Under the pieces are notes generated by a model, which was not told the origin of the DNA, searched no databases, and saw only the letters and a program-made list of their open reading frames with translations. The translations under genes were made by a program, and so were the position numbers. A stretch of DNA of 64,000 bases from Metabacillus sediminilitoris (GTDB taxonomy: Bacteria; Bacillota; Bacilli; Bacillales; Bacillaceae): assembly GCF_009720625.1 (NCBI RefSeq), contig NZ_CP046266.1:3481501-3545500 (forward strand), read 5' to 3'. Shown piece after piece: positions 1-64,000 of this stretch. The stretch's first letter is position 1. Every line of letters starts with the position of its first letter.

Positions 1-351
1 GTCCTTATTAACCTTCCTCATGATTTTATAAGACGGCTGCTCGCTTTTATCTTTAATAGCAGACATTTGCGAACCTACAGCAATCGCTATATTTGTTTCA
101 TGAGCAGCTCTAGCTAGTGCTTCATTGATTTTCATCGTATCAATGCCACCGCCGCCTGTCATCGCATTTATTAAAAGAGGCGAACTTAAAATAAGTTCGC
201 CAACTTTTGTAGATAAATCAATTTTTGCGACTGATAGGTTTGGTAAGCTTTGGTGTATTAATGTAATATCATCAAATCCATTTAATCTTTGTTGACCTAA
301 TGCCAAGGTATGCTGGATATGTTCTAATTTTCTTTGTGCTCTTTTGCTCAC
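1..351 (-). CDS. fni: Type 2 isopentenyl-diphosphate delta-isomerase, N-terminal part (cut by window edge)
   Basis: The N-terminal 117 residues are visible; the gene runs off the left edge. The family is an FMN-dependent enzyme that interconverts isopentenyl and dimethylallyl diphosphate in isoprenoid synthesis. The protein starts from GTG with [10 protein letters not shown], followed by a GFDDI stretch, an INAMTGGGG loop and [11 protein letters not shown], all typical of the type 2 TIM-barrel flavoprotein. The start codon is preceded by GGTGAT, and no in-frame ATG lies upstream. It begins 10 bases after the stop of the S1-like gene on the same strand, so the two may be co-transcribed. In B. 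subtilis fni (ypgA) also follows ypfD. Identification is good although only about a third of the protein is present. Confidence 0.85.
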
Positions 352-361
352 CTTATCACCA

Positions 362-1510
362 TTACTTCAGTTTTTTTAGTTGATCTCCAATCATCTCACC
401 TAATTGGAATCCAGATGTAGATTCTTCTTGAGCTTGGTATTGACGAAAATCCTCATCTGTTGCTTTAGGAGATTCTTCTAATTCACGGATACTTAACGAA
501 ATACGTTGATCTGCTTCATTTACATCTAAAACTTTCACTTTCACAACTTGTTTTTCCTCAAGAACTTCCTGAGGTGTTCCAATATGTTTATTCGATATTT
601 GTGAAATGTGCACAAGACCTTCAACACCAGGTAAAATTTCTACAAATGCACCAAACGAAACTAATCGTCTGACTTCACCTTCAAGAACGTCTCCCGGTTT
701 TACTTTATCAGTAATATTAGACCAAGGTCCTGGAAGGGTTTCTTTAATAGAAAGAGAAATTCTTTCATTATCACGGTCTACTGACAGTACTTTTACAGTT
801 ACTTTTTGGCCTTCTTCGACTACCTCGGAAGGTTTTTCGATATGTGTATGTGACAATTGAGAGATATGAACTAAACCGTCAATTCCTCCAATATCAACAA
901 ATGCACCGAAGTCTGTTAGGCGTTGAACCGTACCCTCGATTGTTGAACCAACTTTAAGAGAATCCAATATGAATGATTTTTTTTCAGTTTGTTCCTTTTC
1001 AATTACTGCACGATGAGATAAAATCACTCTGTTTTTCTCACGATCTAACTCAACTACGATTAATGAAAGAGTTTTGCCCATATAATCTGAGAAGTCCTCA
1101 ACGAAATGTGCTTCAACTAAAGAAGCAGGAATAAAGCCGCGTACACCTAAATCAACCACAAGGCCGCCCTTCACTACATCCTTCACTTCAGCTTCAAAGA
1201 CTTCTTTTGTATTAAATTTTTGTTCTAATGAGTCCCAAGCTTTTTCCGCATCAACAGCTCTTTTTGAAAGAACTAATGCTTCATCTTCAACTTTTAAAAC
1301 CTTTAATTCTAGTTCGTCATTTTCACTTATCACATCTGATGCCTTTTCAACATGAAGACTTGAAAGCTCACTAATAGGAATGATACCAGAGTGCTTACAG
1401 TTTTCTATTTCTACAATAACCTGCTTTTCTTCTACCTTTGTTACAATTCCTTTTACAATATTTCCAACCTCAGGTGTTTCAACATGTACGTTATTTAATT
1501 CTTCTACCAT
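362..1510 (-). CDS. ypfD: S1 domain RNA-binding protein, ribosomal protein S1 homologue
   Basis: The protein has 382 residues with four consecutive S1 (OB-fold) RNA-binding repeats, recognised by recurring [53 protein letters not shown] and [19 protein letters not shown] segments. It resembles Bacillus YpfD, a four-repeat homologue of ribosomal protein S1; firmicute versions are shorter than the six-repeat E. coli S1 and are not essential in B. subtilis. The start chosen is the ATG giving MVEELNN, because AAGGAGG lies 8 bases before it. A TTG seven codons upstream would overlap that ribosome binding site. A sigma-A-like promoter sits about 60 bases upstream. Confidence 0.93.
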
Positions 1511-1571
1511 CTCGATTACCTCCTTGGTCAAAACCTTTGCAACTTTAGAATAAATGTATGTAAAATTTCAT

Positions 1572-1600
1572 TTTATAAATAAAGCTATTACTACCTTCAA
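1572..1600 (-). promoter_or_regulatory. Sigma-A-like promoter for ypfD
   Basis: On the minus strand TTGAAG (1600-1595) and TATAAA (1577-1572) are separated by exactly 17 bases, 62 bases before the ypfD start codon. Each hexamer departs slightly from consensus. Inferred from sequence only. Confidence 0.5.
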
Positions 1601-1683
1601 AATAAAATGAAAAAAAAACCTCTTAATAATAAACTTCTAATAAATGCTACTTTTTGTCAAGTAAGAAGTACTCAACATGATTA

Positions 1684-2259
1684 TTATTTTTTTAGAAGCT
1701 TACCTATTTCATCCATTATGATATTTGACATCTCATCAGCTGCTATTTTTTTCTCCCGGTATTCATCCATATTAATAGGTTTACCGTAAATAACTCGTAA
1801 AGTTTTGAAAGGTTTATATGGTCCTTTAATGGCACATGGAACTACAGCTGCAGTTGAACGGAGTGCAAAGAAGCCCGCTCCTGCCTGCCCTTTACCTAAT
1901 TCTCCATTTTTACTTCTTGTTCCTTCAGGAAAAAAGCCTAAAACATTTCCTTCTTTTAAAATTTTTAAGCCTGTACGTAGTGCTTCTCGATCACTACCGC
2001 CGCGATTCACTGGGAATGTACCAAAATTATGTAGTAAATCCTTTAATATTGGCACTTTAAAAAGCTCTGCTTTTGCCATAAAAAAAACTTTTCTAGGTGC
2101 TGTAACCCCTACGACCGGAGGATCAAAATTACTAATATGATTCGTGCAAAGAAGTACGCCGCCTTCTTTTGGGAAATTTTCTCTCCCCTCGACTTTAATT
2201 CTATATGTGGGTTTTAATATACCTGCTACGACAGATCTTGCAAATGGATATAAAGACAC
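1684..2259 (-). CDS. plsC: 1-acyl-sn-glycerol-3-phosphate acyltransferase
   Basis: The 191-residue membrane-associated acyltransferase transfers an acyl chain to lysophosphatidic acid to make phosphatidic acid, the precursor of membrane phospholipids. The catalytic HX4D motif is visible as NHISNFD near residue 40, and the substrate-binding FPEGTRS motif lies near residue 111. Length matches short Bacillus PlsC. The start is GTG; the gene begins 4 bases after the cmk stop, which indicates translational coupling in a cmk-plsC operon, the same order as in B. subtilis. No clear terminator was found in the 150 bases before ypfD. Confidence 0.92.
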   Translation of the reverse strand: MSLYPFARSVVAGILKPTYRIKVEGRENFPKEGGVLLCTNHISNFDPPVVGVTAPRKVFFMAKAELFKVPILKDLLHNFGTFPVNRGGSDREALRTGLKILKEGNVLGFFPEGTRSKNGELGKGQAGAGFFALRSTAAVVPCAIKGPYKPFKTLRVIYGKPINMDEYREKKIAADEMSNIIMDEIGKLLKK

Positions 2260-2263
2260 AATA

Positions 2264-2935
2264 TCAAAGCCTTTCTTCTATATAATTTTCTATTTTATTA
2301 ACTACATCGAGGATAGACAAAGCTGTCGTGTCAATTTCTATTGCATCATCTGCTTTTCTTAATGGTGCAACTTCTCTTTCTGAATCAAGTTTATCACGAT
2401 TTGCAATTTCTTGTTTTAATTGTTCAAGATTAGATGAGAAGCCCTTTTTTTGATTTTCCTCGTGACGTCTTTTTGCTCTCTCTTCAACAGATGCTCTTAA
2501 AAAGATTTTCAGCTCTGCATTTGGTAAAACATGTGTACCAATATCTCGGCCATCCATCACAACGCCACCTTCTCTTGCTAATTGACGTTGTCTTTTTAAC
2601 ATTTCCTCCCTGACCTTTGAGTGCATAGCAACAATGGATACATTATTTGTAACTTCATTAGAACGAATAATTTCTGTTACATTCTCTTCGTTCACCATTA
2701 CATTTTGGCCTTCTTCAGTAGGAAGAAGTTCAATATTTATTGTTGATAGAACATCTGCCACTTTGTCTTCATCATGTAAATCGATGTTATTTTCTAATGC
2801 TTTGTATGTCAATGCTCGATACATGGCACCAGTATCAATATAAATGTATGAATAATGTTCAGCAATTATTTTCGCAACCGTGCTTTTTCCAGCTGCAGCT
2901 GGACCGTCAATTGCTATAGATAGTTTTTGTTTCAT
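2264..2935 (-). CDS. cmk: Cytidylate kinase (CMP/dCMP kinase)
   Basis: The 223-residue enzyme phosphorylates CMP and dCMP with ATP, feeding CDP into phospholipid and nucleotide synthesis. The N-terminus carries the P-loop [12 protein letters not shown], followed by [16 protein letters not shown] for substrate binding, [14 protein letters not shown], and a lid region with [10 protein letters not shown]. The size fits the long bacterial Cmk with its CMP-binding insert. GGAGGAATT directly precedes the ATG. It leads the cmk-plsC pair, so CMP recycling and phosphatidate synthesis genes are transcribed together. Confidence 0.95.
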
Positions 2936-3043
2936 AATTCCTCCAAATAGTTTTTTAGTCTAGTAGTTTTGGTGTAGTAGAGCTATTATTATGAAAAATA
3001 TTTGGGTTGTGTATTTTACATCTCTTTTTATCCAAACAAAGAA

Positions 3044-3065
3044 GCAGGCCACATCACACACCTGC
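3044..3065 (-). terminator. Weak intrinsic terminator after ypfB
   Basis: A 5-bp GC stem, GCAGG (3044-3048) with CCTGC (3061-3065), is followed in the minus direction by TTCTTTGTTT. The stem is short, so it may work poorly. Confidence 0.4.
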
Positions 3066-3066
3066 G

Positions 3067-3249
3067 TCATCTCTGCCCGCTAAAAGTTTCGAGCCATTCA
3101 GTAATGGTTATTTTATTTACTCCTTCATATTGAACCACACGAGAAAAGTATGGTTGAATGCTAGGCTGTTGTATCAAAAATTGCGCAAATACTAAGGCTA
3201 TAAATTGAATAACGATTAATTTGATTAAAATACGTTCAAATCTTTTCAT
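3067..3249 (-). CDS. ypfB: YpfB-like small membrane protein (DUF5359)
   Basis: This small protein of 60 residues has one predicted N-terminal membrane segment (roughly residues 8-27, rich in I, L, V, A and F) preceded by the basic MKRFERILIK. The remainder is soluble and contains QPYFSRVVQYEGV. Its size, layout and position between cmk and ypfA match the Bacillus YpfB family of unknown function. Nothing in the sequence indicates an activity. The ATG follows a weak GGAG-like site. Confidence 0.75.
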   Translation of the reverse strand: MKRFERILIKLIVIQFIALVFAQFLIQQPSIQPYFSRVVQYEGVNKITITEWLETFSGQR

Positions 3250-3357
3250 GTTTTCAACTCCGGCATATTATACAAATTTGACTATAACGGTGAATGATCA
3301 GTAGATTTCTGAAATTGGACCCGCAATAGTATGTAGTATGCATAAAAAAACCGAAAT

Positions 3358-4020
3358 TTATTCTTTAATAAGCCCTTTTCTACGCATTTGAATTTGTTGG
3401 TTAAAACAGTAACGTAATAATGTTTGACGAGTAGCTTCATCGATTTCCAAAAATTGCAATGGAGCTTTTTGAAATGATTCATTCTCCATAGGAAGAAATC
3501 GAACAATTTTTGCTTTTATTTTTATGTATTCAATCTTTTCATTCTGAAATGGTAATGAAAACCAAACTATCAGTTCTTGATCCTGCTTTAATTTTGTGGA
3601 TTTAGGGAGGATTATTGCTGCACCTCCTGCACTAATATCAGTGGTTACAGCTACAAAAGGCTGAAATTCATTATTGACTGGATGAACTGCAACATCTAGC
3701 GTAACATCAATCCTAACAAATTCTCTTCTTTGTATACGGATTACGTCATCTTCACCTGGATATGCCAATGATATCATTGGAATCCTATCCTTCACACGAC
3801 CTGTAACAACCGTCTGAAAACGAAAAGCTTGTTGATCTTTATTTACAAACGATACTGAAAGTTCAGTACCAATCATCAGATAGGCTGTTCGTCCTGTACT
3901 TGCATTTGTTGGATAATCTATATAAAGCTGATTTCCTTTTCTTTCTACAAGCTTGCATTTAAATCTTTCAACATTATCCGTTTTCGTTTCTAAAAAAATG
4001 ACATCACCAATACTTAGCAC
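3358..4020 (-). CDS. motI: PilZ-domain c-di-GMP receptor, flagellar brake (YpfA/MotI/DgrA)
   Basis: The 220-residue cytoplasmic protein has an N-terminal YcgR-like beta domain (about residues 1-90) and a C-terminal PilZ domain (about 95-215). The c-di-GMP ligands are present: RREFVR at residues 98-103 supplies the RxxxR motif and DISAGG at 128-133 the D/NxSxxG motif. In B. subtilis the orthologue YpfA (MotI/DgrA), when loaded with c-di-GMP, interacts with MotA and slows flagellar rotation. Both motifs are intact, so ligand binding is expected. The start is GTG after AGAGAGTG. The same window contains a GGDEF-type protein (47055-48038), a possible but unproven source of the ligand. Confidence 0.88.
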   Translation of the reverse strand: MLSIGDVIFLETKTDNVERFKCKLVERKGNQLYIDYPTNASTGRTAYLMIGTELSVSFVNKDQQAFRFQTVVTGRVKDRIPMISLAYPGEDDVIRIQRREFVRIDVTLDVAVHPVNNEFQPFVAVTTDISAGGAAIILPKSTKLKQDQELIVWFSLPFQNEKIEYIKIKAKIVRFLPMENESFQKAPLQFLEIDEATRQTLLRYCFNQQIQMRRKGLIKE

Positions 4021-4111
4021 AAAATCACTCTCTTTTCATACTCTCTATCTTATTAAAGCATGTACCATAGCGATGTGCAAGGGTGCATTCTAAACAACTT
4101 TTTAAAAACAA

Positions 4112-4152
4112 AAGAGGATATCCCCGAAAAAAATCATTAGGGATTTCCTCTT
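4112..4152 (-). terminator. Intrinsic terminator of the sleB-ypeB operon
   Basis: A 13-bp stem with one mismatch pairs 4112-4124 with 4140-4152; on the minus strand it is followed by CTTTTGTTTTT. It lies 15 bases past the ypeB stop codon. Confidence 0.8.
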
Positions 4153-4166
4153 CTTTTCATTCTAAT

Positions 4167-5513
4167 TTATACTTCTTGAAAAATTGGTTCTGGGTTCTTC
4201 AACTTTTCTATTTTTTCTTCATTTCCGTTTTCAGCATTTATAAAAATACGATAAGTATCTTTGTTAATTGTACCTAAAAATTCAAAACACAGGACTTCTT
4301 CACCAAATTCATCAACGATTATAGCTAATCTGTCCTCTTGAACCGCCAAGCTTGGGTTCAACATTTTTGCAGCCGCCTCTTTTGAAATTTTAGGCTTCTC
4401 AATTTCTCTTTTTTTATGAGCTGCTAAATAATCTCTTGCAGAAAAACCAATAACTTTTCCATCATCTAAAGCAACCTTCATCTTAATTGCATCAGGGTAA
4501 ATTCTCACACCTTCGTTAATTGAAACAAATGAAAAAACGCCGATATTATCATATTGATCACTTTCAAAGAGATCAAGATCCTTAAACCCGTGCTTTTCTA
4601 AAAATTTTCTAGCACTGTTTGAAGCTTCATTTAAACTAATCGATTGTTTTTTAACCTCACGATTTTGCACTAAAAATATCGGATGTCCGCCTTTTTGTGT
4701 TAAATCCATATTCACATCTACGTTATTTTTTTTATCGTGCATGGAGACACTATAAAATTCAAATTTCGAACCTTCTCCATTTTTAGCTACCTTTACATCT
4801 GAAACACCGTTAGAAACAAATGTTTTTGCAATTTTTTTTGCTTCAGCTTCATTAATTTCTTTACCTTCTAGTTCTTTAAATCCCTTGTTTATTTCTTTTT
4901 CATTCGACATAAAACTGGTGCCAAAATCAGCTTCAGAATATCCTTCTACATTTTCTTCAACTGTTTTAAATCCATCAATAATTGTATTATCAGCTTGTTT
5001 TTGGCCAGAAGCAAGTGCTAATTCAACATCCATCCATCGCAAATTATTTTCAATTGCTAAATGCTGTACATTTCTTAGTTCGTTTTGAATTTCTTCAGAC
5101 TTTGTATACATCTGTTCTAATGTTTTGTATTCGTCATCTGAAAGTGGTTCCTTTTCCAAGTCTCGTACTGCAGTTCGATAACTAAAATCACTTATTCCTG
5201 CTAAAAATTCTTCTGTTTTATTAAATGGAAGTAAAGCTAAAGGTAATTGACCTACATCAGATTGTGCTTCAGATGTAATTCTCCAAACGTCTACTAATGC
5301 AGGTGATAATGATTTCTTTGAATTCATAGCAAGTGTTGCACCGATCCGATCATGTAATTGGTCTACTCGGTATGATAAATCATGAAAGGCCCGTTGATAA
5401 TTATTCTCTGCTTGTATAAGCACCGCGTTCTTTTCTTGATGTTCTTTATATCCCCAATATCCGGAGCCTATGACAGCTAGTGATAAAATACCAATTAATA
5501 TTCCACGTATCAT
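4167..5513 (-). CDS. ypeB: Spore germination protein YpeB
   Basis: The 448-residue protein has an N-terminal membrane anchor (residues 3-18, GILIGILSLAVIGSGYWG), a helical N-terminal half and C-terminal PepSY-like repeats. One of these contains EINEAEAKKIAKTFV and a later one ISKEAAAKMLNPSL. YpeB is required for assembly and stability of the cortex-lytic enzyme SleB in the spore and is found in essentially all spore formers. The gene follows sleB by 15 bases on the same strand, the usual two-gene operon transcribed in the forespore. An AAAGGGTGA ribosome site precedes the ATG. A strong terminator follows. Confidence 0.93.
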   Translation of the reverse strand: MIRGILIGILSLAVIGSGYWGYKEHQEKNAVLIQAENNYQRAFHDLSYRVDQLHDRIGATLAMNSKKSLSPALVDVWRITSEAQSDVGQLPLALLPFNKTEEFLAGISDFSYRTAVRDLEKEPLSDDEYKTLEQMYTKSEEIQNELRNVQHLAIENNLRWMDVELALASGQKQADNTIIDGFKTVEENVEGYSEADFGTSFMSNEKEINKGFKELEGKEINEAEAKKIAKTFVSNGVSDVKVAKNGEGSKFEFYSVSMHDKKNNVDVNMDLTQKGGHPIFLVQNREVKKQSISLNEASNSARKFLEKHGFKDLDLFESDQYDNIGVFSFVSINEGVRIYPDAIKMKVALDDGKVIGFSARDYLAAHKKREIEKPKISKEAAAKMLNPSLAVQEDRLAIIVDEFGEEVLCFEFLGTINKDTYRIFINAENGNEEKIEKLKNPEPIFQEV

Positions 5514-5528
5514 GCTATTTCACCCTTT

Positions 5529-6701
5529 CTATAAACAGAAAATATGTTTTCCGATACGTTTAATTTGTGGTCTACCCCAAATCCATGAACTAGTTGCTGT
5601 ATTTGGGTTAAAATAATATGTTGCACCTTCAGTTGGATCAAATCCATTTATCGCATCTAATACAGCTTTCTTAGCCTGTTCATTAGGTGTTAGCCAGATT
5701 TGTCCATCCGCTACTGCTGTAAAAGCTCGTGGCTCAAAGATAACTCCTGCAACCGTATTTGGGAATGTTGCACTTCCTACACGATTGAGTATGACTGCCG
5801 CTACTGCTACTTGACCGATATACGGTTCACCCCTTGCTTCACCATATACAGCATTAGCCATTAATTGAATATCATTTTGAGAATAGCCATTTGGTAAATT
5901 AACCGCCGTTGTTGTTTGTTGTTCTTGTTTTTGCTGTTCTTGTTGTTTTTGTTGCTGCTGTTGTGGTTGCGCCTGTTGCTGCTGTTGCTGTTGTTTTTGT
6001 TGTCGCTGCTGTTGCTGCTGCTGTTCCTGTTGTTTTTGTTGTTGCTGCTGTTGCTGCTGCTGTTCCTGTTGTTTTTGTTGTTGCTGCTGTTGCTGCTGCT
6101 GTTCCTGTTGTTTTTGTTGTTGCTGCTGTTGCTGCTGTTGCTGCTTCTGTTCCTGTTGTTTTTGTTGTTGCTGTTGTTGCTGTTCCTGTTGTTTTTGTTG
6201 TTGCTGTTGTTGAGTAACCTGAGACTTATAGGTTTGCTCCTGTTGCTGTTTTCTTTGTTCTGCAATTTGTTTTGCTCTTTGAATTTGTTGTGCAGTTGGA
6301 GCAGTTTGTTGGGCTAATGGTATCCCACCGTAGTGTGTAAACCGTTTGCCGCTATTTATTTGCTTATATACGAAATCTTTATAAAATTTAGTAGATCTTT
6401 GCAGCATATCTTTCGTTTTTTGCCCTACTAATCCATCAATTTCTTCTAATTCAAACATGTGTTGAAAGTTTCTAACAGCCCAATACGTACTCCAACCATA
6501 TACTCCGTCAATTGTTCCATGGTAATACCCGTTATATTGAAGTCTTGCTTGCAATTCAATAACATCACTACCAGTTGCACCTTTTTGGATAATCTGATTT
6601 GAAAAAGCATGTGCTACAGGGACATTTATTGAAGAAATTTGTAAGGTGACAGAAGTAAAAGTCACTACTGCAACCATCAACATTATGCGCATGTTTTTCA
6701 T
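5529..6701 (-). CDS. sleB: Spore cortex-lytic enzyme SleB with an expanded glutamine-rich linker
   Basis: SleB cleaves cortex peptidoglycan during germination as a lytic transglycosylase. The order is a signal peptide (about 1-32), a peptidoglycan-binding domain (about 38-100, with SDVIELQARLQYNGYY and DGVYGWSTYWAVRNFQ), a linker, and the hydrolase_2 catalytic domain (about 269-390) with the catalytic Glu at about 288 in AVYGEARGE. Typical SleB has about 300 residues; this one has 390 because residues about 151-265 are almost entirely Gln with Lys and Glu. The DNA there (about 5905-6250) carries 39-bp tandem units. AGGAGG precedes the ATG. It is co-transcribed with ypeB. Confidence 0.93.
   Translation of the reverse strand: MKNMRIMLMVAVVTFTSVTLQISSINVPVAHAFSNQIIQKGATGSDVIELQARLQYNGYYHGTIDGVYGWSTYWAVRNFQHMFELEEIDGLVGQKTKDMLQRSTKFYKDFVYKQINSGKRFTHYGGIPLAQQTAPTAQQIQRAKQIAEQRKQQQEQTYKSQVTQQQQQQKQQEQQQQQQQKQQEQKQQQQQQQQQQKQQEQQQQQQQQQKQQEQQQQQQQQQKQQEQQQQQQRQQKQQQQQQQAQPQQQQQKQQEQQKQEQQTTTAVNLPNGYSQNDIQLMANAVYGEARGEPYIGQVAVAAVILNRVGSATFPNTVAGVIFEPRAFTAVADGQIWLTPNEQAKKAVLDAINGFDPTEGATYYFNPNTATSSWIWGRPQIKRIGKHIFCL
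5905..6250. repeat. CTG/TTG-rich tandem repeat tract within sleB
   Basis: The tract is made of CTG, TTG and CTT triplets. The marker TTCCTG recurs at 6024, 6063 and 6102 (39-bp spacing), then at 6150 and 6183. On the coding strand it encodes runs of Gln punctuated by KQQE. Such arrays are prone to slippage in multiples of three. The long Leu- and Val-rich frames on the other strand are by-products. Confidence 0.9.
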
Positions 6702-6841
6702 GTTGCTGCCTCCTCTAGTAGATGTAATTACTTAAACGTATTTTTTGTAGTCTTTGGTATTTTATTCATCCTAATTAACATGCAGCCAATTTATCAAATG
6801 ATGGGAATGGAAAAGAATCAGCGTAATGACTTAAAAAAAAG

Positions 6842-6887
6842 AAAACTAAGACTTTTAGCTAATTTCTATAGCAAAAGCCTTAGTTTT
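6842..6887 (-). terminator. Intrinsic terminator after prsW
   Basis: AAAACTAAG-x-CTTTT (6842-6856) pairs with AAAAG-x-CTTAGTTTT (6873-6887), and the minus-strand hairpin runs into TTTTCTTTTTTTT. It separates prsW from sleB. Confidence 0.8.
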
Positions 6888-6910
6888 TAGTTTGCACAAA
6901 AAAAACTGCC

Positions 6911-7573
6911 TTAGGGCAGTTTTGAATCAATAATATTTACTCTCGCTTTTTTTGCTTTATGTAAAGCAAACCACCATAAAAACAACATAAATGGAACCAT
7001 AATATAACGCCAATTTACATAACTTATTAAAATCGAGTCATAAATAGTATGCAGGAAAATCGGTAATAGACTAGAAAAGAGCAGCCATTTTTTTTGCTCA
7101 TCACCGCCCGAGAATTTCCCTTTCCCTAGATAATAGCCCATTATCACGCCAAATAGAGCATGACTTGAAACAGGTAATATAGCACGGCCAAATGCATGTT
7201 CTAAACCATTGGCAAATAAATAGATGATATTTTCTAGTGTAGCAAATCCTAATGAAACAGAAACACCATATACAATCCCATCATAATGTTCATCAAAGTG
7301 AACATGCTGATAAATGGTAAAAAACAAAATAAACCATTTGAAAAATTCTTCTAAAAATCCTACTGCAACAAAGGTATACATGATTTTAGAAGAAAATACA
7401 GTTTCAACATCTAATACATATTGGATAAACATAATAGGGAAAACGAGCAGGGCCCCAAAAATAAACGAACGCAGCACCATATAAAATGGCTCTGTATCGT
7501 ACTGATCCTTTAGATAAAAATAGCTTAACAAAGCAAGACCTGGGGCAATGCCCGCAGAAATAATTGCAATCAT
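6911..7573 (-). CDS. prsW: Intramembrane protease PrsW (site-1 protease for anti-sigma factor RsiW)
   Basis: The 220-residue polytopic membrane protein has about seven hydrophobic segments. It has the PrsW-family glutamate motif EEFFKW (near residue 75), the Asp/Glu-containing ATLENIIYL region and the histidines of [12 protein letters not shown] and [10 protein letters not shown], which are the proposed metal ligands. In B. subtilis PrsW cleaves RsiW under envelope stress and releases sigma-W. sigW and rsiW are not in this window. The neighbour order ypeB-sleB-prsW is conserved in Bacillus. The gene ends in a strong terminator. Confidence 0.9.
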
Positions 7574-7798
7574 TCACAGGCCTCTTTCCTTTAAAGTCTT
7601 TCTATTGATATAGCACTTATAGCCTATTCCATTTACATATTAAGTAGTTTTTAAGCACTATCATTCCGTCTATTTGTAATAGATAATCATTTTTATAGGA
7701 TATTTTACTTTCTTAATCGTATCATGTTATCGTAAAATTGAAAATGACTGAAGAACATTTCGACAACACAAATCTAAGAACTGCTAACATGGAGGATT

Positions 7799-8773
7799 AT
7801 GGTTTTGAAAAATATACTTTTAATACACACAGGCGGAACAATATCAATGAAAGAAGACGAAACAACAGGTGAAGTAAAGCCTGGAGATAAGAATCCACTC
7901 GTATTCCAAACAAACGAGATCCCAAATATCCATTTTTTCACACACGAATTATTTCATTTACCATCACCACATATAACACCTAATAATATGCTGGAAATCA
8001 AAACCTTTATTGAAAAAAATGTTAATACACATTCTATTGATGGAGTTGTCATTACACACGGAACAGACACACTTGAAGAGACGGCATTTTTCCTTGATAT
8101 CACGTTATCGTTATCTATTCCTGTCGTTATCACAGGTGCGATGAGATCGAGTAATGAATTAGGCTCAGATGGTTTGTATAATCTTATATCATCATTAAAA
8201 GTTGCCACTTCCGAAAAAGCCAAGGATCTGGGTGTGCTTGTTGTGATGAATGATGAAATACACACAGCAAAAAATGTAACGAAAACTCATACAAGTAATA
8301 TTGCAACCTTCCAAAGTCCACAATACGGACCAATTGGCATCGTAAATAAGGGAGGCGTTGTCTTCCATCATAAACCATTATTAAACAAGCCATTGAATGT
8401 TTCTAAACTTGATAAAAAAGTATTTTTACTTAAAGCATATGCTGGAATGGATGATTCTTTATTCCAAGCAATTGAACAACATAATATCGATGGATTAGTT
8501 ATTGAAGCATTAGGCCAAGGGAATTTACCGCCAACACTACTGCCTGGCTTAAAAAAACTTTTAAATAAAGGTATACCAATTGTTCTTGTATCACGTTGTT
8601 TTAATGGTATTGTTCAAGATATTTATGGCTATGAAGGTGGAGGAAGGCATTTAAAGGAATTAGGTATGATTTTTAGTAATGGTTTGAATGGTCAAAAAGC
8701 AAGACTGAAATTAATGATTGCTTTAGAAACAACATCAGATCGAGAAAAGCTTGAAGAAATATTTTCAATCTAA
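7799..8773 (+). CDS. L-asparaginase (cytoplasmic, AnsA/AnsB family)
   Basis: The 324-residue enzyme hydrolyses asparagine to aspartate and ammonia. The first threonine motif HTGGTISM lies at the N-terminus (about residues 10-17) and the second, VVITHGTDTLEET, at about residue 85; ITGAMRSSNELGSDG follows. There is no signal peptide, so it should be cytosolic. GGAGG lies only 3 bases before the ATG but 9 before an in-frame TTG at 7805, which gives MKNILLIHTGG and is probably the true start. It is the only rightward gene between 1 and 19 kb and faces ypdA across a shared terminator. A symbol is withheld because the paralogue cannot be settled. Confidence 0.88.
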   Translation: MVLKNILLIHTGGTISMKEDETTGEVKPGDKNPLVFQTNEIPNIHFFTHELFHLPSPHITPNNMLEIKTFIEKNVNTHSIDGVVITHGTDTLEETAFFLDITLSLSIPVVITGAMRSSNELGSDGLYNLISSLKVATSEKAKDLGVLVVMNDEIHTAKNVTKTHTSNIATFQSPQYGPIGIVNKGGVVFHHKPLLNKPLNVSKLDKKVFLLKAYAGMDDSLFQAIEQHNIDGLVIEALGQGNLPPTLLPGLKKLLNKGIPIVLVSRCFNGIVQDIYGYEGGGRHLKELGMIFSNGLNGQKARLKLMIALETTSDREKLEEIFSI

Positions 8774-8810
8774 TACTTGATAATGATGCATTTTAAAATA
8801 GGTATAAAAA

Positions 8811-8842
8811 AAAGTGAGAAATAACAATTTATCTCTCACTTT
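8811..8842. terminator. Bidirectional terminator between asparaginase gene and ypdA
   Basis: A 14-bp stem with one mismatch pairs 8811-8824 with 8829-8842. T-rich sequence follows on the plus strand and a run of A precedes it, so it can serve both converging genes. It overlaps the last codons of ypdA. Confidence 0.85.
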
Positions 8843-9798
8843 CTTTTTTTGATTTCCTCGTTTATTAGTTGACCATGAAAGCGTCCATTTTCAATAAATA
8901 TTTCATTCGCATTATTTCCAGCTGCAATTACCCCTGCAATAAAAATCCCTTCAATATTCGTTTCCATCGTATCTGGATTATATGTCGGTCGACCTGTTTC
9001 AGAATCTATATTGACACCCATTTTCTTTAAGAAACCATGATCCGGATGATAGCCTGTCATTGCAAACACAAAATCATTTTTTATTTCTTTTACTTCTCCC
9101 TTAACTTCATATATGAGAGTATTTTCTTTTATTTCAATAACATTTGCTTGAAATTCCATCATGATTGTTTCATTTCGAACAAGTGCTTCGAATTCTGGTA
9201 AAATCCATGGTTTTATACTAGGTGAATATTCTGTTCCTCGATACAATACCGTTACTCTTGCTCCTGATTTCACAAGTTCTAACGCCGCATCAACACTTGA
9301 ATTTTTCCCACCAATTACTACTACATCTTTGTTAAAGTATGGATGTCCTTCTTTAAAATAATGATATACCTTTGACTGTTCCTCACCTGGGATCTTCATA
9401 TAATTAGGATGATCATAGTATCCAGTTGCAATAACTATTTGTTTTGCCTCATATACTTGTTTATCAGTTTTAACAATAAATACATTTCCTTTTTTCTCTA
9501 CTTGTTCCACTTCCTCAAAAGAATGAACACGAATATTTTTTCTGCGAACAACTTCACGGTAATAAGCCAGTGCTTGATTTCTAAATGGCTTACGATTTTC
9601 TATAATAAATGGTACATCTCCAATTTCTAGCTTTTCACTTGAACTAAAGAAAGTTTGATGTGTGGGATAATTGTAAATTGCATTGACAATATTCCCTTTT
9701 TCGATAACTAATGGTTTTTTTCCTGTTTCTTCTAATGCAATTGCTGCTGACAATCCACATGGACCTCCACCAACAATGATGGTATCTTCTATTATCAC
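8836..9798 (-). CDS. ypdA: Bacillithiol disulfide reductase YpdA (FAD/NADPH oxidoreductase)
   Basis: The 320-residue flavoprotein resembles YpdA, which reduces bacillithiol disulfide with NADPH in firmicutes. The FAD motif IIVGGGPCGLSAA is at residues 7-19, with the Cys typical of the family. The NADPH-binding VVVIGGKNSSVDAALEL lies in the middle, and AMTGYHPDH and GIFIAGVIAAGNNANEIFIE near the C-terminus. The start chosen is GTG (MIIEDTII), preceded by GGGAGTGG. A 14-residue longer reading would begin inside the adjacent repeat element and has no homologous counterpart. The element at 9826-10051 stands 28 bases upstream, so the native promoter has been displaced or replaced. Confidence 0.92.
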   Translation of the reverse strand: MIIEDTIIVGGGPCGLSAAIALEETGKKPLVIEKGNIVNAIYNYPTHQTFFSSSEKLEIGDVPFIIENRKPFRNQALAYYREVVRRKNIRVHSFEEVEQVEKKGNVFIVKTDKQVYEAKQIVIATGYYDHPNYMKIPGEEQSKVYHYFKEGHPYFNKDVVVIGGKNSSVDAALELVKSGARVTVLYRGTEYSPSIKPWILPEFEALVRNETIMMEFQANVIEIKENTLIYEVKGEVKEIKNDFVFAMTGYHPDHGFLKKMGVNIDSETGRPTYNPDTMETNIEGIFIAGVIAAGNNANEIFIENGRFHGQLINEEIKKRK

Positions 9799-9825
9799 GA
9801 ATTTTCCACTCCCGGTTATAAATAA

Positions 9826-10051
9826 AGGCTGTTTTCGCAAACTTTGTTGCTATTTACAAGTCGTGCGGTGCCGTTGATTGCAGCGAGAGGATGCTCGCTT
9901 TTTAGCGGGGCGGGCTGTAAGCCTCCTCGGTGTTAACGCCTGCAAGAGTCTCATTTGTCCCGCTGCTCTAAGCAGGAGTCTCGCAATCTGCTCCAATCAA
10001 CTTTAAAATACTTTTCGTGTTAAAAGCAACAATCACTTAGAAAAGAGCCTA
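9826..10051. mobile_element. MITE-like element, copy A (226 bp)
   Basis: This non-coding element ends in imperfect 25-bp inverted repeats: 9826-9850 begins AGGCTGTTTTCGC and 10027-10051 ends GAAAAGAGCCT, and both inner ends read TTGTTGC. It is flanked by the direct repeat AAATAA (9820-9825 and 10052-10057). Inside are a second inverted layer starting TTGATTGCAGC and the GC-rich block GCGGGGCGGGC. Copy B is at 13507-13729. The core resembles an intergenic repeat I remember as common in Bacillaceae; its name is not certain. No transposase is encoded. Confidence 0.85.
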
Positions 10052-10117
10052 AATAAAATTATTATTTCTACATGTTATCTTTTCACCCTCTAGGTTTGAG
10101 GTAGAATAGTCAAAAAT

Positions 10118-10153
10118 AAAAAATCCCCTATCGATTATGATAAGAGATTTTTT
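10118..10153 (-). terminator. Intrinsic terminator after gudB
   Basis: AAAAAATC-containing 10118-10132 pairs imperfectly with GATAAGAGATTTTTT (10139-10153). The minus-strand transcript continues into TTTTTTATTTTTG. Confidence 0.65.
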
Positions 10154-10175
10154 ACTGCGTTGCAAATTGAAAACC

Positions 10176-11447
10176 TTAGATCCAGCCTCTGAATCTTGAA
10201 GCTTCAGCCATTTTACGAACGCCTACCATATAGGCAGCTAGACGCATATCTATTCGTCTGTTTTGGCTTGTTTCATAAATATTGTTAAATGATTTAACCA
10301 TTACTTTTTCAAGTTTTTCTTCAACTTCTTCTTCTGTCCAATAATATCCTTGATTATTTTGTACCCATTCAAAGTATGAAACAGTTACGCCTCCAGCGCT
10401 TGCCAATACATCTGGCACTAAGAGAATTCCTCTTTCAGATAAAATTCTGGTACCTTCAAGTGTAGTTGGACCATTAGCAGCTTCTACAACAATGCTTGCC
10501 TTAATATTTGCTGCATTTTCTTCAGTAATCTGATTTTCAATTGCTGCAGGAACAAGAATATCACATTCAAGTTCAAGCAATTCTTTGTTTGTTATTGTAT
10601 CATTAAAAAGTTTCGTAACAGTACCAAAGCTATCACGACGATCTAATAAATAATCTATATCTAAGCCATTCGGATCATATAATCCACCATATGCATCGGA
10701 AATTCCAACAATTATTGCTCCAGCATCATGCATAAATTTTGATAGAAAACTACCTGCATTACCGAATCCTTGTACAACCACTTTTGCACCTTTTAAGTTG
10801 ATGCCTCTTTTCTTTGCAGCTTCACGAATACAGATTGTAACCCCTTTTGCAGTAGCAGATTCACGTCCATGTGAACCACCTAGTACAAGTGGTTTACCTG
10901 TGATAAAACCTGGAGAATTGAATTCATCTATTCGGCTATACTCATCCATCATCCATGCCATAATTTGTGAGTTTGTAAAAACGTCTGGAGCTGGGATATC
11001 TTTTGTAGGTCCAACGATTTGACTTATCGCACGAACATAGCCACGACTTAAACGTTCTAACTCCCTAAATGACATATCTCTAGGGTCACAAACGATTCCG
11101 CCTTTACCTCCTCCATAAGGAAGATCTACGATTCCACATTTTAAACTCATCCATATGGACAATGCCTTTACTTCAGTTTCAGTTACATTCGGATGGAATC
11201 TGATACCGCCTTTTGTTGGTCCAACCGCATCATTATGTTGCGCACGATAACCAGTAAAGATTTTTACAGAACCATCATCCATGCGTACAGGAATTTTCAC
11301 AGTCATTAATCTAATTGGTTCTTTTAAAAGTTCAAATACTTCTTCTGGATACCCTAATTTTTCAAGAGCATTATGTATCACCGTTTGTGTAGATTTCAAC
11401 ACATCTAAATTATTATTTTTAGCATCGGTGCTTTTTTCGGCAACCAT
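10176..11447 (-). CDS. gudB: NAD-specific glutamate dehydrogenase (GudB/RocG type)
   Basis: The 423-residue catabolic enzyme oxidatively deaminates glutamate to 2-oxoglutarate. The glutamate-binding and catalytic region GPTKGGIRFHP, then LPYGGGKGGIVCDP with the catalytic lysine, lies near residues 75-125. The Rossmann fold shows VVQGFGNAGSF, and the C-terminus SYFEWVQNNQGYYW. At the site where B. subtilis 168 GudB carries a 9-bp duplication (a repeated VKA) that inactivates it, this protein reads ETEVKALSIW with a single VKA, so it should be active. The neighbours ypdA and mecB support gudB over rocG. AGGAGG precedes the ATG. Confidence 0.92.
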   Translation of the reverse strand: MVAEKSTDAKNNNLDVLKSTQTVIHNALEKLGYPEEVFELLKEPIRLMTVKIPVRMDDGSVKIFTGYRAQHNDAVGPTKGGIRFHPNVTETEVKALSIWMSLKCGIVDLPYGGGKGGIVCDPRDMSFRELERLSRGYVRAISQIVGPTKDIPAPDVFTNSQIMAWMMDEYSRIDEFNSPGFITGKPLVLGGSHGRESATAKGVTICIREAAKKRGINLKGAKVVVQGFGNAGSFLSKFMHDAGAIIVGISDAYGGLYDPNGLDIDYLLDRRDSFGTVTKLFNDTITNKELLELECDILVPAAIENQITEENAANIKASIVVEAANGPTTLEGTRILSERGILLVPDVLASAGGVTVSYFEWVQNNQGYYWTEEEVEEKLEKVMVKSFNNIYETSQNRRIDMRLAAYMVGVRKMAEASRFRGWI

Positions 11448-11649
11448 TTAAGCTAACCTCCTAAATCATATCTAAAAATATAATATAAAACCCTTTCATG
11501 ACATAGTATACACCTTAAAAATATTTATGCAAAGAAGAAAAACTTTAATTGTTTCAATTATATAAACAATTATACACTTGATATATTTCAATGCTTTTTC
11601 ACATTATTATTTAGTATTTGTCTTGCATCTTTTTTTAAACAATAAAAAA

Positions 11650-11672
11650 CGGTATACATATCATATATACCG
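11650..11672 (-). terminator. Intrinsic terminator after mecB
   Basis: CGGTATA (11650-11656) pairs with TATACCG (11666-11672), followed on the minus strand by a run of six T. Confidence 0.75.
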
Positions 11673-11712
11673 CTTTTAATAGAAATTAAACATGTTATAC
11701 TTTAAACCATTA

Positions 11713-12303
11713 TTATTTAGGACCAAAATATTTAAAGATTTCTTGGATTGCTTTATCTTCCATAAGGATTTTCCCATATTCTTTTAATCTATGGACTGTT
11801 AAAGTTGATGGGCTGCCATACTCTGCTAATACTGCAACTAAATTGTCAAGTTCAACCTGTTGATCATCACTTAAAAGCAAATAATAGCGTTCTTGATAGA
11901 AAATGAGCATCCCTTCGTAAACATGTTGTTGATGAAGACAATTTGATAGTTGAATGATATCTTCAAATGTTTCAAATTCATAGATGACATCAATGTTTTC
12001 ATCCAATTTCACTTGCATTTCAATATAATCATCAGAAAAATCATCATCTATTTCAGCTGGTTCATTACTATTAGTTACAATCACTACCATCCCTTGAGCA
12101 TGAAGCGAATACACTTCGACAGCAATTGGACCATGCGCCTCAAAGCCCAATTCTGCGCTTGCTTCATTCATCATGTCTCTAAATAATTGGTGTACCTTTA
12201 ATGAATCTTTCCAGAGATCTTCTTTTGTAAGCCCTCTGTCTTTTAAATCATCAGTTGTTAAGAAAATTTTTATTTTGTCATAGTTCAGTCGCTCTAGCCG
12301 CAT
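11713..12303 (-). CDS. mecB: MecA-family ClpC adaptor protein (MecB/YpbH)
   Basis: The protein has 196 residues. The N-terminal substrate-binding domain begins MRLERLNYDKIKIFLT and includes LKDRGLTKEDLW. An acidic linker around residues 85-100 (EIDDDFSDDY) leads to a C-terminal ClpC-binding domain with YYLLLSDDQQVELDNLVAVLAEYGSPS. MecA-type adaptors load substrates on ClpCP; YpbH is the second B. subtilis paralogue. The gudB neighbourhood supports mecB rather than mecA. GGAGG lies 7 bases before the chosen ATG; the ten-residue longer reading starts within the ribosome site region. Confidence 0.9.
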   Translation of the reverse strand: MRLERLNYDKIKIFLTTDDLKDRGLTKEDLWKDSLKVHQLFRDMMNEASAELGFEAHGPIAVEVYSLHAQGMVVIVTNSNEPAEIDDDFSDDYIEMQVKLDENIDVIYEFETFEDIIQLSNCLHQQHVYEGMLIFYQERYYLLLSDDQQVELDNLVAVLAEYGSPSTLTVHRLKEYGKILMEDKAIQEIFKYFGPK

Positions 12304-12427
12304 CCCATACCCTCCTGCCGTCAGAACGCTCAATATACAATCATAGTATGATTTTTATATGAGATGGTTCTAATATTTTTTACAGTTTACACTCAAAACA
12401 GCAATAAGACAAGCAATGTGAATAATA

Positions 12428-13342
12428 TTAATGGACTAATTTATCTTTCATCCATCTTTGCCACTGCTGCTTCGTTTCACCTACCAAATAATCTTCATAA
12501 GGTGAATTCATTGAACTTAATACTTGACTAAATCCGGCACCATAAAGCCCAATTTTTACATTTTGATATTTTAATGTTAAATGGTCAACAAGTTCAAACG
12601 TTTTTATTACATTTTCACCTAATGTACACGATAAAAATAAAAACGCTGGCTTTACTTGATTTAGAATATGATCAAATTCATGATTTGCAATACTTGCCCC
12701 TATGTATAGCACGTCAAAACTGTTTCTTCGCAAAAAAATTGAAAATATGAGTAATTCAAGCTCTGATGAATCATTAGGACCACAAACAGCAATTGCTTTT
12801 GGTAACAATCTATTTACAGGTATAGAATGAAAAATGTAGCCTAAACGTGAACGAAAAAAAGAATATAAAAAATGTTCTTGTGCAGATGTTATTCTTCCTA
12901 AGTCCCGTTGTTCCTTCACTTTCATTAGTATAGTTCCAATTATCTCTATAACAACTTTTTCAACAGAATAAAGACTAAACGCCTCATTTAACCTTTCATT
13001 TGAATCGTATTCATCAAAAGCTAACAAGGATTTTATAAGTTTGTCCATGAGTTGCAATGATTGGTCAATGTCTTTATTTTTATGTATTTCATGATTACCC
13101 ACTATTATTTCATTGTTTTCTAACAGATTAACTGCTTGACTAATTGTAAAACCATTATCAACTTTCTTGATCAGCCATTTTAAAATGTTAATATGTTCCT
13201 CTGTATATAAACGATGACCTGCTTCATTTCTTTTTGGTGCAATCACATGATATCTTCGCTCCCACGCCCTTAAGGTTCCAGACTGTATCCCTAGCAATTT
13301 TGAAACAGCCTTAATATTGTATTTACCTTCCTGAATAGACAT
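12428..13342 (-). CDS. MerR-family regulator with a degenerate B12-binding domain
   Basis: The 304-residue protein has an N-terminal MerR winged helix (residues 8-75: YNIKAVSKLLGIQSGTLRAW, then ERRY and GHRLYTEEH), a helical middle and a C-terminal Rossmann-like domain resembling CarH/LitR photoreceptor regulators. The helical-bundle signature AQEH (154-157) is kept. The cobalamin motif expected as P-x-E-x-H-x-L-G reads PNDSSELE (189-196), with Ser in place of the Co-ligating His and Glu in place of Gly. It therefore probably does not bind B12 through His, and may sense something else or act constitutively. It is not part of the B. subtilis ypbH-ypbG interval I remember. Targets are unknown. 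Confidence 0.82.
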   Translation of the reverse strand: MSIQEGKYNIKAVSKLLGIQSGTLRAWERRYHVIAPKRNEAGHRLYTEEHINILKWLIKKVDNGFTISQAVNLLENNEIIVGNHEIHKNKDIDQSLQLMDKLIKSLLAFDEYDSNERLNEAFSLYSVEKVVIEIIGTILMKVKEQRDLGRITSAQEHFLYSFFRSRLGYIFHSIPVNRLLPKAIAVCGPNDSSELELLIFSIFLRRNSFDVLYIGASIANHEFDHILNQVKPAFLFLSCTLGENVIKTFELVDHLTLKYQNVKIGLYGAGFSQVLSSMNSPYEDYLVGETKQQWQRWMKDKLVH

Positions 13343-13506
13343 CTTGATCCCCCAATAATGAAAAAACTACACTATCAAAAATTATAACGAATCCTTTTAT
13401 TTGTGTAAAATTTGTATTTTAAAAAAGGAAAACTTCGAGTTACTGTATGGAATAAAACATTTTCATCACGTAATTGAAGAGCGGGTTTTAATTGAGTTTT
13501 TTGTAA

Positions 13507-13729
13507 AGGCTGTTTTCGCATACTTTGTTGCTTTTTACCAAGTAATGCGGTGTGGTTGATTGCAGCGAGAGATGCTCGCTTTTTAGCGGGGCGGGCGGTG
13601 AGCCTCCTCGGCGTAAACGCCTGCATGAGTCTCTCCTGTCCCGCTGCTCTAAGCAGGAGTCTAGCAATCTGCTCCAATCAACCTAAAATAGTTTTCGTTT
13701 TAAAAAAAGAATCTCTTATAAAAGATCCT
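13507..13729. mobile_element. MITE-like element, copy B (223 bp)
   Basis: This second copy of the element at 9826-10051 is very similar over its whole length, in the same orientation. It starts AGGCTGTTTTCGCATAC and ends AAAAGATCCT. It is flanked by a perfect 6-bp duplication, TTGTAA (13501-13506 and 13730-13735), different in sequence from the AAATAA around copy A. This fits independent insertion. It occupies the gap between ypbG and the MerR gene, about 165 bases upstream of the latter. Short open frames inside it are not genes. Confidence 0.87.
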
Positions 13730-13758
13730 TTGTAAAAGAATTCAGTCAAAAATAAATA

Positions 13759-13778
13759 AACCATGCTTTTTGCATGAT
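13759..13778 (-). terminator. Weak hairpin after ypbG
   Basis: CATGC and GCATG form a short stem; the minus strand continues GGTTTATTTATTTTT. It is a possible terminator of ypbG. Confidence 0.4.
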
Positions 13779-13784
13779 TCATTA

Positions 13785-14582
13785 TTATTGATTAGCTTTT
13801 AATTGGATATAATGAGCCTCTGCAGGAGCTCCTAGCCTTAATGGAATACCTGATGTTCCATAGCCATTACTTATTAAAAGGGTTGCTTTTTTAAGAAAAT
13901 GAATTTTTCCTTTTTCATATAAACCAAAACCAAATAAACGAATTTGCCCCCCATGTGTATGCCCACTTAAAATTAACGAAATACCTGCATTCTCATCAAC
14001 CTTGTGATAGATATCAGGATTGTGACTAATTAGTAATTTAAAATCTGCCTGCGCAGCTTTTCTTACCGCAAGATCTAGCTTATCTCTTTCCAATGTCATA
14101 TCCTCTACTCCAAGGATGGCCAGTTTCTCATTATGTTGAGATGTGATAAATGCAGCTGAATTATTTAATATTGTAATTCCTTGTTTTAAAAGCAATGATT
14201 CAAGCCTTTCCTTGCCTACTTCATAATCGTTATTTCCAAATACAAAAAAAACAGGTGCAATCTTCTTTAAACGTTTGATATTTTGCTCAACTCTTTTAAA
14301 AGGTACCCCTGATTCTGTTAAGTCCCCACCAATTACAACAAAATCAATGGAAGGCGGTATCGTTTCTAATAATTTATCAGAAACGATTCTCCGATGGATA
14401 TCTGAAATAAAAAAGATATTGATTGTATGAAAACTTTTTGGGAATTTATCAAATTTTATGATGTGTTTTGTTAGATGATTTTCTTTGGCCTTAAAACTCA
14501 TGTAAGCAATCATAATAATAAAGCAACAAACAATCGCCAACATTATCTTTATGAAGAGAATAATATTTACACCTCGCTTCAT
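13785..14582 (-). CDS. ypbG: Membrane-anchored metallophosphoesterase YpbG
   Basis: The protein has 265 residues. An N-terminal membrane segment (about 7-28) precedes a calcineurin-like phosphoesterase domain with the full set of metal-binding motifs: SDIH, GGDLTE, GNNDYE, SHNPD and SGHTHGGQIRLFG. The substrate is unknown; relatives include the UDP-2,3-diacylglucosamine hydrolase-like YkuE group. No good ribosome site precedes the ATG used here, so the exact start is uncertain. It is the first of the ypbG-ypbF-ypbE-ypbD cluster seen in Bacillus. Confidence 0.85.
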   Translation of the reverse strand: MKRGVNIILFIKIMLAIVCCFIIMIAYMSFKAKENHLTKHIIKFDKFPKSFHTINIFFISDIHRRIVSDKLLETIPPSIDFVVIGGDLTESGVPFKRVEQNIKRLKKIAPVFFVFGNNDYEVGKERLESLLLKQGITILNNSAAFITSQHNEKLAILGVEDMTLERDKLDLAVRKAAQADFKLLISHNPDIYHKVDENAGISLILSGHTHGGQIRLFGFGLYEKGKIHFLKKATLLISNGYGTSGIPLRLGAPAEAHYIQLKANQ

Positions 14583-14620
14583 TATATGGATTATATCACT
14601 TTAATAAAAGGATAAAAAAA

Positions 14621-14648
14621 CCCTCCTTTTCTATCAAGAAATGAAGGG
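14621..14648 (-). terminator. Intrinsic terminator after ypbF
   Basis: CCCTCCTTTTC (14621-14631) pairs with GAAATGAAGGG (14638-14648) with two mismatches, then seven T follow on the minus strand. Confidence 0.6.
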
Positions 14649-14665
14649 ATAATTTGAAATGTTCG

Positions 14666-15133
14666 TCATTTACTTTCGTGAAATAAGTTAATATCAAATT
14701 CATTTTTCATTAGTGAAAATACTTCATGTCGTTTTTTCCAATGAGTAGGCTGTGGCCATAGCTCAATACTTTTTCTAATGACTTCACATCTTAAATTATG
14801 AAATTCTGTCTCTGCTTTTTCCTCTTTCTTTTTAAAATACTGTGCTGATCCATACCCGCCTACGATAAGCAATACCATTAAAATGTGATATTTACCGTTG
14901 AAAATATAATGAAAAATCATTTCTAATTGTCCACCTGTAGGTTTAACAATAAATGCATATAAATAAACGATAAATCCCATTGCTAACACAAACGTTAGGA
15001 ATTGCGCCTTAAAACATTTACTTTTATATGTTTCGTATTTTCGTTTACGTTCAACAAGATGATGTAGCATTTTCTTTGTTGGTTCGTCTGTATGATCTTT
15101 TAGCAATTGAATACTTGGTTCGATAAAAATCAC
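14666..15133 (-). CDS. ypbF: YpbF-like membrane protein (DUF2663)
   Basis: The 155-residue protein has a soluble helical N-terminus (LLKDHTDEPTKKMLHHLVER), two membrane segments (about 43-63 and 82-98) and a charged C-terminal helix ending in WPQPTHWKKRHEVFSLMKNE. This matches the YpbF/DUF2663 family of unknown function and its usual place between ypbG and ypbE. The GTG start used lies almost on top of its AGAGGAA ribosome site, so initiation may be a few codons further in. Confidence 0.75.
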   Translation of the reverse strand: MIFIEPSIQLLKDHTDEPTKKMLHHLVERKRKYETYKSKCFKAQFLTFVLAMGFIVYLYAFIVKPTGGQLEMIFHYIFNGKYHILMVLLIVGGYGSAQYFKKKEEKAETEFHNLRCEVIRKSIELWPQPTHWKKRHEVFSLMKNEFDINLFHESK

Positions 15134-15219
15134 TTCCTCTCATACAATATCACTTTTTAGATAGTACATTGTATGATGTAGTCCAAGCATATATGAAAAT
15201 TGTGATTATTTTTAAGTAG

Positions 15220-15870
15220 CTATTTCAAAGGAATTTTTAACACTTGTCCTTCATATATATCATTTGCCTCAATGCCGTTAAATTCTCGAATGATCTCTTC
15301 CCCTTGTTTGCTATTATAATATTTGATAGCGATTTTAAATAAGGTTTCTCCTGCAGCAACAGTATGGGTTTTCACTTCCCGATATTCCGATTCATCAGTT
15401 GGGACAGCATTTTTGTTCACAGAGTTAGATGATTGCACATTTGTTTCATTCGGTTGATTATTTTGATCAGTCGCTTCTTTATTATCTGCATCTGATTCTG
15501 TTTGATTTGTTTCAATTTCATCTTGATTTATACTTTCTGTTTCTTCTTCAATCATATCTTCATCAATTGTTTCTTCTTCATTTTGATTATTAGAGATATA
15601 CACCATTTCATTTCCAGATGGCTGATTAATGGTCACTGTGTTATCGCTGTCGTTACTGTAGTAAATTGTTATGATTAATATTGGTAGTAAAATAAAAATG
15701 AAAGCAAGCAAACTAATAATTGGGTATTTCATTTTTAGTTTTGTTTTTTTCTTTTTGTCTTTATGAACTTCACCGCGCGGCGGATAATCACCGTGGACTT
15801 CTTTATATTCATCGATCATTTTTGTACGTAAATTTTCCGCTTGATCACCGCGATATTCTGGATCATTCAT
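15220..15870 (-). CDS. ypbE: YpbE-like membrane-anchored LysM protein
   Basis: The 216-residue protein has a basic cytoplasmic N-terminus, one membrane segment (about residues 49-69, IISLLAFIFILLPILIITIY), a long acidic Asn/Glu/Thr-rich extracellular linker (about 75-165) and a C-terminal LysM domain (about 168-215: THTVAAGETLFKIAIKYY through GQVLKIP). LysM binds peptidoglycan, so the protein likely bridges membrane and wall. It overlaps the end of ypbD by 8 bases, which means coupled translation. GAGAGGTGAAAG precedes the ATG. Confidence 0.85.
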   Translation of the reverse strand: MNDPEYRGDQAENLRTKMIDEYKEVHGDYPPRGEVHKDKKKKTKLKMKYPIISLLAFIFILLPILIITIYYSNDSDNTVTINQPSGNEMVYISNNQNEEETIDEDMIEEETESINQDEIETNQTESDADNKEATDQNNQPNETNVQSSNSVNKNAVPTDESEYREVKTHTVAAGETLFKIAIKYYNSKQGEEIIREFNGIEANDIYEGQVLKIPLK

Positions 15871-16462
15871 TTTCTTCTTTCACCTCTCTTAAATACTGCA
15901 TTCTAATTTGACATGCAAAAACAAAATCAATTATAAAATGAGCAAGAATGGTGGTATACAATGTATTTGTTATTTCATACACTAAGCCTAATAAAAAACT
16001 AATTGAAACGACCATTATAAAGAGCAGCCACTTCGACAGATAACGAAAATGTAAAATCGCAAAGATTATACTTGCAATCCAAATTCCAAAATAGGTTTGT
16101 AAAACACCTCGAAAAAGGATCTCTTCTGAGAATGAAATTAATGCTGTCAAAAAAAAGATATGTGGAATAGATCGTTTCTTGAAGAGTTTTTTATTAATTC
16201 CACCATCATCTATCATATGGTTTGGAACAATTTTCATGATAATAAAATCAACAAAAATAACTAGTAAAGCTGTACCGATTCCGTAATAAACAAATGAATA
16301 ATCGCGAACTAACCATAGCTCAAGAAATTCATTAAAAGGTTGAAATAAAAATATTCCTAAGACAAGCGAGATAATGAATAGCAGCACTTGAGTGAAATAT
16401 AAATTTTGAACGATTTGTTTATCTGATAGTTGTTTTATTAATTCTTCTTGCTTTTTAAGCAA
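15863..16462 (-). CDS. ypbD: CPBP-family intramembrane metalloprotease YpbD
   Basis: The 199-residue membrane protein has about six hydrophobic segments and the CPBP (Abi/CAAX protease) motifs: EEILFRGVLQ near residue 115, the conserved His of AILHFRYLSKW, and HFIIDF near the C-terminus. These form the proposed glutamate and histidine active site. The B. subtilis counterpart is YpbD, of unknown substrate. It starts at TTG 3 bases after recS ends, in what appears to be a ypbB-recS-ypbD-ypbE operon. Confidence 0.85.
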   Translation of the reverse strand: MLKKQEELIKQLSDKQIVQNLYFTQVLLFIISLVLGIFLFQPFNEFLELWLVRDYSFVYYGIGTALLVIFVDFIIMKIVPNHMIDDGGINKKLFKKRSIPHIFFLTALISFSEEILFRGVLQTYFGIWIASIIFAILHFRYLSKWLLFIMVVSISFLLGLVYEITNTLYTTILAHFIIDFVFACQIRMQYLREVKEENE

Positions 16463-16465
16463 AAC

Positions 16466-17965
16466 TTAATCACTCGCCTTACAAAATATCATTTTAAGTT
16501 CTTCTTCCCAATCCATCTTTAAAATGTCATCAGTATCGACTTTTTCCCCTTCAAAAACTGTAAGATCGACACCACATTGATCACAACAATTTTTTAAAAC
16601 GGTTGGAGCATTCTCTTCATCAAAATAAGCTAATAATGTTTGTCGTCTGCAGCCATCCGTTGTAAGCCACTTCCTCATCTTTCTCAGCTTCTCTTGTTTA
16701 ACTGAAAGTCTATTTTCTATTGCTGACCAAATGATTGAAATAAGATTTTCCGGAGTTAACTTTCGATCTTTTAAAGCTGTCAAATGATATTCAATATAGC
16801 GCCACTGTGTTTCACTAATACCGCATTGTTCATTTATTTTTTCATATGAAAACGATTCATCTTGTGTTTCATGTAAAAAGTAAATGGTTCGGTAAAGTTT
16901 TTCATAAGAAGGGAATTCAGTTTCCATTAATGTCTTAGGAACTTCATAGTCTGAGTCTGTTAACAAAGTGACCGCTAAGCTATTTTGTCCATCACGTCCT
17001 GCTCTGCCTATTTCCTGCATATAAGATTCTAATTGAGATGGAAAATGAAAATGAATGACATAACGGATATTTTGTTTATTAATCCCCATTCCAAAAGCAT
17101 TTGTACAGCATACGACTTGAAGTTGATCGTATAAAAATTGCTGTTGAATGAGAATTCGTTGTTCCTGATCCATTCCTCCATGGTAAAAACCGACTTCATT
17201 CATGCCTGAATCGATTAATACTTGAGAAAGTCTCTCTGTCCATAATCTACTCGAACAATAAATAATTCCTGCTCCTTTTAATGATTGAACGAGATTAACA
17301 ATCCTAGCTATTTTTTCATCAACATTTGTCAGCTTTTCAACTGTTATCGCAATATTTGGCCTGTCAATAGAGTAGATGAATTGTTTATTCTCTATTCGGA
17401 ATTGAAGAATTCTTTGAATATCCTTAAGAACTTCTTTAGTGGCAGTAGCCGTTAAAGCAAGGCAAGGAGGAGAATTAAGCTGTCTTCTTATATCACCTAA
17501 TCTTGAATAATCAGGTCGAAAATCATGTCCCCATTGTGAAATACAATGAGCTTCATCCACGACAAATAATGAAATATCCACTTTTTTCAATGCATTTATA
17601 ACAAAATCATTCTGCAATATTTCGGGAGATACAAAAATAAACCGATAGTTACTTAAGTTTTGTAAATACTTTCTTCTCTCCATAAACTGCAGTGTACTAT
17701 TTAACGCAATGACATTCTTTTCGCCTCTAAGCTTCATTTGCTCTACTTGATCTTCCATTAAAGATAAAAGTGGGGAAACAATTAATATTGGTCCATTTAA
17801 AATGTATGCCGGAAGTTGGAAACAAAGTGACTTCCCGCCACCCGTTGGCAGCATGGCCACGACATCATTTCCTTCTAACACAGCTTCGATAATTTCTCTT
17901 TGACCTGTTTTAAATTGTTCTAGATGAAAGTAAATTTTTAACATTTTTTCAATCTGTTCGTTCAT
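16466..17965 (-). CDS. recS: RecQ-family ATP-dependent DNA helicase (RecS)
   Basis: The 499-residue helicase is in the size range of short B. subtilis RecS (YpbC) rather than RecQ. Walker A is [15 protein letters not shown] (about residue 40), followed by the [17 protein letters not shown] box, [10 protein letters not shown] (motif III), and motifs [19 protein letters not shown] and [15 protein letters not shown]-terminal zinc-type cluster shows [13 protein letters not shown] and CDQCGVD. It unwinds DNA in repair and fork processing. It follows ypbB by 3 bases, the order conserved in Bacillus. Confidence 0.92.
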
Positions 17966-17968
17966 CCT

Positions 17969-19030
17969 TCATCCTTTCCTCCCGTTTAACGCAAATGCAA
18001 GTCTGATTTGAAAATAGCTGTATTTGTGTTCTAAATATTCCTTCACCCTTTTTAATTGGTGTGTTTTAAGAGTAGAAATCGCGTGATTAATTCGTTCATA
18101 ATCATCACTTGATAAAAAATGATCTGGTTGATACGAACGATCATGAAGTGTGATTTCTACAATATGATCTTCTATCGTGTTTTCTTTTAATCTCCGCATG
18201 TGTGCAATTTCCGATATACTCTTTCCTTGCAATAAGTAAGAGCGTGTCATGGATGTTGAAGATGTCAGCGGGTTTTTGGTTAGCTTGTCTATTATTATTT
18301 CATGTAACACAAAATCCTCATTTTCCTTCAAATACTGTCTTTCCATAATAAAATGAATGACATTCCAAAACAGTAAATAAGTATATATTGGATCTTCATT
18401 TTGCTTTAGTGCTATTTGTTCAAAAGTCTGTCCAATTTTATTTCGTGAAGTAAGTCGTTGAATAAAAATGGTTGCATCCCTATTCGATTGTAATAAAAGG
18501 ACCTGTTTTAATTCCTTATACAATAAATGTATAAGCTCTGATTTTGAAAATGGGACTTGTTTTAAAAATAGCTTGACCCACAATAAATCTTCTTGATTTT
18601 TAGTCAAAGGCAAATAATGTTGGTTATCATATGCATAATTAGAAAGTACTTGCACAAGTAAAGATATTCTTCTCCAAAAGATTCTTGAAACATCCCCATA
18701 TTTCCATCCATTTAATGCTACCGGAATTGGTCGTTCGCTTCGTTTTTTGTCTAAAAATAATTTCCCTTTTTCCGTTAAATGATAATGTTGATTGGGTAAT
18801 TGTACAATAAGTTCTTCTTGCAAAATATGTTTACAGGCATCATTAATCTGATGTCGAGAAAGCTTAGGAAATAGGGAAAACATTTGTGTTAAGTTGAAAA
18901 GTTTACCATCTTGTATTGTTTGTGAAGATTTTTTCCCATTAAGTAAATGATAAATAGCGGAGACAGATCTTTCTCCGTTAAGTTGGTTTATACAATGTAA
19001 CAAAATCACATGAAAATAACTATTCTTCAT
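17969..19030 (-). CDS. ypbB: YpbB-like helix-turn-helix protein
   Basis: The 353-residue protein has no recognised enzymatic motif. The N-terminal third has a winged-helix look (FPKLSRHQINDACKHILQ, then LIVQLPNQHYHLTEKGK). The C-terminal part, SYLLQGKSISEIAHMRRLKE, resembles the HTH_40/RQC-like domain found at the end of RecQ helicases. Being tightly coupled to recS, which lacks such a domain, it may be its detached nucleic-acid-binding partner; that is inference. GGTGATATA precedes the ATG. Confidence 0.8.
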   Translation of the reverse strand: MKNSYFHVILLHCINQLNGERSVSAIYHLLNGKKSSQTIQDGKLFNLTQMFSLFPKLSRHQINDACKHILQEELIVQLPNQHYHLTEKGKLFLDKKRSERPIPVALNGWKYGDVSRIFWRRISLLVQVLSNYAYDNQHYLPLTKNQEDLLWVKLFLKQVPFSKSELIHLLYKELKQVLLLQSNRDATIFIQRLTSRNKIGQTFEQIALKQNEDPIYTYLLFWNVIHFIMERQYLKENEDFVLHEIIIDKLTKNPLTSSTSMTRSYLLQGKSISEIAHMRRLKENTIEDHIVEITLHDRSYQPDHFLSSDDYERINHAISTLKTHQLKRVKEYLEHKYSYFQIRLAFALNGRKG

Positions 19031-19223
19031 TATATCACCTTACAGTGTTTGACAAGTTTCGATTCTACCTACTATTTTAACAAATTTATGGACATACGTT
19101 ATATATTTAATCAGATTTTGTCGTTTACATTTCCAAATAAAACACAAAACCCTTATATGATAAGGATTCTCATTAGACTTTTATATTGAAAAGTCCTGAA
19201 AAGCAATTTACAATACTAGATAG

Positions 19224-19577
<354 letters not shown>

Positions 19578-19624
19578 AGTTCTTCTCTGCGATATTTCGC
19601 AGTTTTGGATAACGTTTAATAATA

Positions 19625-19652
19625 AAAACCTCTGCATAATTGCAGAGGTTTT
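19625..19652. terminator. Bidirectional terminator between fer and fmnP
   Basis: A perfect 12-bp stem, AAAACCTCTGCA with TGCAGAGGTTTT, around a TAAT loop serves both convergent genes. Confidence 0.92.
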
Positions 19653-19654
19653 CT

Positions 19655-20242
19655 TTATACTTGTTTATAATTTATATTCATTTGGCCTGATAACCAATTT
19701 TTCATTTTCGACATAATTGCCACTAACAGTAATGTCACGAACAATCCTTTAATAAGGTTAAATGGCAGAATTGCCGCAATAACAAACTGTCTCGTTGCTT
19801 CTGAAGACATTGCAGGCATGTTTAAAAATAAAGTGTATGCTGGCATGATAAGATAATAATTTAAAATGCTCATGATTACAGTCATCAATAAAGTACCTAT
19901 ACTTAGTCCAATTAGTAATCCTTTTAGGTTCTTAAATCGTCTAAACATATAAGCTGAAGGCAGAATAAATAAAGATCCAGCAATAAAATTAGACATTTCG
20001 CCTACAGGTACCCCTGTCGCATTTCCTTGTATGAGGTAATGAAGAATATTTTTAAAAGCTTCGACCATTAACCCTGCAGATGGTCCAAATACAATGGCAG
20101 CGATTAAAGCAGGGATATCACTGAAATCAATTTGTAAAAAGGTTGGGAACCCTGGGAATGGAAAATCAAGCATCATAAGTAAATATCCAATACTACTTAA
20201 CATCCCAACTGTTACATGTTTTTTTACTTTACTTTGTTGCAT
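19655..20242 (-). CDS. fmnP: Riboflavin ECF transporter S component FmnP (RibU/YpaA)
   Basis: The 195-residue membrane protein with about six helices is the substrate-binding subunit that takes up riboflavin with the shared ECF energy-coupling module (encoded elsewhere). Family hallmarks are LMMLDFPFPGFPTFLQIDFSD near the N-terminus, IVFGPSAGLMVEAFKN, and GEMSNFIAGSLFILP. The gene is preceded by an FMN riboswitch and a terminator hairpin, which explains repression by FMN. Riboflavin import may matter more than usual here because the biosynthetic operon at 39-42 kb is incomplete. Confidence 0.94.
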   Translation of the reverse strand: MQQSKVKKHVTVGMLSSIGYLLMMLDFPFPGFPTFLQIDFSDIPALIAAIVFGPSAGLMVEAFKNILHYLIQGNATGVPVGEMSNFIAGSLFILPSAYMFRRFKNLKGLLIGLSIGTLLMTVIMSILNYYLIMPAYTLFLNMPAMSSEATRQFVIAAILPFNLIKGLFVTLLLVAIMSKMKNWLSGQMNINYKQV

Positions 20243-20310
20243 CTTTTATCTCTCCTTTTCTGATCGCACTCGAAAAAGAGAAAGTTCTTAATCAAACTCA
20301 CACGAAACAA

Positions 20311-20359
20311 GCCCCTGATATATATCGTTGAATTTCATAAAACGATACATTCCAGGGGC
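20311..20359 (-). terminator. Expression-platform terminator of the fmnP riboswitch
   Basis: GCCCCTG (20311-20317) pairs with CAGGGGC (20353-20359), and the stem continues inward through ATCGTT/AACGAT. On the minus strand TTGTTTCG follows. It lies between the riboswitch aptamer and the fmnP start. Confidence 0.8.
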
Positions 20360-20421
20360 ATTTTTATGCAAGTTTAAATAAACGTTTAAAACTGTTTCTT
20401 TTTAAACGCGTGAACCTCCAT

Positions 20422-20548
20422 CTTCTCTCATCCAGACTATACTGTCGGTTCTGGAATTCCACCAGATCCTGCCCAAAACAATAGGCTCGCGGACTTAGAA
20501 AAAAAATTTCATCACCGCCGGTCGGGAATTTCGCCCTGCCCCGAAGAT
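20422..20548 (-). promoter_or_regulatory. FMN riboswitch (RFN element) controlling fmnP
   Basis: On the minus strand the conserved RFN blocks are present: CTTCGGGGCAGGG, ACCGGCGGTGAT, AGTCCGCGAGC, GGTGGAATTCC and GGATGAGAGAAG. FMN binding should favour the downstream terminator and shut off riboflavin uptake. Confidence 0.95.
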
Positions 20549-20645
20549 TGATCATATTATTTAATTTTTGATACACACTAAATTATATAATGCAATAACA
20601 ATTTTGTATACAATAAAGTCTCGAATCCAATGCTTTAAAGTTTCA

Positions 20646-20674
20646 TTGACAAAATTGTCTTAATATGTTAAATT
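20646..20674 (+). promoter_or_regulatory. Sigma-A promoter for serA
   Basis: Consensus TTGACA (20646-20651), a 17-base spacer and TAAATT (20669-20674) lie 37 bases before the serA start. Confidence 0.7.
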
Positions 20675-20710
20675 ATCTGATATTTATTCTGCCCTTTAGG
20701 AGGATTATGA

Positions 20711-22285
20711 ATGATTCATGTTTTAGTTTCAGATTCAATGAGTAGTGAAGGTTTGCAGCCAATATTGAATGCACCACAGATAAACGTCGTGCAAAAGAAG
20801 GTTGAAGAAGTTGAAGAGGAACTACACTTGTTTGATGCAATCCTCGTTAGAAGTGCTACAAAAGTTACCGAAGAATTGTTGAAAAAAATGACAAACCTAA
20901 AAATTGTAGGCCGTGCTGGTGTGGGTGTTGATAACATTGATATTGATGCTGCGACAAAATATGGTGTTGTTGTGATAAATGCACCTAATGGCAATACAAT
21001 TTCAACAGCAGAGCATACTTTTGCAATGATGGCCTCTTTATTACGACACATTCCACAAGCAAGTGTCTCTGTAAAATCAAATGAATGGAATCGTAATGCC
21101 TTTGTAGGAACAGAATTGTACGGTAAATCCTTAGGTATAATTGGTTTTGGCAGAATTGGCGGTGAATTAGCAAAACGTGCACGTGTATTCGGCATGGATG
21201 TTCTTGTTTATGATCCTTTCCTTACTAAAGACCGCGCAGAAAAAATCGGCGTAAAAATCTGTGCATTTGATGAACTTTTAGCTGGTGCCGATATTATAAC
21301 TGTCCATACTCCGCTTATTAAAGAAACTAAAGGAATTTTAAACAAAGAATCAATCGCAAAAGCAAAAAAAGGGGTATATTTATTAAATTGTGCCCGTGGT
21401 GGAATTATTGATGAAGAAGGATTGATTTATCATCTTAAAAATAAACATGTTGCAGGTGCAGCTTTGGATGTATTTGAAGTAGAGCCACCTGTTAATAATA
21501 AACTGCTTGAATTTGAAAATGTAATCGTCACCCCGCATTTAGGTGCTTCTACGAAAGAAGCACAGCTCAATGTTGCTGCACAAGTAACTCAAGAAGTATT
21601 AAATTACCTTGACGGCAAACCGGTTACATCATCGATTAACCTGCCGACTTTAACAAAGGAGCTATTTGACAAAATTCAACCATTTTATCAGCTTGCTAAA
21701 AAGATGGGTAATATTGTTTCACAATGTATGCGAGTGCCTGTACAAGAAATTGCCATTCAGTATGAAGGTACTGTAGCTGAACTTGAAACATCATTCATAA
21801 CAAAAGCATTATTATCAGGCTTTTTAGGTGCAAGAGTTGACATTACTGTTAATGAAGTTAATGCAGGGATGATTGCAAAAGAAAGAGGAATTACCTTTAG
21901 CGAAAAAATTACTGAGAACAAATCTGGTTATGAAAATTGCTTAGAAGTGAAAGTATTTGGTGACGATCAAACCTTTGTATTAAAAGGTACTCATGTTCCT
22001 AACTACGGAGAACGCATAGTTGGAATTAATGATTTTAATATTGATTTTTATCCAACAGGGCATTTAATGTATATTCAACACCAAGATAAACCTGGTGTAA
22101 TTGGGCGAGTTGGAAAAGTGTTAGGAGATCATGAAATAAATATTGCGACAATGCAGGTTGGTCGAAAGGTTAAAGGCGGAGAAGCTATTATGATGTTAGC
22201 ATTCGACCGTGTTTTAGATCCATCTTTAACAAAGCAACTAGCAAGCTACGAAGAGATTGTCTCTGTCAAAACTATTGATTTATAA
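20711..22285 (+). CDS. serA: D-3-phosphoglycerate dehydrogenase
   Basis: The 524-residue enzyme performs the first step of serine synthesis, oxidising 3-phosphoglycerate with NAD. Motifs include GRAGVGVDNIDIDAA, the Rossmann LGIIGFGRIGGELAKRA (about residue 140), NCARGGIIDEEGL with the catalytic Arg, and the His of VTPHLGASTKEA. The C-terminus has the intervening domain and an ACT domain (HQDKPGVIGRVGKVL through MQVGRK), the site of serine feedback in long SerA proteins. AGGAGG lies just before the ATG. It is transcribed alone between its own promoter and terminator. Confidence 0.95.
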   Translation: MIHVLVSDSMSSEGLQPILNAPQINVVQKKVEEVEEELHLFDAILVRSATKVTEELLKKMTNLKIVGRAGVGVDNIDIDAATKYGVVVINAPNGNTISTAEHTFAMMASLLRHIPQASVSVKSNEWNRNAFVGTELYGKSLGIIGFGRIGGELAKRARVFGMDVLVYDPFLTKDRAEKIGVKICAFDELLAGADIITVHTPLIKETKGILNKESIAKAKKGVYLLNCARGGIIDEEGLIYHLKNKHVAGAALDVFEVEPPVNNKLLEFENVIVTPHLGASTKEAQLNVAAQVTQEVLNYLDGKPVTSSINLPTLTKELFDKIQPFYQLAKKMGNIVSQCMRVPVQEIAIQYEGTVAELETSFITKALLSGFLGARVDITVNEVNAGMIAKERGITFSEKITENKSGYENCLEVKVFGDDQTFVLKGTHVPNYGERIVGINDFNIDFYPTGHLMYIQHQDKPGVIGRVGKVLGDHEINIATMQVGRKVKGGEAIMMLAFDRVLDPSLTKQLASYEEIVSVKTIDL

Positions 22286-22297
22286 TGTATGATTATT

Positions 22298-22324
22298 AAG
22301 TGGCTGGCTTTTTGTCAGCCACTT
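22298..22324 (+). terminator. Intrinsic terminator of serA
   Basis: AAGTGGCTG (22298-22306) and CAGCCACTT (22316-22324) pair perfectly and are followed by further T. Confidence 0.88.
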
Positions 22325-22361
22325 TTTTAATGCTAATAACCAGTTGTATAACTCTTTATAA

Positions 22362-23225
22362 CTAATTCAGCTTTATGTTAGCTGCAGAATCAAAACGAAA
22401 AGTATTCGCAATTGATAAATTTGTATCTTTATCCTGGACAACATTGTTCTTTTCTTTCACATTATACATTTTTAATTCTTGACCAGGAAAAATAACATCA
22501 GACTCCAATTTGTTCCATTTTTGAATCGATTTCACAGTTACTTTATGGTGTTGTGACAATCTCCAAAGAGTATCACCCTTTTTCACTGTAATTACTTTTT
22601 CTTGTGTTACTGCATCATTTTGATTATCATCTTGAGGATTTTCAGAAGTATTTGCTTGAACTTCTTTGCTAATCACATTCCCCTTTAAATGATGATGTTC
22701 TTGTTCACTATGTACAGTAGAGTTCGGTAAATCAAATACGAATAATGGATCTAACGCATGTTCTTTTCCATATGTCCATTCGCCTTCATGCAATTCAAAG
22801 TGTAAATGTGTTCCCGATGAGACTCCTGTGTTGCCAATAACCCCAAGTTCTTGTCCTTTCTTTACTACTTCCCCTTCGTCTACCTTCCGCTTACTTAGAT
22901 GAGCATAAACAGTTTCATAGCCTTCTGGATGTTCAACGAAAACAACATGACCATATGTCGTTGAGTAATACGACCTTGTTACTTTGCCATCTGAAACGGA
23001 AACAATTTTTTCACCTTCTGGAGCTGCAATATCTATCCCTTTATGCTTACCATTTCTTGTTCCGAACGTATCCGTAATTCTACCATCAACAGGCTGAATC
23101 CATTTATCTTCTAGCTCATCAACATATGATTCTGCTTTTACCTGGCTGCCCTCCAAAAAGAGCATACCGAATAATAGTACAATCAAAGTGATTCCTAGCA
23201 AGTGTCTAACATAAACTAACATCAT
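22362..23225 (-). CDS. Secreted M23 (LytM-type) peptidase with C-terminal LysM domain
   Basis: The 287-residue protein has an N-terminal signal or anchor (about 6-30), an M23 domain (about 45-150) and a LysM domain (about 208-252). The zinc ligands are seen in GKHKGIDIAAPEG (H and D) and GTHLHFELH (HxH), with TVYAHLSK in between, so it should be catalytically competent. Such enzymes cut peptide bridges in peptidoglycan. A run AGGGGGAAA precedes the start. It stands alone between serA and rsiX; whether it acts in growth or spore formation cannot be told. Confidence 0.85.
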   Translation of the reverse strand: MMLVYVRHLLGITLIVLLFGMLFLEGSQVKAESYVDELEDKWIQPVDGRITDTFGTRNGKHKGIDIAAPEGEKIVSVSDGKVTRSYYSTTYGHVVFVEHPEGYETVYAHLSKRKVDEGEVVKKGQELGVIGNTGVSSGTHLHFELHEGEWTYGKEHALDPLFVFDLPNSTVHSEQEHHHLKGNVISKEVQANTSENPQDDNQNDAVTQEKVITVKKGDTLWRLSQHHKVTVKSIQKWNKLESDVIFPGQELKMYNVKEKNNVVQDKDTNLSIANTFRFDSAANIKLN

Positions 23226-23549
23226 TTTCCCCCTACATTCTGATTAGGCTTTTTCACTTGTTTATACGAAAATAGCACTTTGTTATGCAAAGGCTTGAAG
23301 TGACAAGTCACATGATCATTTTTTGAAGATCGACGATTCTTTTTATAAAATTCGGTCAATCCTAATCACAAAAAATAATGTATGTAGGCTCGTCTAAAAA
23401 AAGAACAAAAGTAGTATGTTACAAATTTTGCCGTTTTATTCATAAAACATTCGCTTTTGGCTGATAATTAAAACTTGAAATAAAAAAGAAACTCAGAATA
23501 TGAGTCTCTTTAGGATAAAATCACTTATCATTTCTAATAGTCTGCATGA
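23226..23549. other. Gene-free stretch between M23 peptidase gene and rsiX
   Basis: The 324 bases hold the upstream region of the peptidase gene (no clear promoter recognised) and the rsiX terminator at its right end. No other structure was recognised. Confidence 0.6.
23485..23511 (-). terminator. Intrinsic terminator of sigX-rsiX
   Basis: AAAGAAACTCA (23485-23495) pairs with TGAGTCTCTTT (23501-23511) with one mismatch; T-rich sequence follows on the minus strand. Confidence 0.75.
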
Positions 23550-24716
23550 TTAATTTTCGTCATCAATTGGATTTGGTGAAAAAGGGACTTCAATTGGCTT
23601 TGTAACATCCATTATTCCAACTTTGTCCAGATTCATACCATTGAAGCGAACTGTTTGATAACCAAACTCTTTAGCAGTTAAAAGAATCGATTCAAGCATA
23701 ATAATTGTTTGTTCATTGTTTTGAAAATTTGCTGTTTTATCAAACTCAACGACTAGTTGTTTTCCACTATTTTTTGTCTTAATAATCGAAATATTATTCC
23801 TTATGGTAGGTTTTAATTTTCGCTCTTCCATCCCCTGTTTCATTGCTTTAATGGCTAAATCAATTGAATCATAATGAGTAGGCGATGGGACAAGAAGTTT
23901 ACGTGTTTGTTCGTCATACTGATATAGGAAATAAGCTTTTTTACTTTCTTTTCTTACAACCAATTCTTTTTTTAAACCTGTTTGACTGAAATAAATCCCT
24001 TCCTTTTCATCTGAAAAAAGTTTTGCCGATTTATAATCATACCATCTTAACGTTTCAATAATAGCATTTTGATATAATTCCTCATTTGCAGTTGATTGAA
24101 AATTAGGTTCACCTTTATAAGAAATAGCAATTTCTTCAGGATTTTCTGCATGAATAAAATCAGTATTCATTAACTCATATGTTATTGGTCCGAGTTGTTC
24201 AGAATAATCATTCGGATTAACTTTTTCTAATTGCGCTAGTTTTTCTTGCCTTTTATCCGCCTTAAGACTAATCGGTAGAATGTTTTGTGCTTGAGAATCA
24301 GTAAAACCAACAGTAACTGTCTCTTCTGCTTTGTTTGAGCTAGTAACAAAGGTTTCTTGTTCATTTACGCTATCATCGAAAGCTTGTTGTTCGATCGAGC
24401 TTTCTTGGGCGAATTTTGATTCCTCCATTTTCGTTTCATTACTAGATTCATGCTCTATTTTTTCTGAGGATGACGCCATATCCATGGTACTTTCTTCAGA
24501 TGAAGTGAATTTTTGATAGAAATGAGGGGAGATCATCGCAAACAGTAAAAGTGCAGCAACTGAAGCAATCGCCGGTTTTATCCATGGCCTATTCTTTCCC
24601 TGCTGTGTTTGTTGAATCCTTTTATAAAGGTCTTCAGCAGTTCTTTTATCTTTAATAGGGGGTAACTGCTGAAAAAGCTGTTCAAGCTGTTCTTCATTCC
24701 ACTCTTGTTTTTTCAT
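23550..24716 (-). CDS. rsiX: Anti-sigma-X factor RsiX
   Basis: The 388-residue single-pass membrane protein has a cytoplasmic N-terminus that would bind sigma-X (WNEEQLEQLFQQLPPIKDKR), a membrane segment at about residues 46-62 (PAIASVAALLLFAMIS) and a long extracytoplasmic part that starts with a Ser/Glu-rich stretch and contains a GerMN-like region. Size and layout fit B. subtilis RsiX. It overlaps sigX by 23 bases, with its own AAGGAGGGG ribosome site inside the sigX end, so the pair is co-translated. Confidence 0.9.
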   Translation of the reverse strand: MKKQEWNEEQLEQLFQQLPPIKDKRTAEDLYKRIQQTQQGKNRPWIKPAIASVAALLLFAMISPHFYQKFTSSEESTMDMASSSEKIEHESSNETKMEESKFAQESSIEQQAFDDSVNEQETFVTSSNKAEETVTVGFTDSQAQNILPISLKADKRQEKLAQLEKVNPNDYSEQLGPITYELMNTDFIHAENPEEIAISYKGEPNFQSTANEELYQNAIIETLRWYDYKSAKLFSDEKEGIYFSQTGLKKELVVRKESKKAYFLYQYDEQTRKLLVPSPTHYDSIDLAIKAMKQGMEERKLKPTIRNNISIIKTKNSGKQLVVEFDKTANFQNNEQTIIMLESILLTAKEFGYQTVRFNGMNLDKVGIMDVTKPIEVPFSPNPIDDEN

Positions 24717-25242
24717 GAGATAACCCCTCCTTATCAGATATGTTATTCATTTCTTTTTGCAGCTGTTTGATTGCTCGATGCTGTGTGGTTTTAACCTTAC
24801 TTGTCGACCACTTTAGTGCATCTGCCGTTTCAGCTATCGATAGTTCTTGAATATAACGTAAAACAATGACCATCCGCTGATCGATTGAACATGCATCAAG
24901 TGCACGATACATCCATTGAACTTGTTCATTTTGTAATGCGACCTCATCAGGTAGTGGCAGATCATCTTCTAGTTGCTGTTTATCCCAATCAAACTTTTCT
25001 AAGATCCGTCTTCGGATTGTTTTTTGCTTACGAAACCAATCAATCGCCACATGCCTGGCAATCGAAAAAAGCCATGTCTTTTCACTGCTTCGCCCTTCAA
25101 ACTTTTCATAGGATTTTAAAACGCGTATATAAACCTCTTGGACGAGGTCTTCAGCTTGTTCACGATTTTTAACCATATAGAATAAAAATTGAAAAAGGTC
25201 ATGATGATATTTTTCATATATTCGTTGAAAGGTATCCTCCAT
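24694..25242 (-). CDS. sigX: ECF RNA polymerase sigma factor SigX
   Basis: This 182-residue ECF sigma factor has a region 2 with AEDLVQEVYIRVLKSY and SEKTWLFSIARHVAIDWFRKQ, and a region 4 with RMVIVLRYIQELSIAETADAL then WSTSKVKTTQHRA. Sequence and size match Bacillus SigX, which adjusts surface charge (dlt, pssA) against cationic peptides. Neighbours rsiX and resED are as in B. subtilis. An ECF-type promoter sits 26 bases upstream, implying autoregulation. The anti-sigma partner is encoded immediately downstream. Confidence 0.94.
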   Translation of the reverse strand: MEDTFQRIYEKYHHDLFQFLFYMVKNREQAEDLVQEVYIRVLKSYEKFEGRSSEKTWLFSIARHVAIDWFRKQKTIRRRILEKFDWDKQQLEDDLPLPDEVALQNEQVQWMYRALDACSIDQRMVIVLRYIQELSIAETADALKWSTSKVKTTQHRAIKQLQKEMNNISDKEGLSHEKTRVE

Positions 25243-25267
25243 GAATGCCCCTCCATTCTGTTATTTA

Positions 25268-25293
25268 GTCGTAAAGATATAGGAAAAGTTTCA
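25268..25293 (-). promoter_or_regulatory. ECF-type autoregulatory promoter of sigX-rsiX
   Basis: On the minus strand TGAAAC (25293-25288) and CGAC (25271-25268) are separated by exactly 16 bases, matching the TGAAAC-N16-CGWC form recognised by Bacillus ECF sigma factors including sigma-X. It ends 25 bases before the sigX start. Confidence 0.75.
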
Positions 25294-25320
25294 TCATTAT
25301 CATAAAAATCCTCTTTGAAA

Positions 25321-25354
25321 CAACTATGTAATATTTACCAACAACTATGTAATA
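25321..25354. repeat. Tandem CAACTATGTAATA repeat upstream of the sigX promoter
   Basis: The 13-base sequence CAACTATGTAATA occurs at 25321-25333 and exactly again at 25342-25354, a 21-base period or two helical turns. It lies about 30 bases beyond the -35 element. It may be a binding site for a regulator; no protein is known. Confidence 0.6.
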
Positions 25355-25408
25355 CTTTAGCATATTTCAAATGATTCGGGAGAAAATAATTTAGAATGAT
25401 GAAAGAAA

Positions 25409-25443
25409 AAAACGACTCATGTATAATAAACATAAGTCGTTTT
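25409..25443 (-). terminator. Intrinsic terminator of the cobalamin adenosyltransferase gene
   Basis: AAAACGACTCATGT (25409-25422) pairs with ACATAAGTCGTTTT (25430-25443) with one mismatch; T-rich sequence follows on the minus strand. Confidence 0.82.
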
Positions 25444-25452
25444 TAAACTTTC

Positions 25453-26037
25453 TTAAAGTTGATTATTCTCTGGAGACTTCGTTTTAAATACTAGCGCACT
25501 TCTTTCATATTCAACATCATTTACACCTAATCGATAATTAATCACTCTAGCTATTGCAAAAAAGTAATCAGACAAGCGGTTTAAGTATTTTAAGACAATA
25601 TCATTTATATCCATTTCCTTGTGAAGGGAAACAGTACACCGTTCTGCTCTTCGTGTAACAGTTCTAGCAAGATGAACAACAGCTGAAGCTGGACTGCCTC
25701 CAGGTAAGATAAATCGCTCTAATTCTGGAGCTTCTTTTACATAATGATCAATTCTTCCCTCTAAAAACAAAACCATTTCTGCTGTCGTTTTATATGGATA
25801 TTTTTCTTTAACAACTGCTAAATCTCCCCCACAATCAAACAACTCATGTTGAATCTTCTCTAATTCCTGATAGATATCCTTAAACATCTGGTCTGTTAAC
25901 ATTGTCATTGCTAAACCAACATAGGAATTCGCTTCATCAATTGTTCCATATGCTTCTACTCGCAAGTGATCCTTATCAACTCTTCCGCCAATAATGCTTG
26001 TTTTCCCGCTGTCACCAGTTCTCGTATATAAATTCAT
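25453..26037 (-). CDS. Cob(I)alamin adenosyltransferase, PduO type
   Basis: The 194-residue enzyme attaches adenosyl from ATP to cob(I)alamin to form coenzyme B12. The N-terminus MNLYTRTGDSGKTSIIGG holds the ATP-binding TRTGDxGxT motif; VEAYGTIDEANSYVG and a C-terminal RTVTRRAERC / LKYLNRLSDYFFAIAR complete the PduO signature. The chosen ATG has GGAGAG upstream and gives the usual N-terminus; a longer reading adds five residues with no support. The B. subtilis counterpart (yvqK) lies elsewhere, so its place between sigX and resE is a local difference. Confidence 0.9.
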   Translation of the reverse strand: MNLYTRTGDSGKTSIIGGRVDKDHLRVEAYGTIDEANSYVGLAMTMLTDQMFKDIYQELEKIQHELFDCGGDLAVVKEKYPYKTTAEMVLFLEGRIDHYVKEAPELERFILPGGSPASAVVHLARTVTRRAERCTVSLHKEMDINDIVLKYLNRLSDYFFAIARVINYRLGVNDVEYERSALVFKTKSPENNQL

Positions 26038-26129
26038 ACATACACTCTCCAATCTTAATATTAGCTAATCGTTATAAAATTTCACTCACTTATTCTTCTT
26101 CTCTATATTCTATAAAAGAAACGGTATGA

Positions 26130-26159
26130 AAATAGACTATTCGTACGAATAGTCTATTT
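26130..26159. terminator. Perfect 30-bp palindrome after resE
   Basis: AAATAGACTATTCGT is followed immediately by its reverse complement, a 15-bp stem with no spare loop. On the plus strand CTTTTTC follows; on the minus strand TTTTCAT. It probably terminates the resDE transcript but could equally be an operator. Confidence 0.6.
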
Positions 26160-26209
26160 CTTTTTCAATTGTTTCATTGTTCCTTATGAAACAAGATTGT
26201 TCGCCAATA

Positions 26210-28009
26210 TCATGCAGAATTTAACCTTATTCGTGGTAAAATGATGCTAAAAGTTGTCCCTTCTCCTAACTTGCTGTGAACTTGTATTTTACCTTTATGT
26301 GCTTCTATGATATTCTTTACAATCGCTAATCCAAGACCTGTACCAGCCCTGCCGCGAGTTCTAGCTTTATCAGCTTTATAGAAGCGTTCAAAAACGAATG
26401 GTAAATCGTCTTCAGGTATACCGCTTCCAGAATCCTGAACTAAAATTTTTAAGCCTGATTCATTGTCTTCCACAGAAATAGAGACAGCACCATGTTCAGA
26501 AGTATGGCGAATTGCATTATCTATTAAGTTCGTTAAAACTTGTTCAATACGATCTGGATCTACCACATAATGATTTTCTTCTAAATGAACATTTGCTTGG
26601 AGAGATATTTGTTTATCCTTAGCTAATCCTTGGAACTTACGATTAATTTTATCAATAAACTGTGGAACAGAAATCTCTTCAAAATTTAATGTAATGTGCC
26701 CCGCTTCCATTCTTGCGAGATCTAATAATTCATTAACCAAACGTCCCATACGGAGTGATTCATCATATATGACCTGCGCAATTTCTTTCTTTTCTTCATC
26801 AGTACTTGCAATATCATCAACGATCGCTTCACTATATCCTTGAAGCATTGAAATTGGTGTTCGTAATTCATGACTAACATTTGCAATAAAATCCTTGCGC
26901 AGCTTATCTAAACGCCGCTCCTCAGTCATGTCCCTTAACACAGCAACCGCACCGCGAACATATGATTGGTTATACAATGGACTCATTAGAATAACCCAAC
27001 TTCTACCTTGCAGAGTTATTTCATGTAGCTGTTCATTATTTGTATTTACAACATGCTGAAAGAGATCCATAACTTCTGGAGGAAGCTCTTCACCAGAATG
27101 TACATTCATTCCTTTGTCATAATACCAGGCCTGTAAAAACCGTTCTGCAGGAGGATTTGTAATTAAAATGATTCCATCATGATTTAAGGTAATGACTCCG
27201 TCTGCCATACTGCTCAATATATTTGTTAAATGTTCCTTTTCTTGACTTAATGCGTTTATATGGAATTTTAACTGCTTTCCCATTTGATTGAAAGCAATTC
27301 CAAGTTCACCTATTTCATCATTTGACATAATAGGTACTTGATCATCAAATTTTCCTTTTGCTAACTCTTGTGCTACCTCTTTCATTTTTCTCAAAGGATA
27401 CGTAATTCTCGTAGATAAAAAGAAAGCAAATATTGTTGTTAAGACAATGGCAATACCAGCTGCATAAATAATATATTTCGTCGTATGTTTTGTTGTTTCA
27501 TGAACTGCTGAAAGCGATTGTGAAATAAAAACGGCACCTTCAACATTTTCCGAAACTGAGTATGGAACACCAACTATTAATACTTCTTCTTCTGCATTTT
27601 CGACTTGATCATTCAGGTCATCTAAATTTGTACGTTTACTAATTTTACTCTCATTTGTAAATACACTTGTTAGATCAGGATCTTTTGCAATATCTTCAAA
27701 TTCAAGATGGGGGACATTTTCATATTCGATTGGTGAATTCCAAAAAGTATCATTGTCTTCAACAATAAGGATATGAGTTAATTCATCTGTTAATTCCCAT
27801 GTAATTGATCTGGCTAAAGATTGATCTTCATGACTTTCCAAAATAACGGAGACTTTATTCGCAAGTTGTGTTAGCTCTTTCTCAGCTTCATCAACATGAT
27901 AATTTTCAATGAATTCCAACATAAAAATGGTTAAAACAAATAAGACAAAGATTACGAGCAAAATAATCGTTCCCCAAACTTTACCAACTACACTTCGCCA
28001 AAGCCTCAT
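26210..28009 (-). CDS. resE: Sensor histidine kinase ResE
   Basis: The 599-residue membrane kinase has TM1 (about 10-32), an extracytoplasmic loop, TM2 (about 178-199), HAMP (about 200-250), a PAS domain (about 260-365) and the kinase core. The phospho-acceptor His is about 380 in [13 protein letters not shown]; the N box ([13 protein letters not shown]), G1 ([10 protein letters not shown]) and G2 ([10 protein letters not shown]) are intact. With ResD it senses oxygen limitation and nitric oxide and activates anaerobic respiration genes. It overlaps resD by 4 bases. Confidence 0.94.
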
Positions 28010-28728
28010 GCATTATTAACCTCAAATTTATAGCCTACTCCCCATACTGTAACAATCATTTTTGCTGCTTCAGGGGATACTTTACTTAATTTTTCACGAA
28101 GACGTTTTACGTGTGTATCAACCGTACGCAGATCTCCAAAAAATTCATATTGCCACACTTCTTTTAACAACTTCTCACGATCATAAACCTTATCAGGTGT
28201 TTTTGCTAAAAAGTAGAGCAGTTCGTATTCTTTAGGAGTTAAACTAACTTCTAAACCATCTGCTGTTACACGATGTGCATCATGATCAATTGAAAGATGC
28301 GGAAAAACGATGACATTTTTCGCTTTCGTATCCGTTTTTAAATAGGAAGTTTGTGAGGATCTTCTTAATAAAGCCTTAACTCTTAATACAACTTCTCTTG
28401 GACTAAAAGGTTTTACAATATAATCATCAGTACCTACTTCAAATCCTTGTACACGATTTGCTTCTTCACCTTTAGCGGTTAACATAATGATTGGAGTTGC
28501 TTTTTTCTCACGAAGTTGTTTACACACTTCAATACCATCGATACCTGGCATCATAATATCAAGTAAAATAAGGTCATAATCGTTGTTTAAGCCAAGCTCT
28601 AATGCCTCATGGCCATTTTCCGCTTCTTCGATTTCATATTTTTCTCTTTCTAAATACATACGTAAAAGTCGTCTGATTCGATCTTCATCATCTACCACTA
28701 AAATTTTTGCAAATTGATTCTCTTCCAT
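28006..28728 (-). CDS. resD: Response regulator ResD
   Basis: The 240-residue OmpR-family regulator has a receiver domain (about 8-122) with DDE near residue 14, the phosphorylation Asp in [15 protein letters not shown] and the Lys in [10 protein letters not shown]. The winged-helix DNA-binding domain contains [17 protein letters not shown] and [15 protein letters not shown]. It is the partner of ResE. AGGAGGAATCGTA precedes the ATG. A 294-base gap holding a terminator separates it from resC, so resDE probably has its own promoter, as in B. subtilis. Confidence 0.95.
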
Positions 28729-28949
28729 TACGATTCCTCCTAGTGTGAAATGCTCTAATGTTTGGCATGTGATTCGTGAACTGCTCCTATTTACAAGAAG
28801 GTTTAATCCTTTCTTTAGGAGTCAACTTATGTAATGATATACCCGCGCAGGAGCTAGACACGGATTCTTGAGTTTAATTCCTATTCACTATTATCATTAG
28901 CTAAAAGCTCTAACGCTAATATAAGCCATTATTTCCATGATTAAAAAGA

Positions 28950-28981
28950 AAAGCCTGTCACCGCAAAAGAGTGAAGGCTTT
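28950..28981 (-). terminator. Intrinsic terminator after resC
   Basis: AAAGCCTGTCAC (28950-28961) pairs with GTGAAGGCTTT (28971-28981) with one bulged base; the minus strand continues CTTTTTAAT. Confidence 0.78.
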
Positions 28982-29022
28982 GATAGCAGTGTGTTTTACT
29001 ATCCTACTAAAACGCTAATTTT

Positions 29023-30198
29023 CTATGCATATGAATGCAATCCAGCAATGACTAAGTTTACAAAAATCAAGTTAAACATAATGATCGCAAAACCAATCAC
29101 GGCAAGCCATGCTGATTTTTCACCATGCCATCCCTTTGAGAGACGAAGGTGTAAGTATGCAGCATAAAACAAAAATGTAATAAGTGCCCAAACTTCTTTC
29201 GGATCCCAGCCCCAAAATCGAGTCCAGGCGATTTGCGCCCATATCATTGCAAAAATTAAGGCCCCAAGTGTAAATACCGGAAAACCGATTGCAACCGACC
29301 GATAACCGATTTCATCGACTAAATCCAGGTTTACATTTTTCGTAAATGGTTGAATAGATGCTGAGATTCGTTTTCGGAATACCAATCTTAATATTCCATA
29401 AAGAAGTGATCCGACAACAACTGACCAAATAACCGTATTCAGCTTTCTTGCTGAAATGATTGCGGGAAGTTCTACTAACGGTTCAAATTTCCCTTCTGTT
29501 ACTAATTCTCCTTCATGTGGACCAACTAATGCAGGTAAAGTAAATGTCATTACTGCTTCCTGCTCATTTTTATCTATCCAATTAAAATCTGCTTGATAAT
29601 CCATCGCCTTAAATGTGCTAGTAATTATAATAAACCCTAATGCAACAACTAGTATATACATGACACATTCTAACCAAAATGTTTTTTTTGTAGATTTCGT
29701 TTGATCAACTACCTTTACAAGATGTATAATTCCGGCAATCGCACTTATTGATAAGATTGCTTGTCCTAAAGCAGCAGTTGTTACATGTATGTATAGCCAG
29801 TGAGTCTGCAATGATGGAATAAGCGGACTAATTTCTGATGGAAACATACTCGCATATGCAATGATAAGGATAACAATAGGTAAAGTAAATAAACCTAAAA
29901 TAGCTACCTTGTAAATGAAAAATAAAATAATGAACGCAAGCACCATCATCATGCCAAATGCAGTTGCAAATTCATATAAATTACTTACCGGAGCATGCCC
30001 TGAAGCAATCCATCTCGTAATAAAGTACCCAAGCTGTGTAGCAAAACCGGCAATTGTTGTCACCACTGCAAGTATTGTCCACTTACTCATTTTATCTGAT
30101 TTTGACCGTTTGTCACGGATGGAACCGCCAAATAAGAAAATGGCAAACAAGTATAGTATAAAAGCAATCTCTAATAAAGTACTACTAAGTTCCGCCAC
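29023..30198 (-). CDS. resC: Cytochrome c biogenesis protein ResC (CcsA family)
   Basis: The 391-residue membrane protein has about nine helices and the family's tryptophan-rich haem-handling motif [19 protein letters not shown] near residue 325, plus conserved histidines such as those in [24 protein letters not shown] and YAAYLHLRL. With ResB it forms the system II haem export and cytochrome c synthetase. The start is GTG ([13 protein letters not shown]) with GGGAGGGG eight bases upstream; a longer reading covers that ribosome site. Confidence 0.93.
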
Positions 30199-30270
30199 AA
30201 TTTCCCCTCCCTCTTGCAATCTTATTTATCAGTTCTGTCTTTGAAAATGGGCGTAATGTACACAGTCACT

Positions 30271-31893
30271 TTATTCCTTTTCCTTCTGATCAATAGGTAA
30301 TGTTAACGATGTACCTTCTAATATCTTTTTCAATTCCTTTGCTAAGGCAAAATAATTTTTATTTGTATGTCCAGCTATCAATACTTCGGATTCATTGCGT
30401 TTGATCCAGATTCTCCGGTGATTCCAATAACTTCCCTGGAGAACACCAATCATAAAGATTGCACCGCCAAGCCCAAGTACCCATAGTGTTAAGTCTTTTC
30501 TAACAGTTAGTGCAGTAAGATTTTTTGTTTCAACACCTTCAAATTTCATCTTATACTGATTTTCTCCTGAAGCCTCTATTGTTTGTTGTATGGCAACAAA
30601 ACTTGTCTCACCTTCAGGTTTTTCAGGACTTATCATTTTAAAGACAAATGCAGGATTGTTTGGAACATTTGTCTTAGTGGAAGGAGTCCCATCATCCTTA
30701 AAGAAAAAATCTGGTAGGTATGTAGCAAGTTCAACTTTATAACCATTTCCTAAATCATAGGTTGATTGAGGATTTAGAAGATCAACCGTCACTTGTCCAA
30801 AAGCTTTTTCTGTTTCTTTATCTATTAAACTAAATGTCATTTTATTTAATTCATTTAATTTATAATCAACTTGATAGAGAGAAAAACGATCGAATTTAAG
30901 TGGTTCATTTACTTGAATTTCTGCCTGCTTTATTTTTTCAAGGTTAGGTTCTTCACCATGGATAAACTCGCCTTTTCTTTCGTATAGAACAACATCAGAC
31001 TGAAAATCTTTAACAATACTTCCATCTCCTACACGAGTAATGGCATCCGAAAAAACTTCATTTTCTTTGTCTTTTTCATATGTTTCCATAGTGAATTTTT
31101 TATTTTCTAAATAATACTGTCCATCGGTTCCAGGAATAACTTGTGTCTCACCTTCTCTTAACCAAAGGACTTCATCGACATACATGCCTGGAAAAAATCG
31201 CAGCATACCGCCGATTAAAAAGATAATTAATCCACAGTGATTAACATAAGGACCCCATCTAGAAAAGCGGCCTTTTTCAGCTAGTAAGTTTCCATTCTCT
31301 TCTTTTACCTTATAGCGGCTTGATTCTAACCTTTCTTTTATTAACTCTAGGTTCATTTCATTTGTTTTAGTAGAACTATATAATCTTTGTCGCTTCATAA
31401 ACGAATTGTGTCTAGAAACACCTTGCTTTTTCAATACTCGATATAATGGCACAAATCGATCTAAACTCGCAATTACAAGTGAGATACCTAATGAAGCTAC
31501 CAAAATCATGTACCACCAGGAACCATATAAATTATGAAAACCTAACTGATAATACAATTGCCCGAGAACTCCATATTCATCCTTGTAAAACTCACTTGGA
31601 GTTGCTGTCGGAGGAATATACATTTCCTGTGGAAAAACGGTTCCAAGAGCCGAGGCTATTAAAAGTAAGACAATGATCCATATCCCTACCTTAACCGATG
31701 AAAAGAAGTTCCATATTTTATCAACAATCGTTTTTTTATAAGTTTGAGACCGTCTTGCAGTTCCTTCATATTTCATATCCAATAGTTTTTGTTGGTCTTT
31801 TATCTCTTTTACTCCTATTGGATTACCACATGATTCACATAGATGTGTCCCCTCTGGATTTATGTGACCGCACTCACATTGTACCTTATTCAT
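30271..31893 (-). CDS. resB: Cytochrome c biogenesis protein ResB
   Basis: The 540-residue protein forms a complex with ResC. A short N-terminal zinc ribbon (CECGHINPEGTHLCESCG) precedes three or four membrane segments (about 70-90, 125-145, 210-230, and one near 470-495), with a large extracytoplasmic domain between the last two. Characteristic sequences are SSVKVGIWIIVLLLIASALG and GRFSRWGPYVNHCGLIIFL. It lies between resA and resC in the usual order. Confidence 0.93.
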   Translation of the reverse strand: MNKVQCECGHINPEGTHLCESCGNPIGVKEIKDQQKLLDMKYEGTARRSQTYKKTIVDKIWNFFSSVKVGIWIIVLLLIASALGTVFPQEMYIPPTATPSEFYKDEYGVLGQLYYQLGFHNLYGSWWYMILVASLGISLVIASLDRFVPLYRVLKKQGVSRHNSFMKRQRLYSSTKTNEMNLELIKERLESSRYKVKEENGNLLAEKGRFSRWGPYVNHCGLIIFLIGGMLRFFPGMYVDEVLWLREGETQVIPGTDGQYYLENKKFTMETYEKDKENEVFSDAITRVGDGSIVKDFQSDVVLYERKGEFIHGEEPNLEKIKQAEIQVNEPLKFDRFSLYQVDYKLNELNKMTFSLIDKETEKAFGQVTVDLLNPQSTYDLGNGYKVELATYLPDFFFKDDGTPSTKTNVPNNPAFVFKMISPEKPEGETSFVAIQQTIEASGENQYKMKFEGVETKNLTALTVRKDLTLWVLGLGGAIFMIGVLQGSYWNHRRIWIKRNESEVLIAGHTNKNYFALAKELKKILEGTSLTLPIDQKEKE

Positions 31894-31909
31894 CCTGAAA
31901 ACTCCCCAT

Positions 31910-32431
31910 TTAAGGTTTTATCTGCTCCATAAAATCTGCTACCATTCTTTCTGTTAATGATCCTGACGTAATATGTTCAACTTTACCTTCAGGGTTAATA
32001 AGGAAAGTAGTTGGAAGTGGTCCAACTCCGTAAGCATTTAAGACTTGTCGGTCTTTATCTAGGAGAATAGGGAATGTTAAATCATGTTTATCAACAAAAC
32101 TTTCAACAGCAATATTAGATTCAGCAATATTAACTGCTAACACTTCAACACCTTGTGACTTATAATAATCGTATTGATTCTCCATATATGGCATTTCACG
32201 TTCACAAGGCTCACACCATGTTCCCCAGAAATTTAAAAATACTCCCTTTCCTTTATAATCAGAAAGCTTGTGTTTGTTCCCCTCTAAATCTGTTAATAAA
32301 AAATCGGGTGCTACACTACCAACCTTTATTTTCTCATTACTAACAAAGAAATTAGAATATAATGTATAACCTATTGCACTAAGCAATAGAATTAAAATAA
32401 TAGAGCGCATGAGTAAACGCTTTTTCTTCAT
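31910..32431 (-). CDS. resA: Thiol-disulfide oxidoreductase ResA
   Basis: The 173-residue membrane-anchored thioredoxin-like protein has one N-terminal membrane segment (about 10-30), then a fold with the active site [11 protein letters not shown]. The CEPC pair keeps the haem-binding cysteines of apocytochrome c reduced outside the membrane. The ATG chosen is preceded by AGGGGAG; a TTG two codons upstream is less well placed. It is first in the resABC run, in front of resB by 16 bases. Confidence 0.94.
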
Positions 32432-32521
32432 TAACAAACTCCCCTAATCTTAAAACATTCACAGTCATTATAACATTATCTAAAAATATGAATGATACAT
32501 AATTTGAAGTTTATGTGAAAA

Positions 32522-33256
32522 TTACTGTGCTTGTTTCCCATGTTTAGCTAATGCCCTAAGCTGCTTCACTTCGTGTGGTGTTAATTCTCTTGAATCGCCA
32601 GTTGTAAGACCTCTTAAATCAAGAAATGCATATTGCTCTCTTTTTAGTTTTTGAACAGGATGACCAATTGCTTCCAGCATCCGTCTAACTTGTCGATTAC
32701 GACCTTCATGAATTTTCAACTCGATAATGGACGTCTGTTTTTTCTTATCAATGGATAACACTTTCACCTTAGCTGGTGCAGTTTTTCCATCTTCAAGATG
32801 TACACCTTTTTCAAGTTGTCTTATCTTCTCGCGTGGAGGAATACCTTTTACTTTTGCAACATATGTTTTTTCAACTTCATAGCGTGGATGCATTAAAGTA
32901 TTGGCAAACTCACCATCATTTGTAAGAAGTAAAATTCCTGTCGTATCATAATCAAGTCTTCCGATTGGATAAATCCGTTGTTTTATGTATGGGAAAAAGT
33001 CTGTTACAACCTTCCGACCTTTATCATCCTGTGCCGCTGAAATAACACCTGCAGGTTTATATAACAGTAAATATACTGGTTCCTCGCGTTCTAATGGTAT
33101 ACCTTCCACTTCAACGCGATCTTGTTCAGTGACCTTTGTTCCAAGTTCTTTTACTACTTTTCCATTTACCTTTACTTTACCTTCTAAAATCAACTGCTCA
33201 GCCTTTCGTCTAGATGCCACACCTGCATGAGCTATTACCTTCTGTAAGCGTTCCAT
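32522..33256 (-). CDS. rluB: 23S rRNA pseudouridine synthase RluB
   Basis: The 244-residue enzyme isomerises a uridine in helix 89 of 23S rRNA (by homology to RluB). An N-terminal S4 domain (ERLQKVIAHAGVASRRKAEQ) is followed by the RsuA-type catalytic domain with the active Asp in YPIGRLDYDTTGILLLTNDG, and EGRNRQVRRMLEAIGHPV near the C-terminus. It sits just upstream of the res genes, as in B. subtilis (ypuL). GAGGTG precedes the ATG. Confidence 0.93.
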   Translation of the reverse strand: MERLQKVIAHAGVASRRKAEQLILEGKVKVNGKVVKELGTKVTEQDRVEVEGIPLEREEPVYLLLYKPAGVISAAQDDKGRKVVTDFFPYIKQRIYPIGRLDYDTTGILLLTNDGEFANTLMHPRYEVEKTYVAKVKGIPPREKIRQLEKGVHLEDGKTAPAKVKVLSIDKKKQTSIIELKIHEGRNRQVRRMLEAIGHPVQKLKREQYAFLDLRGLTTGDSRELTPHEVKQLRALAKHGKQAQ

Positions 33257-33783
33257 TTTTTCACCTCATAAATCATATTACTTCTTTCGATTTCTTTAGA
33301 CAAGTCCAGATACTAAAATCGACTACTATATATAGCCAACTCTTGACAATAATCGTCATTTTCCGTTTATCATCATACCATAGTTTCTGTTCTCTGTAAT
33401 TCTTAAGTGTATTGGTAGAGTAATGAAGCCAGTTTTAATTCTATCTTTTGTTGCTTGAAACAAATTATTATCGAGTTTTTCGAGAAGATCTTACTAAATA
33501 ATTGTATATCATTATTTGTTTAATTTTACTTTGAAAAACTTTAATAGGACCGCTCTTTTAAGTGACATGTCCTTCACCTAAAAGAGGATCTTTTAGATCT
33601 TTCTAATATGGAATTTCGGCCATTTTCAGCTCAATAAAGCGATGATTTATGATGAGTCTTTTAAGTTAACAGTAGTATTTGAGAGTAAGAAAACGTTTAT
33701 TAAATAAAAAAAAAGACGTGTGCACATTCACAAGTCTTTTTTCATGCCAATTAGTAGAAAGCATCTCAAAACAACCCTTTTTA
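33257..33783. other. Gene-free stretch between rluB and spmB
   Basis: About 525 bases, AT-rich, without a convincing ORF. It holds an isolated hairpin at 33553-33586 (13-bp arms with one mismatch) and the spmB terminator at 33709-33742. The rluB promoter presumably lies near its left end but was not recognised. Confidence 0.6.
33709..33742 (-). terminator. Intrinsic terminator of dacB-spmA-spmB
   Basis: AAAAAAGACGTGTG (33709-33722) pairs with CACAAGTCTTTTTT (33729-33742) with one mismatch. Confidence 0.85.
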
Positions 33784-34314
33784 TTAACCAAACATCAAAG
33801 TAACAACAATTATTGATGCTATGATACCAACGAGATCCGCTAATAACCCTACCTTTAGCGCATCACCCATTTTCTTAATTCCAACTGCACCAAAGTAGAC
33901 AGTTAATATATATAACGTCGTATCAGTACTACCTTGCATAGTTGCTGCAAGCGTTGCAATAAAGGAATCAGGTCCATAAGTAGCAATGATGTCAGAAGTT
34001 ATTCCTAATGCTGCAGTTCCAGATATTGGCCTTATAAAGGCAAGTGGGACAATCTCTGCTGGTATATTTAATATGGTTAATGCTGGTTTCATTAAATTCA
34101 TTAGGAATTCTAGAGCCCCGGATGCACGAAAAATTGATATTGCCACAAGCATCCCTACTAAATATGGAATGATTGAAAAGGCAATCGTTATTCCTTCTTT
34201 TCCACCTTCTACAAATGTTTCATATGTCGGGATTTTCTTTAACGTTCCATAAATCAATATATATCCGATTAGAATTGGTATTAGCCATAATGATATTAAT
34301 CCAATGATCCCCAT
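33784..34314 (-). CDS. spmB: Spore maturation protein B
   Basis: The 176-residue membrane protein has a nucleoside-transporter-gate (Gate) type fold, with signatures VEGGKEGITIAFSIIPYLVGM and AFIRPISGTAALGITSDIIATYGPDS. With SpmA it is needed for full spore core dehydration and heat resistance in B. subtilis; the mechanism is unknown. It follows spmA by 6 bases and ends the dacB-spmA-spmB operon. Confidence 0.93.
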   Translation of the reverse strand: MGIIGLISLWLIPILIGYILIYGTLKKIPTYETFVEGGKEGITIAFSIIPYLVGMLVAISIFRASGALEFLMNLMKPALTILNIPAEIVPLAFIRPISGTAALGITSDIIATYGPDSFIATLAATMQGSTDTTLYILTVYFGAVGIKKMGDALKVGLLADLVGIIASIIVVTLMFG

Positions 34315-34320
34315 GTTTTC

Positions 34321-34908
34321 TCACCCTTTTCTCTTTCTCCGATAATAAAAGATGCGATCAATTAAGATTCCGCCTATTGCAGAAATAAATGTTACAAGTA
34401 TTGTAGGTCCAACAATACTTGTTGGCGAGGATGCACCATAGGTCATCATAATAGCAATAACTGTAGTTGGAATTAACGTGATACTAGAAGTATTTATGGC
34501 TAAAAAAGTAATCATTGACCGACTGGCTTTATCAGAATTACCATTGAGAGCTTTTAATTGTTCCATAGCTTTAATACCAAGAGGTGTTGCAGCATTTCCT
34601 AATCCGAACAGATTAGCCATCATATTTGAAAGCATATATCCCATTGCAGGGTGGTCTGGTGGTACTTCAGGAAAAAGTTTAGAAACAAAGGGCTTAAACA
34701 TATAACTTAGCTTTTCTAATAACCCTGCTTTTTCAGCAATTTTCATTAATCCAAGCCAAAATACCAACACACTTATTAATCCAAATGAAATGGTTATTGC
34801 TTCTTTACCACCCTTAAATACTGCTTCATTCACCTGCTCCATTGTTCCATTAAACATAGCAAAGACGATGCCGATAACCGTTAAGAGTACCCAAATTAAA
34901 TTAACCAT
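34321..34908 (-). CDS. spmA: Spore maturation protein A
   Basis: The 195-residue membrane protein is the partner of SpmB, with the related Gate-domain sequence [23 protein letters not shown] and [19 protein letters not shown]. The start taken is the ATG giving [13 protein letters not shown], as in B. subtilis; another ATG lies two codons upstream. It overlaps the end of dacB by 8 bases, so dacB, spmA and spmB are translated in a chain. Confidence 0.93.
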
Positions 34909-36052
34909 GTTCATTTACCCCTGCCTGGGCAAAAAATAAACTTTTGAATAGCTCCCAAAATGAGCCTTTTGGTTTGACTGCTTTTCCATTTTCAAAATAG
35001 ATTGGTAGATTCGCAATTTCATTTCCTTCTAGTTTGACAGACATTTGTCCAACAACGTCAGGTACATCTTCAGGATCTTTCCATTTTTTATTTGGAGTTA
35101 ATAATGTGAGATGAATTTTCACATTGTTTTGTTCTTCCGCTGTTAATGGGTAGCGAAGATCTCGATCAATAAACACTTTATTTTCATAAAATTCATTTTT
35201 AACCTTTTCTAACTGACCTTGGTTCTTTATCTTTACTAAATCATAGTTATTGTAAGCATAATTGTGTAGATTGATATGATCCTTCCAATCATTAGGATCA
35301 TTTAAGGTAACAGCAATTGTATCAAAATCATCTTTCGAAGCTGTAGAAACTAATGTACGCTTTGCTCTAGTTGTAAAACCTGTTTTTCCACCAGTGCTGT
35401 ATTCATAGAGGCTTGTTAAGAGTTTATTTTTGTTATGCCATACTCTGTCCCATTTTTCATTAGGATTAGGTGCTCTATGCACTTCTGTTCCGGATATTTT
35501 TTGATATGTTTCATTTTTCATCGCATATTGCGTTAAGATTGCCATATCATATGCAGTTGAAAAATGATTTTCATGGTCATCAAGTCCATGAGGATTTGCA
35601 AATACAGTATTTGTCATACCGATCTCAGCTGCTTTTTGATTCATCATGACAACAAATCCTTCGAGACTCCCGCCTACGTGTTCTGCAATAGCTACAGCAG
35701 CATCATTTCCTGAACGTAGCATAAGGCCATATACTAAATCTTCCAATTTTATTTTTTCACCTTTTTGCAGATAAATAGCTGACCCTTCTGCTTTAAGAGC
35801 CCTATCACTTACTTTTACCATATCATCTAGTTTTCCTGATTCGATGGCTAGTATCGCGGTCATAATCTTGGTGATACTTGCAATTCTCATTTTTGTACGA
35901 GCATTTTTTTCATAAAGTATTCGTCCAGACTCTTGCTCTATTAATATCGCAGCTTTGGCACTTACACCAATTGCAGATGAGTGATGCGGAAAAATAGTAA
36001 AAAGCAAAAAAATGATGATAAATCCTGTTGCTACTTTCTTTATTTGCGACAT
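34901..36052 (-). CDS. dacB: Sporulation D-alanyl-D-alanine carboxypeptidase (PBP5*)
   Basis: The 383-residue S11 peptidase trims cortex peptidoglycan side chains during sporulation. A signal peptide (about 1-30) precedes the catalytic domain with SITK (near residue 59), SGN in [12 protein letters not shown] and KTG in [17 protein letters not shown]-terminal PBP5-like beta domain ends in a hydrophobic/amphipathic segment ([14 protein letters not shown]). The adjacent spmAB genes confirm dacB rather than dacA or dacF. An inverted ACTTGT/ACAAGT pair lies just before the ribosome site AAGGGGA. Confidence 0.93.
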
Positions 36053-36184
36053 ATAGCATCCACGTCCCCTTACTTGTTTTGTACAAGTTTATGCAAGTGG
36101 ACAAAGCTTATGAATGGTATTTTCAAAAAATACATGAAGTCTTTGATGATCATTCGATAAATCAGTAGGAATTAGTACGTAAAA

Positions 36185-36246
36185 AGGCTGATCCTTGGTC
36201 TTTTCACATCGCACAACATTCATGTGAAAAGTTCCATCGGGTCAGC
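36185..36246 (-). terminator. Two-tier stem-loop terminator after scpAB
   Basis: GGCTGA (36185-36190) pairs with TCAGCC (36241-36246), enclosing an inner 10-bp stem CTTTTCACAT/ATGTGAAAAG. The minus strand continues into TTTTTACG. It begins 16 bases past the scpB stop. Confidence 0.75.
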
Positions 36247-36261
36247 CGGGGATTGTTATCA

Positions 36262-36858
36262 TTACTCAATATTTTCTAACGTTTCATTAAATTTTTCAAA
36301 AAATAGATCTGCTTCTTCCTGCTCGTCCTCCTCTTTTGCCTTTTCTGGAAGAGGTGGAAGTTCATGAATGCTTTTCAGGCCAAAATATTCAAGAAACTCC
36401 TTCGTTGTTCCATAAAGAATGGCTCTTCCAGTACCTTCAGCTCTACCTACTTCTTTGATAAGGATTTTTGAAACAAGTGTGTGAATTGGCCTTTCTGTCT
36501 TCACTCCACGTATTTCTTCAATTTCTGCTCTTGTAATTGGTTGTCGATATGCAACAATGGCCAATGTTTCAAGTGCTGCTTGAGAAAGGGAAGTATTTCC
36601 TGGAACTTCGACAAGCTTCTTTAAATAAATAGCATGTTCTTTTTTCGTTGTAAGTTGATATTGTCCAGCAACCTCAACTAATTCAATACCACGGTCTTTT
36701 TCTTTGTAGTTTTGTGAAAGCTCTTCTATAATATCAATAACTTCTTGATTCTCTAGATCTAACACATTTGCAAGTTGATGTAAAGACAAGCCCTCATCAC
36801 CTGCAGCAAATAAAAGAGCTTCAACAATCGCCTTCCATTCAATGATGCCTAAGGACAT
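36262..36858 (-). CDS. scpB: Segregation and condensation protein B
   Basis: This 198-residue dimeric protein with two winged helices is a subunit of the SMC-ScpAB condensin. Recognised segments are [19 protein letters not shown] at the N-terminus, [29 protein letters not shown] and [18 protein letters not shown]. The ATG giving MSLGIIEW matches homologues; a longer frame into scpA is unsupported. It starts 5 bases after the scpA stop. A large terminator follows. Confidence 0.93.
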
Positions 36859-36862
36859 GATG

Positions 36863-37606
36863 CTACTCACTCCCAATAATATAAATATCTGCAAAATTAT
36901 TTTCTTGTTCAATTAGAATCGAATGTGTTTTCATTAGCTCTAATATCGCTAAAAATGTTACGACTAAATGATTTTTACTGTTTGATGGAAATAAATCAAC
37001 AAACTTTCGTCTACCAGGATGCAGTCGTAAATCCTCTAAGATTTCATTCATTCTTTTTTTGATTGGTATTTCTTGACGAGCAATTTTTGTTTGTACAGGT
37101 TTCTGTATCTTTTTTCTTCGTAACATCTTTTGAAATGCCCCAAGCATGTCGTATAATGTGACGTTTAATGAATCGATTTGATTATCTGCCTGTAATGCAT
37201 ATTCACTTAAATCACTTGGTGCTTTTGTATAAACTTGTAATCGATCCTCTTCTAATACTCTTAAATCTTGTGCTGCTTCTTTATATCTTCTGTACTCAAT
37301 TAATCTACGCATTAATTCTTCCCGTGGATCTTCTTCTATCTCTTCACCAAAGGCATCTTCAATGAACTCCTCCTCTTGTTTTGGAAGAAGCATTCTGCTT
37401 TTAATTGAAAGTAATGTCGCAGCCATTACTAAATATTCAGACGCAATATCAAGCTGAAGTACTTTCATTGTGTGAATATAGAGCATGTATTGCTCTGTAA
37501 TTTCTGAAACAGGTATATCATATATATCGATCTCTAGGCGATTAATTAAATGAAGTAAGAGGTCTAATGGACCTTCAAAAACATCAATTTTTACATGATA
37601 TTGCAA
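36863..37606 (-). CDS. scpA: Segregation and condensation protein A
   Basis: The 247-residue kleisin subunit bridges the SMC heads. It has [20 protein letters not shown] and [17 protein letters not shown] at the N-terminus, [14 protein letters not shown], and the C-terminal winged helix ending in [16 protein letters not shown]. The start is taken as TTG (MQYHVKID), preceded by GGTGGG and matching other Bacillus ScpA; an ATG five codons upstream lacks a ribosome site. It is the first gene of the scpA-scpB pair. Confidence 0.92.
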
Positions 37607-37790
37607 ACTAAATCCCACCATTCTAACAACTAGCCAACATATAGTATAGATGAAATCTTTAGCTTATCCAAGATTATTTTTTGAAGCAGGTAAATTTAAA
37701 AATCCTCACAAATGGTTATTCGCCCATACATTTCAGCTATTTGCTCATATATTACAAATGTAACAGCTAAACATTAAGGAGGAATTAAAC

Positions 37791-37886
37791 ATGGGTGAAC
37801 ATGGATTTAATTATGGCGGAGGATTTGCGTTAATCGTAGTATTGTTTATTTTATTAATTATTGTTGGAGCTGCTTGGTTATATTAA
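37791..37886 (+). CDS. Small YjcZ-family membrane protein
   Basis: This tiny protein of 31 residues reads MGEHGFNYGGGFALIVVLFI followed by LLIIVGAAWLY. A Gly-rich head and one hydrophobic helix mark the YjcZ family of small sporulation-associated proteins in Bacillus. AAGGAGG lies 8 bases before the ATG, and TAA is followed by ATGA. The family's function is unknown. It is too short for ordinary gene calling and is placed between the divergent scpA and ypuF. A terminator at 38055-38079 could end its transcript. Confidence 0.85.
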   Translation: MGEHGFNYGGGFALIVVLFILLIIVGAAWLY

Positions 37887-38054
37887 TGAATTAAATCGTA
37901 AGCTTCTTGAGCAGCCCCTTATGGATATGCCACTTATGAGTAGATTACTTTGCAATCAATTCATGAGTGGCTATACCAAAAAGGCTGGAAGTAACTGTCT
38001 AAATACTCATTAAGTTGAGGAATCCAAATAAAGTCTAAAACAAGAAGTTTTGAG

Positions 38055-38079
38055 GCTGCTGTTCAATACAGCAGCTTTT
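38055..38079 (+). terminator. Intrinsic terminator after the YjcZ-like gene
   Basis: GCTGCTGT (38055-38062) pairs perfectly with ACAGCAGC (38068-38075), followed by TTTT. Confidence 0.75.
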
Positions 38080-38131
38080 AATAATTATGGTACACTTAAT
38101 TAAAAAAATGTTAAAGAGGTGGAGAATAGTG

Positions 38132-38662
38132 GTGTATGATCGCGCCTATATAGATTACCTAATTTATTTTCACTGTGATCGAGATTATTTTGAGTGTCAT
38201 GAGGTATTAGAGGAGCATTGGAAAAGCGACCCACCAAAACAACGAAAAAAATACTGGGTTGGTCTCATTCAAGTTGCTGTTGGGTTGTACCATCAGAGAC
38301 GAAGAAATTTTGCTGGTGCCCTAAGAATGATGACAAATGCCATTGAACTGTTGGAAAATGATCAACAGGCTGTTCGGAATCTTGGATTACAAAGTGAATT
38401 ATTATTAAAACAATTGGAAAAGCGAAAAAAAGAAATCGAAAATAATCAAGATTATTATAGTTTCGATCTTCCAATCTGCGATGAGAAATTACTTGCATAT
38501 TGCCAGCAACTTTGTCTGGATTCTAAAGTCTTATGGGGACAGACAAGTGATCTATCAAACGAATACCTTATACATAAGCATATGAAACGTAATAGGACGG
38601 ATGTAATTGAAGAACGGAGACAACAGCTTGAGCGAAGAAAAAATCAAAGAAAGTCTTATTAA
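38132..38662 (+). CDS. ypuF: YpuF-like DUF309 protein
   Basis: The 176-residue protein carries the DUF309 signature FHCDRDYFECHEVLEEHWK near the N-terminus and GLIQVAVGLYHQRRRNF, with several conserved His and Glu that might bind metal. It has a basic C-terminal helix. The start is the second of two tandem GTG codons, seven bases after GGTGGAG; a longer reading from 38087 covers that ribosome site. Function is unknown. In B. subtilis it lies beside scpB and ribT as here. Confidence 0.82.
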   Translation: MYDRAYIDYLIYFHCDRDYFECHEVLEEHWKSDPPKQRKKYWVGLIQVAVGLYHQRRRNFAGALRMMTNAIELLENDQQAVRNLGLQSELLLKQLEKRKKEIENNQDYYSFDLPICDEKLLAYCQQLCLDSKVLWGQTSDLSNEYLIHKHMKRNRTDVIEERRQQLERRKNQRKSY

Positions 38663-38763
38663 GGTAAGGCCTCTTATGCTTTGACAGCCTGCCCCTGTGG
38701 CTTTCTCCCGCCTTGGACGTCCTGATCCTCTTTAATCTCCTGATTTGAATTGGGAGAAATTGC

Positions 38764-38802
38764 AAAAAGCCAATGATCAACATCGTTCATCACTGGCTTT
38801 TT
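38764..38802. terminator. Bidirectional terminator between ypuF and ribT
   Basis: AAAAAGCCAATGAT (38764-38777) pairs with ATCACTGGCTTTTT (38789-38802) with one mismatch, and the stem serves both converging genes. Confidence 0.88.
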
Positions 38803-38804
38803 CA

Positions 38805-39167
<363 letters not shown>

Positions 39168-39317
39168 TCATTAACGAAATAGCTTTCCGAAAAGCGAAAG
39201 CAATAATCTTGCTTAGAAAAAAGTTATAAATTGGAATAATTCATAGGTAATCGAATAAAATCACTTCTCAACACATTATAAACAGTTTTGAAGTGATTTT
39301 AAACACTTTTAAGAAAA

Positions 39318-39785
39318 TTAATGTAATGATTTAAGTAAATTTGCCATTTCAATCGCAGTAACTGCTGCTTCATACCCTTTGTTACCAGCCTTTGTTCCTG
39401 CTCGTTCAATTGCTTGTTCGATTGTTTCAGTCGTTAAAACACCAAATACAACAGGTACACCAGTTGATAATGTAGCTTTCGAAACACCTTTAGCAGCTTC
39501 ATTGCAAACATAATCATAATGTGTTGTTGCTCCGCGAATAACCGTTCCTAATGTAATGACCGCATCATAATTACCTGTCTCAGCTAATTTCTTTGCAACT
39601 AATGGCAATTCAAATGCTCCTGGGACCCATGCAACCGTAACATTCTCCTCTTCTACGCCATGTCTTTTCAAACCATCCTCTGCACCGGTTAATAGTTTAC
39701 CTGTAATAAACTCATTAAAACGTGCGACAACAATTGCTACTTTTATTCCACTGCCTATTAAGTGACCTTCAAAAGTTGTTTTCAT
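39318..39785 (-). CDS. ribH: 6,7-dimethyl-8-ribityllumazine synthase
   Basis: The 155-residue enzyme condenses 5-amino-6-ribitylamino-uracil with dihydroxybutanone phosphate. Motifs are [48 protein letters not shown] with the catalytic His, and [21 protein letters not shown]. It assembles a 60-subunit capsid in Bacillus. GGAGGAACGATAG precedes the ATG. It follows the shortened ribB by 102 bases. Confidence 0.95.
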
Positions 39786-39887
39786 CTATCGTTCCTCCAA
39801 AATAATGTGATTTTATTTAAAGATGAAAAAATCATCCTAAGTAATTTAGATATCGTTTATATTCGAGTATAACTGCTATTCATTTTC

Positions 39888-40502
39888 TTAATTTATCAAG
39901 GTATTCATTTGACGATATTGGATTAAATCTTGAATCGTAATAATCTTCAAGTCAAACTTCTTTGCCATTTCAAGCAATTCCGTTACTCTTGCCATTGATC
40001 CATCTTCTTTTATGACTTCACATATTACTCCGCCAGGTCTTGCCCCGCATAATAATGACAAATCAACAGCTGCTTCTGTATGGCCTGGTCTTTGAAGTAC
40101 ACCGCCATCTTTAGCAATTAATGGAAATGTATGACCTGGACGCTTAAAATCTGATGCCTTTGAGTCATCTGATAGTAATGCTTTAATCGTATCAGCTCGT
40201 TCAAAAGCACTGATTCCGGTCTTATTTGTTTTATAATCAACACTAACAGTAAACGCAGTCCCATGTGGATCTGTATTTTCATTTACCATTGGTGTAAGTT
40301 CCAGTCGATTTGCTAGTTTTTCAGTAATAGGAACACAAACTAGCCCTCTTCCATGTTTGATCATAAAATTGATTACTTCTGGTGACACTTTTTCCGCTAA
40401 GGCTACAAAATCACCTTCATTTTCACGATCTTCGTCATCCACAACAATAACAACTTTACCAAGCTTTAGATCTCCTAGCGCTTCTTCTATTTTATTAAAC
40501 AT
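39888..40502 (-). CDS. ribB: 3,4-dihydroxy-2-butanone 4-phosphate synthase only (RibBA lacking the GTP cyclohydrolase II half)
   Basis: The 204-residue protein covers only the N-terminal half of Bacillus RibBA (about 400 residues). The DHBP synthase motifs are intact: [50 protein letters not shown] and [15 protein letters not shown] with [11 protein letters not shown]. The frame then stops at [15 protein letters not shown], right where the GTP cyclohydrolase II domain should begin. The next 102 bases before ribH contain no remnant of it. It should still make DHBP from ribulose 5-phosphate. The reaction that starts the pathway from GTP must be encoded elsewhere or is missing. Confidence 0.92.
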
Positions 40503-40545
40503 CTGTCAATCCCCCTTTTTAAAGAAGATAAAAATCTTCAAGTTA

Positions 40546-41193
40546 TTAATAGAATCCATTTTCTTCTAAAAACGATTTGCTTATTGAAGAATTTTTTGGA
40601 CTTACTTGTTGATTTATAAATTTTTTTATATATTTGCCGAGCATATCACATTCAATATTTACAATATCCCCAACATCTTTCGTCGCAAGAATTGTTTCAG
40701 AAAGCGTATGAGGAATAATCGAAATAATAACTTTTTCTTTTTCTAGACCAAAAATCGTTAAACTAATTCCATCAATTGTAATCGAACCCTTATGGATTAA
40801 CGTTTCAGTTAACATTTCAGAAAGTTGTAATTCATAATAGACAGCATTTGAGACACGTTGCTTTTTGACAATTTTCGCTACACCATCTACATGTCCAGAA
40901 ACAATATGACCGCCGAAACGACCATTTGCAGCCATTGCTCTTTCTAAATTTACCCGAGAACCTTGTTTTAATGTATGCAACGATGTGCTTTTTACAGTCT
41001 CAGGCATCACATCTACCGAAAATGTTCCTGATGAAAATTCTGTCACTGTTAAACAAACGCCATTAACCGAAATACTATCTCCTAAGTTTATATCATTCAT
41101 TATTTTTTTTGCTTCAATTGTAAAAACAATCGCATCTTTAGAACTTTGCACGTTATGAATGATTCCAATTTCCTCAATAATTCCCGTAAACAT
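40546..41193 (-). CDS. ribE: Riboflavin synthase alpha chain
   Basis: The 215-residue enzyme dismutates two lumazines to riboflavin. It has two tandem half-domains: MFTGIIEEIG with SVNGVCLTVTEF and GRFGGHIVSGHVDG, and then the second repeat ending in IDGISLTIFGL and IPHTLSETIL. The ATG start gives the classical MFTGIIEE; a GTG two codons upstream is unlikely. In Bacillus, ribD should precede it, but only 175 bases lie between it and the riboswitch terminator. A 12-codon leader frame ends 2 bases before its start. Confidence 0.94.
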   Translation of the reverse strand: MFTGIIEEIGIIHNVQSSKDAIVFTIEAKKIMNDINLGDSISVNGVCLTVTEFSSGTFSVDVMPETVKSTSLHTLKQGSRVNLERAMAANGRFGGHIVSGHVDGVAKIVKKQRVSNAVYYELQLSEMLTETLIHKGSITIDGISLTIFGLEKEKVIISIIPHTLSETILATKDVGDIVNIECDMLGKYIKKFINQQVSPKNSSISKSFLEENGFY

Positions 41194-41195
41194 CT

Positions 41196-41234
41196 TCACA
41201 CCTCTCTTTCTTTTTCATGAACCAAAATAAACAT
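41196..41234 (-). other. Possible 12-codon leader peptide before ribE
   Basis: ATG is preceded by AAAGGAGG at a 3-base spacing and opens MFILVHEKEREV, ending in TGA 2 bases before the ribE ATG. The Shine-Dalgarno may be the scar of a deleted ribD start, or a real coupling peptide. Translation is unproven. Confidence 0.35.
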
Positions 41235-41370
41235 CGACCTCCTTTAAATAGGCTGGTCATATTTACGTTTACATTAGAAAAACTTGGCTTTTCAGTAATT
41301 ACTGATGACGAAAGCTATCGTTTTACTCATACTGTCTTCCTTTGGATTTACATTTTGATTCGTACAAAAA

Positions 41371-41395
41371 AGCCCAAAGTCATAGACTTAGGGCT
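41371..41395 (-). terminator. Expression-platform terminator of the rib operon riboswitch
   Basis: AGCCCAAAGTC (41371-41381) pairs with GACTTAGGGCT (41385-41395) with one mismatch. Six T follow on the minus strand, upstream of ribE. Confidence 0.88.
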
Positions 41396-41490
41396 TGTAT
41401 ATAAGAAATTGATATTTGAGTATGTCAAATAAGAGTATTAAAAGTCTAATTTTTAAACAGAATTTTAATACACCGCAAAAACCGCGCAAT

Positions 41491-41630
41491 TCTTCTCCCA
41501 TCCAGACTATAACTGTCGGTTCTAGATTTTCACTAGATCCACCGTTAACATTGTTAACGGGTCACGGACTAAGAAACAAAATAAATGCTTCATCACCGCC
41601 GGTAGGGATTTTCACCCTGCCCCGAAGAAT
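41491..41630 (-). promoter_or_regulatory. FMN riboswitch controlling the riboflavin operon
   Basis: RFN blocks on the minus strand are TTCTTCGGGGCAGGG, ACCGGCGGTGATG, AGTCCGTGACCC, GGTGGATCTAGTG and GGATGGGAGAAG. It resembles the fmnP aptamer but has a longer variable arm (GTTAAC/GTTAAC). It acts through the terminator at 41371-41395. Confidence 0.95.
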
Positions 41631-41711
41631 GTAAATCGAAATATGAAGTTATAAATGTATTTTAGCCGTTTAAAGTGAAAGATGCAATATTTTAGACCTA
41701 ATTGAAAATAT

Positions 41712-41755
41712 AAAAAAGCTGCATCAATCATCAAATGATTAGATGCAGCTTTTTT
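41712..41755 (-). terminator. Intrinsic terminator of ppiB
   Basis: AAAAAAGCTGCATC (41712-41725) pairs with GATGCAGCTTTTTT (41742-41755), with the stem extended by AATCAT/ATGATT. Confidence 0.9.
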
Positions 41756-41761
41756 CAAGGA

Positions 41762-42196
41762 TTAAGCTTCGTACACTTTTACTTCTTTCATGACATCGTT
41801 CGGCTTAATTTTGTAAACAGCCTCAAGGTTTTCAGTTACTTTACCAAAAACAGTATGAACACCATTTAAATGTGGTTGTGGTTCATGAACGATAAAAAAT
41901 TGGCTACCACCAGTATCTTTTCCTGCATGTGCCATTGATAATGATCCTGCTTCATGTTTATGCGGGTTGCCTTCTGTCTCACATTTAATTGAATAGCCTG
42001 GACCGCCAGTTCCTGTTCCATGAGGACAGCCACCTTGTGCTACAAACCCAGGAATTACACGGTGAAATGTTAAACCATTGTAAAAGCCTTCATTTGCTAA
42101 TTTTTCAAAGTTAGCTACTGTTCCAGGTGCTTCATTTGGAAATAATTCAATAACAAGCTTATCTCCATTTTCCATTGTAATATCTGCTTTTTTCAT
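41762..42196 (-). CDS. ppiB: Peptidyl-prolyl cis-trans isomerase (cyclophilin)
   Basis: The 144-residue cytosolic cyclophilin has family signatures [34 protein letters not shown] with the catalytic Arg, [19 protein letters not shown] and GVHTVFGKV. It catalyses proline isomerisation in protein folding. It is a single-gene unit ending in a perfect terminator, next to ypuA as in B. subtilis. Confidence 0.95.
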
Positions 42197-42406
42197 ATGT
42201 ATGAAACCTCCAATATGTATAATACGTCTAATAGACTGGAATACCTTTCTATTCTACTATAAACTCAACAAGAAAACCAAATGGATCGAACGATTAAATC
42301 GTTTGTTTTTCCAAATATCTTAAGAAATGGGGCTTTATCACGAAAAAATAAAATTTTTGATAGAATAAATAATAGCTACAATAATCTCAAAAAATCAATA
42401 TTACTA

Positions 42407-42433
42407 TTGACATTTGTTAAAAAACACTATAAT
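42407..42433 (+). promoter_or_regulatory. Sigma-A-like promoter for ypuA
   Basis: TTGACA (42407-42412) and TATAAT (42428-42433) are both perfect hexamers, but the spacer is only 15 bases. The start codon is 55 bases further on. Confidence 0.55.
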
Positions 42434-42488
42434 AGATGTTGTTAGAGTTCCAAGTTCCAATCGCTTTTAAATAGAGGAGGTTACACCT

Positions 42489-43379
42489 TTGAAAAAATAT
42501 GTACTTAGTTTATTAGCAGTACTACTATTTGCTTTCCCTTCACTTAGTCACGCCGACGCAGCAGTTGGTGATATCATTATTACTCTTGGTGAAAACTTAT
42601 CAGAGCAACAAAGACAAACACTTTTACAAGAAATGAATGCAACAGAAGATAATCAAATCATTACTGTTTCTAATGAAGAAGAGCATAAATATTTAGGAAA
42701 CTATATCCCTAAAGCTACAATTGGAACGAAAGCATTGTCTTCATCTAGTATTACGATAGAAGAAAAAGGTTCTGGGCTTGAAGTAAAGACAAAAAATATT
42801 AATTGGGTAACTGACGAAATGTATTTGAATGCCCTTATGACAGCAGGTGTAAAGGATGCTACCATCTATGTAACTGCTCCAATCGAAGTATCAGGAACAG
42901 CAGCCTTAACAGGATTAATTAAGGCTTATGAAATATCTTCAGAAGAAGCAATACCTGAAGATGTAAAACAAGTTGCAAATGAAGAGCTTGTTACAACAGC
43001 TAAACTTGGAGATGAAGTTGGGACAGAAAATGCAGCAGCGCTAATGGCAAAAATAAAAGATGAAATTGCTAAAAATGGTGTCCCTGAATCAGATGCTGAT
43101 CTTCGTACCTTAATTGAAAATGCTGCTAAAGAGCTAGGGATTACCTTATCAGAAGCAGATATTAATAGCTTAGTTGAGCTGTTTAATAAAATGAAAGATA
43201 TCAATATCGACTGGAACCAGGTTGGCCAACAGCTTGATAAAGCCAAAGATAAAATATCGAACTTTTTAAATTCTGAGGAAGGCCAGACTTTCTTACAACA
43301 AGTAAAGGAATTTTTCATTGCCTTATGGGATGCGATTATTTCCATCTTTACAAATAATGAGCAATCAGCAATGGAATAA
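42489..43379 (+). CDS. ypuA: Secreted YpuA-like protein (DUF1002)
   Basis: The 296-residue protein has a clear signal peptide (about 1-24, ending SLSHADA), then a DUF1002 domain with YLGNYIPKATIGTKALSSS and MTAGVKDATIYVTAPIEVSG. The C-terminal region is helical and acidic. The family is exported and of unknown function; the B. subtilis gene is, from memory, in a cell-envelope stress regulon. The start is TTG after AGAGGAGG. A strong shared terminator follows. Confidence 0.87.
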   Translation: MKKYVLSLLAVLLFAFPSLSHADAAVGDIIITLGENLSEQQRQTLLQEMNATEDNQIITVSNEEEHKYLGNYIPKATIGTKALSSSSITIEEKGSGLEVKTKNINWVTDEMYLNALMTAGVKDATIYVTAPIEVSGTAALTGLIKAYEISSEEAIPEDVKQVANEELVTTAKLGDEVGTENAAALMAKIKDEIAKNGVPESDADLRTLIENAAKELGITLSEADINSLVELFNKMKDINIDWNQVGQQLDKAKDKISNFLNSEEGQTFLQQVKEFFIALWDAIISIFTNNEQSAME

Positions 43380-43401
43380 ATCCTTATTGAATGAAATTCA
43401 A

Positions 43402-43453
43402 AAAAAGACTCCTATGAATGGTAGGCTAAAACCTCATTCATAGGAGTCTTTTT
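43402..43453. terminator. Bidirectional terminator between ypuA and cheV
   Basis: A perfect 19-bp stem pairs 43402-43420 with 43435-43453, with AAAAA/TTTTT at its base, so it serves both converging genes. Confidence 0.93.
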
Positions 43454-43490
43454 CATCATTAACACATTACTGTTCATTGTGAAAAGGTGA

Positions 43491-44396
43491 TTATAAAATA
43501 AATTCATCAATTTTATGGACAAGTTCATTTATTTCCGGTTTACTTATTTGCGCGCTCGCCCCAACCATTTTACCTTTATGGCGTAGGTCATCCGTAATAA
43601 GTGAAGAGAAAATGACCACTGGAAGAATCGTTAAAGCTTGGTCTTCTTTTATTCGTCTTGTTAAATGATGTCCATCCATTTGAGGCATTTCTACATCAGT
43701 TATGACGATCTGAACCTCATCCTCGATAGCTTTACCAGTATCGATAATAGATTGTAAGTATAATAATGCATCTTTACCATTCTCGAAAAATTCAACATGA
43801 ATGAAACCTGCTTCTGCTAGAGTATCTTGTAATAATTTACGTAGTAATGGTGAATCCTCTGCAATAACAAGTTTTTTCTCTGAGCGCTCTCTTTTTCCTA
43901 ATTTCTTAATTTGATCTAATCGAATACCTGATTCTGGGTTAATATCAACAACAATTTTTTCAAAATCTAATAATAACACCATTTCATCTTGAATTTTTAG
44001 GACACCTGTAATCTGGCTTTCTAATCCTTGATACATATCAGAAGGCTTTTCTATTTTGTCCCATGAGATTCGATGAATTTGCGAAACAGCATGAACACGA
44101 AAAACAATTTTCGTTTTATTAAATTCTGTAACAATAAATTTTTCATTTTGTGGATTCTCGCTAGGAGTTGACCCAATCGCTCTCTCAACATTTACAACAG
44201 GTAATATTTCACCGCGAATATCAATGATTCCATCTATATTCGGATGTGAGTGCGGAATTTTGGTCACCTTTACAGGTTGAATGATTTCTTTAACTTTTAT
44301 CACATTTATCCCTAATTTATTATGTCCTACAGTAAATTCAACGATCTCCAGTTCATTTGTTCCACTTTCAAGTAAGATCCCTTTATGTTGATCCAT
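43491..44396 (-). CDS. cheV: Chemotaxis protein CheV (CheW-receiver fusion)
   Basis: The 301-residue coupling protein has a CheW-like domain (about 10-160: ELEIVEFTVGHNKLGINVIKV, HPNIDGIIDIRGEILPVVN) followed by a receiver domain (about 172-300). The latter has AEDSPLLRKLL, the phospho-Asp in IVITDVEMPQMDG, and FSSLITDDL. It links receptors to CheA and is used in adaptation in B. subtilis. The ATG start follows GGAAGGAAG and gives the normal length; the 49-residue longer frame is spurious. It belongs to the B. subtilis cheV-patA-kinA neighbourhood. Confidence 0.92.
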   Translation of the reverse strand: MDQHKGILLESGTNELEIVEFTVGHNKLGINVIKVKEIIQPVKVTKIPHSHPNIDGIIDIRGEILPVVNVERAIGSTPSENPQNEKFIVTEFNKTKIVFRVHAVSQIHRISWDKIEKPSDMYQGLESQITGVLKIQDEMVLLLDFEKIVVDINPESGIRLDQIKKLGKRERSEKKLVIAEDSPLLRKLLQDTLAEAGFIHVEFFENGKDALLYLQSIIDTGKAIEDEVQIVITDVEMPQMDGHHLTRRIKEDQALTILPVVIFSSLITDDLRHKGKMVGASAQISKPEINELVHKIDEFIL

Positions 44397-44549
44397 TCTA
44401 AACTTCCTTCCATTTAATCTAACCTTTGTATTAATTATATCGGCTAAATGAAAAGAAAATAAAGTAGTTAAAGATAACCTTTTTATCGTTGGAACATAAA
44501 AGGGGCATTGGATATAAAAAAATAAAGCTTGGATTTTCTCCAAGCTCCA

Positions 44550-45209
44550 TTAATATAAATAATTTATTATTCTTTCGTCAGCTAAATTTGTATAAATCGG
44601 GCATTTTTTTGCATCCCTTCCATATTGCCATAACCAAACATTCGCTTTACAAGACGGTGCTGCTGGATTATATTTTGGCGCTTTCCTCTCAGATGTAGCC
44701 CCGATCTCTGGTTCAGCACTCCATAGGATTGCTTGAACCGCCACTTCATTATTTTCTTGAACAGCTTGACAATATGCTTGTGAAAACTGACCTTTTATAG
44801 GATCGTGGTAAAATCCAGAGCGATACCCAGTCGGGTAAAGTGTTTCCACCCATCCCCTGATCCAAGCAGAATCCACTTGAAAAAATTGTTCCACATTTGC
44901 AATTAAAACAATATTAGTCGGAATTCCTAGCCTTCTTGCATGAAAGACTGCATTTCTAGCGGCAAGCTGTCCCTTCTCATAACCAAAAGCTTCAGAAAAC
45001 ACATTATAAATCGGTAAGATTTTTATGTCCTTACTTCTTATAAAACGAATTTCGTTTTTTGTAAGTCCGCTTGAAACATTTTTTATCTCAGTTAAATACC
45101 TGCCCCAATATTTAGGTAAACCAAATTGTTTTTTTACACAATCAAATAATTCTTGATCAACTGGATTTGCAGAATCGACACCCCATACCTTTCTTGCCAG
45201 CTTCACCAC
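44550..45209 (-). CDS. DUF1906 glycoside-hydrolase-like protein
   Basis: This 219-residue protein has no signal peptide. WGVDSANPVDQELFDCVKK near the start and YWGRYLTEIKNVSSGLTKNE resemble the DUF1906 (Rv2525c-like) TIM-barrel related to GH25 lysozymes; VWLWQYGRDAKKCP near the C-terminus is also typical. Activity is unproven. The start is one of two tandem GTG codons close to AAAGGG; the second, at 45206, has better spacing. The gene is absent from the B. subtilis neighbourhood I remember, so it is probably a local insertion. Confidence 0.72.
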   Translation of the reverse strand: MVKLARKVWGVDSANPVDQELFDCVKKQFGLPKYWGRYLTEIKNVSSGLTKNEIRFIRSKDIKILPIYNVFSEAFGYEKGQLAARNAVFHARRLGIPTNIVLIANVEQFFQVDSAWIRGWVETLYPTGYRSGFYHDPIKGQFSQAYCQAVQENNEVAVQAILWSAEPEIGATSERKAPKYNPAAPSCKANVWLWQYGRDAKKCPIYTNLADERIINYLY

Positions 45210-45453
45210 ACCCTTTCTCTCTACACCTACTCATATATATGAAATGAAAGGTTGTCTCAAACATATAACACATAGTTCGTTTGTTTTTCATGCTTTGTAT
45301 GATATAAGAAATTTTTGACATGATAATAAGTAATCACCGTTTCGTGTAGAAAAACAATGAAAAATTTTGTATCTCTTGATATAATCCTTTTGTAAATCGT
45401 TTCTAACGATTAAACGGGACGGGCTGAGGGGTTATACTTAAGGAAGGTAAACA

Positions 45454-46740
45454 TTGAATACATTTTTTCGATTAAAAGACAACAAAACAACGATAAAGAA
45501 GGAACTTCTTGCAGGAACTGTTTCCTTTTTTACCATCGTATATATTGTAGTCGTTAATGCTTCAATATTAGCTGATGCTGGTATTTCTCTAGAAGCGGGT
45601 ATTATTGCGACTGTGTTAACATCAATCGCGGGCTGCTTCATTATGGGGCTATACGGAAATACTCCGATTATCCTTGTACCAGGAATGGGAGTTAACGCAT
45701 TATTTACTTATACGATTGTTCTTGGTATGGGTTTGACTTGGCAAGAAGGGTTAGCCGTTGTCTTTGTATCTGGATTATTATTTACAATCATTGCATTTAC
45801 AAAACTTGCAACAATTATTTCAGAGTCCATACCACACTCTTTAAAGGAAGCTATTACTGTTGGAATTGGTCTTTTTCTAACATTTATTGGACTTCAAAAG
45901 GGCGGTATTGTCGTACTAAATGAAGAAACATACGTTGCATTGGGTGATTTTAGTCAACCCACTGTAATACTAACCTTTTTTACGTTACTTGTTACGATTG
46001 CGTTGTTCGCAAGGCAGATCCCTGGTAATTTCTTAATAAGTATCTTGTTTGGAACAGGATTAGCAGCAGTGTTTGGTCAACTATCATTTGATTCAGCTTC
46101 TCAGCCACAAGATTCATTTCTTGCTTATAAAGATGTTTTTGCAGCCATGTCATTTGACAATTTAGCGGATTTAACATTTTGGACAGCTACATTTTCATTA
46201 ACGATGGTTATTGTCTTTGAGAATATTGGACTTGTATTTGGACAAGTTCATATGATTAATCGCCCAAAAGCATATAAACGGTCATTACAAGCAAATGCCC
46301 TATCAACGATAACATCTGGCTTATTCGGTTCAAGCCCTACAGTAAGCACAGTAGAAACTGCAGCTGGTATTGCAGCCGGCGGTCGAACTGGCCTAACTTC
46401 TATTACAACTGGTGTTTTGTTTTTAAGCTCATTATTATTTTTGCCGTTTATTAAAATCATTCCTGATAGTGCAATTGCTCCAATTTTAATATTAATTGGC
46501 AGCCTAATGATACAAAATATTCAACATATCGAATTAGACGATTTTAGTGAATGCTTTCCCGCATTTTTAATTATTGCATTAATTCCCTTTACTTACAGCA
46601 TAGTAGATGGAATGGCGTTTGGGTTTATTATGTATCCCTTTTTAAAACTTGTCTTAAAAAGACAAAATGAAGTGAAAGCACCACTTTATTTTATAGCGGG
46701 TTTATTTCTACTAAATTTCATCTTTCATTCATTACATTAA
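45454..46740 (+). CDS. AzgA-type purine (hypoxanthine/guanine/adenine) permease
   Basis: The 428-residue permease has about 12-14 helices of the NCS2/AzgA (PbuG/PbuO) type. Marks of the family are ELLAGTVSFFTIVYIVVVNA, PGMGVNALFTY, SIPHSLKEAITVGIGLFLTFIGLQ and GSSPTVSTVETAAGIAAGGRTG. It imports purine bases by proton symport. The TTG start is preceded by AAGGAAGG. The leader does not show the conserved purine-riboswitch core, so regulation differs from B. subtilis pbuG; a short AATCGTT/AACGATT hairpin is present at 45395-45411. Confidence 0.88.
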   Translation: MNTFFRLKDNKTTIKKELLAGTVSFFTIVYIVVVNASILADAGISLEAGIIATVLTSIAGCFIMGLYGNTPIILVPGMGVNALFTYTIVLGMGLTWQEGLAVVFVSGLLFTIIAFTKLATIISESIPHSLKEAITVGIGLFLTFIGLQKGGIVVLNEETYVALGDFSQPTVILTFFTLLVTIALFARQIPGNFLISILFGTGLAAVFGQLSFDSASQPQDSFLAYKDVFAAMSFDNLADLTFWTATFSLTMVIVFENIGLVFGQVHMINRPKAYKRSLQANALSTITSGLFGSSPTVSTVETAAGIAAGGRTGLTSITTGVLFLSSLLFLPFIKIIPDSAIAPILILIGSLMIQNIQHIELDDFSECFPAFLIIALIPFTYSIVDGMAFGFIMYPFLKLVLKRQNEVKAPLYFIAGLFLLNFIFHSLH

Positions 46741-46747
46741 ATATGTT

Positions 46748-46777
46748 AGACAGATCAAAACATACATTGATCTGTCT
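46748..46777 (+). terminator. Intrinsic terminator of the purine permease gene
   Basis: AGACAGATCAA (46748-46758) pairs perfectly with TTGATCTGTCT (46767-46777), followed by TTTTCT. Confidence 0.9.
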
Positions 46778-46980
46778 TTTTCTATACTTCCATTTAACTC
46801 GCCTCAAATAGGTCCATTATCCCAAAAAATATGAAGAGGTCTTTATACAGATCATTGTACGATTTTAAGTAAATCACTTTCATAAAATATAAAATCACTT
46901 GCTATCATTAGCATTTTCAACGAAACAGTTTCTTTCAATTTTGATCATAATGTTAGATTTTTCATAAAATTTACATGATC

Positions 46981-47008
46981 TTTACAAATTTTTGCAGAAC
47001 CATATAGT
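46981..47008 (+). promoter_or_regulatory. Possible promoter for the CBS-GGDEF gene
   Basis: TTTACA (46981-46986) and TATAGT (47003-47008) are separated by 16 bases, 46 bases before the start codon. Confidence 0.45.
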
Positions 47009-47054
47009 AAAATAGAATCAGATCTAAAGCTCGAATTAATAGGAGTCGTGAAAA

Positions 47055-48038
47055 ATGTTAAACATAGGGGAGATTTCAGAAAAGGTACCCGTCGTTTCTT
47101 TAACGACTAAAAGTACAGATGTGAACTTACTTTTTGAAGATAATCCCGACCTTGAAGGAATACTTGTTTCTGAAAATGATAAACCAGTTGGATTAGTCAT
47201 GCGGACACATTTTTACCGAAAAATTTCAACTAAATATGGGTTTGATATTTTTATGGGGAGACCGATAAATCTCGTCATGGATACAAAACCTTTAATTGTT
47301 GATGTTTCAGATCCGATTACTTCAGTTAGTTCACAGGCAATGGCCAGAGTCCAAAAGAATTTATATGATTATGTAGTCGTGACACAACACAGTCAATTGC
47401 ATGGAATCGTTAGTATTAAAAATTTGCTTATTAAGCTCGCAGAATTCCAGGTAAATCAAGCAATGTATACAAATCCTTTATCTGGATTGCCAGGCAATGT
47501 GTTAATTGAGGAAAAAATGCTTAAATTTTTACAAGATGATTCTAAACCATACTCGTTATTATATTTAGATCTTGATCATTTTAAGGAATATAATGATTCT
47601 TACGGTTTCAAAAGAGGAGATTTACTAATAAAAGAAATTTCTAACATTCTTAGTAAATACGTTTTGCTAAATGATCATGAGGATTCTTTTGTTGGCCATA
47701 TCGGCGGTGATGATTTTATCGCGATCTTACCACATTATCATTATGAACTTACTTGCAACTATATTATCCATGAGTACAAAAACAGAATCAAAGAATATTA
47801 TGATGCTTCTGATTGGAATAACCAATTTGTCTATACAAAAGACAGAAGCGGACAATTTGGAAAAATTCCGCTTGTTACACTTTCAATAGCAGTGGTGACA
47901 AATGAATATAATCGATTTCATTCATTAGATGAAATAAGTAAGAAAGCAGCTAAGGTTAAAAAACAATGTAAATTAAAAGATGAAAGTTGTTTTATTGTTT
48001 ATGAAAGTGAAAATAATATCAGTACAAATAAGAGTTAA
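47055..48038 (+). CDS. CBS-GGDEF protein with a GGDDF active-site variant
   Basis: The 327-residue cytosolic protein has a CBS pair in about residues 1-135 (LEGILVSENDKPVGLVMR; DYVVVTQHSQLHGIVSIKNLL), then a GGDEF domain starting NPLSGLPGNVLIEEKM, with LLYLDLDHFKEYNDSYGF and the signature loop GHIGGDDF. Canonical diguanylate cyclases have GGDEF or GGEEF; here the catalytic Glu is Asp. No RxxD inhibitory site lies five residues before it. It could be a weak cyclase or a c-di-GMP or nucleotide sensor. There is no EAL domain. AGGAGTCG precedes the ATG. Confidence 0.85.
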   Translation: MLNIGEISEKVPVVSLTTKSTDVNLLFEDNPDLEGILVSENDKPVGLVMRTHFYRKISTKYGFDIFMGRPINLVMDTKPLIVDVSDPITSVSSQAMARVQKNLYDYVVVTQHSQLHGIVSIKNLLIKLAEFQVNQAMYTNPLSGLPGNVLIEEKMLKFLQDDSKPYSLLYLDLDHFKEYNDSYGFKRGDLLIKEISNILSKYVLLNDHEDSFVGHIGGDDFIAILPHYHYELTCNYIIHEYKNRIKEYYDASDWNNQFVYTKDRSGQFGKIPLVTLSIAVVTNEYNRFHSLDEISKKAAKVKKQCKLKDESCFIVYESENNISTNKS

Positions 48039-48171
48039 CAGCATTTTCGTAAAAATAAACAGAAAAGCGTTAATGAGCAGCTTCATTTCCTTATTGCTTG
48101 AAAATAACCTACATATGAAAAGTAACCGTTGCTCGAATAACATTCATTTAACACTTTATGGACGTTCACCT

Positions 48172-48226
48172 ATTACTCTCCTCTCGCATATCGTAACCGT
48201 GAAGGTTTAAGTGAGAGGAGAGTAAT
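48172..48226 (+). promoter_or_regulatory. Perfect 14-bp hairpin burying the ribosome binding site of the 48230 gene
   Basis: ATTACTCTCCTCTC (48172-48185) pairs with GAGAGGAGAGTAAT (48213-48226). The right arm contains the Shine-Dalgarno, three bases from ATG at 48230. The loop contains an inner AACC/GGTT. There is no T tract, so it looks translational rather than a terminator. Confidence 0.7.
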
Positions 48227-48229
48227 TGC

Positions 48230-48634
48230 ATGGATCCTTATTATCCATATTATCGTCAATTTCAAGTCCCTGGTTTCCCTCCATTTGGTGGTCAAGGAGG
48301 AATGCCGCCATTCGGCCCTCCTGGTTCTGGGCAAGGAGGCGGCTTTGGTGGAGGTCCTGGTCAAGCTGGTCCTCCATTTGGTCCACCCCCAAGCACAATT
48401 CCTCCTGAACAAAGTCAAGGACAATTTGGAGTTTTTGCTGTAGATCCAGGCGGAATTAGAGGTTGTCTCTACCGTTTTACATTCATTCGTTTAAATAATG
48501 GCCGGTCCTTTTGGTATTATCCAACATTTGTTGGAAGAAATTCAGTAGCAGGTTGGCGTTGGAGAAGAAACCAATTCCGTTGGGAGTATTTTGGTATTGA
48601 CCTAGATCGAATTCGTTCTTTCAGCTGTAGATAA
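48230..48634 (+). CDS. Pro/Gly-rich protein with conserved aromatic C-terminal domain, unknown function
   Basis: The 134-residue protein has two parts. Residues 1-65 are almost only Pro, Gly, Phe, Gln and Ser (FPPFGGQGGMPPFGPPGSGQ). Residues 66-134 form a compact domain rich in Arg, Trp, Tyr and Phe (RFTFIRLNNGRSFWYYPTFV; WRWRRNQF; GIDLDRIRSF) bounded by two Cys (GCLY and FSCR). I recall similar C-terminal domains in other Bacillus proteins but know no function; a spore-coat or surface role is a guess. No signal peptide. Its ribosome site GAGAGGAG is held in a hairpin. Confidence 0.7.
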   Translation: MDPYYPYYRQFQVPGFPPFGGQGGMPPFGPPGSGQGGGFGGGPGQAGPPFGPPPSTIPPEQSQGQFGVFAVDPGGIRGCLYRFTFIRLNNGRSFWYYPTFVGRNSVAGWRWRRNQFRWEYFGIDLDRIRSFSCR

Positions 48635-48654
48635 TAGAAATGCAGAGTTTTAAA

Positions 48655-48683
48655 GGGGCCGACTTTTAGAATATGTCAGCCCC
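48655..48683 (+). terminator. Intrinsic terminator of the Pro/Gly-rich protein gene
   Basis: GGGGCCGAC (48655-48663) pairs with GTCAGCCCC (48675-48683) with one mismatch, followed by CCTTTTC. Confidence 0.78.
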
Positions 48684-48710
48684 CCTTTTCAATATATAAA
48701 TTTAAACAAA

Positions 48711-48778
48711 AAGAAGTTCACGTAAAAGTACATACAAAACAGTCCCTGCTTTGTTAGATGCTTTTATGTCAACTTCTT
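48711..48778 (-). terminator. Long stem-loop after the 58-residue protein gene
   Basis: AAGAAGTTCACGTAAAAG (48711-48728) pairs with CTTTTATGTCAACTTCTT (48761-48778), 16 of 18 positions, with a 32-base loop. The minus strand continues TTTGTTTAAATTT. It is possibly a terminator; the large loop is unusual. Confidence 0.5.
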
Positions 48779-48818
48779 ATTTTTCAAATATTGTTCATTT
48801 ACCAATTGGTACAATCGA

Positions 48819-48995
48819 CTAATTAGAGTGCTGTACAAGGAATTGGTGTCTTCTTTTAGCTTGTGAAAAAATGGCTTGAATTTCTTTTTTATAAAAATTC
48901 ATGTGGGCTCGTGTCATGGCCATAAACATTTCCGTTTCTAATTTAGCTACGATTTCTAACTCTGATTCCGTTAGTAATGATTTTTCATTTTGCAC
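48819..48995 (-). CDS. Small helical protein, unknown function
   Basis: The 58-residue protein is not recognised. It is charged and predicted all-helical (ESELEIVAKLETEMFMAMTR, then FYKKEIQAIFSQAKRR). No membrane segment or signal. The GTG start eight bases after AAAGGAG was preferred over a GTG three codons earlier that overlaps the ribosome site. It is divergent from patA and is followed by the stem-loop at 48711-48778. Confidence 0.6.
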   Translation of the reverse strand: MQNEKSLLTESELEIVAKLETEMFMAMTRAHMNFYKKEIQAIFSQAKRRHQFLVQHSN

Positions 48996-49227
48996 CTTTT
49001 CCACTCCTTTACCTATTCATCAACTAGAATGATTCGTATACACTTGTTCGTTTATGTCGGTAGTTTTTGAATTTTTATCACTTTACCCCATTCTCACTGA
49101 TAGTAAACATATCTTGCAATTAAGTCTGTAAAAAAATGATGACAACTACTGGTAAGATGGTAAAATAACATCTATAATCGATTTTCGTGTCAGAGATCTA
49201 GTTTTTACATACGGTAGGAGGAAGTTA

Positions 49228-50376
49228 ATGGAACACTTAGTAAATTCAAAAGTAAAACAAATTGAACTTTCAGGCATTAGAAAGTTTTTTAATATGGTAG
49301 CTGATATTGAGGATGTTATATCCCTTACAATTGGACAACCTGACTTTGAAACACCTGAGCATGTAAAAAATGCTGGAATTGATGCTATACTTGCAAATTA
49401 CACAACCTATACACATAATGCCGGGTTTTATGAGCTTAGGGAAGCAGCTTGTCATTTCGTAGAAAAGAAATACGGACTTACCTATTCTCCTAAAAATGAG
49501 GTCATCGTTACAGTTGGTGCAAGTCAGGCAATTGATTGTACGTTTAGGACCTTATTAGAAGAAGGCTGTGAAGTCATTATCCCAAGCCCGGTCTATCCTG
49601 GATATGAACCGCTTATTAAACTGGCAGGCGGAGATCCAATCTATGTGGATACAACAAACAATCAATTTAAGCTAACCGCAGATTTGATTGCCCCTTATAT
49701 AAACGAGAATACGAGATGTATCGTTTTACCTTACCCTTCTAATCCTACAGGAGTTACATTATCTGAGGATGAATTAAAAGACATAGCAGAGTTAGTTAGA
49801 AATAAAAATATATTTGTACTTTCAGATGAAATTTACAGTGAATTAAATTATGGAAAACAACATCATTCCATTGCACGTTTTTTACGTGAACAAACAATTG
49901 TGATAAATGGGCTTTCTAAATCACATAGTATGACCGGTTGGAGAATTGGGTTGTTATTTGCTCCAGAATCAGTTACTAAGCATATATTAAAAGTTCATCA
50001 ATACAATGTGTCATGTGCAACATCTATTGCCCAAAAAGCAGCATATGAAGCTCTTACATCAGGTATTGATGATGCTGACCAGATGAAAAAAGCGTATGAA
50101 GAACGGTTAGAATATGTTTATCATCGACTGGTGAAGATGGGATTTGAAGTTGTTAAACCTGATGGCGCTTTTTATTTGTTTCCTTCTATAAAAAAATTTA
50201 ATCAATCATCATTCGATTTTGCTTTATCACTCGTTCGTCATGCTGGAGTTGCATTAGTCCCTGGGAGTGCGTTTTCCGAATTCGGAGAAGGTTATGTTCG
50301 ACTTTCTTATGCCTATTCAATGGAACAATTAGTCGAAGCTATGGACAGGATCGAAAAATATTTAGAAAGCTTATAA
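49228..50376 (+). CDS. patA: Class I aminotransferase PatA (N-acetyl-LL-diaminopimelate aminotransferase)
   Basis: The 382-residue PLP enzyme acts in the acetylase branch of lysine/diaminopimelate synthesis. Fold-type I marks are VTVGASQAIDCTFRTLL, PSPVYPGYEP, LPYPSNPTGVTLSEDEL, LSDEIYSELNY and the PLP-binding lysine in INGLSKSHSMTGWRIG. The C-terminal VPGSAFSEFGEGYVRLSYA binds the substrate carboxylate. The gene is adjacent to kinA and near cheV, as in B. subtilis. AGGAGG precedes the ATG, and a GC-rich terminator follows. Confidence 0.92.
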   Translation: MEHLVNSKVKQIELSGIRKFFNMVADIEDVISLTIGQPDFETPEHVKNAGIDAILANYTTYTHNAGFYELREAACHFVEKKYGLTYSPKNEVIVTVGASQAIDCTFRTLLEEGCEVIIPSPVYPGYEPLIKLAGGDPIYVDTTNNQFKLTADLIAPYINENTRCIVLPYPSNPTGVTLSEDELKDIAELVRNKNIFVLSDEIYSELNYGKQHHSIARFLREQTIVINGLSKSHSMTGWRIGLLFAPESVTKHILKVHQYNVSCATSIAQKAAYEALTSGIDDADQMKKAYEERLEYVYHRLVKMGFEVVKPDGAFYLFPSIKKFNQSSFDFALSLVRHAGVALVPGSAFSEFGEGYVRLSYAYSMEQLVEAMDRIEKYLESL

Positions 50377-50382
50377 AACGAG

Positions 50383-50407
50383 ACCCCCATCAGCGGGGGT
50401 TTTTTTG
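50383..50407 (+). terminator. Intrinsic terminator of patA
   Basis: ACCCCC (50383-50388) and GGGGGT (50395-50400) form a tight stem followed by seven T. Confidence 0.92.
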
Positions 50408-50516
50408 CCCACTGATGTTAGCCAGACTTGTCTTAGTGGTACTTGAAATTTAATCTACTTTTAAATCTTTATTAAATTCTACTGCTTGTTTAATCTTGTG
50501 ATAAACCTTTTCATGA

Positions 50517-52322
50517 TTATTCACAAGGAAGGACAACTGTAAATGTACTACCTTCTCCAATCTTACTATCTACTGAAATGTTTCCATTGTGATCTTCAAT
50601 GATTTTATAGGTAATCATTAACCCTAATCCATTCCCTTTTTCTTTCGTCGTTAAGAAAGGCTCGCCAATCCGTTTTAATAATTCTGTAGGTATACCTTCT
50701 CCTTCATCCTTAACCTTTATGGTTACGGCATTGTCTTCCCTTTTCGTATATACCTGTACTTTCCCCCCCTTAGGCATTGCATCAATCGCATTTTTCAATA
50801 AGTTAATAAATACTTGCTTAAGCTGGTTGGAATCACAATTAATCATAATATGATTATTTTTATGTATTTGCTCAATTGAAACACTATTCAAATTAGCCTG
50901 TGTTTCTAATAACAATGCAACATCCTGTAACAATGTTACTAAATTTGCCTTCTTAAAAATAGTTTCTTGAGGTTTTGCTAACATAAGAAGCTCACTTAGA
51001 ATCATTTCAATTCGATTTAATTCTGAAAAGATAATATGAAAATATTGTTGATGATCCTTAAAATCCTTATGCATAATTTGTAAGAAGCCTTTTATTGCCG
51101 TTAAAGGATTTCGAATTTCATGGGCAATCCCTGCAGCAAGTTGTCCAGCAATTGATAGTTTTTCAGAACGGAGCATTAATTCTTCCGTTTTTTTACGGTC
51201 TGAAATATCACGTAAAATGATTTGTACTGCTTTCTCGCCAAAATAAGTAGATGGAATGCAGACCATTTCTGTATAGATTGTCTTATTCTTGGAAATTTCC
51301 CATGATTGATTCGTTACTTGTACCTCAGCATTACCAGTTAATATGCTTTTTAATATTTTTTTCATATGTTCGTGATCATCAGGGTGTAAATGGTCAAAAA
51401 TGTTTTTCCCAAGCATTTCTGGATATGCTCCAGCTTCGAAGAGCCTTACCCCAGATTCATTCATAAATACCCATTTGTCCTCATGGATAACAGCTATTGT
51501 ATCAATTGAATTATCAATTAATCGCTGATATCTTTCCCTGCTTCTTTGAAGAATTTTTTGAAAATTTCTCCTTGAAGATATATCTGTTAACACAATTAAC
51601 TCTGACTTTTGACCTTTAAAATTCGTAAGATTAGATGTTAATTCAACATTTATCTCCGTTCCATCAAGTCTTCTCCATATTTGTTCAATAAGACCTACCT
51701 TTTCACCTTTATGCAACCTTTGGATTCTATTTTTCACAATGTCATGGAAAGCTTCATCGGTAAAATCCAAGGAAGATTTACCAATTAATTGATCTCTCGA
51801 GGATGCTCCAAGCAACTGCTGAAAAGCATTATTCACATAGCGTATCTTTCCGAAAGTAGAGATAAATATAGGGCTTGGTAAATCATTTAAGAAAATATCA
51901 CCATCAATCATACCTATTGTAAAATCCTTTGATGCTTTATCACTATCATTTGGTCGATCAATGATGACCGAGTCAGTATGTTGTGCTGTCATTTTAAGGA
52001 TAATTTCTTGTCGATCGATACTTATTGAACTATGGACATAATCAATTGTTGTTTCAAACCATATATACCTTCCTTTTTCGTTTAGAAACCGAAAAGTACA
52101 TGGATGGAGATGGTGCTCATTAAAGAAATAACTTTCCATTAAAAATATATCTTCATTATGTATAAAGTCCCTTATATTTTTACCAATTAATTCATTATTC
52201 GGGTATCCTAATAGCTCTTCTATATTTGATGACACATATTGGATACGCCCATTTGCAGATATAACAGCATATACATCTACATCCTGCAGGACAGAATTAA
52301 CAATTGAAGTATTCTTATCCAT
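50517..52322 (-). CDS. kinA: Sporulation sensor histidine kinase KinA
   Basis: The 601-residue soluble kinase has three PAS domains (about 15-120, 140-255 and 265-380) and a kinase core. The phospho-acceptor is about H401 in AAGIAHEIRNPLTAIKGFL; the N box is FINLLKNAIDAMPKGG, G1 DEGEGIP and G2 GNGLGLMITYKI. KinA feeds phosphate to Spo0F in the sporulation phosphorelay. No membrane segments. The ATG giving MDKNTSIVN follows AAGGAAG. A sigma-H promoter stands upstream. Length and the patA neighbour match B. subtilis KinA. Confidence 0.9.
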   Translation of the reverse strand: MDKNTSIVNSVLQDVDVYAVISANGRIQYVSSNIEELLGYPNNELIGKNIRDFIHNEDIFLMESYFFNEHHLHPCTFRFLNEKGRYIWFETTIDYVHSSISIDRQEIILKMTAQHTDSVIIDRPNDSDKASKDFTIGMIDGDIFLNDLPSPIFISTFGKIRYVNNAFQQLLGASSRDQLIGKSSLDFTDEAFHDIVKNRIQRLHKGEKVGLIEQIWRRLDGTEINVELTSNLTNFKGQKSELIVLTDISSRRNFQKILQRSRERYQRLIDNSIDTIAVIHEDKWVFMNESGVRLFEAGAYPEMLGKNIFDHLHPDDHEHMKKILKSILTGNAEVQVTNQSWEISKNKTIYTEMVCIPSTYFGEKAVQIILRDISDRKKTEELMLRSEKLSIAGQLAAGIAHEIRNPLTAIKGFLQIMHKDFKDHQQYFHIIFSELNRIEMILSELLMLAKPQETIFKKANLVTLLQDVALLLETQANLNSVSIEQIHKNNHIMINCDSNQLKQVFINLLKNAIDAMPKGGKVQVYTKREDNAVTIKVKDEGEGIPTELLKRIGEPFLTTKEKGNGLGLMITYKIIEDHNGNISVDSKIGEGSTFTVVLPCE

Positions 52323-52435
52323 AGCTTTTCTTCCTTTCCTTACCTTTTCACTCGCCATCTAAAAATAGTAAAAAAGTATGATATAAAGAACACATGAAAG
52401 GTGATAAAGTATTACTCTTTATTATTCTATATAAT

Positions 52436-52462
52436 ATTCAATTTATTTCCTAAAAATCCTTT
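52436..52462 (-). promoter_or_regulatory. Consensus sigma-H promoter of kinA
   Basis: On the minus strand AAAGGATTT (52462-52454) and ATTGAAT (52442-52436) match RNAGGAWWW and RNNGAAT at every position, with the preferred 11-base spacer. The kinA start lies 113 bases downstream. Confidence 0.8.
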
Positions 52463-52660
52463 TTAGATCACTTAGATAACGAAAAAATATACGATTTTGG
52501 CTTTCATATTAAGTGTACGTCGTTATCGAATTTTGTCAATATAAGAGGAATAAAGTGCGTAAAATTTAGCTGCAGAAATTTATGGGATAATCTTCTACAT
52601 GGGGACTAAGGGGTTGCTTGCAATCTGCAACCAATTCTTGCAGGTTACATTCAACAAAGT

Positions 52661-52685
52661 AAAAAGAGGCATATTGCCTCTTTTT
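52661..52685 (-). terminator. Intrinsic terminator of the 58-residue Lys-rich protein gene
   Basis: AAAAAGAGGCA (52661-52671) pairs perfectly with TGCCTCTTTTT (52675-52685) around a TAT loop. The stem touches the stop codon. Confidence 0.88.
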
Positions 52686-52861
52686 CAGCCTTTGAACTTA
52701 CCATTATTTTTAGGTGCTTTTTCTTTCTTTGCTTTATCTTTATGAACTTTATTAGCATTTGCACTTCCAAACTCATGACTAAACTCTGAGTCAATTACAC
52801 TTGAATCAAAGCCTTTTTTATTCTTTTGCTGTGGATCATTTTTCTTTGTGCGTTTCGCCAT
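52685..52861 (-). CDS. Small Lys-rich protein with a gamma-SASP-like motif
   Basis: The 58-residue, very basic protein begins MAKRTKKNDPQQKNKKGF and has a centre DSEFSHEFGSANANKVHK recalling the EFxxEFxSxxNAxxV repeat of gamma-type small acid-soluble spore proteins; the tail is KAKKEKAPKNNGKFKG. The likeness is weak and the protein is not firmly identified. The chosen ATG has GGAG eight bases before it. It is its own transcription unit between pbpH and kinA. Confidence 0.6.
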   Translation of the reverse strand: MAKRTKKNDPQQKNKKGFDSSVIDSEFSHEFGSANANKVHKDKAKKEKAPKNNGKFKG

Positions 52862-52989
52862 TTCTTTCACTCCTCTAAATTACTTACATGATTATTTTGT
52901 GAAAAGAAAAGGGAATTATGTGTGGGATAATTTAAGAAAGAGGCCGCCATAGTTAGATGGAAGAGAATGAAACAAAAAAGAAGAGGAAA

Positions 52990-55071
52990 TTACTCCTCTT
53001 CTTTCATATCTATTTCAGTCGTAGTAACATATTTCTTTTGCAGGTCTATATATGCCTTTACAATTCGATTAGCAATATGTTTATTAACCGCATCACCATC
53101 ATTACTAGCCCAAGGGACAACAACACTAAAAGCAACCTCAGGATTTTCAGATGGGTAATAGCCCACGAAATTTAAGTTATTCGTATCTCTTCCCCAGTAT
53201 TCTCTTTTAGGACCATAATAATGGGTTTGTGACGTACCCGTTTTACCAGCAACATCATAATTAATATATCTTGATGCTGTACCAGAAGTAACAACCTGCC
53301 TAAACCCTTGTTGAACTCGTTCAATTTCCTCTTGTGTATTATTAATTTTATTTAATACATTTGGTTCCTTGTCTACAACAATAGGACCCAGTTCAGCTTC
53401 CTCTACTGGCTGATGGATGCTTGTTACGATACGTGGTTGTACGCGTGAACCGCCATTTGCAATAACTGATGTATATTGTGCAAGTTGTAGTGGAGTGTAT
53501 GTGTCAAATTGTCCAATTGCAATATCTAAAATCTTACCTGCAGTGTCTTGTTCACCAATCATACCTGCTGACTCTGATGGTAAATCAATTCCAGTTGGCA
53601 CTCCTAAACCAAATTGAGCAAAATAATTTCTGAGCTTTTGATAATCTGCATTAGATATATCAAGAGGTCCATTTTTCACATACGTAACATCTGCGATTCT
53701 CATTGCAACATGGAACATATATACGTTTGATGAAAGTTTTAAGGCACTTAAATCATTCATTGTACCTAAATTTTTATAGGAACTCTTTGAAGGTGTACCT
53801 TTAAAATAAAGTGTTGTATCATAGTAAGATTGCCCAATTGGCATTCCATCCTGATACCCAGCAAGAACAGTCGCACCCTTAACAACCGAACCTGCTTCAT
53901 ACTGTGTAGCAAATGCTCCATAATCAAAGTCAAGCATTTCTCCTCTTCGATTTTCAGGATCAAGCATTTTACCAACCATCGCTAAAACATCACCTTGATA
54001 AGGATCCATCATAACAACAAATGCGCGATCCATTAAAAAGTGGCTGCCGCTAGCTTTACGCAATTCATCTTCGACAATTTCTTCCACTTTCATTTGTAGT
54101 TCCATATCAAATGATAGCTTTAGGTCATAACCTCTTTGCCCTTCATCAATAACCTTCTCTGACACAATGTTACCACTTTTATCTGAAATATATTCAACTT
54201 TGGCTTTGCGAGGGTTTAAATAATCCTCATATTGTTGTTCTAAGTAACTTTTCCCAACACGCTCGTTTCGAGCATAGCCTCTTGCAGAAAAATAATCTTC
54301 TCGATCTTGTGGAATCCCTTGCTCAGGTGTTGTAATTCCACCAAAAATCGTTTTTAAAGTCGTATCATATGGATACTTGCGTCCCCAATCGGTAATGACA
54401 TCTACACCTGGAAGCATCTCTAAATGCTCAGCAACGGCCGAAACTTCATTTTCCGATAGGTCTGTTGATTTCACGACCTGTGGCTCATATTGATACCCTG
54501 AAGAAAATCGTTTAAAAATATATGCAAGCTCTAATTCTTGCGGATCTTTCTTCATGGCAGCTATTTCATCCTCTGGTACACGCTCTACTTGTAGTTTATA
54601 CGTTTCAGATGGCTTTAAAGTTAATTCCTTTTCTTTAAGCAGGACCTTAGCTTCATCCGGATTTGAAGCTAACCAATAGTCCTTTAAATCCCGGTCTTTT
54701 AATTCTTCTTTTAAAAATTCTGTCTTATAACTAATAAATTCCGATAATTTTTTTGCAGTATCGATTTTGTCAGCCGTTTTTGTTGTTTTATCAACAGTGT
54801 ATGTAATCGCTGGTACACTTTCATTGTCAACAACAACACGGTTGTATCGATCATACATTTTTCCTCGTGGAGCCGGGAGAGTTGCATAGTCTGATTCTGT
54901 TCGCGAAACTTCTTTTGAAAACTCTTCTCCTTGTACAATTTGTACGACACCCAATCGAACAATTAAGGCAACGAATAGTAGAAAAACAACAAAGAAGAAT
55001 ACATTTATTCGTACATACCTTGATTTCCTTAGTTTGCGCTGTTCTGAAGCATTTGCGCCTTGTTCTGTCAC
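52990..55071 (-). CDS. pbpH: Class B penicillin-binding protein (PbpH/PBP2-type transpeptidase)
   Basis: The 693-residue protein has a cytoplasmic N-terminus, one membrane anchor (about 25-47), a dimerisation domain (GKMYDRYNRVVVDN, RGYARNERVGKSYLEQQYED) and a transpeptidase domain. The active site is seen as AGSVVKGATVL (SxxK), KLSSNVYMF (SxN) and VAGKTGTSQT (KTG). It cross-links lateral wall peptidoglycan; B. subtilis PbpH and PbpA are redundant for rod shape. The start is GTG (MTEQGANAS) eight bases after GGGGAGG. It neighbours kinA and ykwC as in B. subtilis. Confidence 0.92.
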   Translation of the reverse strand: MTEQGANASEQRKLRKSRYVRINVFFFVVFLLFVALIVRLGVVQIVQGEEFSKEVSRTESDYATLPAPRGKMYDRYNRVVVDNESVPAITYTVDKTTKTADKIDTAKKLSEFISYKTEFLKEELKDRDLKDYWLASNPDEAKVLLKEKELTLKPSETYKLQVERVPEDEIAAMKKDPQELELAYIFKRFSSGYQYEPQVVKSTDLSENEVSAVAEHLEMLPGVDVITDWGRKYPYDTTLKTIFGGITTPEQGIPQDREDYFSARGYARNERVGKSYLEQQYEDYLNPRKAKVEYISDKSGNIVSEKVIDEGQRGYDLKLSFDMELQMKVEEIVEDELRKASGSHFLMDRAFVVMMDPYQGDVLAMVGKMLDPENRRGEMLDFDYGAFATQYEAGSVVKGATVLAGYQDGMPIGQSYYDTTLYFKGTPSKSSYKNLGTMNDLSALKLSSNVYMFHVAMRIADVTYVKNGPLDISNADYQKLRNYFAQFGLGVPTGIDLPSESAGMIGEQDTAGKILDIAIGQFDTYTPLQLAQYTSVIANGGSRVQPRIVTSIHQPVEEAELGPIVVDKEPNVLNKINNTQEEIERVQQGFRQVVTSGTASRYINYDVAGKTGTSQTHYYGPKREYWGRDTNNLNFVGYYPSENPEVAFSVVVPWASNDGDAVNKHIANRIVKAYIDLQKKYVTTTEIDMKEEE

Positions 55072-55279
55072 CGTCAATTCCTCCCCTATTTAGTTGGATT
55101 ATTTATGATAAATTTTGTAGTTATGATCTTTTAGTCCACCCTTTATTTTACCACTAACATGTATAAAGAAATAGTATTGGTTTATGAAAATAATGTGAAA
55201 TTATGATGGCAGATATTCCTTGAGTAGTGCTTAACGTAATTTCAGAAAAAGAATAAAGGAATGATCATGAAGCAGAGAA

Positions 55280-55310
55280 AAACGAAGGCAAAAATTAATG
55301 GCCTTCGTTT
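55280..55310 (-). terminator. Intrinsic terminator of the SDR-ykwC unit
   Basis: AAACGAAGGC (55280-55289) pairs perfectly with GCCTTCGTTT (55301-55310); the minus strand continues TTCTC. Confidence 0.8.
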
Positions 55311-55356
55311 CTATTTTGAATGTAATATGGTACACATACTAATTTGGACGGTTGCA

Positions 55357-56226
55357 TTAGTTTGTTTTCCATAACTTAACTAAAGCTTGTGTGCCGCTGT
55401 TTTCTTCACCTGTTTCAGCTAGCTGTTCATACAACTTATGTGCAAGCTCCAATCCTGGTGTCTGCAAATTCATATGGCTTGCTTCCTCTAAAGCGATTCC
55501 CATATCTTTAATAAAATGTTTTACAAAAAAACCTGGTTCAAAATCATCAGCAAGCATACGGGGAGCTAAGTTGCTTAATGACCAACTGCCAGCCGCACCT
55601 GTTGAAATACTTTTTAATACTGTCGTTGGATCTAAACCGGACTTCTGAGCATATGCCACTGCTTCACAAACACCAATCATACCAGAAGCAATGACAATTT
55701 GATTACACATTTTTGTATGCTGGCCTGCCCCGGCTTCCCCTTGATACACGATGTTTTGACCTATAACTCCAAAAAGTGGTAAGCATGCTTCAAATGCCTC
55801 TTTATCTCCACCAACCATTATTGCAAGCCGTGCTTCACGAGCCCCAATATCTCCGCCTGAAACTGGTGCATCTAAAGCGAAAATTTGTTTTTCATTTGCT
55901 TTTTCATAAATTTTCTTTGCTAATGATGGTTGTGATGTTGTCATGTCGATGACATATGTACCTTGCTTTGCTGTCTGTAAGATTCCTTCATCACCAAAAT
56001 ATACTTCTTCAACATCTTTTGGATAGCCAATCATTGTAATAATGATGTTACTTTCTATCGCAAGTTTACTGACTGAATCCTTCCAGTTTGCTCCCAATTG
56101 AATCAGCTCATCTGCTTTTTCCTTTGTTCTTGTATAGACATTTAAAGGATATCCAGCTTGAAGAATGTGCCTTGCCATACTATTTCCCATAACCCCAAGA
56201 CCAATAAATCCAACTGTCTTTCTCAT
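55357..56226 (-). CDS. ykwC: Beta-hydroxyacid dehydrogenase YkwC (3-hydroxyisobutyrate dehydrogenase family)
   Basis: The 289-residue NAD(P)-dependent enzyme has the Rossmann motif GFIGLGVMGNSMARHI at the N-terminus, ALDAPVSGGDIGAREARL in the substrate loop, and the catalytic Lys in AGAGQHTKMCNQIVIA. The substrate is not known. It lies 58 bases downstream of the SDR gene on the same strand, so the two oxidoreductases may be co-expressed. GGGTGGAGA precedes the ATG. Confidence 0.88.
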   Translation of the reverse strand: MRKTVGFIGLGVMGNSMARHILQAGYPLNVYTRTKEKADELIQLGANWKDSVSKLAIESNIIITMIGYPKDVEEVYFGDEGILQTAKQGTYVIDMTTSQPSLAKKIYEKANEKQIFALDAPVSGGDIGAREARLAIMVGGDKEAFEACLPLFGVIGQNIVYQGEAGAGQHTKMCNQIVIASGMIGVCEAVAYAQKSGLDPTTVLKSISTGAAGSWSLSNLAPRMLADDFEPGFFVKHFIKDMGIALEEASHMNLQTPGLELAHKLYEQLAETGEENSGTQALVKLWKTN

Positions 56227-56284
56227 TTTACGTCTCCACCCTTTTTATTTTATCGTTCAAGTAAAAGTATTCAATAAACAACTG

Positions 56285-57070
56285 TTATATCGATTTCACC
56301 AAGCCTCCATCGATTAAAAAGGTTTGACCAGTCATATAGCTGTTAGCATCTGATAATAGAAAGCTCACATAGTTTGCAAACTCTTCCGGTTTTCCATATC
56401 GTCCTAATGGAATGTCCTTTTTCCTTAATTCTTGAATTTCTTCTTTTGAGATACCTTGTTTTTCTGCAATAAAAGAATCTAAATATTGCAATCGATCGGT
56501 AGCGATTCGACCAGGTGCGACCGTATTAATAAGAATATTATATGCTGCAAATTCGCTCGCAAGTGTTTTCGTTAAACCGACTATGCCAACTCGAAACGTA
56601 TTTGATAAGATAAGCCCTGGAATTGGCTCCTTTACAGAAGAAGAAGCAATATTTACAATCTTCCCTCCGTTTTTTTTCATATGTGGTAATACTTCTCTGA
56701 TGACTCTAATATAACTTAACAAATTCAACTCAAAAGCATGCTGCCAATCATCATCTGTCATTTCTTCAAATGTTCCTGCAGGAGGCCCACCAGCATTATT
56801 AACAAGTAAATCAATTGACCCAAATTCACTAATTGTCGCTTTGACAAGTGATTTAATTTCATTTTTATCTTTAATATTACAGGCTTTATAGGCGATTTTT
56901 CCAACGCTAGTTTGTTCAAGTTCAGTTTTTACATCTTGCAATTTCCCAGCTTCACGGCTAGAGATCATCACATTTACACCCTGTTGGGCAAGGTTTTTAG
57001 CTATTGCTTTTCCTAACCCTTGGCTAGATGCGATAACTAATGCATTTTTCCCTTTAAAACTTGAATTCAC
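56285..57070 (-). CDS. Short-chain dehydrogenase/reductase lacking the catalytic Tyr-Lys pair
   Basis: This 261-residue SDR-fold protein has an intact Rossmann part (VIASSQGLGKAIAKNL; LVNNAGGPPAG) and a normal C-terminus (PEEFANYVSFLLSDANSYMT; TFLIDGG). The catalytic YxxxK box is replaced: SNTFRVGIVGLTK aligns with the usual YSASKAAVIGLTK, so Tyr becomes Ser and Lys becomes Arg. Similar SNxxR proteins occur in a recognisable SDR subgroup, so this is probably functional in another way. The GTG start follows GGGGTGGAG. It is not in the B. subtilis ykwB-ykwC interval I remember. Confidence 0.85.
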   Translation of the reverse strand: MNSSFKGKNALVIASSQGLGKAIAKNLAQQGVNVMISSREAGKLQDVKTELEQTSVGKIAYKACNIKDKNEIKSLVKATISEFGSIDLLVNNAGGPPAGTFEEMTDDDWQHAFELNLLSYIRVIREVLPHMKKNGGKIVNIASSSVKEPIPGLILSNTFRVGIVGLTKTLASEFAAYNILINTVAPGRIATDRLQYLDSFIAEKQGISKEEIQELRKKDIPLGRYGKPEEFANYVSFLLSDANSYMTGQTFLIDGGLVKSI

Positions 57071-57194
57071 TTTTCTCCACCCCTTTTCTAAAAGATAAGC
57101 TTATTTTATCACGGCGATTCATTATCTTGTTAATTTGTGATTGAAAATTAGTAATAATTTGAAAATCAATTATATCTTTTAAGAGGTGTTTTAT

Positions 57195-57878
57195 ATGTAT
57201 CGAAAGGAACTCTATTTATTTAATAATGGTATTCCTATAAAAACAATTTTCCGGCAGTATACAGAAAGAGATTTTGACCAATTAATAGCGATTCAGAAAG
57301 AGAGCTTTCCACCACCGTTTCCATCTAAGCTCTGGTGGAATACAGAGCAACTGCAAAATCATGTGAGTTTATTTCCTGAAGGAGCTATTTGTGCAGAAAT
57401 AGAGGGTAAGATTGTTGGCTCCATGACAAGCTTAATCATAGATTATCATCCAAATGATTCAAAACATTCATGGGAAGAAGCAACAGATGATGGGTATATT
57501 CGAAGTCATCTACCAACTGGCAACTCCCTCTATGTCGTTGATATTTGTGTTGCACCTGCATATAGAAAGCTAGGCGTCGGAAAATGGTTAATGCAATCTA
57601 TGTATGAGATCGTTGTATCTTTAAATTTAGATCGTTTAATAGGTGGCGGTAGAATTCCAGGCTATCATAAAGTGAGTAACAGTCTATCTGTTGATGATTA
57701 TGTTCAAAATGTTTTAAGCGGCAAATTAAAAGATCCAGTTATGTCATTTTTATTACATTGTGGAAGGACCCCTGTTTGTCCTGTTGAGAATTACCTTGAA
57801 GATGAGGAGTCATGTCATTATGGCATATTGATGGAGTGGAAGAATCCTTTTAAGCAGAAAAATGAATGTTTACGTTAA
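57195..57878 (+). CDS. ykwB: YkwB-like GNAT acetyltransferase
   Basis: The 227-residue protein has a GNAT domain: RQYTERDFDQLIAIQKESF near the N-terminus, then YVVDICVAPAYRKLGVGKWL with the acetyl-CoA loop RKLGVG, and a C-terminal extension. It resembles B. subtilis YkwB, of unknown substrate. The ATG chosen follows AGAGGTG; a GTG three codons upstream overlaps it. It is divergent from the SDR gene and followed by a decayed gene. Confidence 0.83.
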   Translation: MYRKELYLFNNGIPIKTIFRQYTERDFDQLIAIQKESFPPPFPSKLWWNTEQLQNHVSLFPEGAICAEIEGKIVGSMTSLIIDYHPNDSKHSWEEATDDGYIRSHLPTGNSLYVVDICVAPAYRKLGVGKWLMQSMYEIVVSLNLDRLIGGGRIPGYHKVSNSLSVDDYVQNVLSGKLKDPVMSFLLHCGRTPVCPVENYLEDEESCHYGILMEWKNPFKQKNECLR

Positions 57879-57981
57879 TAGTATAAAAATCGGCTAGTAA
57901 TGAGAGGATTATTGCTAGTAATTTGTTCTTTTGGCGAGTGAAAAGTATGGACTAGTAGGAGGAACATGTTCGGTAATTAGA

Positions 57982-58747
57982 ATGAAAGAAAAATCCCCAT
58001 AACTATATTAACTCTAGAATGCTTAAATAAAAGACTTTCAATTAACCATCATTCTAAAATAATGATAAAAGAAGAGTTATCTAAAAGAACTGCTGGCCTG
58101 CGAGGAGAGGAATCAATGAATATCATTTAGAATTTATCAACCAAAAGTCATATTCAATCTTTCAAGATAAAAGGCATCTAGGAATTAATAATACTTATTT
58201 TCAAATTGACAACTTACTTTTCACTCAACGGTTTTCTAAAGAATTTGGTTTTCCAGATCCAATTTTACAAATCAAAAACAGCGCACTTAACTTAATTACT
58301 TGATGAAGAAAAATGATCTAAAAGAAATATCAATTGTTACATTCATTATTATTAGCCACCCTTCTACTATTATTACAACAGCCCCTGATAAACAAGAAGT
58401 TTACGAAATGGTTATTCATTCTGCTGCACTACCTAGTAAATTAGATACTGGATATAAACCAATCTTTTTTTAAAAAAATATAAAATACAACCTAATGATC
58501 TACTAAAATGTGTTAAATGCCCAAGATGCAAAATACTACCTATGGCGAAAATAATAGGTAGCTGGCTCTGTGGTAATTGTCAATATACATCGAAAAATGC
58601 TTTCTTCCAGCCCTCCTCGATTTCTATCTTCTTTTTGGATTAACGATTACCAATAAACAATGCAGGAATTTCCTTCATTTACATTCAAGATCAATTTCAA
58701 CAAATTTACTCCGCTCACTAAATGTTGAAAAAAATGGTAATAATTGA
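57982..58747 (+). pseudogene. Decayed NERD-domain (nuclease-related) protein gene
   Basis: Pieces of one protein run through several frames. They are MKEKSP, then LECLNKRLSINHHSKIMIKE through TAGLRGEES, then after a frameshift YHLEFINQKSYSIFQ and LGINNTYFQIDNLLFT. Next come SHPSTIITTAPDKQEVYEMV and HSAALPSKLDT, then a zinc ribbon CPRCKILPMAKIIGSWLCGN and finally TNKQCRNFLHLHSRSISTNL. This is the order of Bacillus NERD proteins with a C-terminal zinc ribbon. The expected EVKNYSG nuclease core is deleted and stops interrupt all frames. It explains the gene desert between ykwB and ptsI. Confidence 0.8.
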
Positions 58748-58906
58748 TTTGCATCATATGTATCGGATTTTGTTAAACTTGTAGACATGGTAAATAATCA
58801 GGAAAAATAATTCGAACATAAATGTAAGGTTCGTGCATTTTCCTTCATTCACCGTGAATTTACATCCTTTTTTCGTGCATAAAACCGCAATTTCTCCGTA
58901 CAAAAA

Positions 58907-58931
58907 AACGGCAGGTATTATACCTGCCGTT
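58907..58931 (-). terminator. Intrinsic terminator of the pts operon
   Basis: AACGGCAGGTA (58907-58917) pairs perfectly with TACCTGCCGTT (58921-58931); the minus strand continues TTTTTG. It lies 13 bases past the ptsI stop. Confidence 0.92.
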
Positions 58932-58943
58932 CCATTGAATCAA

Positions 58944-60662
58944 TTAAACTTGAAAAGTTTCTTTAACAAATGCTACAACTTCTTCGGTTGTGCTCATGTT
59001 TAAAACTGTTTCTTTTACGCTTTGTGCTTGTTCTTTAGAAAGAGCTTTAATTTGTGTACGTGCAGGTAGGATTGATGTTGCACTCATTGAGAATTCATCA
59101 AGTCCTAATCCAAGTAGTAATGGGATTGCGATTGGATCTCCTGCCATTTCTCCGCACATACCTGCCCATTTTCCTTCTTTATGCGCTGCTTCAATGACCA
59201 TTGAAACAAGACGTAAAATTGCTGGGCTATATGGTTGATACAAGTAAGATACTCGCTCATTCATACGGTCTGCAGCCATTGTGTATTGGATCAAGTCATT
59301 TGTTCCGATACTAAAGAAGTCTACTTCTTTTGCAAAAAGATCTGCCATGACAGCTGTTGAGGGAATTTCAACCATAATGCCAATTTCGATTGAATCTGAC
59401 ACTTGGACTCCGTTTGCAACAAGCTTTTCTTTTTCTTCTAAAAGAATCGCTTTCGCTTCTCTAAATTCAGAAACAGTTGCAATCATTGGGAACATAATTT
59501 TTAAGTTACCATAGCTGCTTGCACGTAATAGCGCACGTAATTGAGTACGGAAAATATCTTGTTCTTCTAGACATAGGCGAATGGCTCTGAATCCAAGGAA
59601 TGGGTTCATTTCTTTTGGTAGATTCAAATAAGGAAGTTCCTTATCTCCACCAATGTCTAATGTACGAACGACAACTGGTTTACCTTCCATTCTTTCAAGA
59701 ACAGTTTTATAAGCATCGAATTGTTCATCTTCTGTAGGAAGTTGATCTCTTCCCATGTAAAGGAATTCTGTACGGTAAAGACCGACAGCTTCTCCTCCAT
59801 TTTCTAATACACCTTTTACATCAGCAGGTGTACCGATGTTAGCAGCAAGCTCAACATGCACGCCATCTTTCGAAACAGTTGGCTCGTTAACAAGCTTTGC
59901 CCACTCTGCTTTTTGTGCTTCAAATTTCGCTTTTTTCTCTTCGTACTGTGCAATAACGTCTGATGATGGATCAATGATCACATCGCCATCAAGTCCATCT
60001 ACAATGACCATTACGCCATTTTCAATACCAGCTGTTGCTGTTTTCGTTCCAACAACAGCAGGTATTTCCATTGAGCGGGCCATGATTGCGGAATGAGATG
60101 TACGACCGCCAATATCTGTTGTAAAACCTTTAACATATTGACGATTTAGTTGTGCCGTATCAGAAGGTGTTAAATCTTCTGCGATAATGATAACTTCTTC
60201 TGAAATTAAGCTTGGATTTGGAATTTGAACGCCTAGTAAGTGTGCGATAACACGTTTCGTTACATCACGGATATCAGCTGCACGTTCTTTCATGTATTCG
60301 TTGTCCATTGCTTCAAACATGGAAACAAACATGTCTGCTGTTTCCTTCATAGCAAACTCAGCATTAACACCTTCACTGCTTACTTTATCAATGACTGGAT
60401 TAAGTAGCTCCGGATCACTTAATACGAGTAAATGTGCCGCGAAAATTTCTGCTTTATCTGCACCTAATTCACGATTTGCATGCTCTTTAATTGTTTCAAG
60501 CTCAGATTTAGATTGTTCGATCGCTTGTTGGAAGCGTTGTTTTTCAGCTTCTTTGTCTGTTATTTCTTTTTTTTCGATCTTAAGTTCAGGTTCCTCTAAA
60601 CGGTACGCTTTTGCAATTGCTATACCCGCTGAAGCTCCTATCCCTTTTAGGATATTACTCAT
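58944..60662 (-). CDS. ptsI: Phosphoenolpyruvate-protein phosphotransferase, PTS enzyme I
   Basis: The 572-residue cytosolic enzyme takes phosphate from PEP and passes it to HPr. The phosphorylated His is about H190 in [15 protein letters not shown]; the PEP-binding barrel shows [44 protein letters not shown] and the Cys of [11 protein letters not shown]. Full length. Its ATG overlaps the last base of the ptsH stop codon, giving tight coupling. A terminator follows directly. Confidence 0.96.
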
Positions 60663-60928
60663 TATTCGCCTAACCCCTCATTTTTCAATGTTTCGGCAAT
60701 AGCTGCTACTGCATCATCTGCATCAGATCCAGAAGCACTAACTTTAATTTGAGAACCTTGTGGAATTCCTAAAGACATAACACCCATGATTGATTTTAGG
60801 TTAACAGTTTTGCCGTTATATTCTAAGTTTACATCTGCGTCAAATTTGCTAGCTGTTTGAACTAATACTGTTGCTGGACGTGCGTGAATTCCTGTTTCTG
60901 CTGTTACTGTAAATGTTTTTTCTGCCAT
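60662..60928 (-). CDS. ptsH: Phosphocarrier protein HPr
   Basis: The 88-residue protein carries phosphate on H15 in GIHARPAT. It also has the regulatory S46 in [13 protein letters not shown], the site used by HPr kinase for CcpA-mediated catabolite control. Both sites are intact. GGAGATTG precedes the ATG. It is 97 bases downstream of ptsG, with no obvious terminator between, so it can be read from the glucose-induced ptsG promoter. Confidence 0.96.
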
Positions 60929-61025
60929 TTTTCATCAATCTCCTTTAAAATAAATCATAATTTTACAATACCCTATTGTAACAGTCTCACAAATCAAAAA
61001 ACAAGTACAACAATTTTAAAAATCA

Positions 61026-63128
61026 TTAATCTTCAATCGAAATAATGTTTTCAGCTTTTGCTGTTACATTGCCTTTTGATCGAATCTTGATCTTTTGACC
61101 TTCTTTTAAATTCGTGAAAACAATAGGTGTCATAACTGAAGGTGCATGTTGTTTCACATATTCAATATCAACTTCAAGTAGTTTTTGGCCTTGCTCTACA
61201 ATGTCACCTTCTTGTACAAATGCCTTAAAGCCTTCACCTTTTAGGTTTACTGTATCAATACCAAAATGAATTAATATTTCTTTTCCGCCATCAGATTGAA
61301 GTCCAATAGCATGTTTTGTTGGGAATACGTTTAAGATTTTACCGTTAACTGGTGAAACAACAGTACCGTTTGTAGGTAAGATAGCAAATCCGTCACCCAT
61401 CATTTTTCCTGAAAATACTTGGTCAGGAACTTCAGTTATTTCTTTCAATTCACCTGTTAATGGTGATACAAATGTTTCGTCAGCAACAGGATTTTTCAAA
61501 CCATCTGCTACAACATCTTCCACTTGTTCTTGTACTTCTTGAGTTTGTGAATGTGTCTTTGTTGTTCTTGGTTTTTTCCCTGCCATCACATCTTGAATTT
61601 GAGTTTTCAAGTTATCTGATTTAGGACCAAAAATGGCTTGTATGTTGTTCCCTACTTCTAAAACTCCAGAAGCTCCAAGTTTTTTCAAGCGATTTTTATC
61701 AACTTCTTTTGCATCATTTACTGTTACACGTAAACGAGTAATACATGCATCAAGATGCTTAATATTTTCTTGACCACCAAGTGATTCTAAGATTTGAACA
61801 GGTAATTCTCCAGCTGTTGTAGCTGTTCCTTCATCACTTGTTTCAACTTCTGCTGTTTCACGACCTGGTGTTGCAAGATTCCATTTACGGATTGCAAAAC
61901 GGAAACCGAAATAGTAGATAACAGCGAATACTAGCCCAACTGGGATAACTAACCACCAATTTGTTTGAGAGTTTAAAACTCCAAATAATAAGAAGTCAAT
62001 TAATCCACCAGAGAAAGTCATACCAATTTTTACATCAAGTAAGTGCATTGTCATAAATGATAAACCTGCAAAAATCGCATGAATTCCGAATAGGACTGGT
62101 GCAACAAATAAGAAGGAGAATTCAAGCGGTTCTGTAATCCCTGTTAAGAAAGATGTCAATGCTGCAGAACCCATTAAACCTGCAACTACTTTTTTATTTT
62201 CTGGTTTTGCTTCATGATAAATTGCTAAAGCTGCAGCTGGTAAACCAAACATCATAAACGGGAATTTACCTGTCATGAATGTACCAGCAGTTAAATCTTG
62301 AACACCATCTTTTATCTGATTAAAGAAAATCGCTTGGTCACCGCGGATTGTATCACCTGCTTCGTTTACATACGATCCAAATTCAAACCAGAATGGTGAA
62401 TAGAAAATATGATGCAACCCAAACGGAATAAGTGAGCGTTCAATGACACCAAAAATAAATGCTGCGATAGTTCTATTTGCATCTAACAAGTTTGTTGAAA
62501 ATGCATTAAGACCAGTTTGAACTGGCGGCCAAACAAAGTACATGATAATCCCAAGCACAACAGCGGAAGCTGCAGTTGCGATTGGAACAAATCGTTTTCC
62601 TGCAAAGAATCCTAAGTACTGAGGCAATTCAATTGTAAAGAACTTATTATACATATAAGAAGCTAGAACACCAACGATTATTCCACCGAATACGCCAGTT
62701 TGCAATGTCGGAATTCCAAGAACATTCCCATATGCGGCACTATTAGCTTGTAGGAAATCAGTCAGTGCAGCTGCATCTGTCGGCATAACTCCTAAGCCTT
62801 TTAAAATACTACTCATCGTAATATTCATAATCAAATATCCGATTAATGCTGCAATTCCTGCAACACCATCACCATTTGATAATCCAATGGCCACCCCAAC
62901 TGCGAATAAAACAGGCAGGTTTGCAAATACGATATTCCCGGCATTCTCCATTACACTTGCGATTAATACAACCCAATCACTTGTTAAAAACGGAGCGAGA
63001 TTCGTAAGGGTTTCGTTCTGCAAAGCATTTCCTAATGCTAATAAAAGCCCTGCTGCCGGTAGTAAAGCGACCGGTAGCATAAGTGCACGTCCAATTTTCT
63101 GAAGGACGCCGAATGCATTTTTAAACAT
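61026..63128 (-). CDS. ptsG: Glucose-specific PTS transporter, EIICBA
   Basis: The 700-residue fusion is ordered EIIC (about 1-410, ten or so membrane segments, starting [20 protein letters not shown]), EIIB (about 440-520, phospho-Cys in [12 protein letters not shown]) and EIIA (about 550-690, His in [15 protein letters not shown]). It imports and phosphorylates glucose. GGAGG lies seven bases before the ATG chosen; a start seven codons earlier covers it. Expression is controlled by the antiterminator hairpin in its leader. The order glcT-ptsG-ptsH-ptsI is as in B. subtilis. Confidence 0.95.
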
Positions 63129-63244
63129 TTGATAACCTCCAAACTTCATTGTGTTTTAAAAAATGAAAAATGTAATCATTAAAATCACATTGGATTTAAC
63201 CGTTTACAGCACACAACCAAATGATAACCAACAAATAAAAAAGA

Positions 63245-63323
63245 CATGAATGAACAAAGGTTTATCTACTAAAAGGTATCTTTCCCTAAATTAGTAAATA
63301 AAAACACAATTTGTTCACTCATG
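63245..63323 (-). terminator. GlcT-controlled leader terminator of ptsG
   Basis: CATGAATGAACAAA (63245-63258) pairs with TTTGTTCACTCATG (63310-63323) with one mismatch. Six T follow on the minus strand. Its promoter-proximal arm overlaps the antiterminator sequence, so the two structures exclude each other. Confidence 0.88.
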
Positions 63324-63345
63324 CCTGATCGAATCAGTAACACGT
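63316..63345 (-). promoter_or_regulatory. Ribonucleic antiterminator (RAT) for GlcT
   Basis: The minus strand reads ACGTGTTACTGATTCGATCA followed by GGCATGAGTG, which matches the B. subtilis ptsG RAT as I remember it. GlcT bound here blocks the terminator when glucose is present. Confidence 0.85.
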
Positions 63346-63369
63346 GAAATAATATCGGTTACATTTATT

Positions 63370-63398
63370 TATTTATTTATTTTTTATTTATTTGTTAA
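63370..63398 (-). promoter_or_regulatory. Possible ptsG promoter
   Basis: TTAACA (63398-63393) and TAAATA (63375-63370) with a 17-base spacer lie upstream of the RAT and overlap the end of glcT. The area is a simple ATTT repeat (63363-63391), so the match could be chance. Confidence 0.4.
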
Positions 63399-64000
63399 AC
63401 GGTATAAGTGCATTGTTAAATAAACAGCCTCTGCTTCATACACAGATTTTTTTAGTGTCTGCTGCATTACTTTTATCATTTTCCAAGCTGTATTGTAGCA
63501 TATAGGGTATTCATTTTTCAACAAAAAAGATAATTTTTCTGGTTCAGCTACTGATTCTCCTGTGTTAACCCTTTCAATCGTATAGCGTAGATGTCTAATT
63601 AACCGTAAATAATTTACACTTTCCCTATCGATCTTTATGTTTAAAGATTCTTCAATTAGTTCAGTTAACTTACTGATTAGTTGTGAATATTGGTTAACCT
63701 CTGAAAGTGGCTTATTAGAAATAGAACTATGAATGTGCAATGCAATAAAGCCAACCTCACCTTCGGGCAAATGGACATTAAGACTTTTATTGAGTTTATC
63801 CACCACATCAGTCGCCAACTCAAATTCTAAAGGATAAAGTGATTTTGTTTCAATTAAAAATGGATTTTTTAAGTCCATCCCTTGTTGCAAACGCTTTAAT
63901 GCAAATGTAATGTGATCCGTTAATGCGATGTGAATATGTTCGTTTAACGGCTTCTCAACTCGTTCTGATATATACTGAATGCTATCCTGAATGACATTTA
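63384..64000 (-). CDS. glcT: Transcription antiterminator GlcT (C-terminal part, cut by window edge)
   Basis: About 204 C-terminal residues are visible; the open frame continues past the right edge, beyond the first visible Met. They hold most of PRD1 (VIQDSIQYISERVEKPLNE; ELATDVVDKLNKSLNVHLPE; GFIALHIHSSI) and PRD2 (LRLIRHLRYTIERVN; MIKVMQQTLKK; VYLTMHLYRL). The histidines in these regions are the PTS phosphorylation targets that switch GlcT activity. The RNA-binding domain would lie outside the window. It is directly upstream of ptsG and its RAT target. Confidence 0.92.
   Translation of the reverse strand, partial: NVIQDSIQYISERVEKPLNEHIHIALTDHITFALKRLQQGMDLKNPFLIETKSLYPLEFELATDVVDKLNKSLNVHLPEGEVGFIALHIHSSISNKPLSEVNQYSQLISKLTELIEESLNIKIDRESVNYLRLIRHLRYTIERVNTGESVAEPEKLSFLLKNEYPICYNTAWKMIKVMQQTLKKSVYEAEAVYLTMHLYRLTNK

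Follow-up and report, generated by a model that had tools for sequence, protein, structure and literature searches.

Insertion sequences (ISs) of the IS1595 family, reportedly described by Siguier et al. in 2009, are said to encode a zinc-ribbon transposase with a DDE_Tnp_IS1595 domain. Passages on the family in two papers describe ends that begin with GG and 8-bp AT-rich duplications (PMC8101967, PMC3129680), and a passage on the family member ISApl4 likewise reports an AT-rich target (PMC12561309). Transporter ISs are described in one of these papers as IS copies with passenger genes (PMC3129680). The account in PMC2267715 of bcr1 and the Bhal-1-type stem-loop families describes dispersed structured repeats of Bacillus, which our repeat resembles in a comparison by description only; Bhal-1 or others of these may be related to the core described below, and bcr1 is called B. 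cereus group-specific in the title of a reference given there. Among the papers listed by our literature searches, none deals with IS1595-type MITEs in Bacillus or with the repeat studied here.

Here we find that a repeat of Metabacillus sediminilitoris, present twice in a stretch of 64,000 nucleotides (the window, meaning the whole stretch analysed), belongs to a MITE family of a known kind whose transposase family is identified. Full-length elements with MITE-like ends encode an IS1595 transposase, whereas the MITE itself has no transposase gene. It is very likely that the ends of the family are those of IS1595-family transposons of Bacillales and that it is moved by such a transposase.

The two window copies and their target duplications

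The first-pass annotation had noticed two similar elements here, and they are indeed 88% identical, each lying between direct repeats. They have the same orientation, with 3.5 kb between them, and we delimit them as follows.

9819..9826, no strand: left 8-bp target duplication of copy 1, TAAATAAA, read from the sequence, 8/8 match
9827..10049, + strand: MITE copy 1, 223 bp, left end GGCTGTTTTCGCAAACTTTGTTGC and right end, reading inward, GGCTCTTTTCTAAGTGATTGTTGC
10050..10057, no strand: right 8-bp target duplication of copy 1, TAAATAAA, read from the sequence, 8/8 match
13500..13507, no strand: left 8-bp target duplication of copy 2, TTTGTAAA, read from the sequence
13508..13728, + strand: MITE copy 2, 221 bp, left end intact and right end decayed
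13562..13687, + strand: GC-rich structured core of copy 2, which recurs across the order
13729..13736, no strand: right 8-bp target duplication of copy 2, TTTGTAAA, read from the sequence

The true element ends are GGCT...AGCC. Starting the elements at AGG...CCT had led to the earlier reading of 6-bp duplications and to bounds of 9826-10051 and 13507-13729; the duplications are 8 bp long. The inverted termini are imperfect, as had been claimed: 17 of 24 positions pair in copy 1, and the right end of copy 2 has decayed to GATCC and escapes the end pattern even when 3 mismatches are allowed. The window contains 3 matches to that pattern, where 0.01 would be expected. At 221-223 bp the copies are below transposase-coding size, in agreement with the earlier suggestion that a transposase must come from elsewhere, and the two listed frames of at least 80 aa that touch them each run across a copy edge (8836-9840; 13375-13677). 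The copies are thus short, have terminal inverted repeats and lack a transposase gene, and both are genuine members of a dispersed, non-autonomous transposable family (MITE, ~220 bp).

The duplication length was assessed on 102 paired elements, drawn from this genome and those of two congeners, with orientation duplicates removed. In 87 of them the two flanking 8-bp stretches agree at 7-8 of 8 bases, whereas shuffled flank pairs give on average 4.4 such elements and at most 10, and at lengths of 4-7 and 9-12 the matches are close to shuffled values; for length 6, at least 5 bases match in just 7 of the 102 (shuffled mean 5.5). Among the 15 elements counted as having no such duplication is one (L098) that was mis-paired and that, when paired with its outer end, has a duplication of 8/8. 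Other copies in this genome had been proposed as a check on the flanking duplications, and 60 of 70 paired copies have one at 7-8/8. A duplication of constant length (8 bp) at differing sites, as is expected of a MITE, is what we observe.

The insertion target is AT-rich and palindrome-like, with the consensus TWWWWWWA preceded by T-Y-T and followed by A-R-A. T-tracts of intrinsic terminators served as sites in 11 of 87 insertions, compared with 58 of 1441 control positions (intergenic, from the same loci, matched on A+T count alone; Fisher p 0.0013); the hairpin score and its threshold were set by us, and five thresholds give 1.9- to 3.2-fold enrichment, the p value being that of the strictest. 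As a general rule for this family we rejected insertion into terminator T-tracts, for which these 11 insertions are weak support.

Empty orthologous sites in related genomes had also been proposed as a check. Two pairs of congeners, in which G006 is filled (TAAGTTAA) and G002 empty, and G001 is filled (TATCATTA) and G012 empty, show insertion directly. Copy 1 is absent from the orthologous intergenic region in 20 of 20 relatives and copy 2 in 9 of 9, and in each set one relative carries another insertion. We also note that G012 has a 47-bp right-end remnant of the MITE family at the site of copy 1. Neither of the two proposed checks refuted true transposition.

Full-length elements with the same ends

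The ends GGCTSTTTTC...TTGTTGC, together with 8-bp AT-rich duplications, also bound IS1595-family transposons. Within the genus, two such elements in one genome (L333 and L341, G016) are 1698 bp long with duplications of 8/8 each, a third (L338, G018) has a duplication of 7/8, and a decayed element (L346, G008) has one of 8/8; outside the genus, L313, L314 and L315 have 8/8 each. The L333 transposase matches PF12762 at 5.8e-18 and the NCBIfam IS1595 model (NF033547) at 8.3e-64. The DDE_Tnp_IS1595 domain is present in the L333 and L313 transposases, for which the N-terminal zinc ribbon Zn_Tnp_IS1595 (PF12760) scores 23.8 and 23.9 bits, under its cut-off of 25.4, and the NCBIfam IS1/IS1595 zinc domain scores 51.4 and 51.1 against a cut-off of 28. 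Judged by eye, the position of the third acidic catalytic residue appears to be H in most of the transposases viewed.

Among 79 named loci with related transposases, 45 have both ends and a duplication of 7-8/8 (8/8 in 42) and 34 do not; the 45 are partly non-independent, since L372 and L373 share the same site sequence and L416 and L417 nearly so, and by our own frame rule 11 of them lack a long transposase frame. Their ends start with GG, as in the IS1595 family, apart from a minority that start with CG or AG. Paired ends could be recognised at just 4 of 16 PF12762 loci of the genus, the MITE and the nearest full-length elements disagree at several positions of their 24-bp ends, and blastn of the MITE against six transposase-bearing elements (L313, L314, L315, L333, L338 and L346) found no long match beyond the ends. 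The full-length relatives contain an extra small open frame, which recalls the transporter ISs, although here the frame differs in nearly every element (36 clusters among 43).

These observations suggest how the MITE may move. A full-length element would supply the IS1595-family transposase, which would bind the GGCTSTTTTC...TTGTTGC ends and move the element; the element would then be joined to a target that is AT-rich and palindrome-like and has been cut in a staggered way, and gap filling would yield the 8-bp duplication. We infer that this transposase mobilises the MITE in trans, and that the lineage of this genome once had a source element and later lost it.

Alternative explanations and the GC-rich core

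The proximity and common orientation of the window copies might suggest that a single locus was duplicated, without transposition. The first-pass annotation had argued against this, and we consider it almost certainly wrong: the 8-bp duplications and flanks differ between the copies, no shared sequence extends beyond the element in the aligned 30-base flanks, and 70 paired copies occur across the genome among the collected loci. Movement of the MITE by an ISL3-family transposase is also very improbable. ISL3 ends often begin GGCTCTT, and such a transposase was our first guess because the MITE ends and 8-bp duplication suggested it; ISL3 elements, both in the genus and in the order, indeed leave 8-bp AT-rich duplications (GTTTTTTT; TTTTTTTT). 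Yet PF01610 has no match in this genome and matches in 3 of 21 in the genus, and the MITE ends are carried by IS1595 elements and by none of the ISL3 elements inspected (genus L089-L096; family L127-L132; order L213-L242, L243-L262 and L263-L282), several of which are one element repeated and which are part of the matches listed in at least 147 of 397 genomes. Apparent exceptions were rejected: at L255 the ISL3 similarity ends 120 bp short of the element end, and at L217 and L243 the ends bound an adjoining element without a transposase. We therefore rejected ISL3 as mobiliser and retain the IS1595 family.

It might instead be argued that the element is retained for a function of its structured core, which would act on genes nearby as a hairpin of RNA or DNA, and that mobility is merely the way in which the element spread. 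The earlier description of the core as a widespread repeat is upheld by matches in 189 of 397 genomes of the order, and that of a strongly structured interior by a fold stronger than shuffles in both copies (z -3.5 for copy 2 as DNA; z -2.1 for copy 1 as RNA). Moreover, ~20 bp separate copy 1 from the start of an oxidoreductase gene downstream of it, presumably ypdA-like, and a promoter-like site lies beyond copy 1, so that copy 1 may sit in the leader of this gene. We nevertheless find retention for core function unlikely, given that the window copies are missing from relatives at these sites and that this genome has 12 copies, 87-154 bp long, in which most of the core is missing, 9 of which keep the ends and a 7-8/8 duplication. 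An RNA function as judged by covariation was rejected, with compensatory change at only 2 of 26 predicted pairs and no match in Rfam. We also note that in G377 the core lies inside a 566-bp repeat with other ends, and that in G134 core similarity stops near GTTGATT and AATCAAC. The core might conceivably be a portable structured module acquired independently by different Bacillales mobile repeats, a reading that we hold tentatively and think doubtful.

Spread of the family and its implications

Of the 397 genomes sampled from the order, 194 contain the end pattern with up to 1 mismatch, and its backward control had no match among the matches listed. Plasmid and phage collections gave no match, although these may omit records close to the window's genome. 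PF12762 has no match in this genome, nor in two others rich in the MITE, G001 and G012, so the mobiliser itself is not seen alongside the MITE and the population here looks orphaned. We also considered autonomous remnants at the unpaired ends of this genome (11 listed), but the frames read by eye at four of these loci (L046, L060, L143 and L156) revealed no transposase.

An unnamed intergenic repeat of Bacillaceae thus becomes a mobile element whose ends, duplication length, target preference and transposase family are known, so that mobilisation in trans is simple to test. It forms what looks like an orphan MITE population in a genome where the IS1595 transposase family (PF12762) was not found. 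The analysis also reveals that the small gene carried by IS1595 elements differs from one element to the next in nearly all cases, and that repeats with differing ends have a conserved core in common. If the core is a portable module, its role would be that of a passenger or of a host-tolerance module in transposable elements, and it would not be the by-product of one MITE.

Two copies in the window and their duplications

The two MITE copies in the window (3481501-3545500 of a single-contig genome of 5.60 Mb) lie at 9827-10049 (copy 1, 223 bp) and 13508-13728 (copy 2, 221 bp), and are 88% identical. In an alignment of 30 copies GGCT and AGCC directly adjoin the direct repeats, and the duplications flanking the window copies are therefore 8 bp long. 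The first-pass annotation had correctly recognised two target-duplicated copies but had made the duplications 6 bp.

Features of the window
9819-9826 and 10050-10057: target duplication of copy 1, 8 bp each, TAAATAAA
13500-13507 and 13729-13736: target duplication of copy 2, 8 bp each, TTTGTAAA
5529-6701, minus strand: frame whose middle holds a long glutamine-rich repeat, by eye
12428-13342, minus strand: regulator of the MerR type; its matches to a B12-binding domain are weak
20416-20552 and 41486-41633, minus strand: the two FMN riboswitches within the 64-kb window

An oxidoreductase gene starts, as placed by the longest frame, about 20 bp from copy 1, which lies on its upstream side (window 9799-10086). 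Because a promoter-like site (10086-10058, minus strand) lies on the side of copy 1 away from that gene, copy 1 may be part of its leader.

Whole-genome blastn scored 40 out of 147 first-look candidates and returned at least 42 matches, 40 of them of at least 190 bp and two short fragments. Among fetched loci, pairing of ends (17 or more of 24 positions, a spacing of 80-420 bp, first four bases at most one mismatch from GGCT) gave 107 elements after de-duplication: 70 in this genome, 19 and 13 in the congeners G001 and G012, and 5 in others. That other copies should also carry duplications is borne out in this genome, where 60 of the 70 have an 8-bp duplication matching at 7-8 positions, as do 16/19, 11/13 and 4/5 in the remaining sets. 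Pooled over the three genomes this makes 87 of 102 (500 shuffles of the pairs averaged 4.4 and never exceeded 10), a proportion that is not a genome-wide estimate since loci were fetched by query similarity and well-preserved copies are over-represented; lengths of 4-7 and 9-12 bp stayed near shuffled values. The target is an AT-rich, palindrome-like site: across the 87 elements, T at -3, -1 and 0 and A at +7, +8 and +10 each reach 71-80%, position -2 is C or T in 85%, and the centre consists of six A/T-rich positions. By simple frame calls, 81 of the 87 are intergenic. Pairwise identity among the 38 copies of this genome that are 215-228 bp long has its median at 0.877 and peaks at 0.973; the majority are therefore not very recent.

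Empty and filled sites in relatives

The gene neighbourhood of the window copies is kept across the genus, and the expectation that relatives lack the window copies held: copy 1 is absent from its intergenic site in 20/20 relatives yielding both flanks and copy 2 from its own in 9/9. Absence is read here from the lack of such sequence rather than from an intact pre-insertion site of either copy, since most relatives' intergenic DNA is too diverged for base-by-base alignment. At the first site, G006 carries a different 202-bp family member with TAAGTTAA at either side, where its relative G002 is uninterrupted; G002 and G007 show just weak short matches there (E 0.003-0.004) in AT-rich DNA. Locus L099 of G012 holds, at this first site and ahead of the same gene, 47 bp that are 83% identical to the G006 element's right end and are likely a remnant of a family member's right end. 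At the second site an independent insertion in G001 is bordered left and right by TATCATTA, at a place where G012 is empty. Locus L098 of G001 (3246-3500) holds an insertion in which a second partial copy of the right end sits between the right end and the duplication.

Full-length IS1595 relatives

The end pattern, GGCTSTTTTC...TTGTTGC, occurs with at most one mismatch in 194 of 397 order genomes and 78 of 136 genera, with 464 matches in G109; the backward control pattern appeared 0 times among the matches listed for the 397 genomes. Some opposite ends lie 1.6-1.9 kb apart and enclose a transposase matching PF12762 (DDE_Tnp_IS1595) and NCBIfam IS1595 (L313 and L333 tested). In the genus, 8 of 21 genomes have PF12762. 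Two copies of 1698 bp in G016 show perfect duplications, TTTAAAAA and TTTACATA; G018 has a 1969-bp copy with a 7/8 duplication and masked bases within the transposase, and G008 a decayed copy of 1200 bp. No pair of ends was obtained at the remaining 12 of 16 genus loci. A transposase gene with such termini, which the first-pass annotation proposed to look for, was found in relatives (e.g. G016) but not in this genome, where, as in G001 and G012, PF12762 gave no match in a loose first look that scored 2 candidates here and that a very diverged copy could escape. ISL3, first suggested as mobiliser by the ends, was rejected: inspected ISL3 elements lack MITE ends, and PF01610 has zero matches in this genome.

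Among named genomes, the best 80 of 194 transposase relatives represent 79 distinct loci; 58 gave some end pair. The limits set for ends and duplication were satisfied by 45, with a duplication of 8/8 in 42, and the species represented include members of Metabacillus, Peribacillus, Neobacillus, Niallia, Sporosarcina, Cohnella and Paenibacillus. PMC8101967 describes IS1595 members as usually making 8-bp duplications and having a DDE_Tnp_IS1595 domain and, IS1016 excepted, a zinc-finger domain; PMC12561309 reports an IS1595-family element with A/T-rich 8-bp repeats. By eye, the expected third acidic catalytic position is H in most of the IS1595 transposases listed (L352, L356, L366 and others).

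Beyond the transposase, 43 of the 45 elements have an open frame of at least 60 aa, on the opposite strand in 37, though some may be spurious, the longest frame per element having been chosen and a fixed boundary applied in the 11 elements where no long transposase frame was found. These frames fall into 36 blastp clusters among 43; nearly all IS1595 elements with these ends, from the named loci L349-L427 and from L313, L314, L333 and L338, carry one small extra frame, almost every one different. Twelve of 20 scanned exceed a Pfam cut-off, acetyltransferase, calcineurin-like phosphoesterase, HAD and DinB-related families among them. Passenger genes in insertion sequences are known in general, according to PMC3129680, which cites the IS1595 paper. 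A 947-bp element in G109 (L318, 336-1282) has MITE ends and an RDD-family gene, no transposase, and flanking 8-mers matching at 6/8.

The core and the status of the family

For the 126-bp interior of copy 2 (13562-13687), 189 of the 397 order genomes and 60 of 136 genera gave matches, with two places scored per genome, in agreement with the earlier view of the core as a widespread repeat. Among the 29 top core loci outside this genome, a sample biased towards the best matches, 9 have paired ends and a 7-8/8 duplication (one end poor in L430 and L445), 5 one good end only and 15 neither. Comparisons of at most 10 loci per genome place the core of G377, which has no end-pattern match, within a 566-bp repeat with different ends (L467, L461, L464, L479 and others), six copies being 91-97% and two 75-81% identical to one reference copy; in G134, core similarity ends near GTTGATT and AATCAAC. 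The core hairpin is predicted to be strong, and covariation is weak (2/26 pairs). Because 9 of 12 short copies in this genome (87-154 bp, without most of the core) have a 7-8/8 duplication, the core is dispensable for end recognition, unless its loss followed insertion.

The MITE and the full-length IS1595 relatives agree in ends, duplication length and target, and an IS1595 transposase would act in trans on the MITE ends. No description of a MITE family with IS1595-type ends was found in the literature searched, mostly without subscription papers; the family is new, and the kind of element is already known. As no IS1595-family transposase turned up in this genome, its MITEs are probably relics left by an element that was once active and has since been lost.
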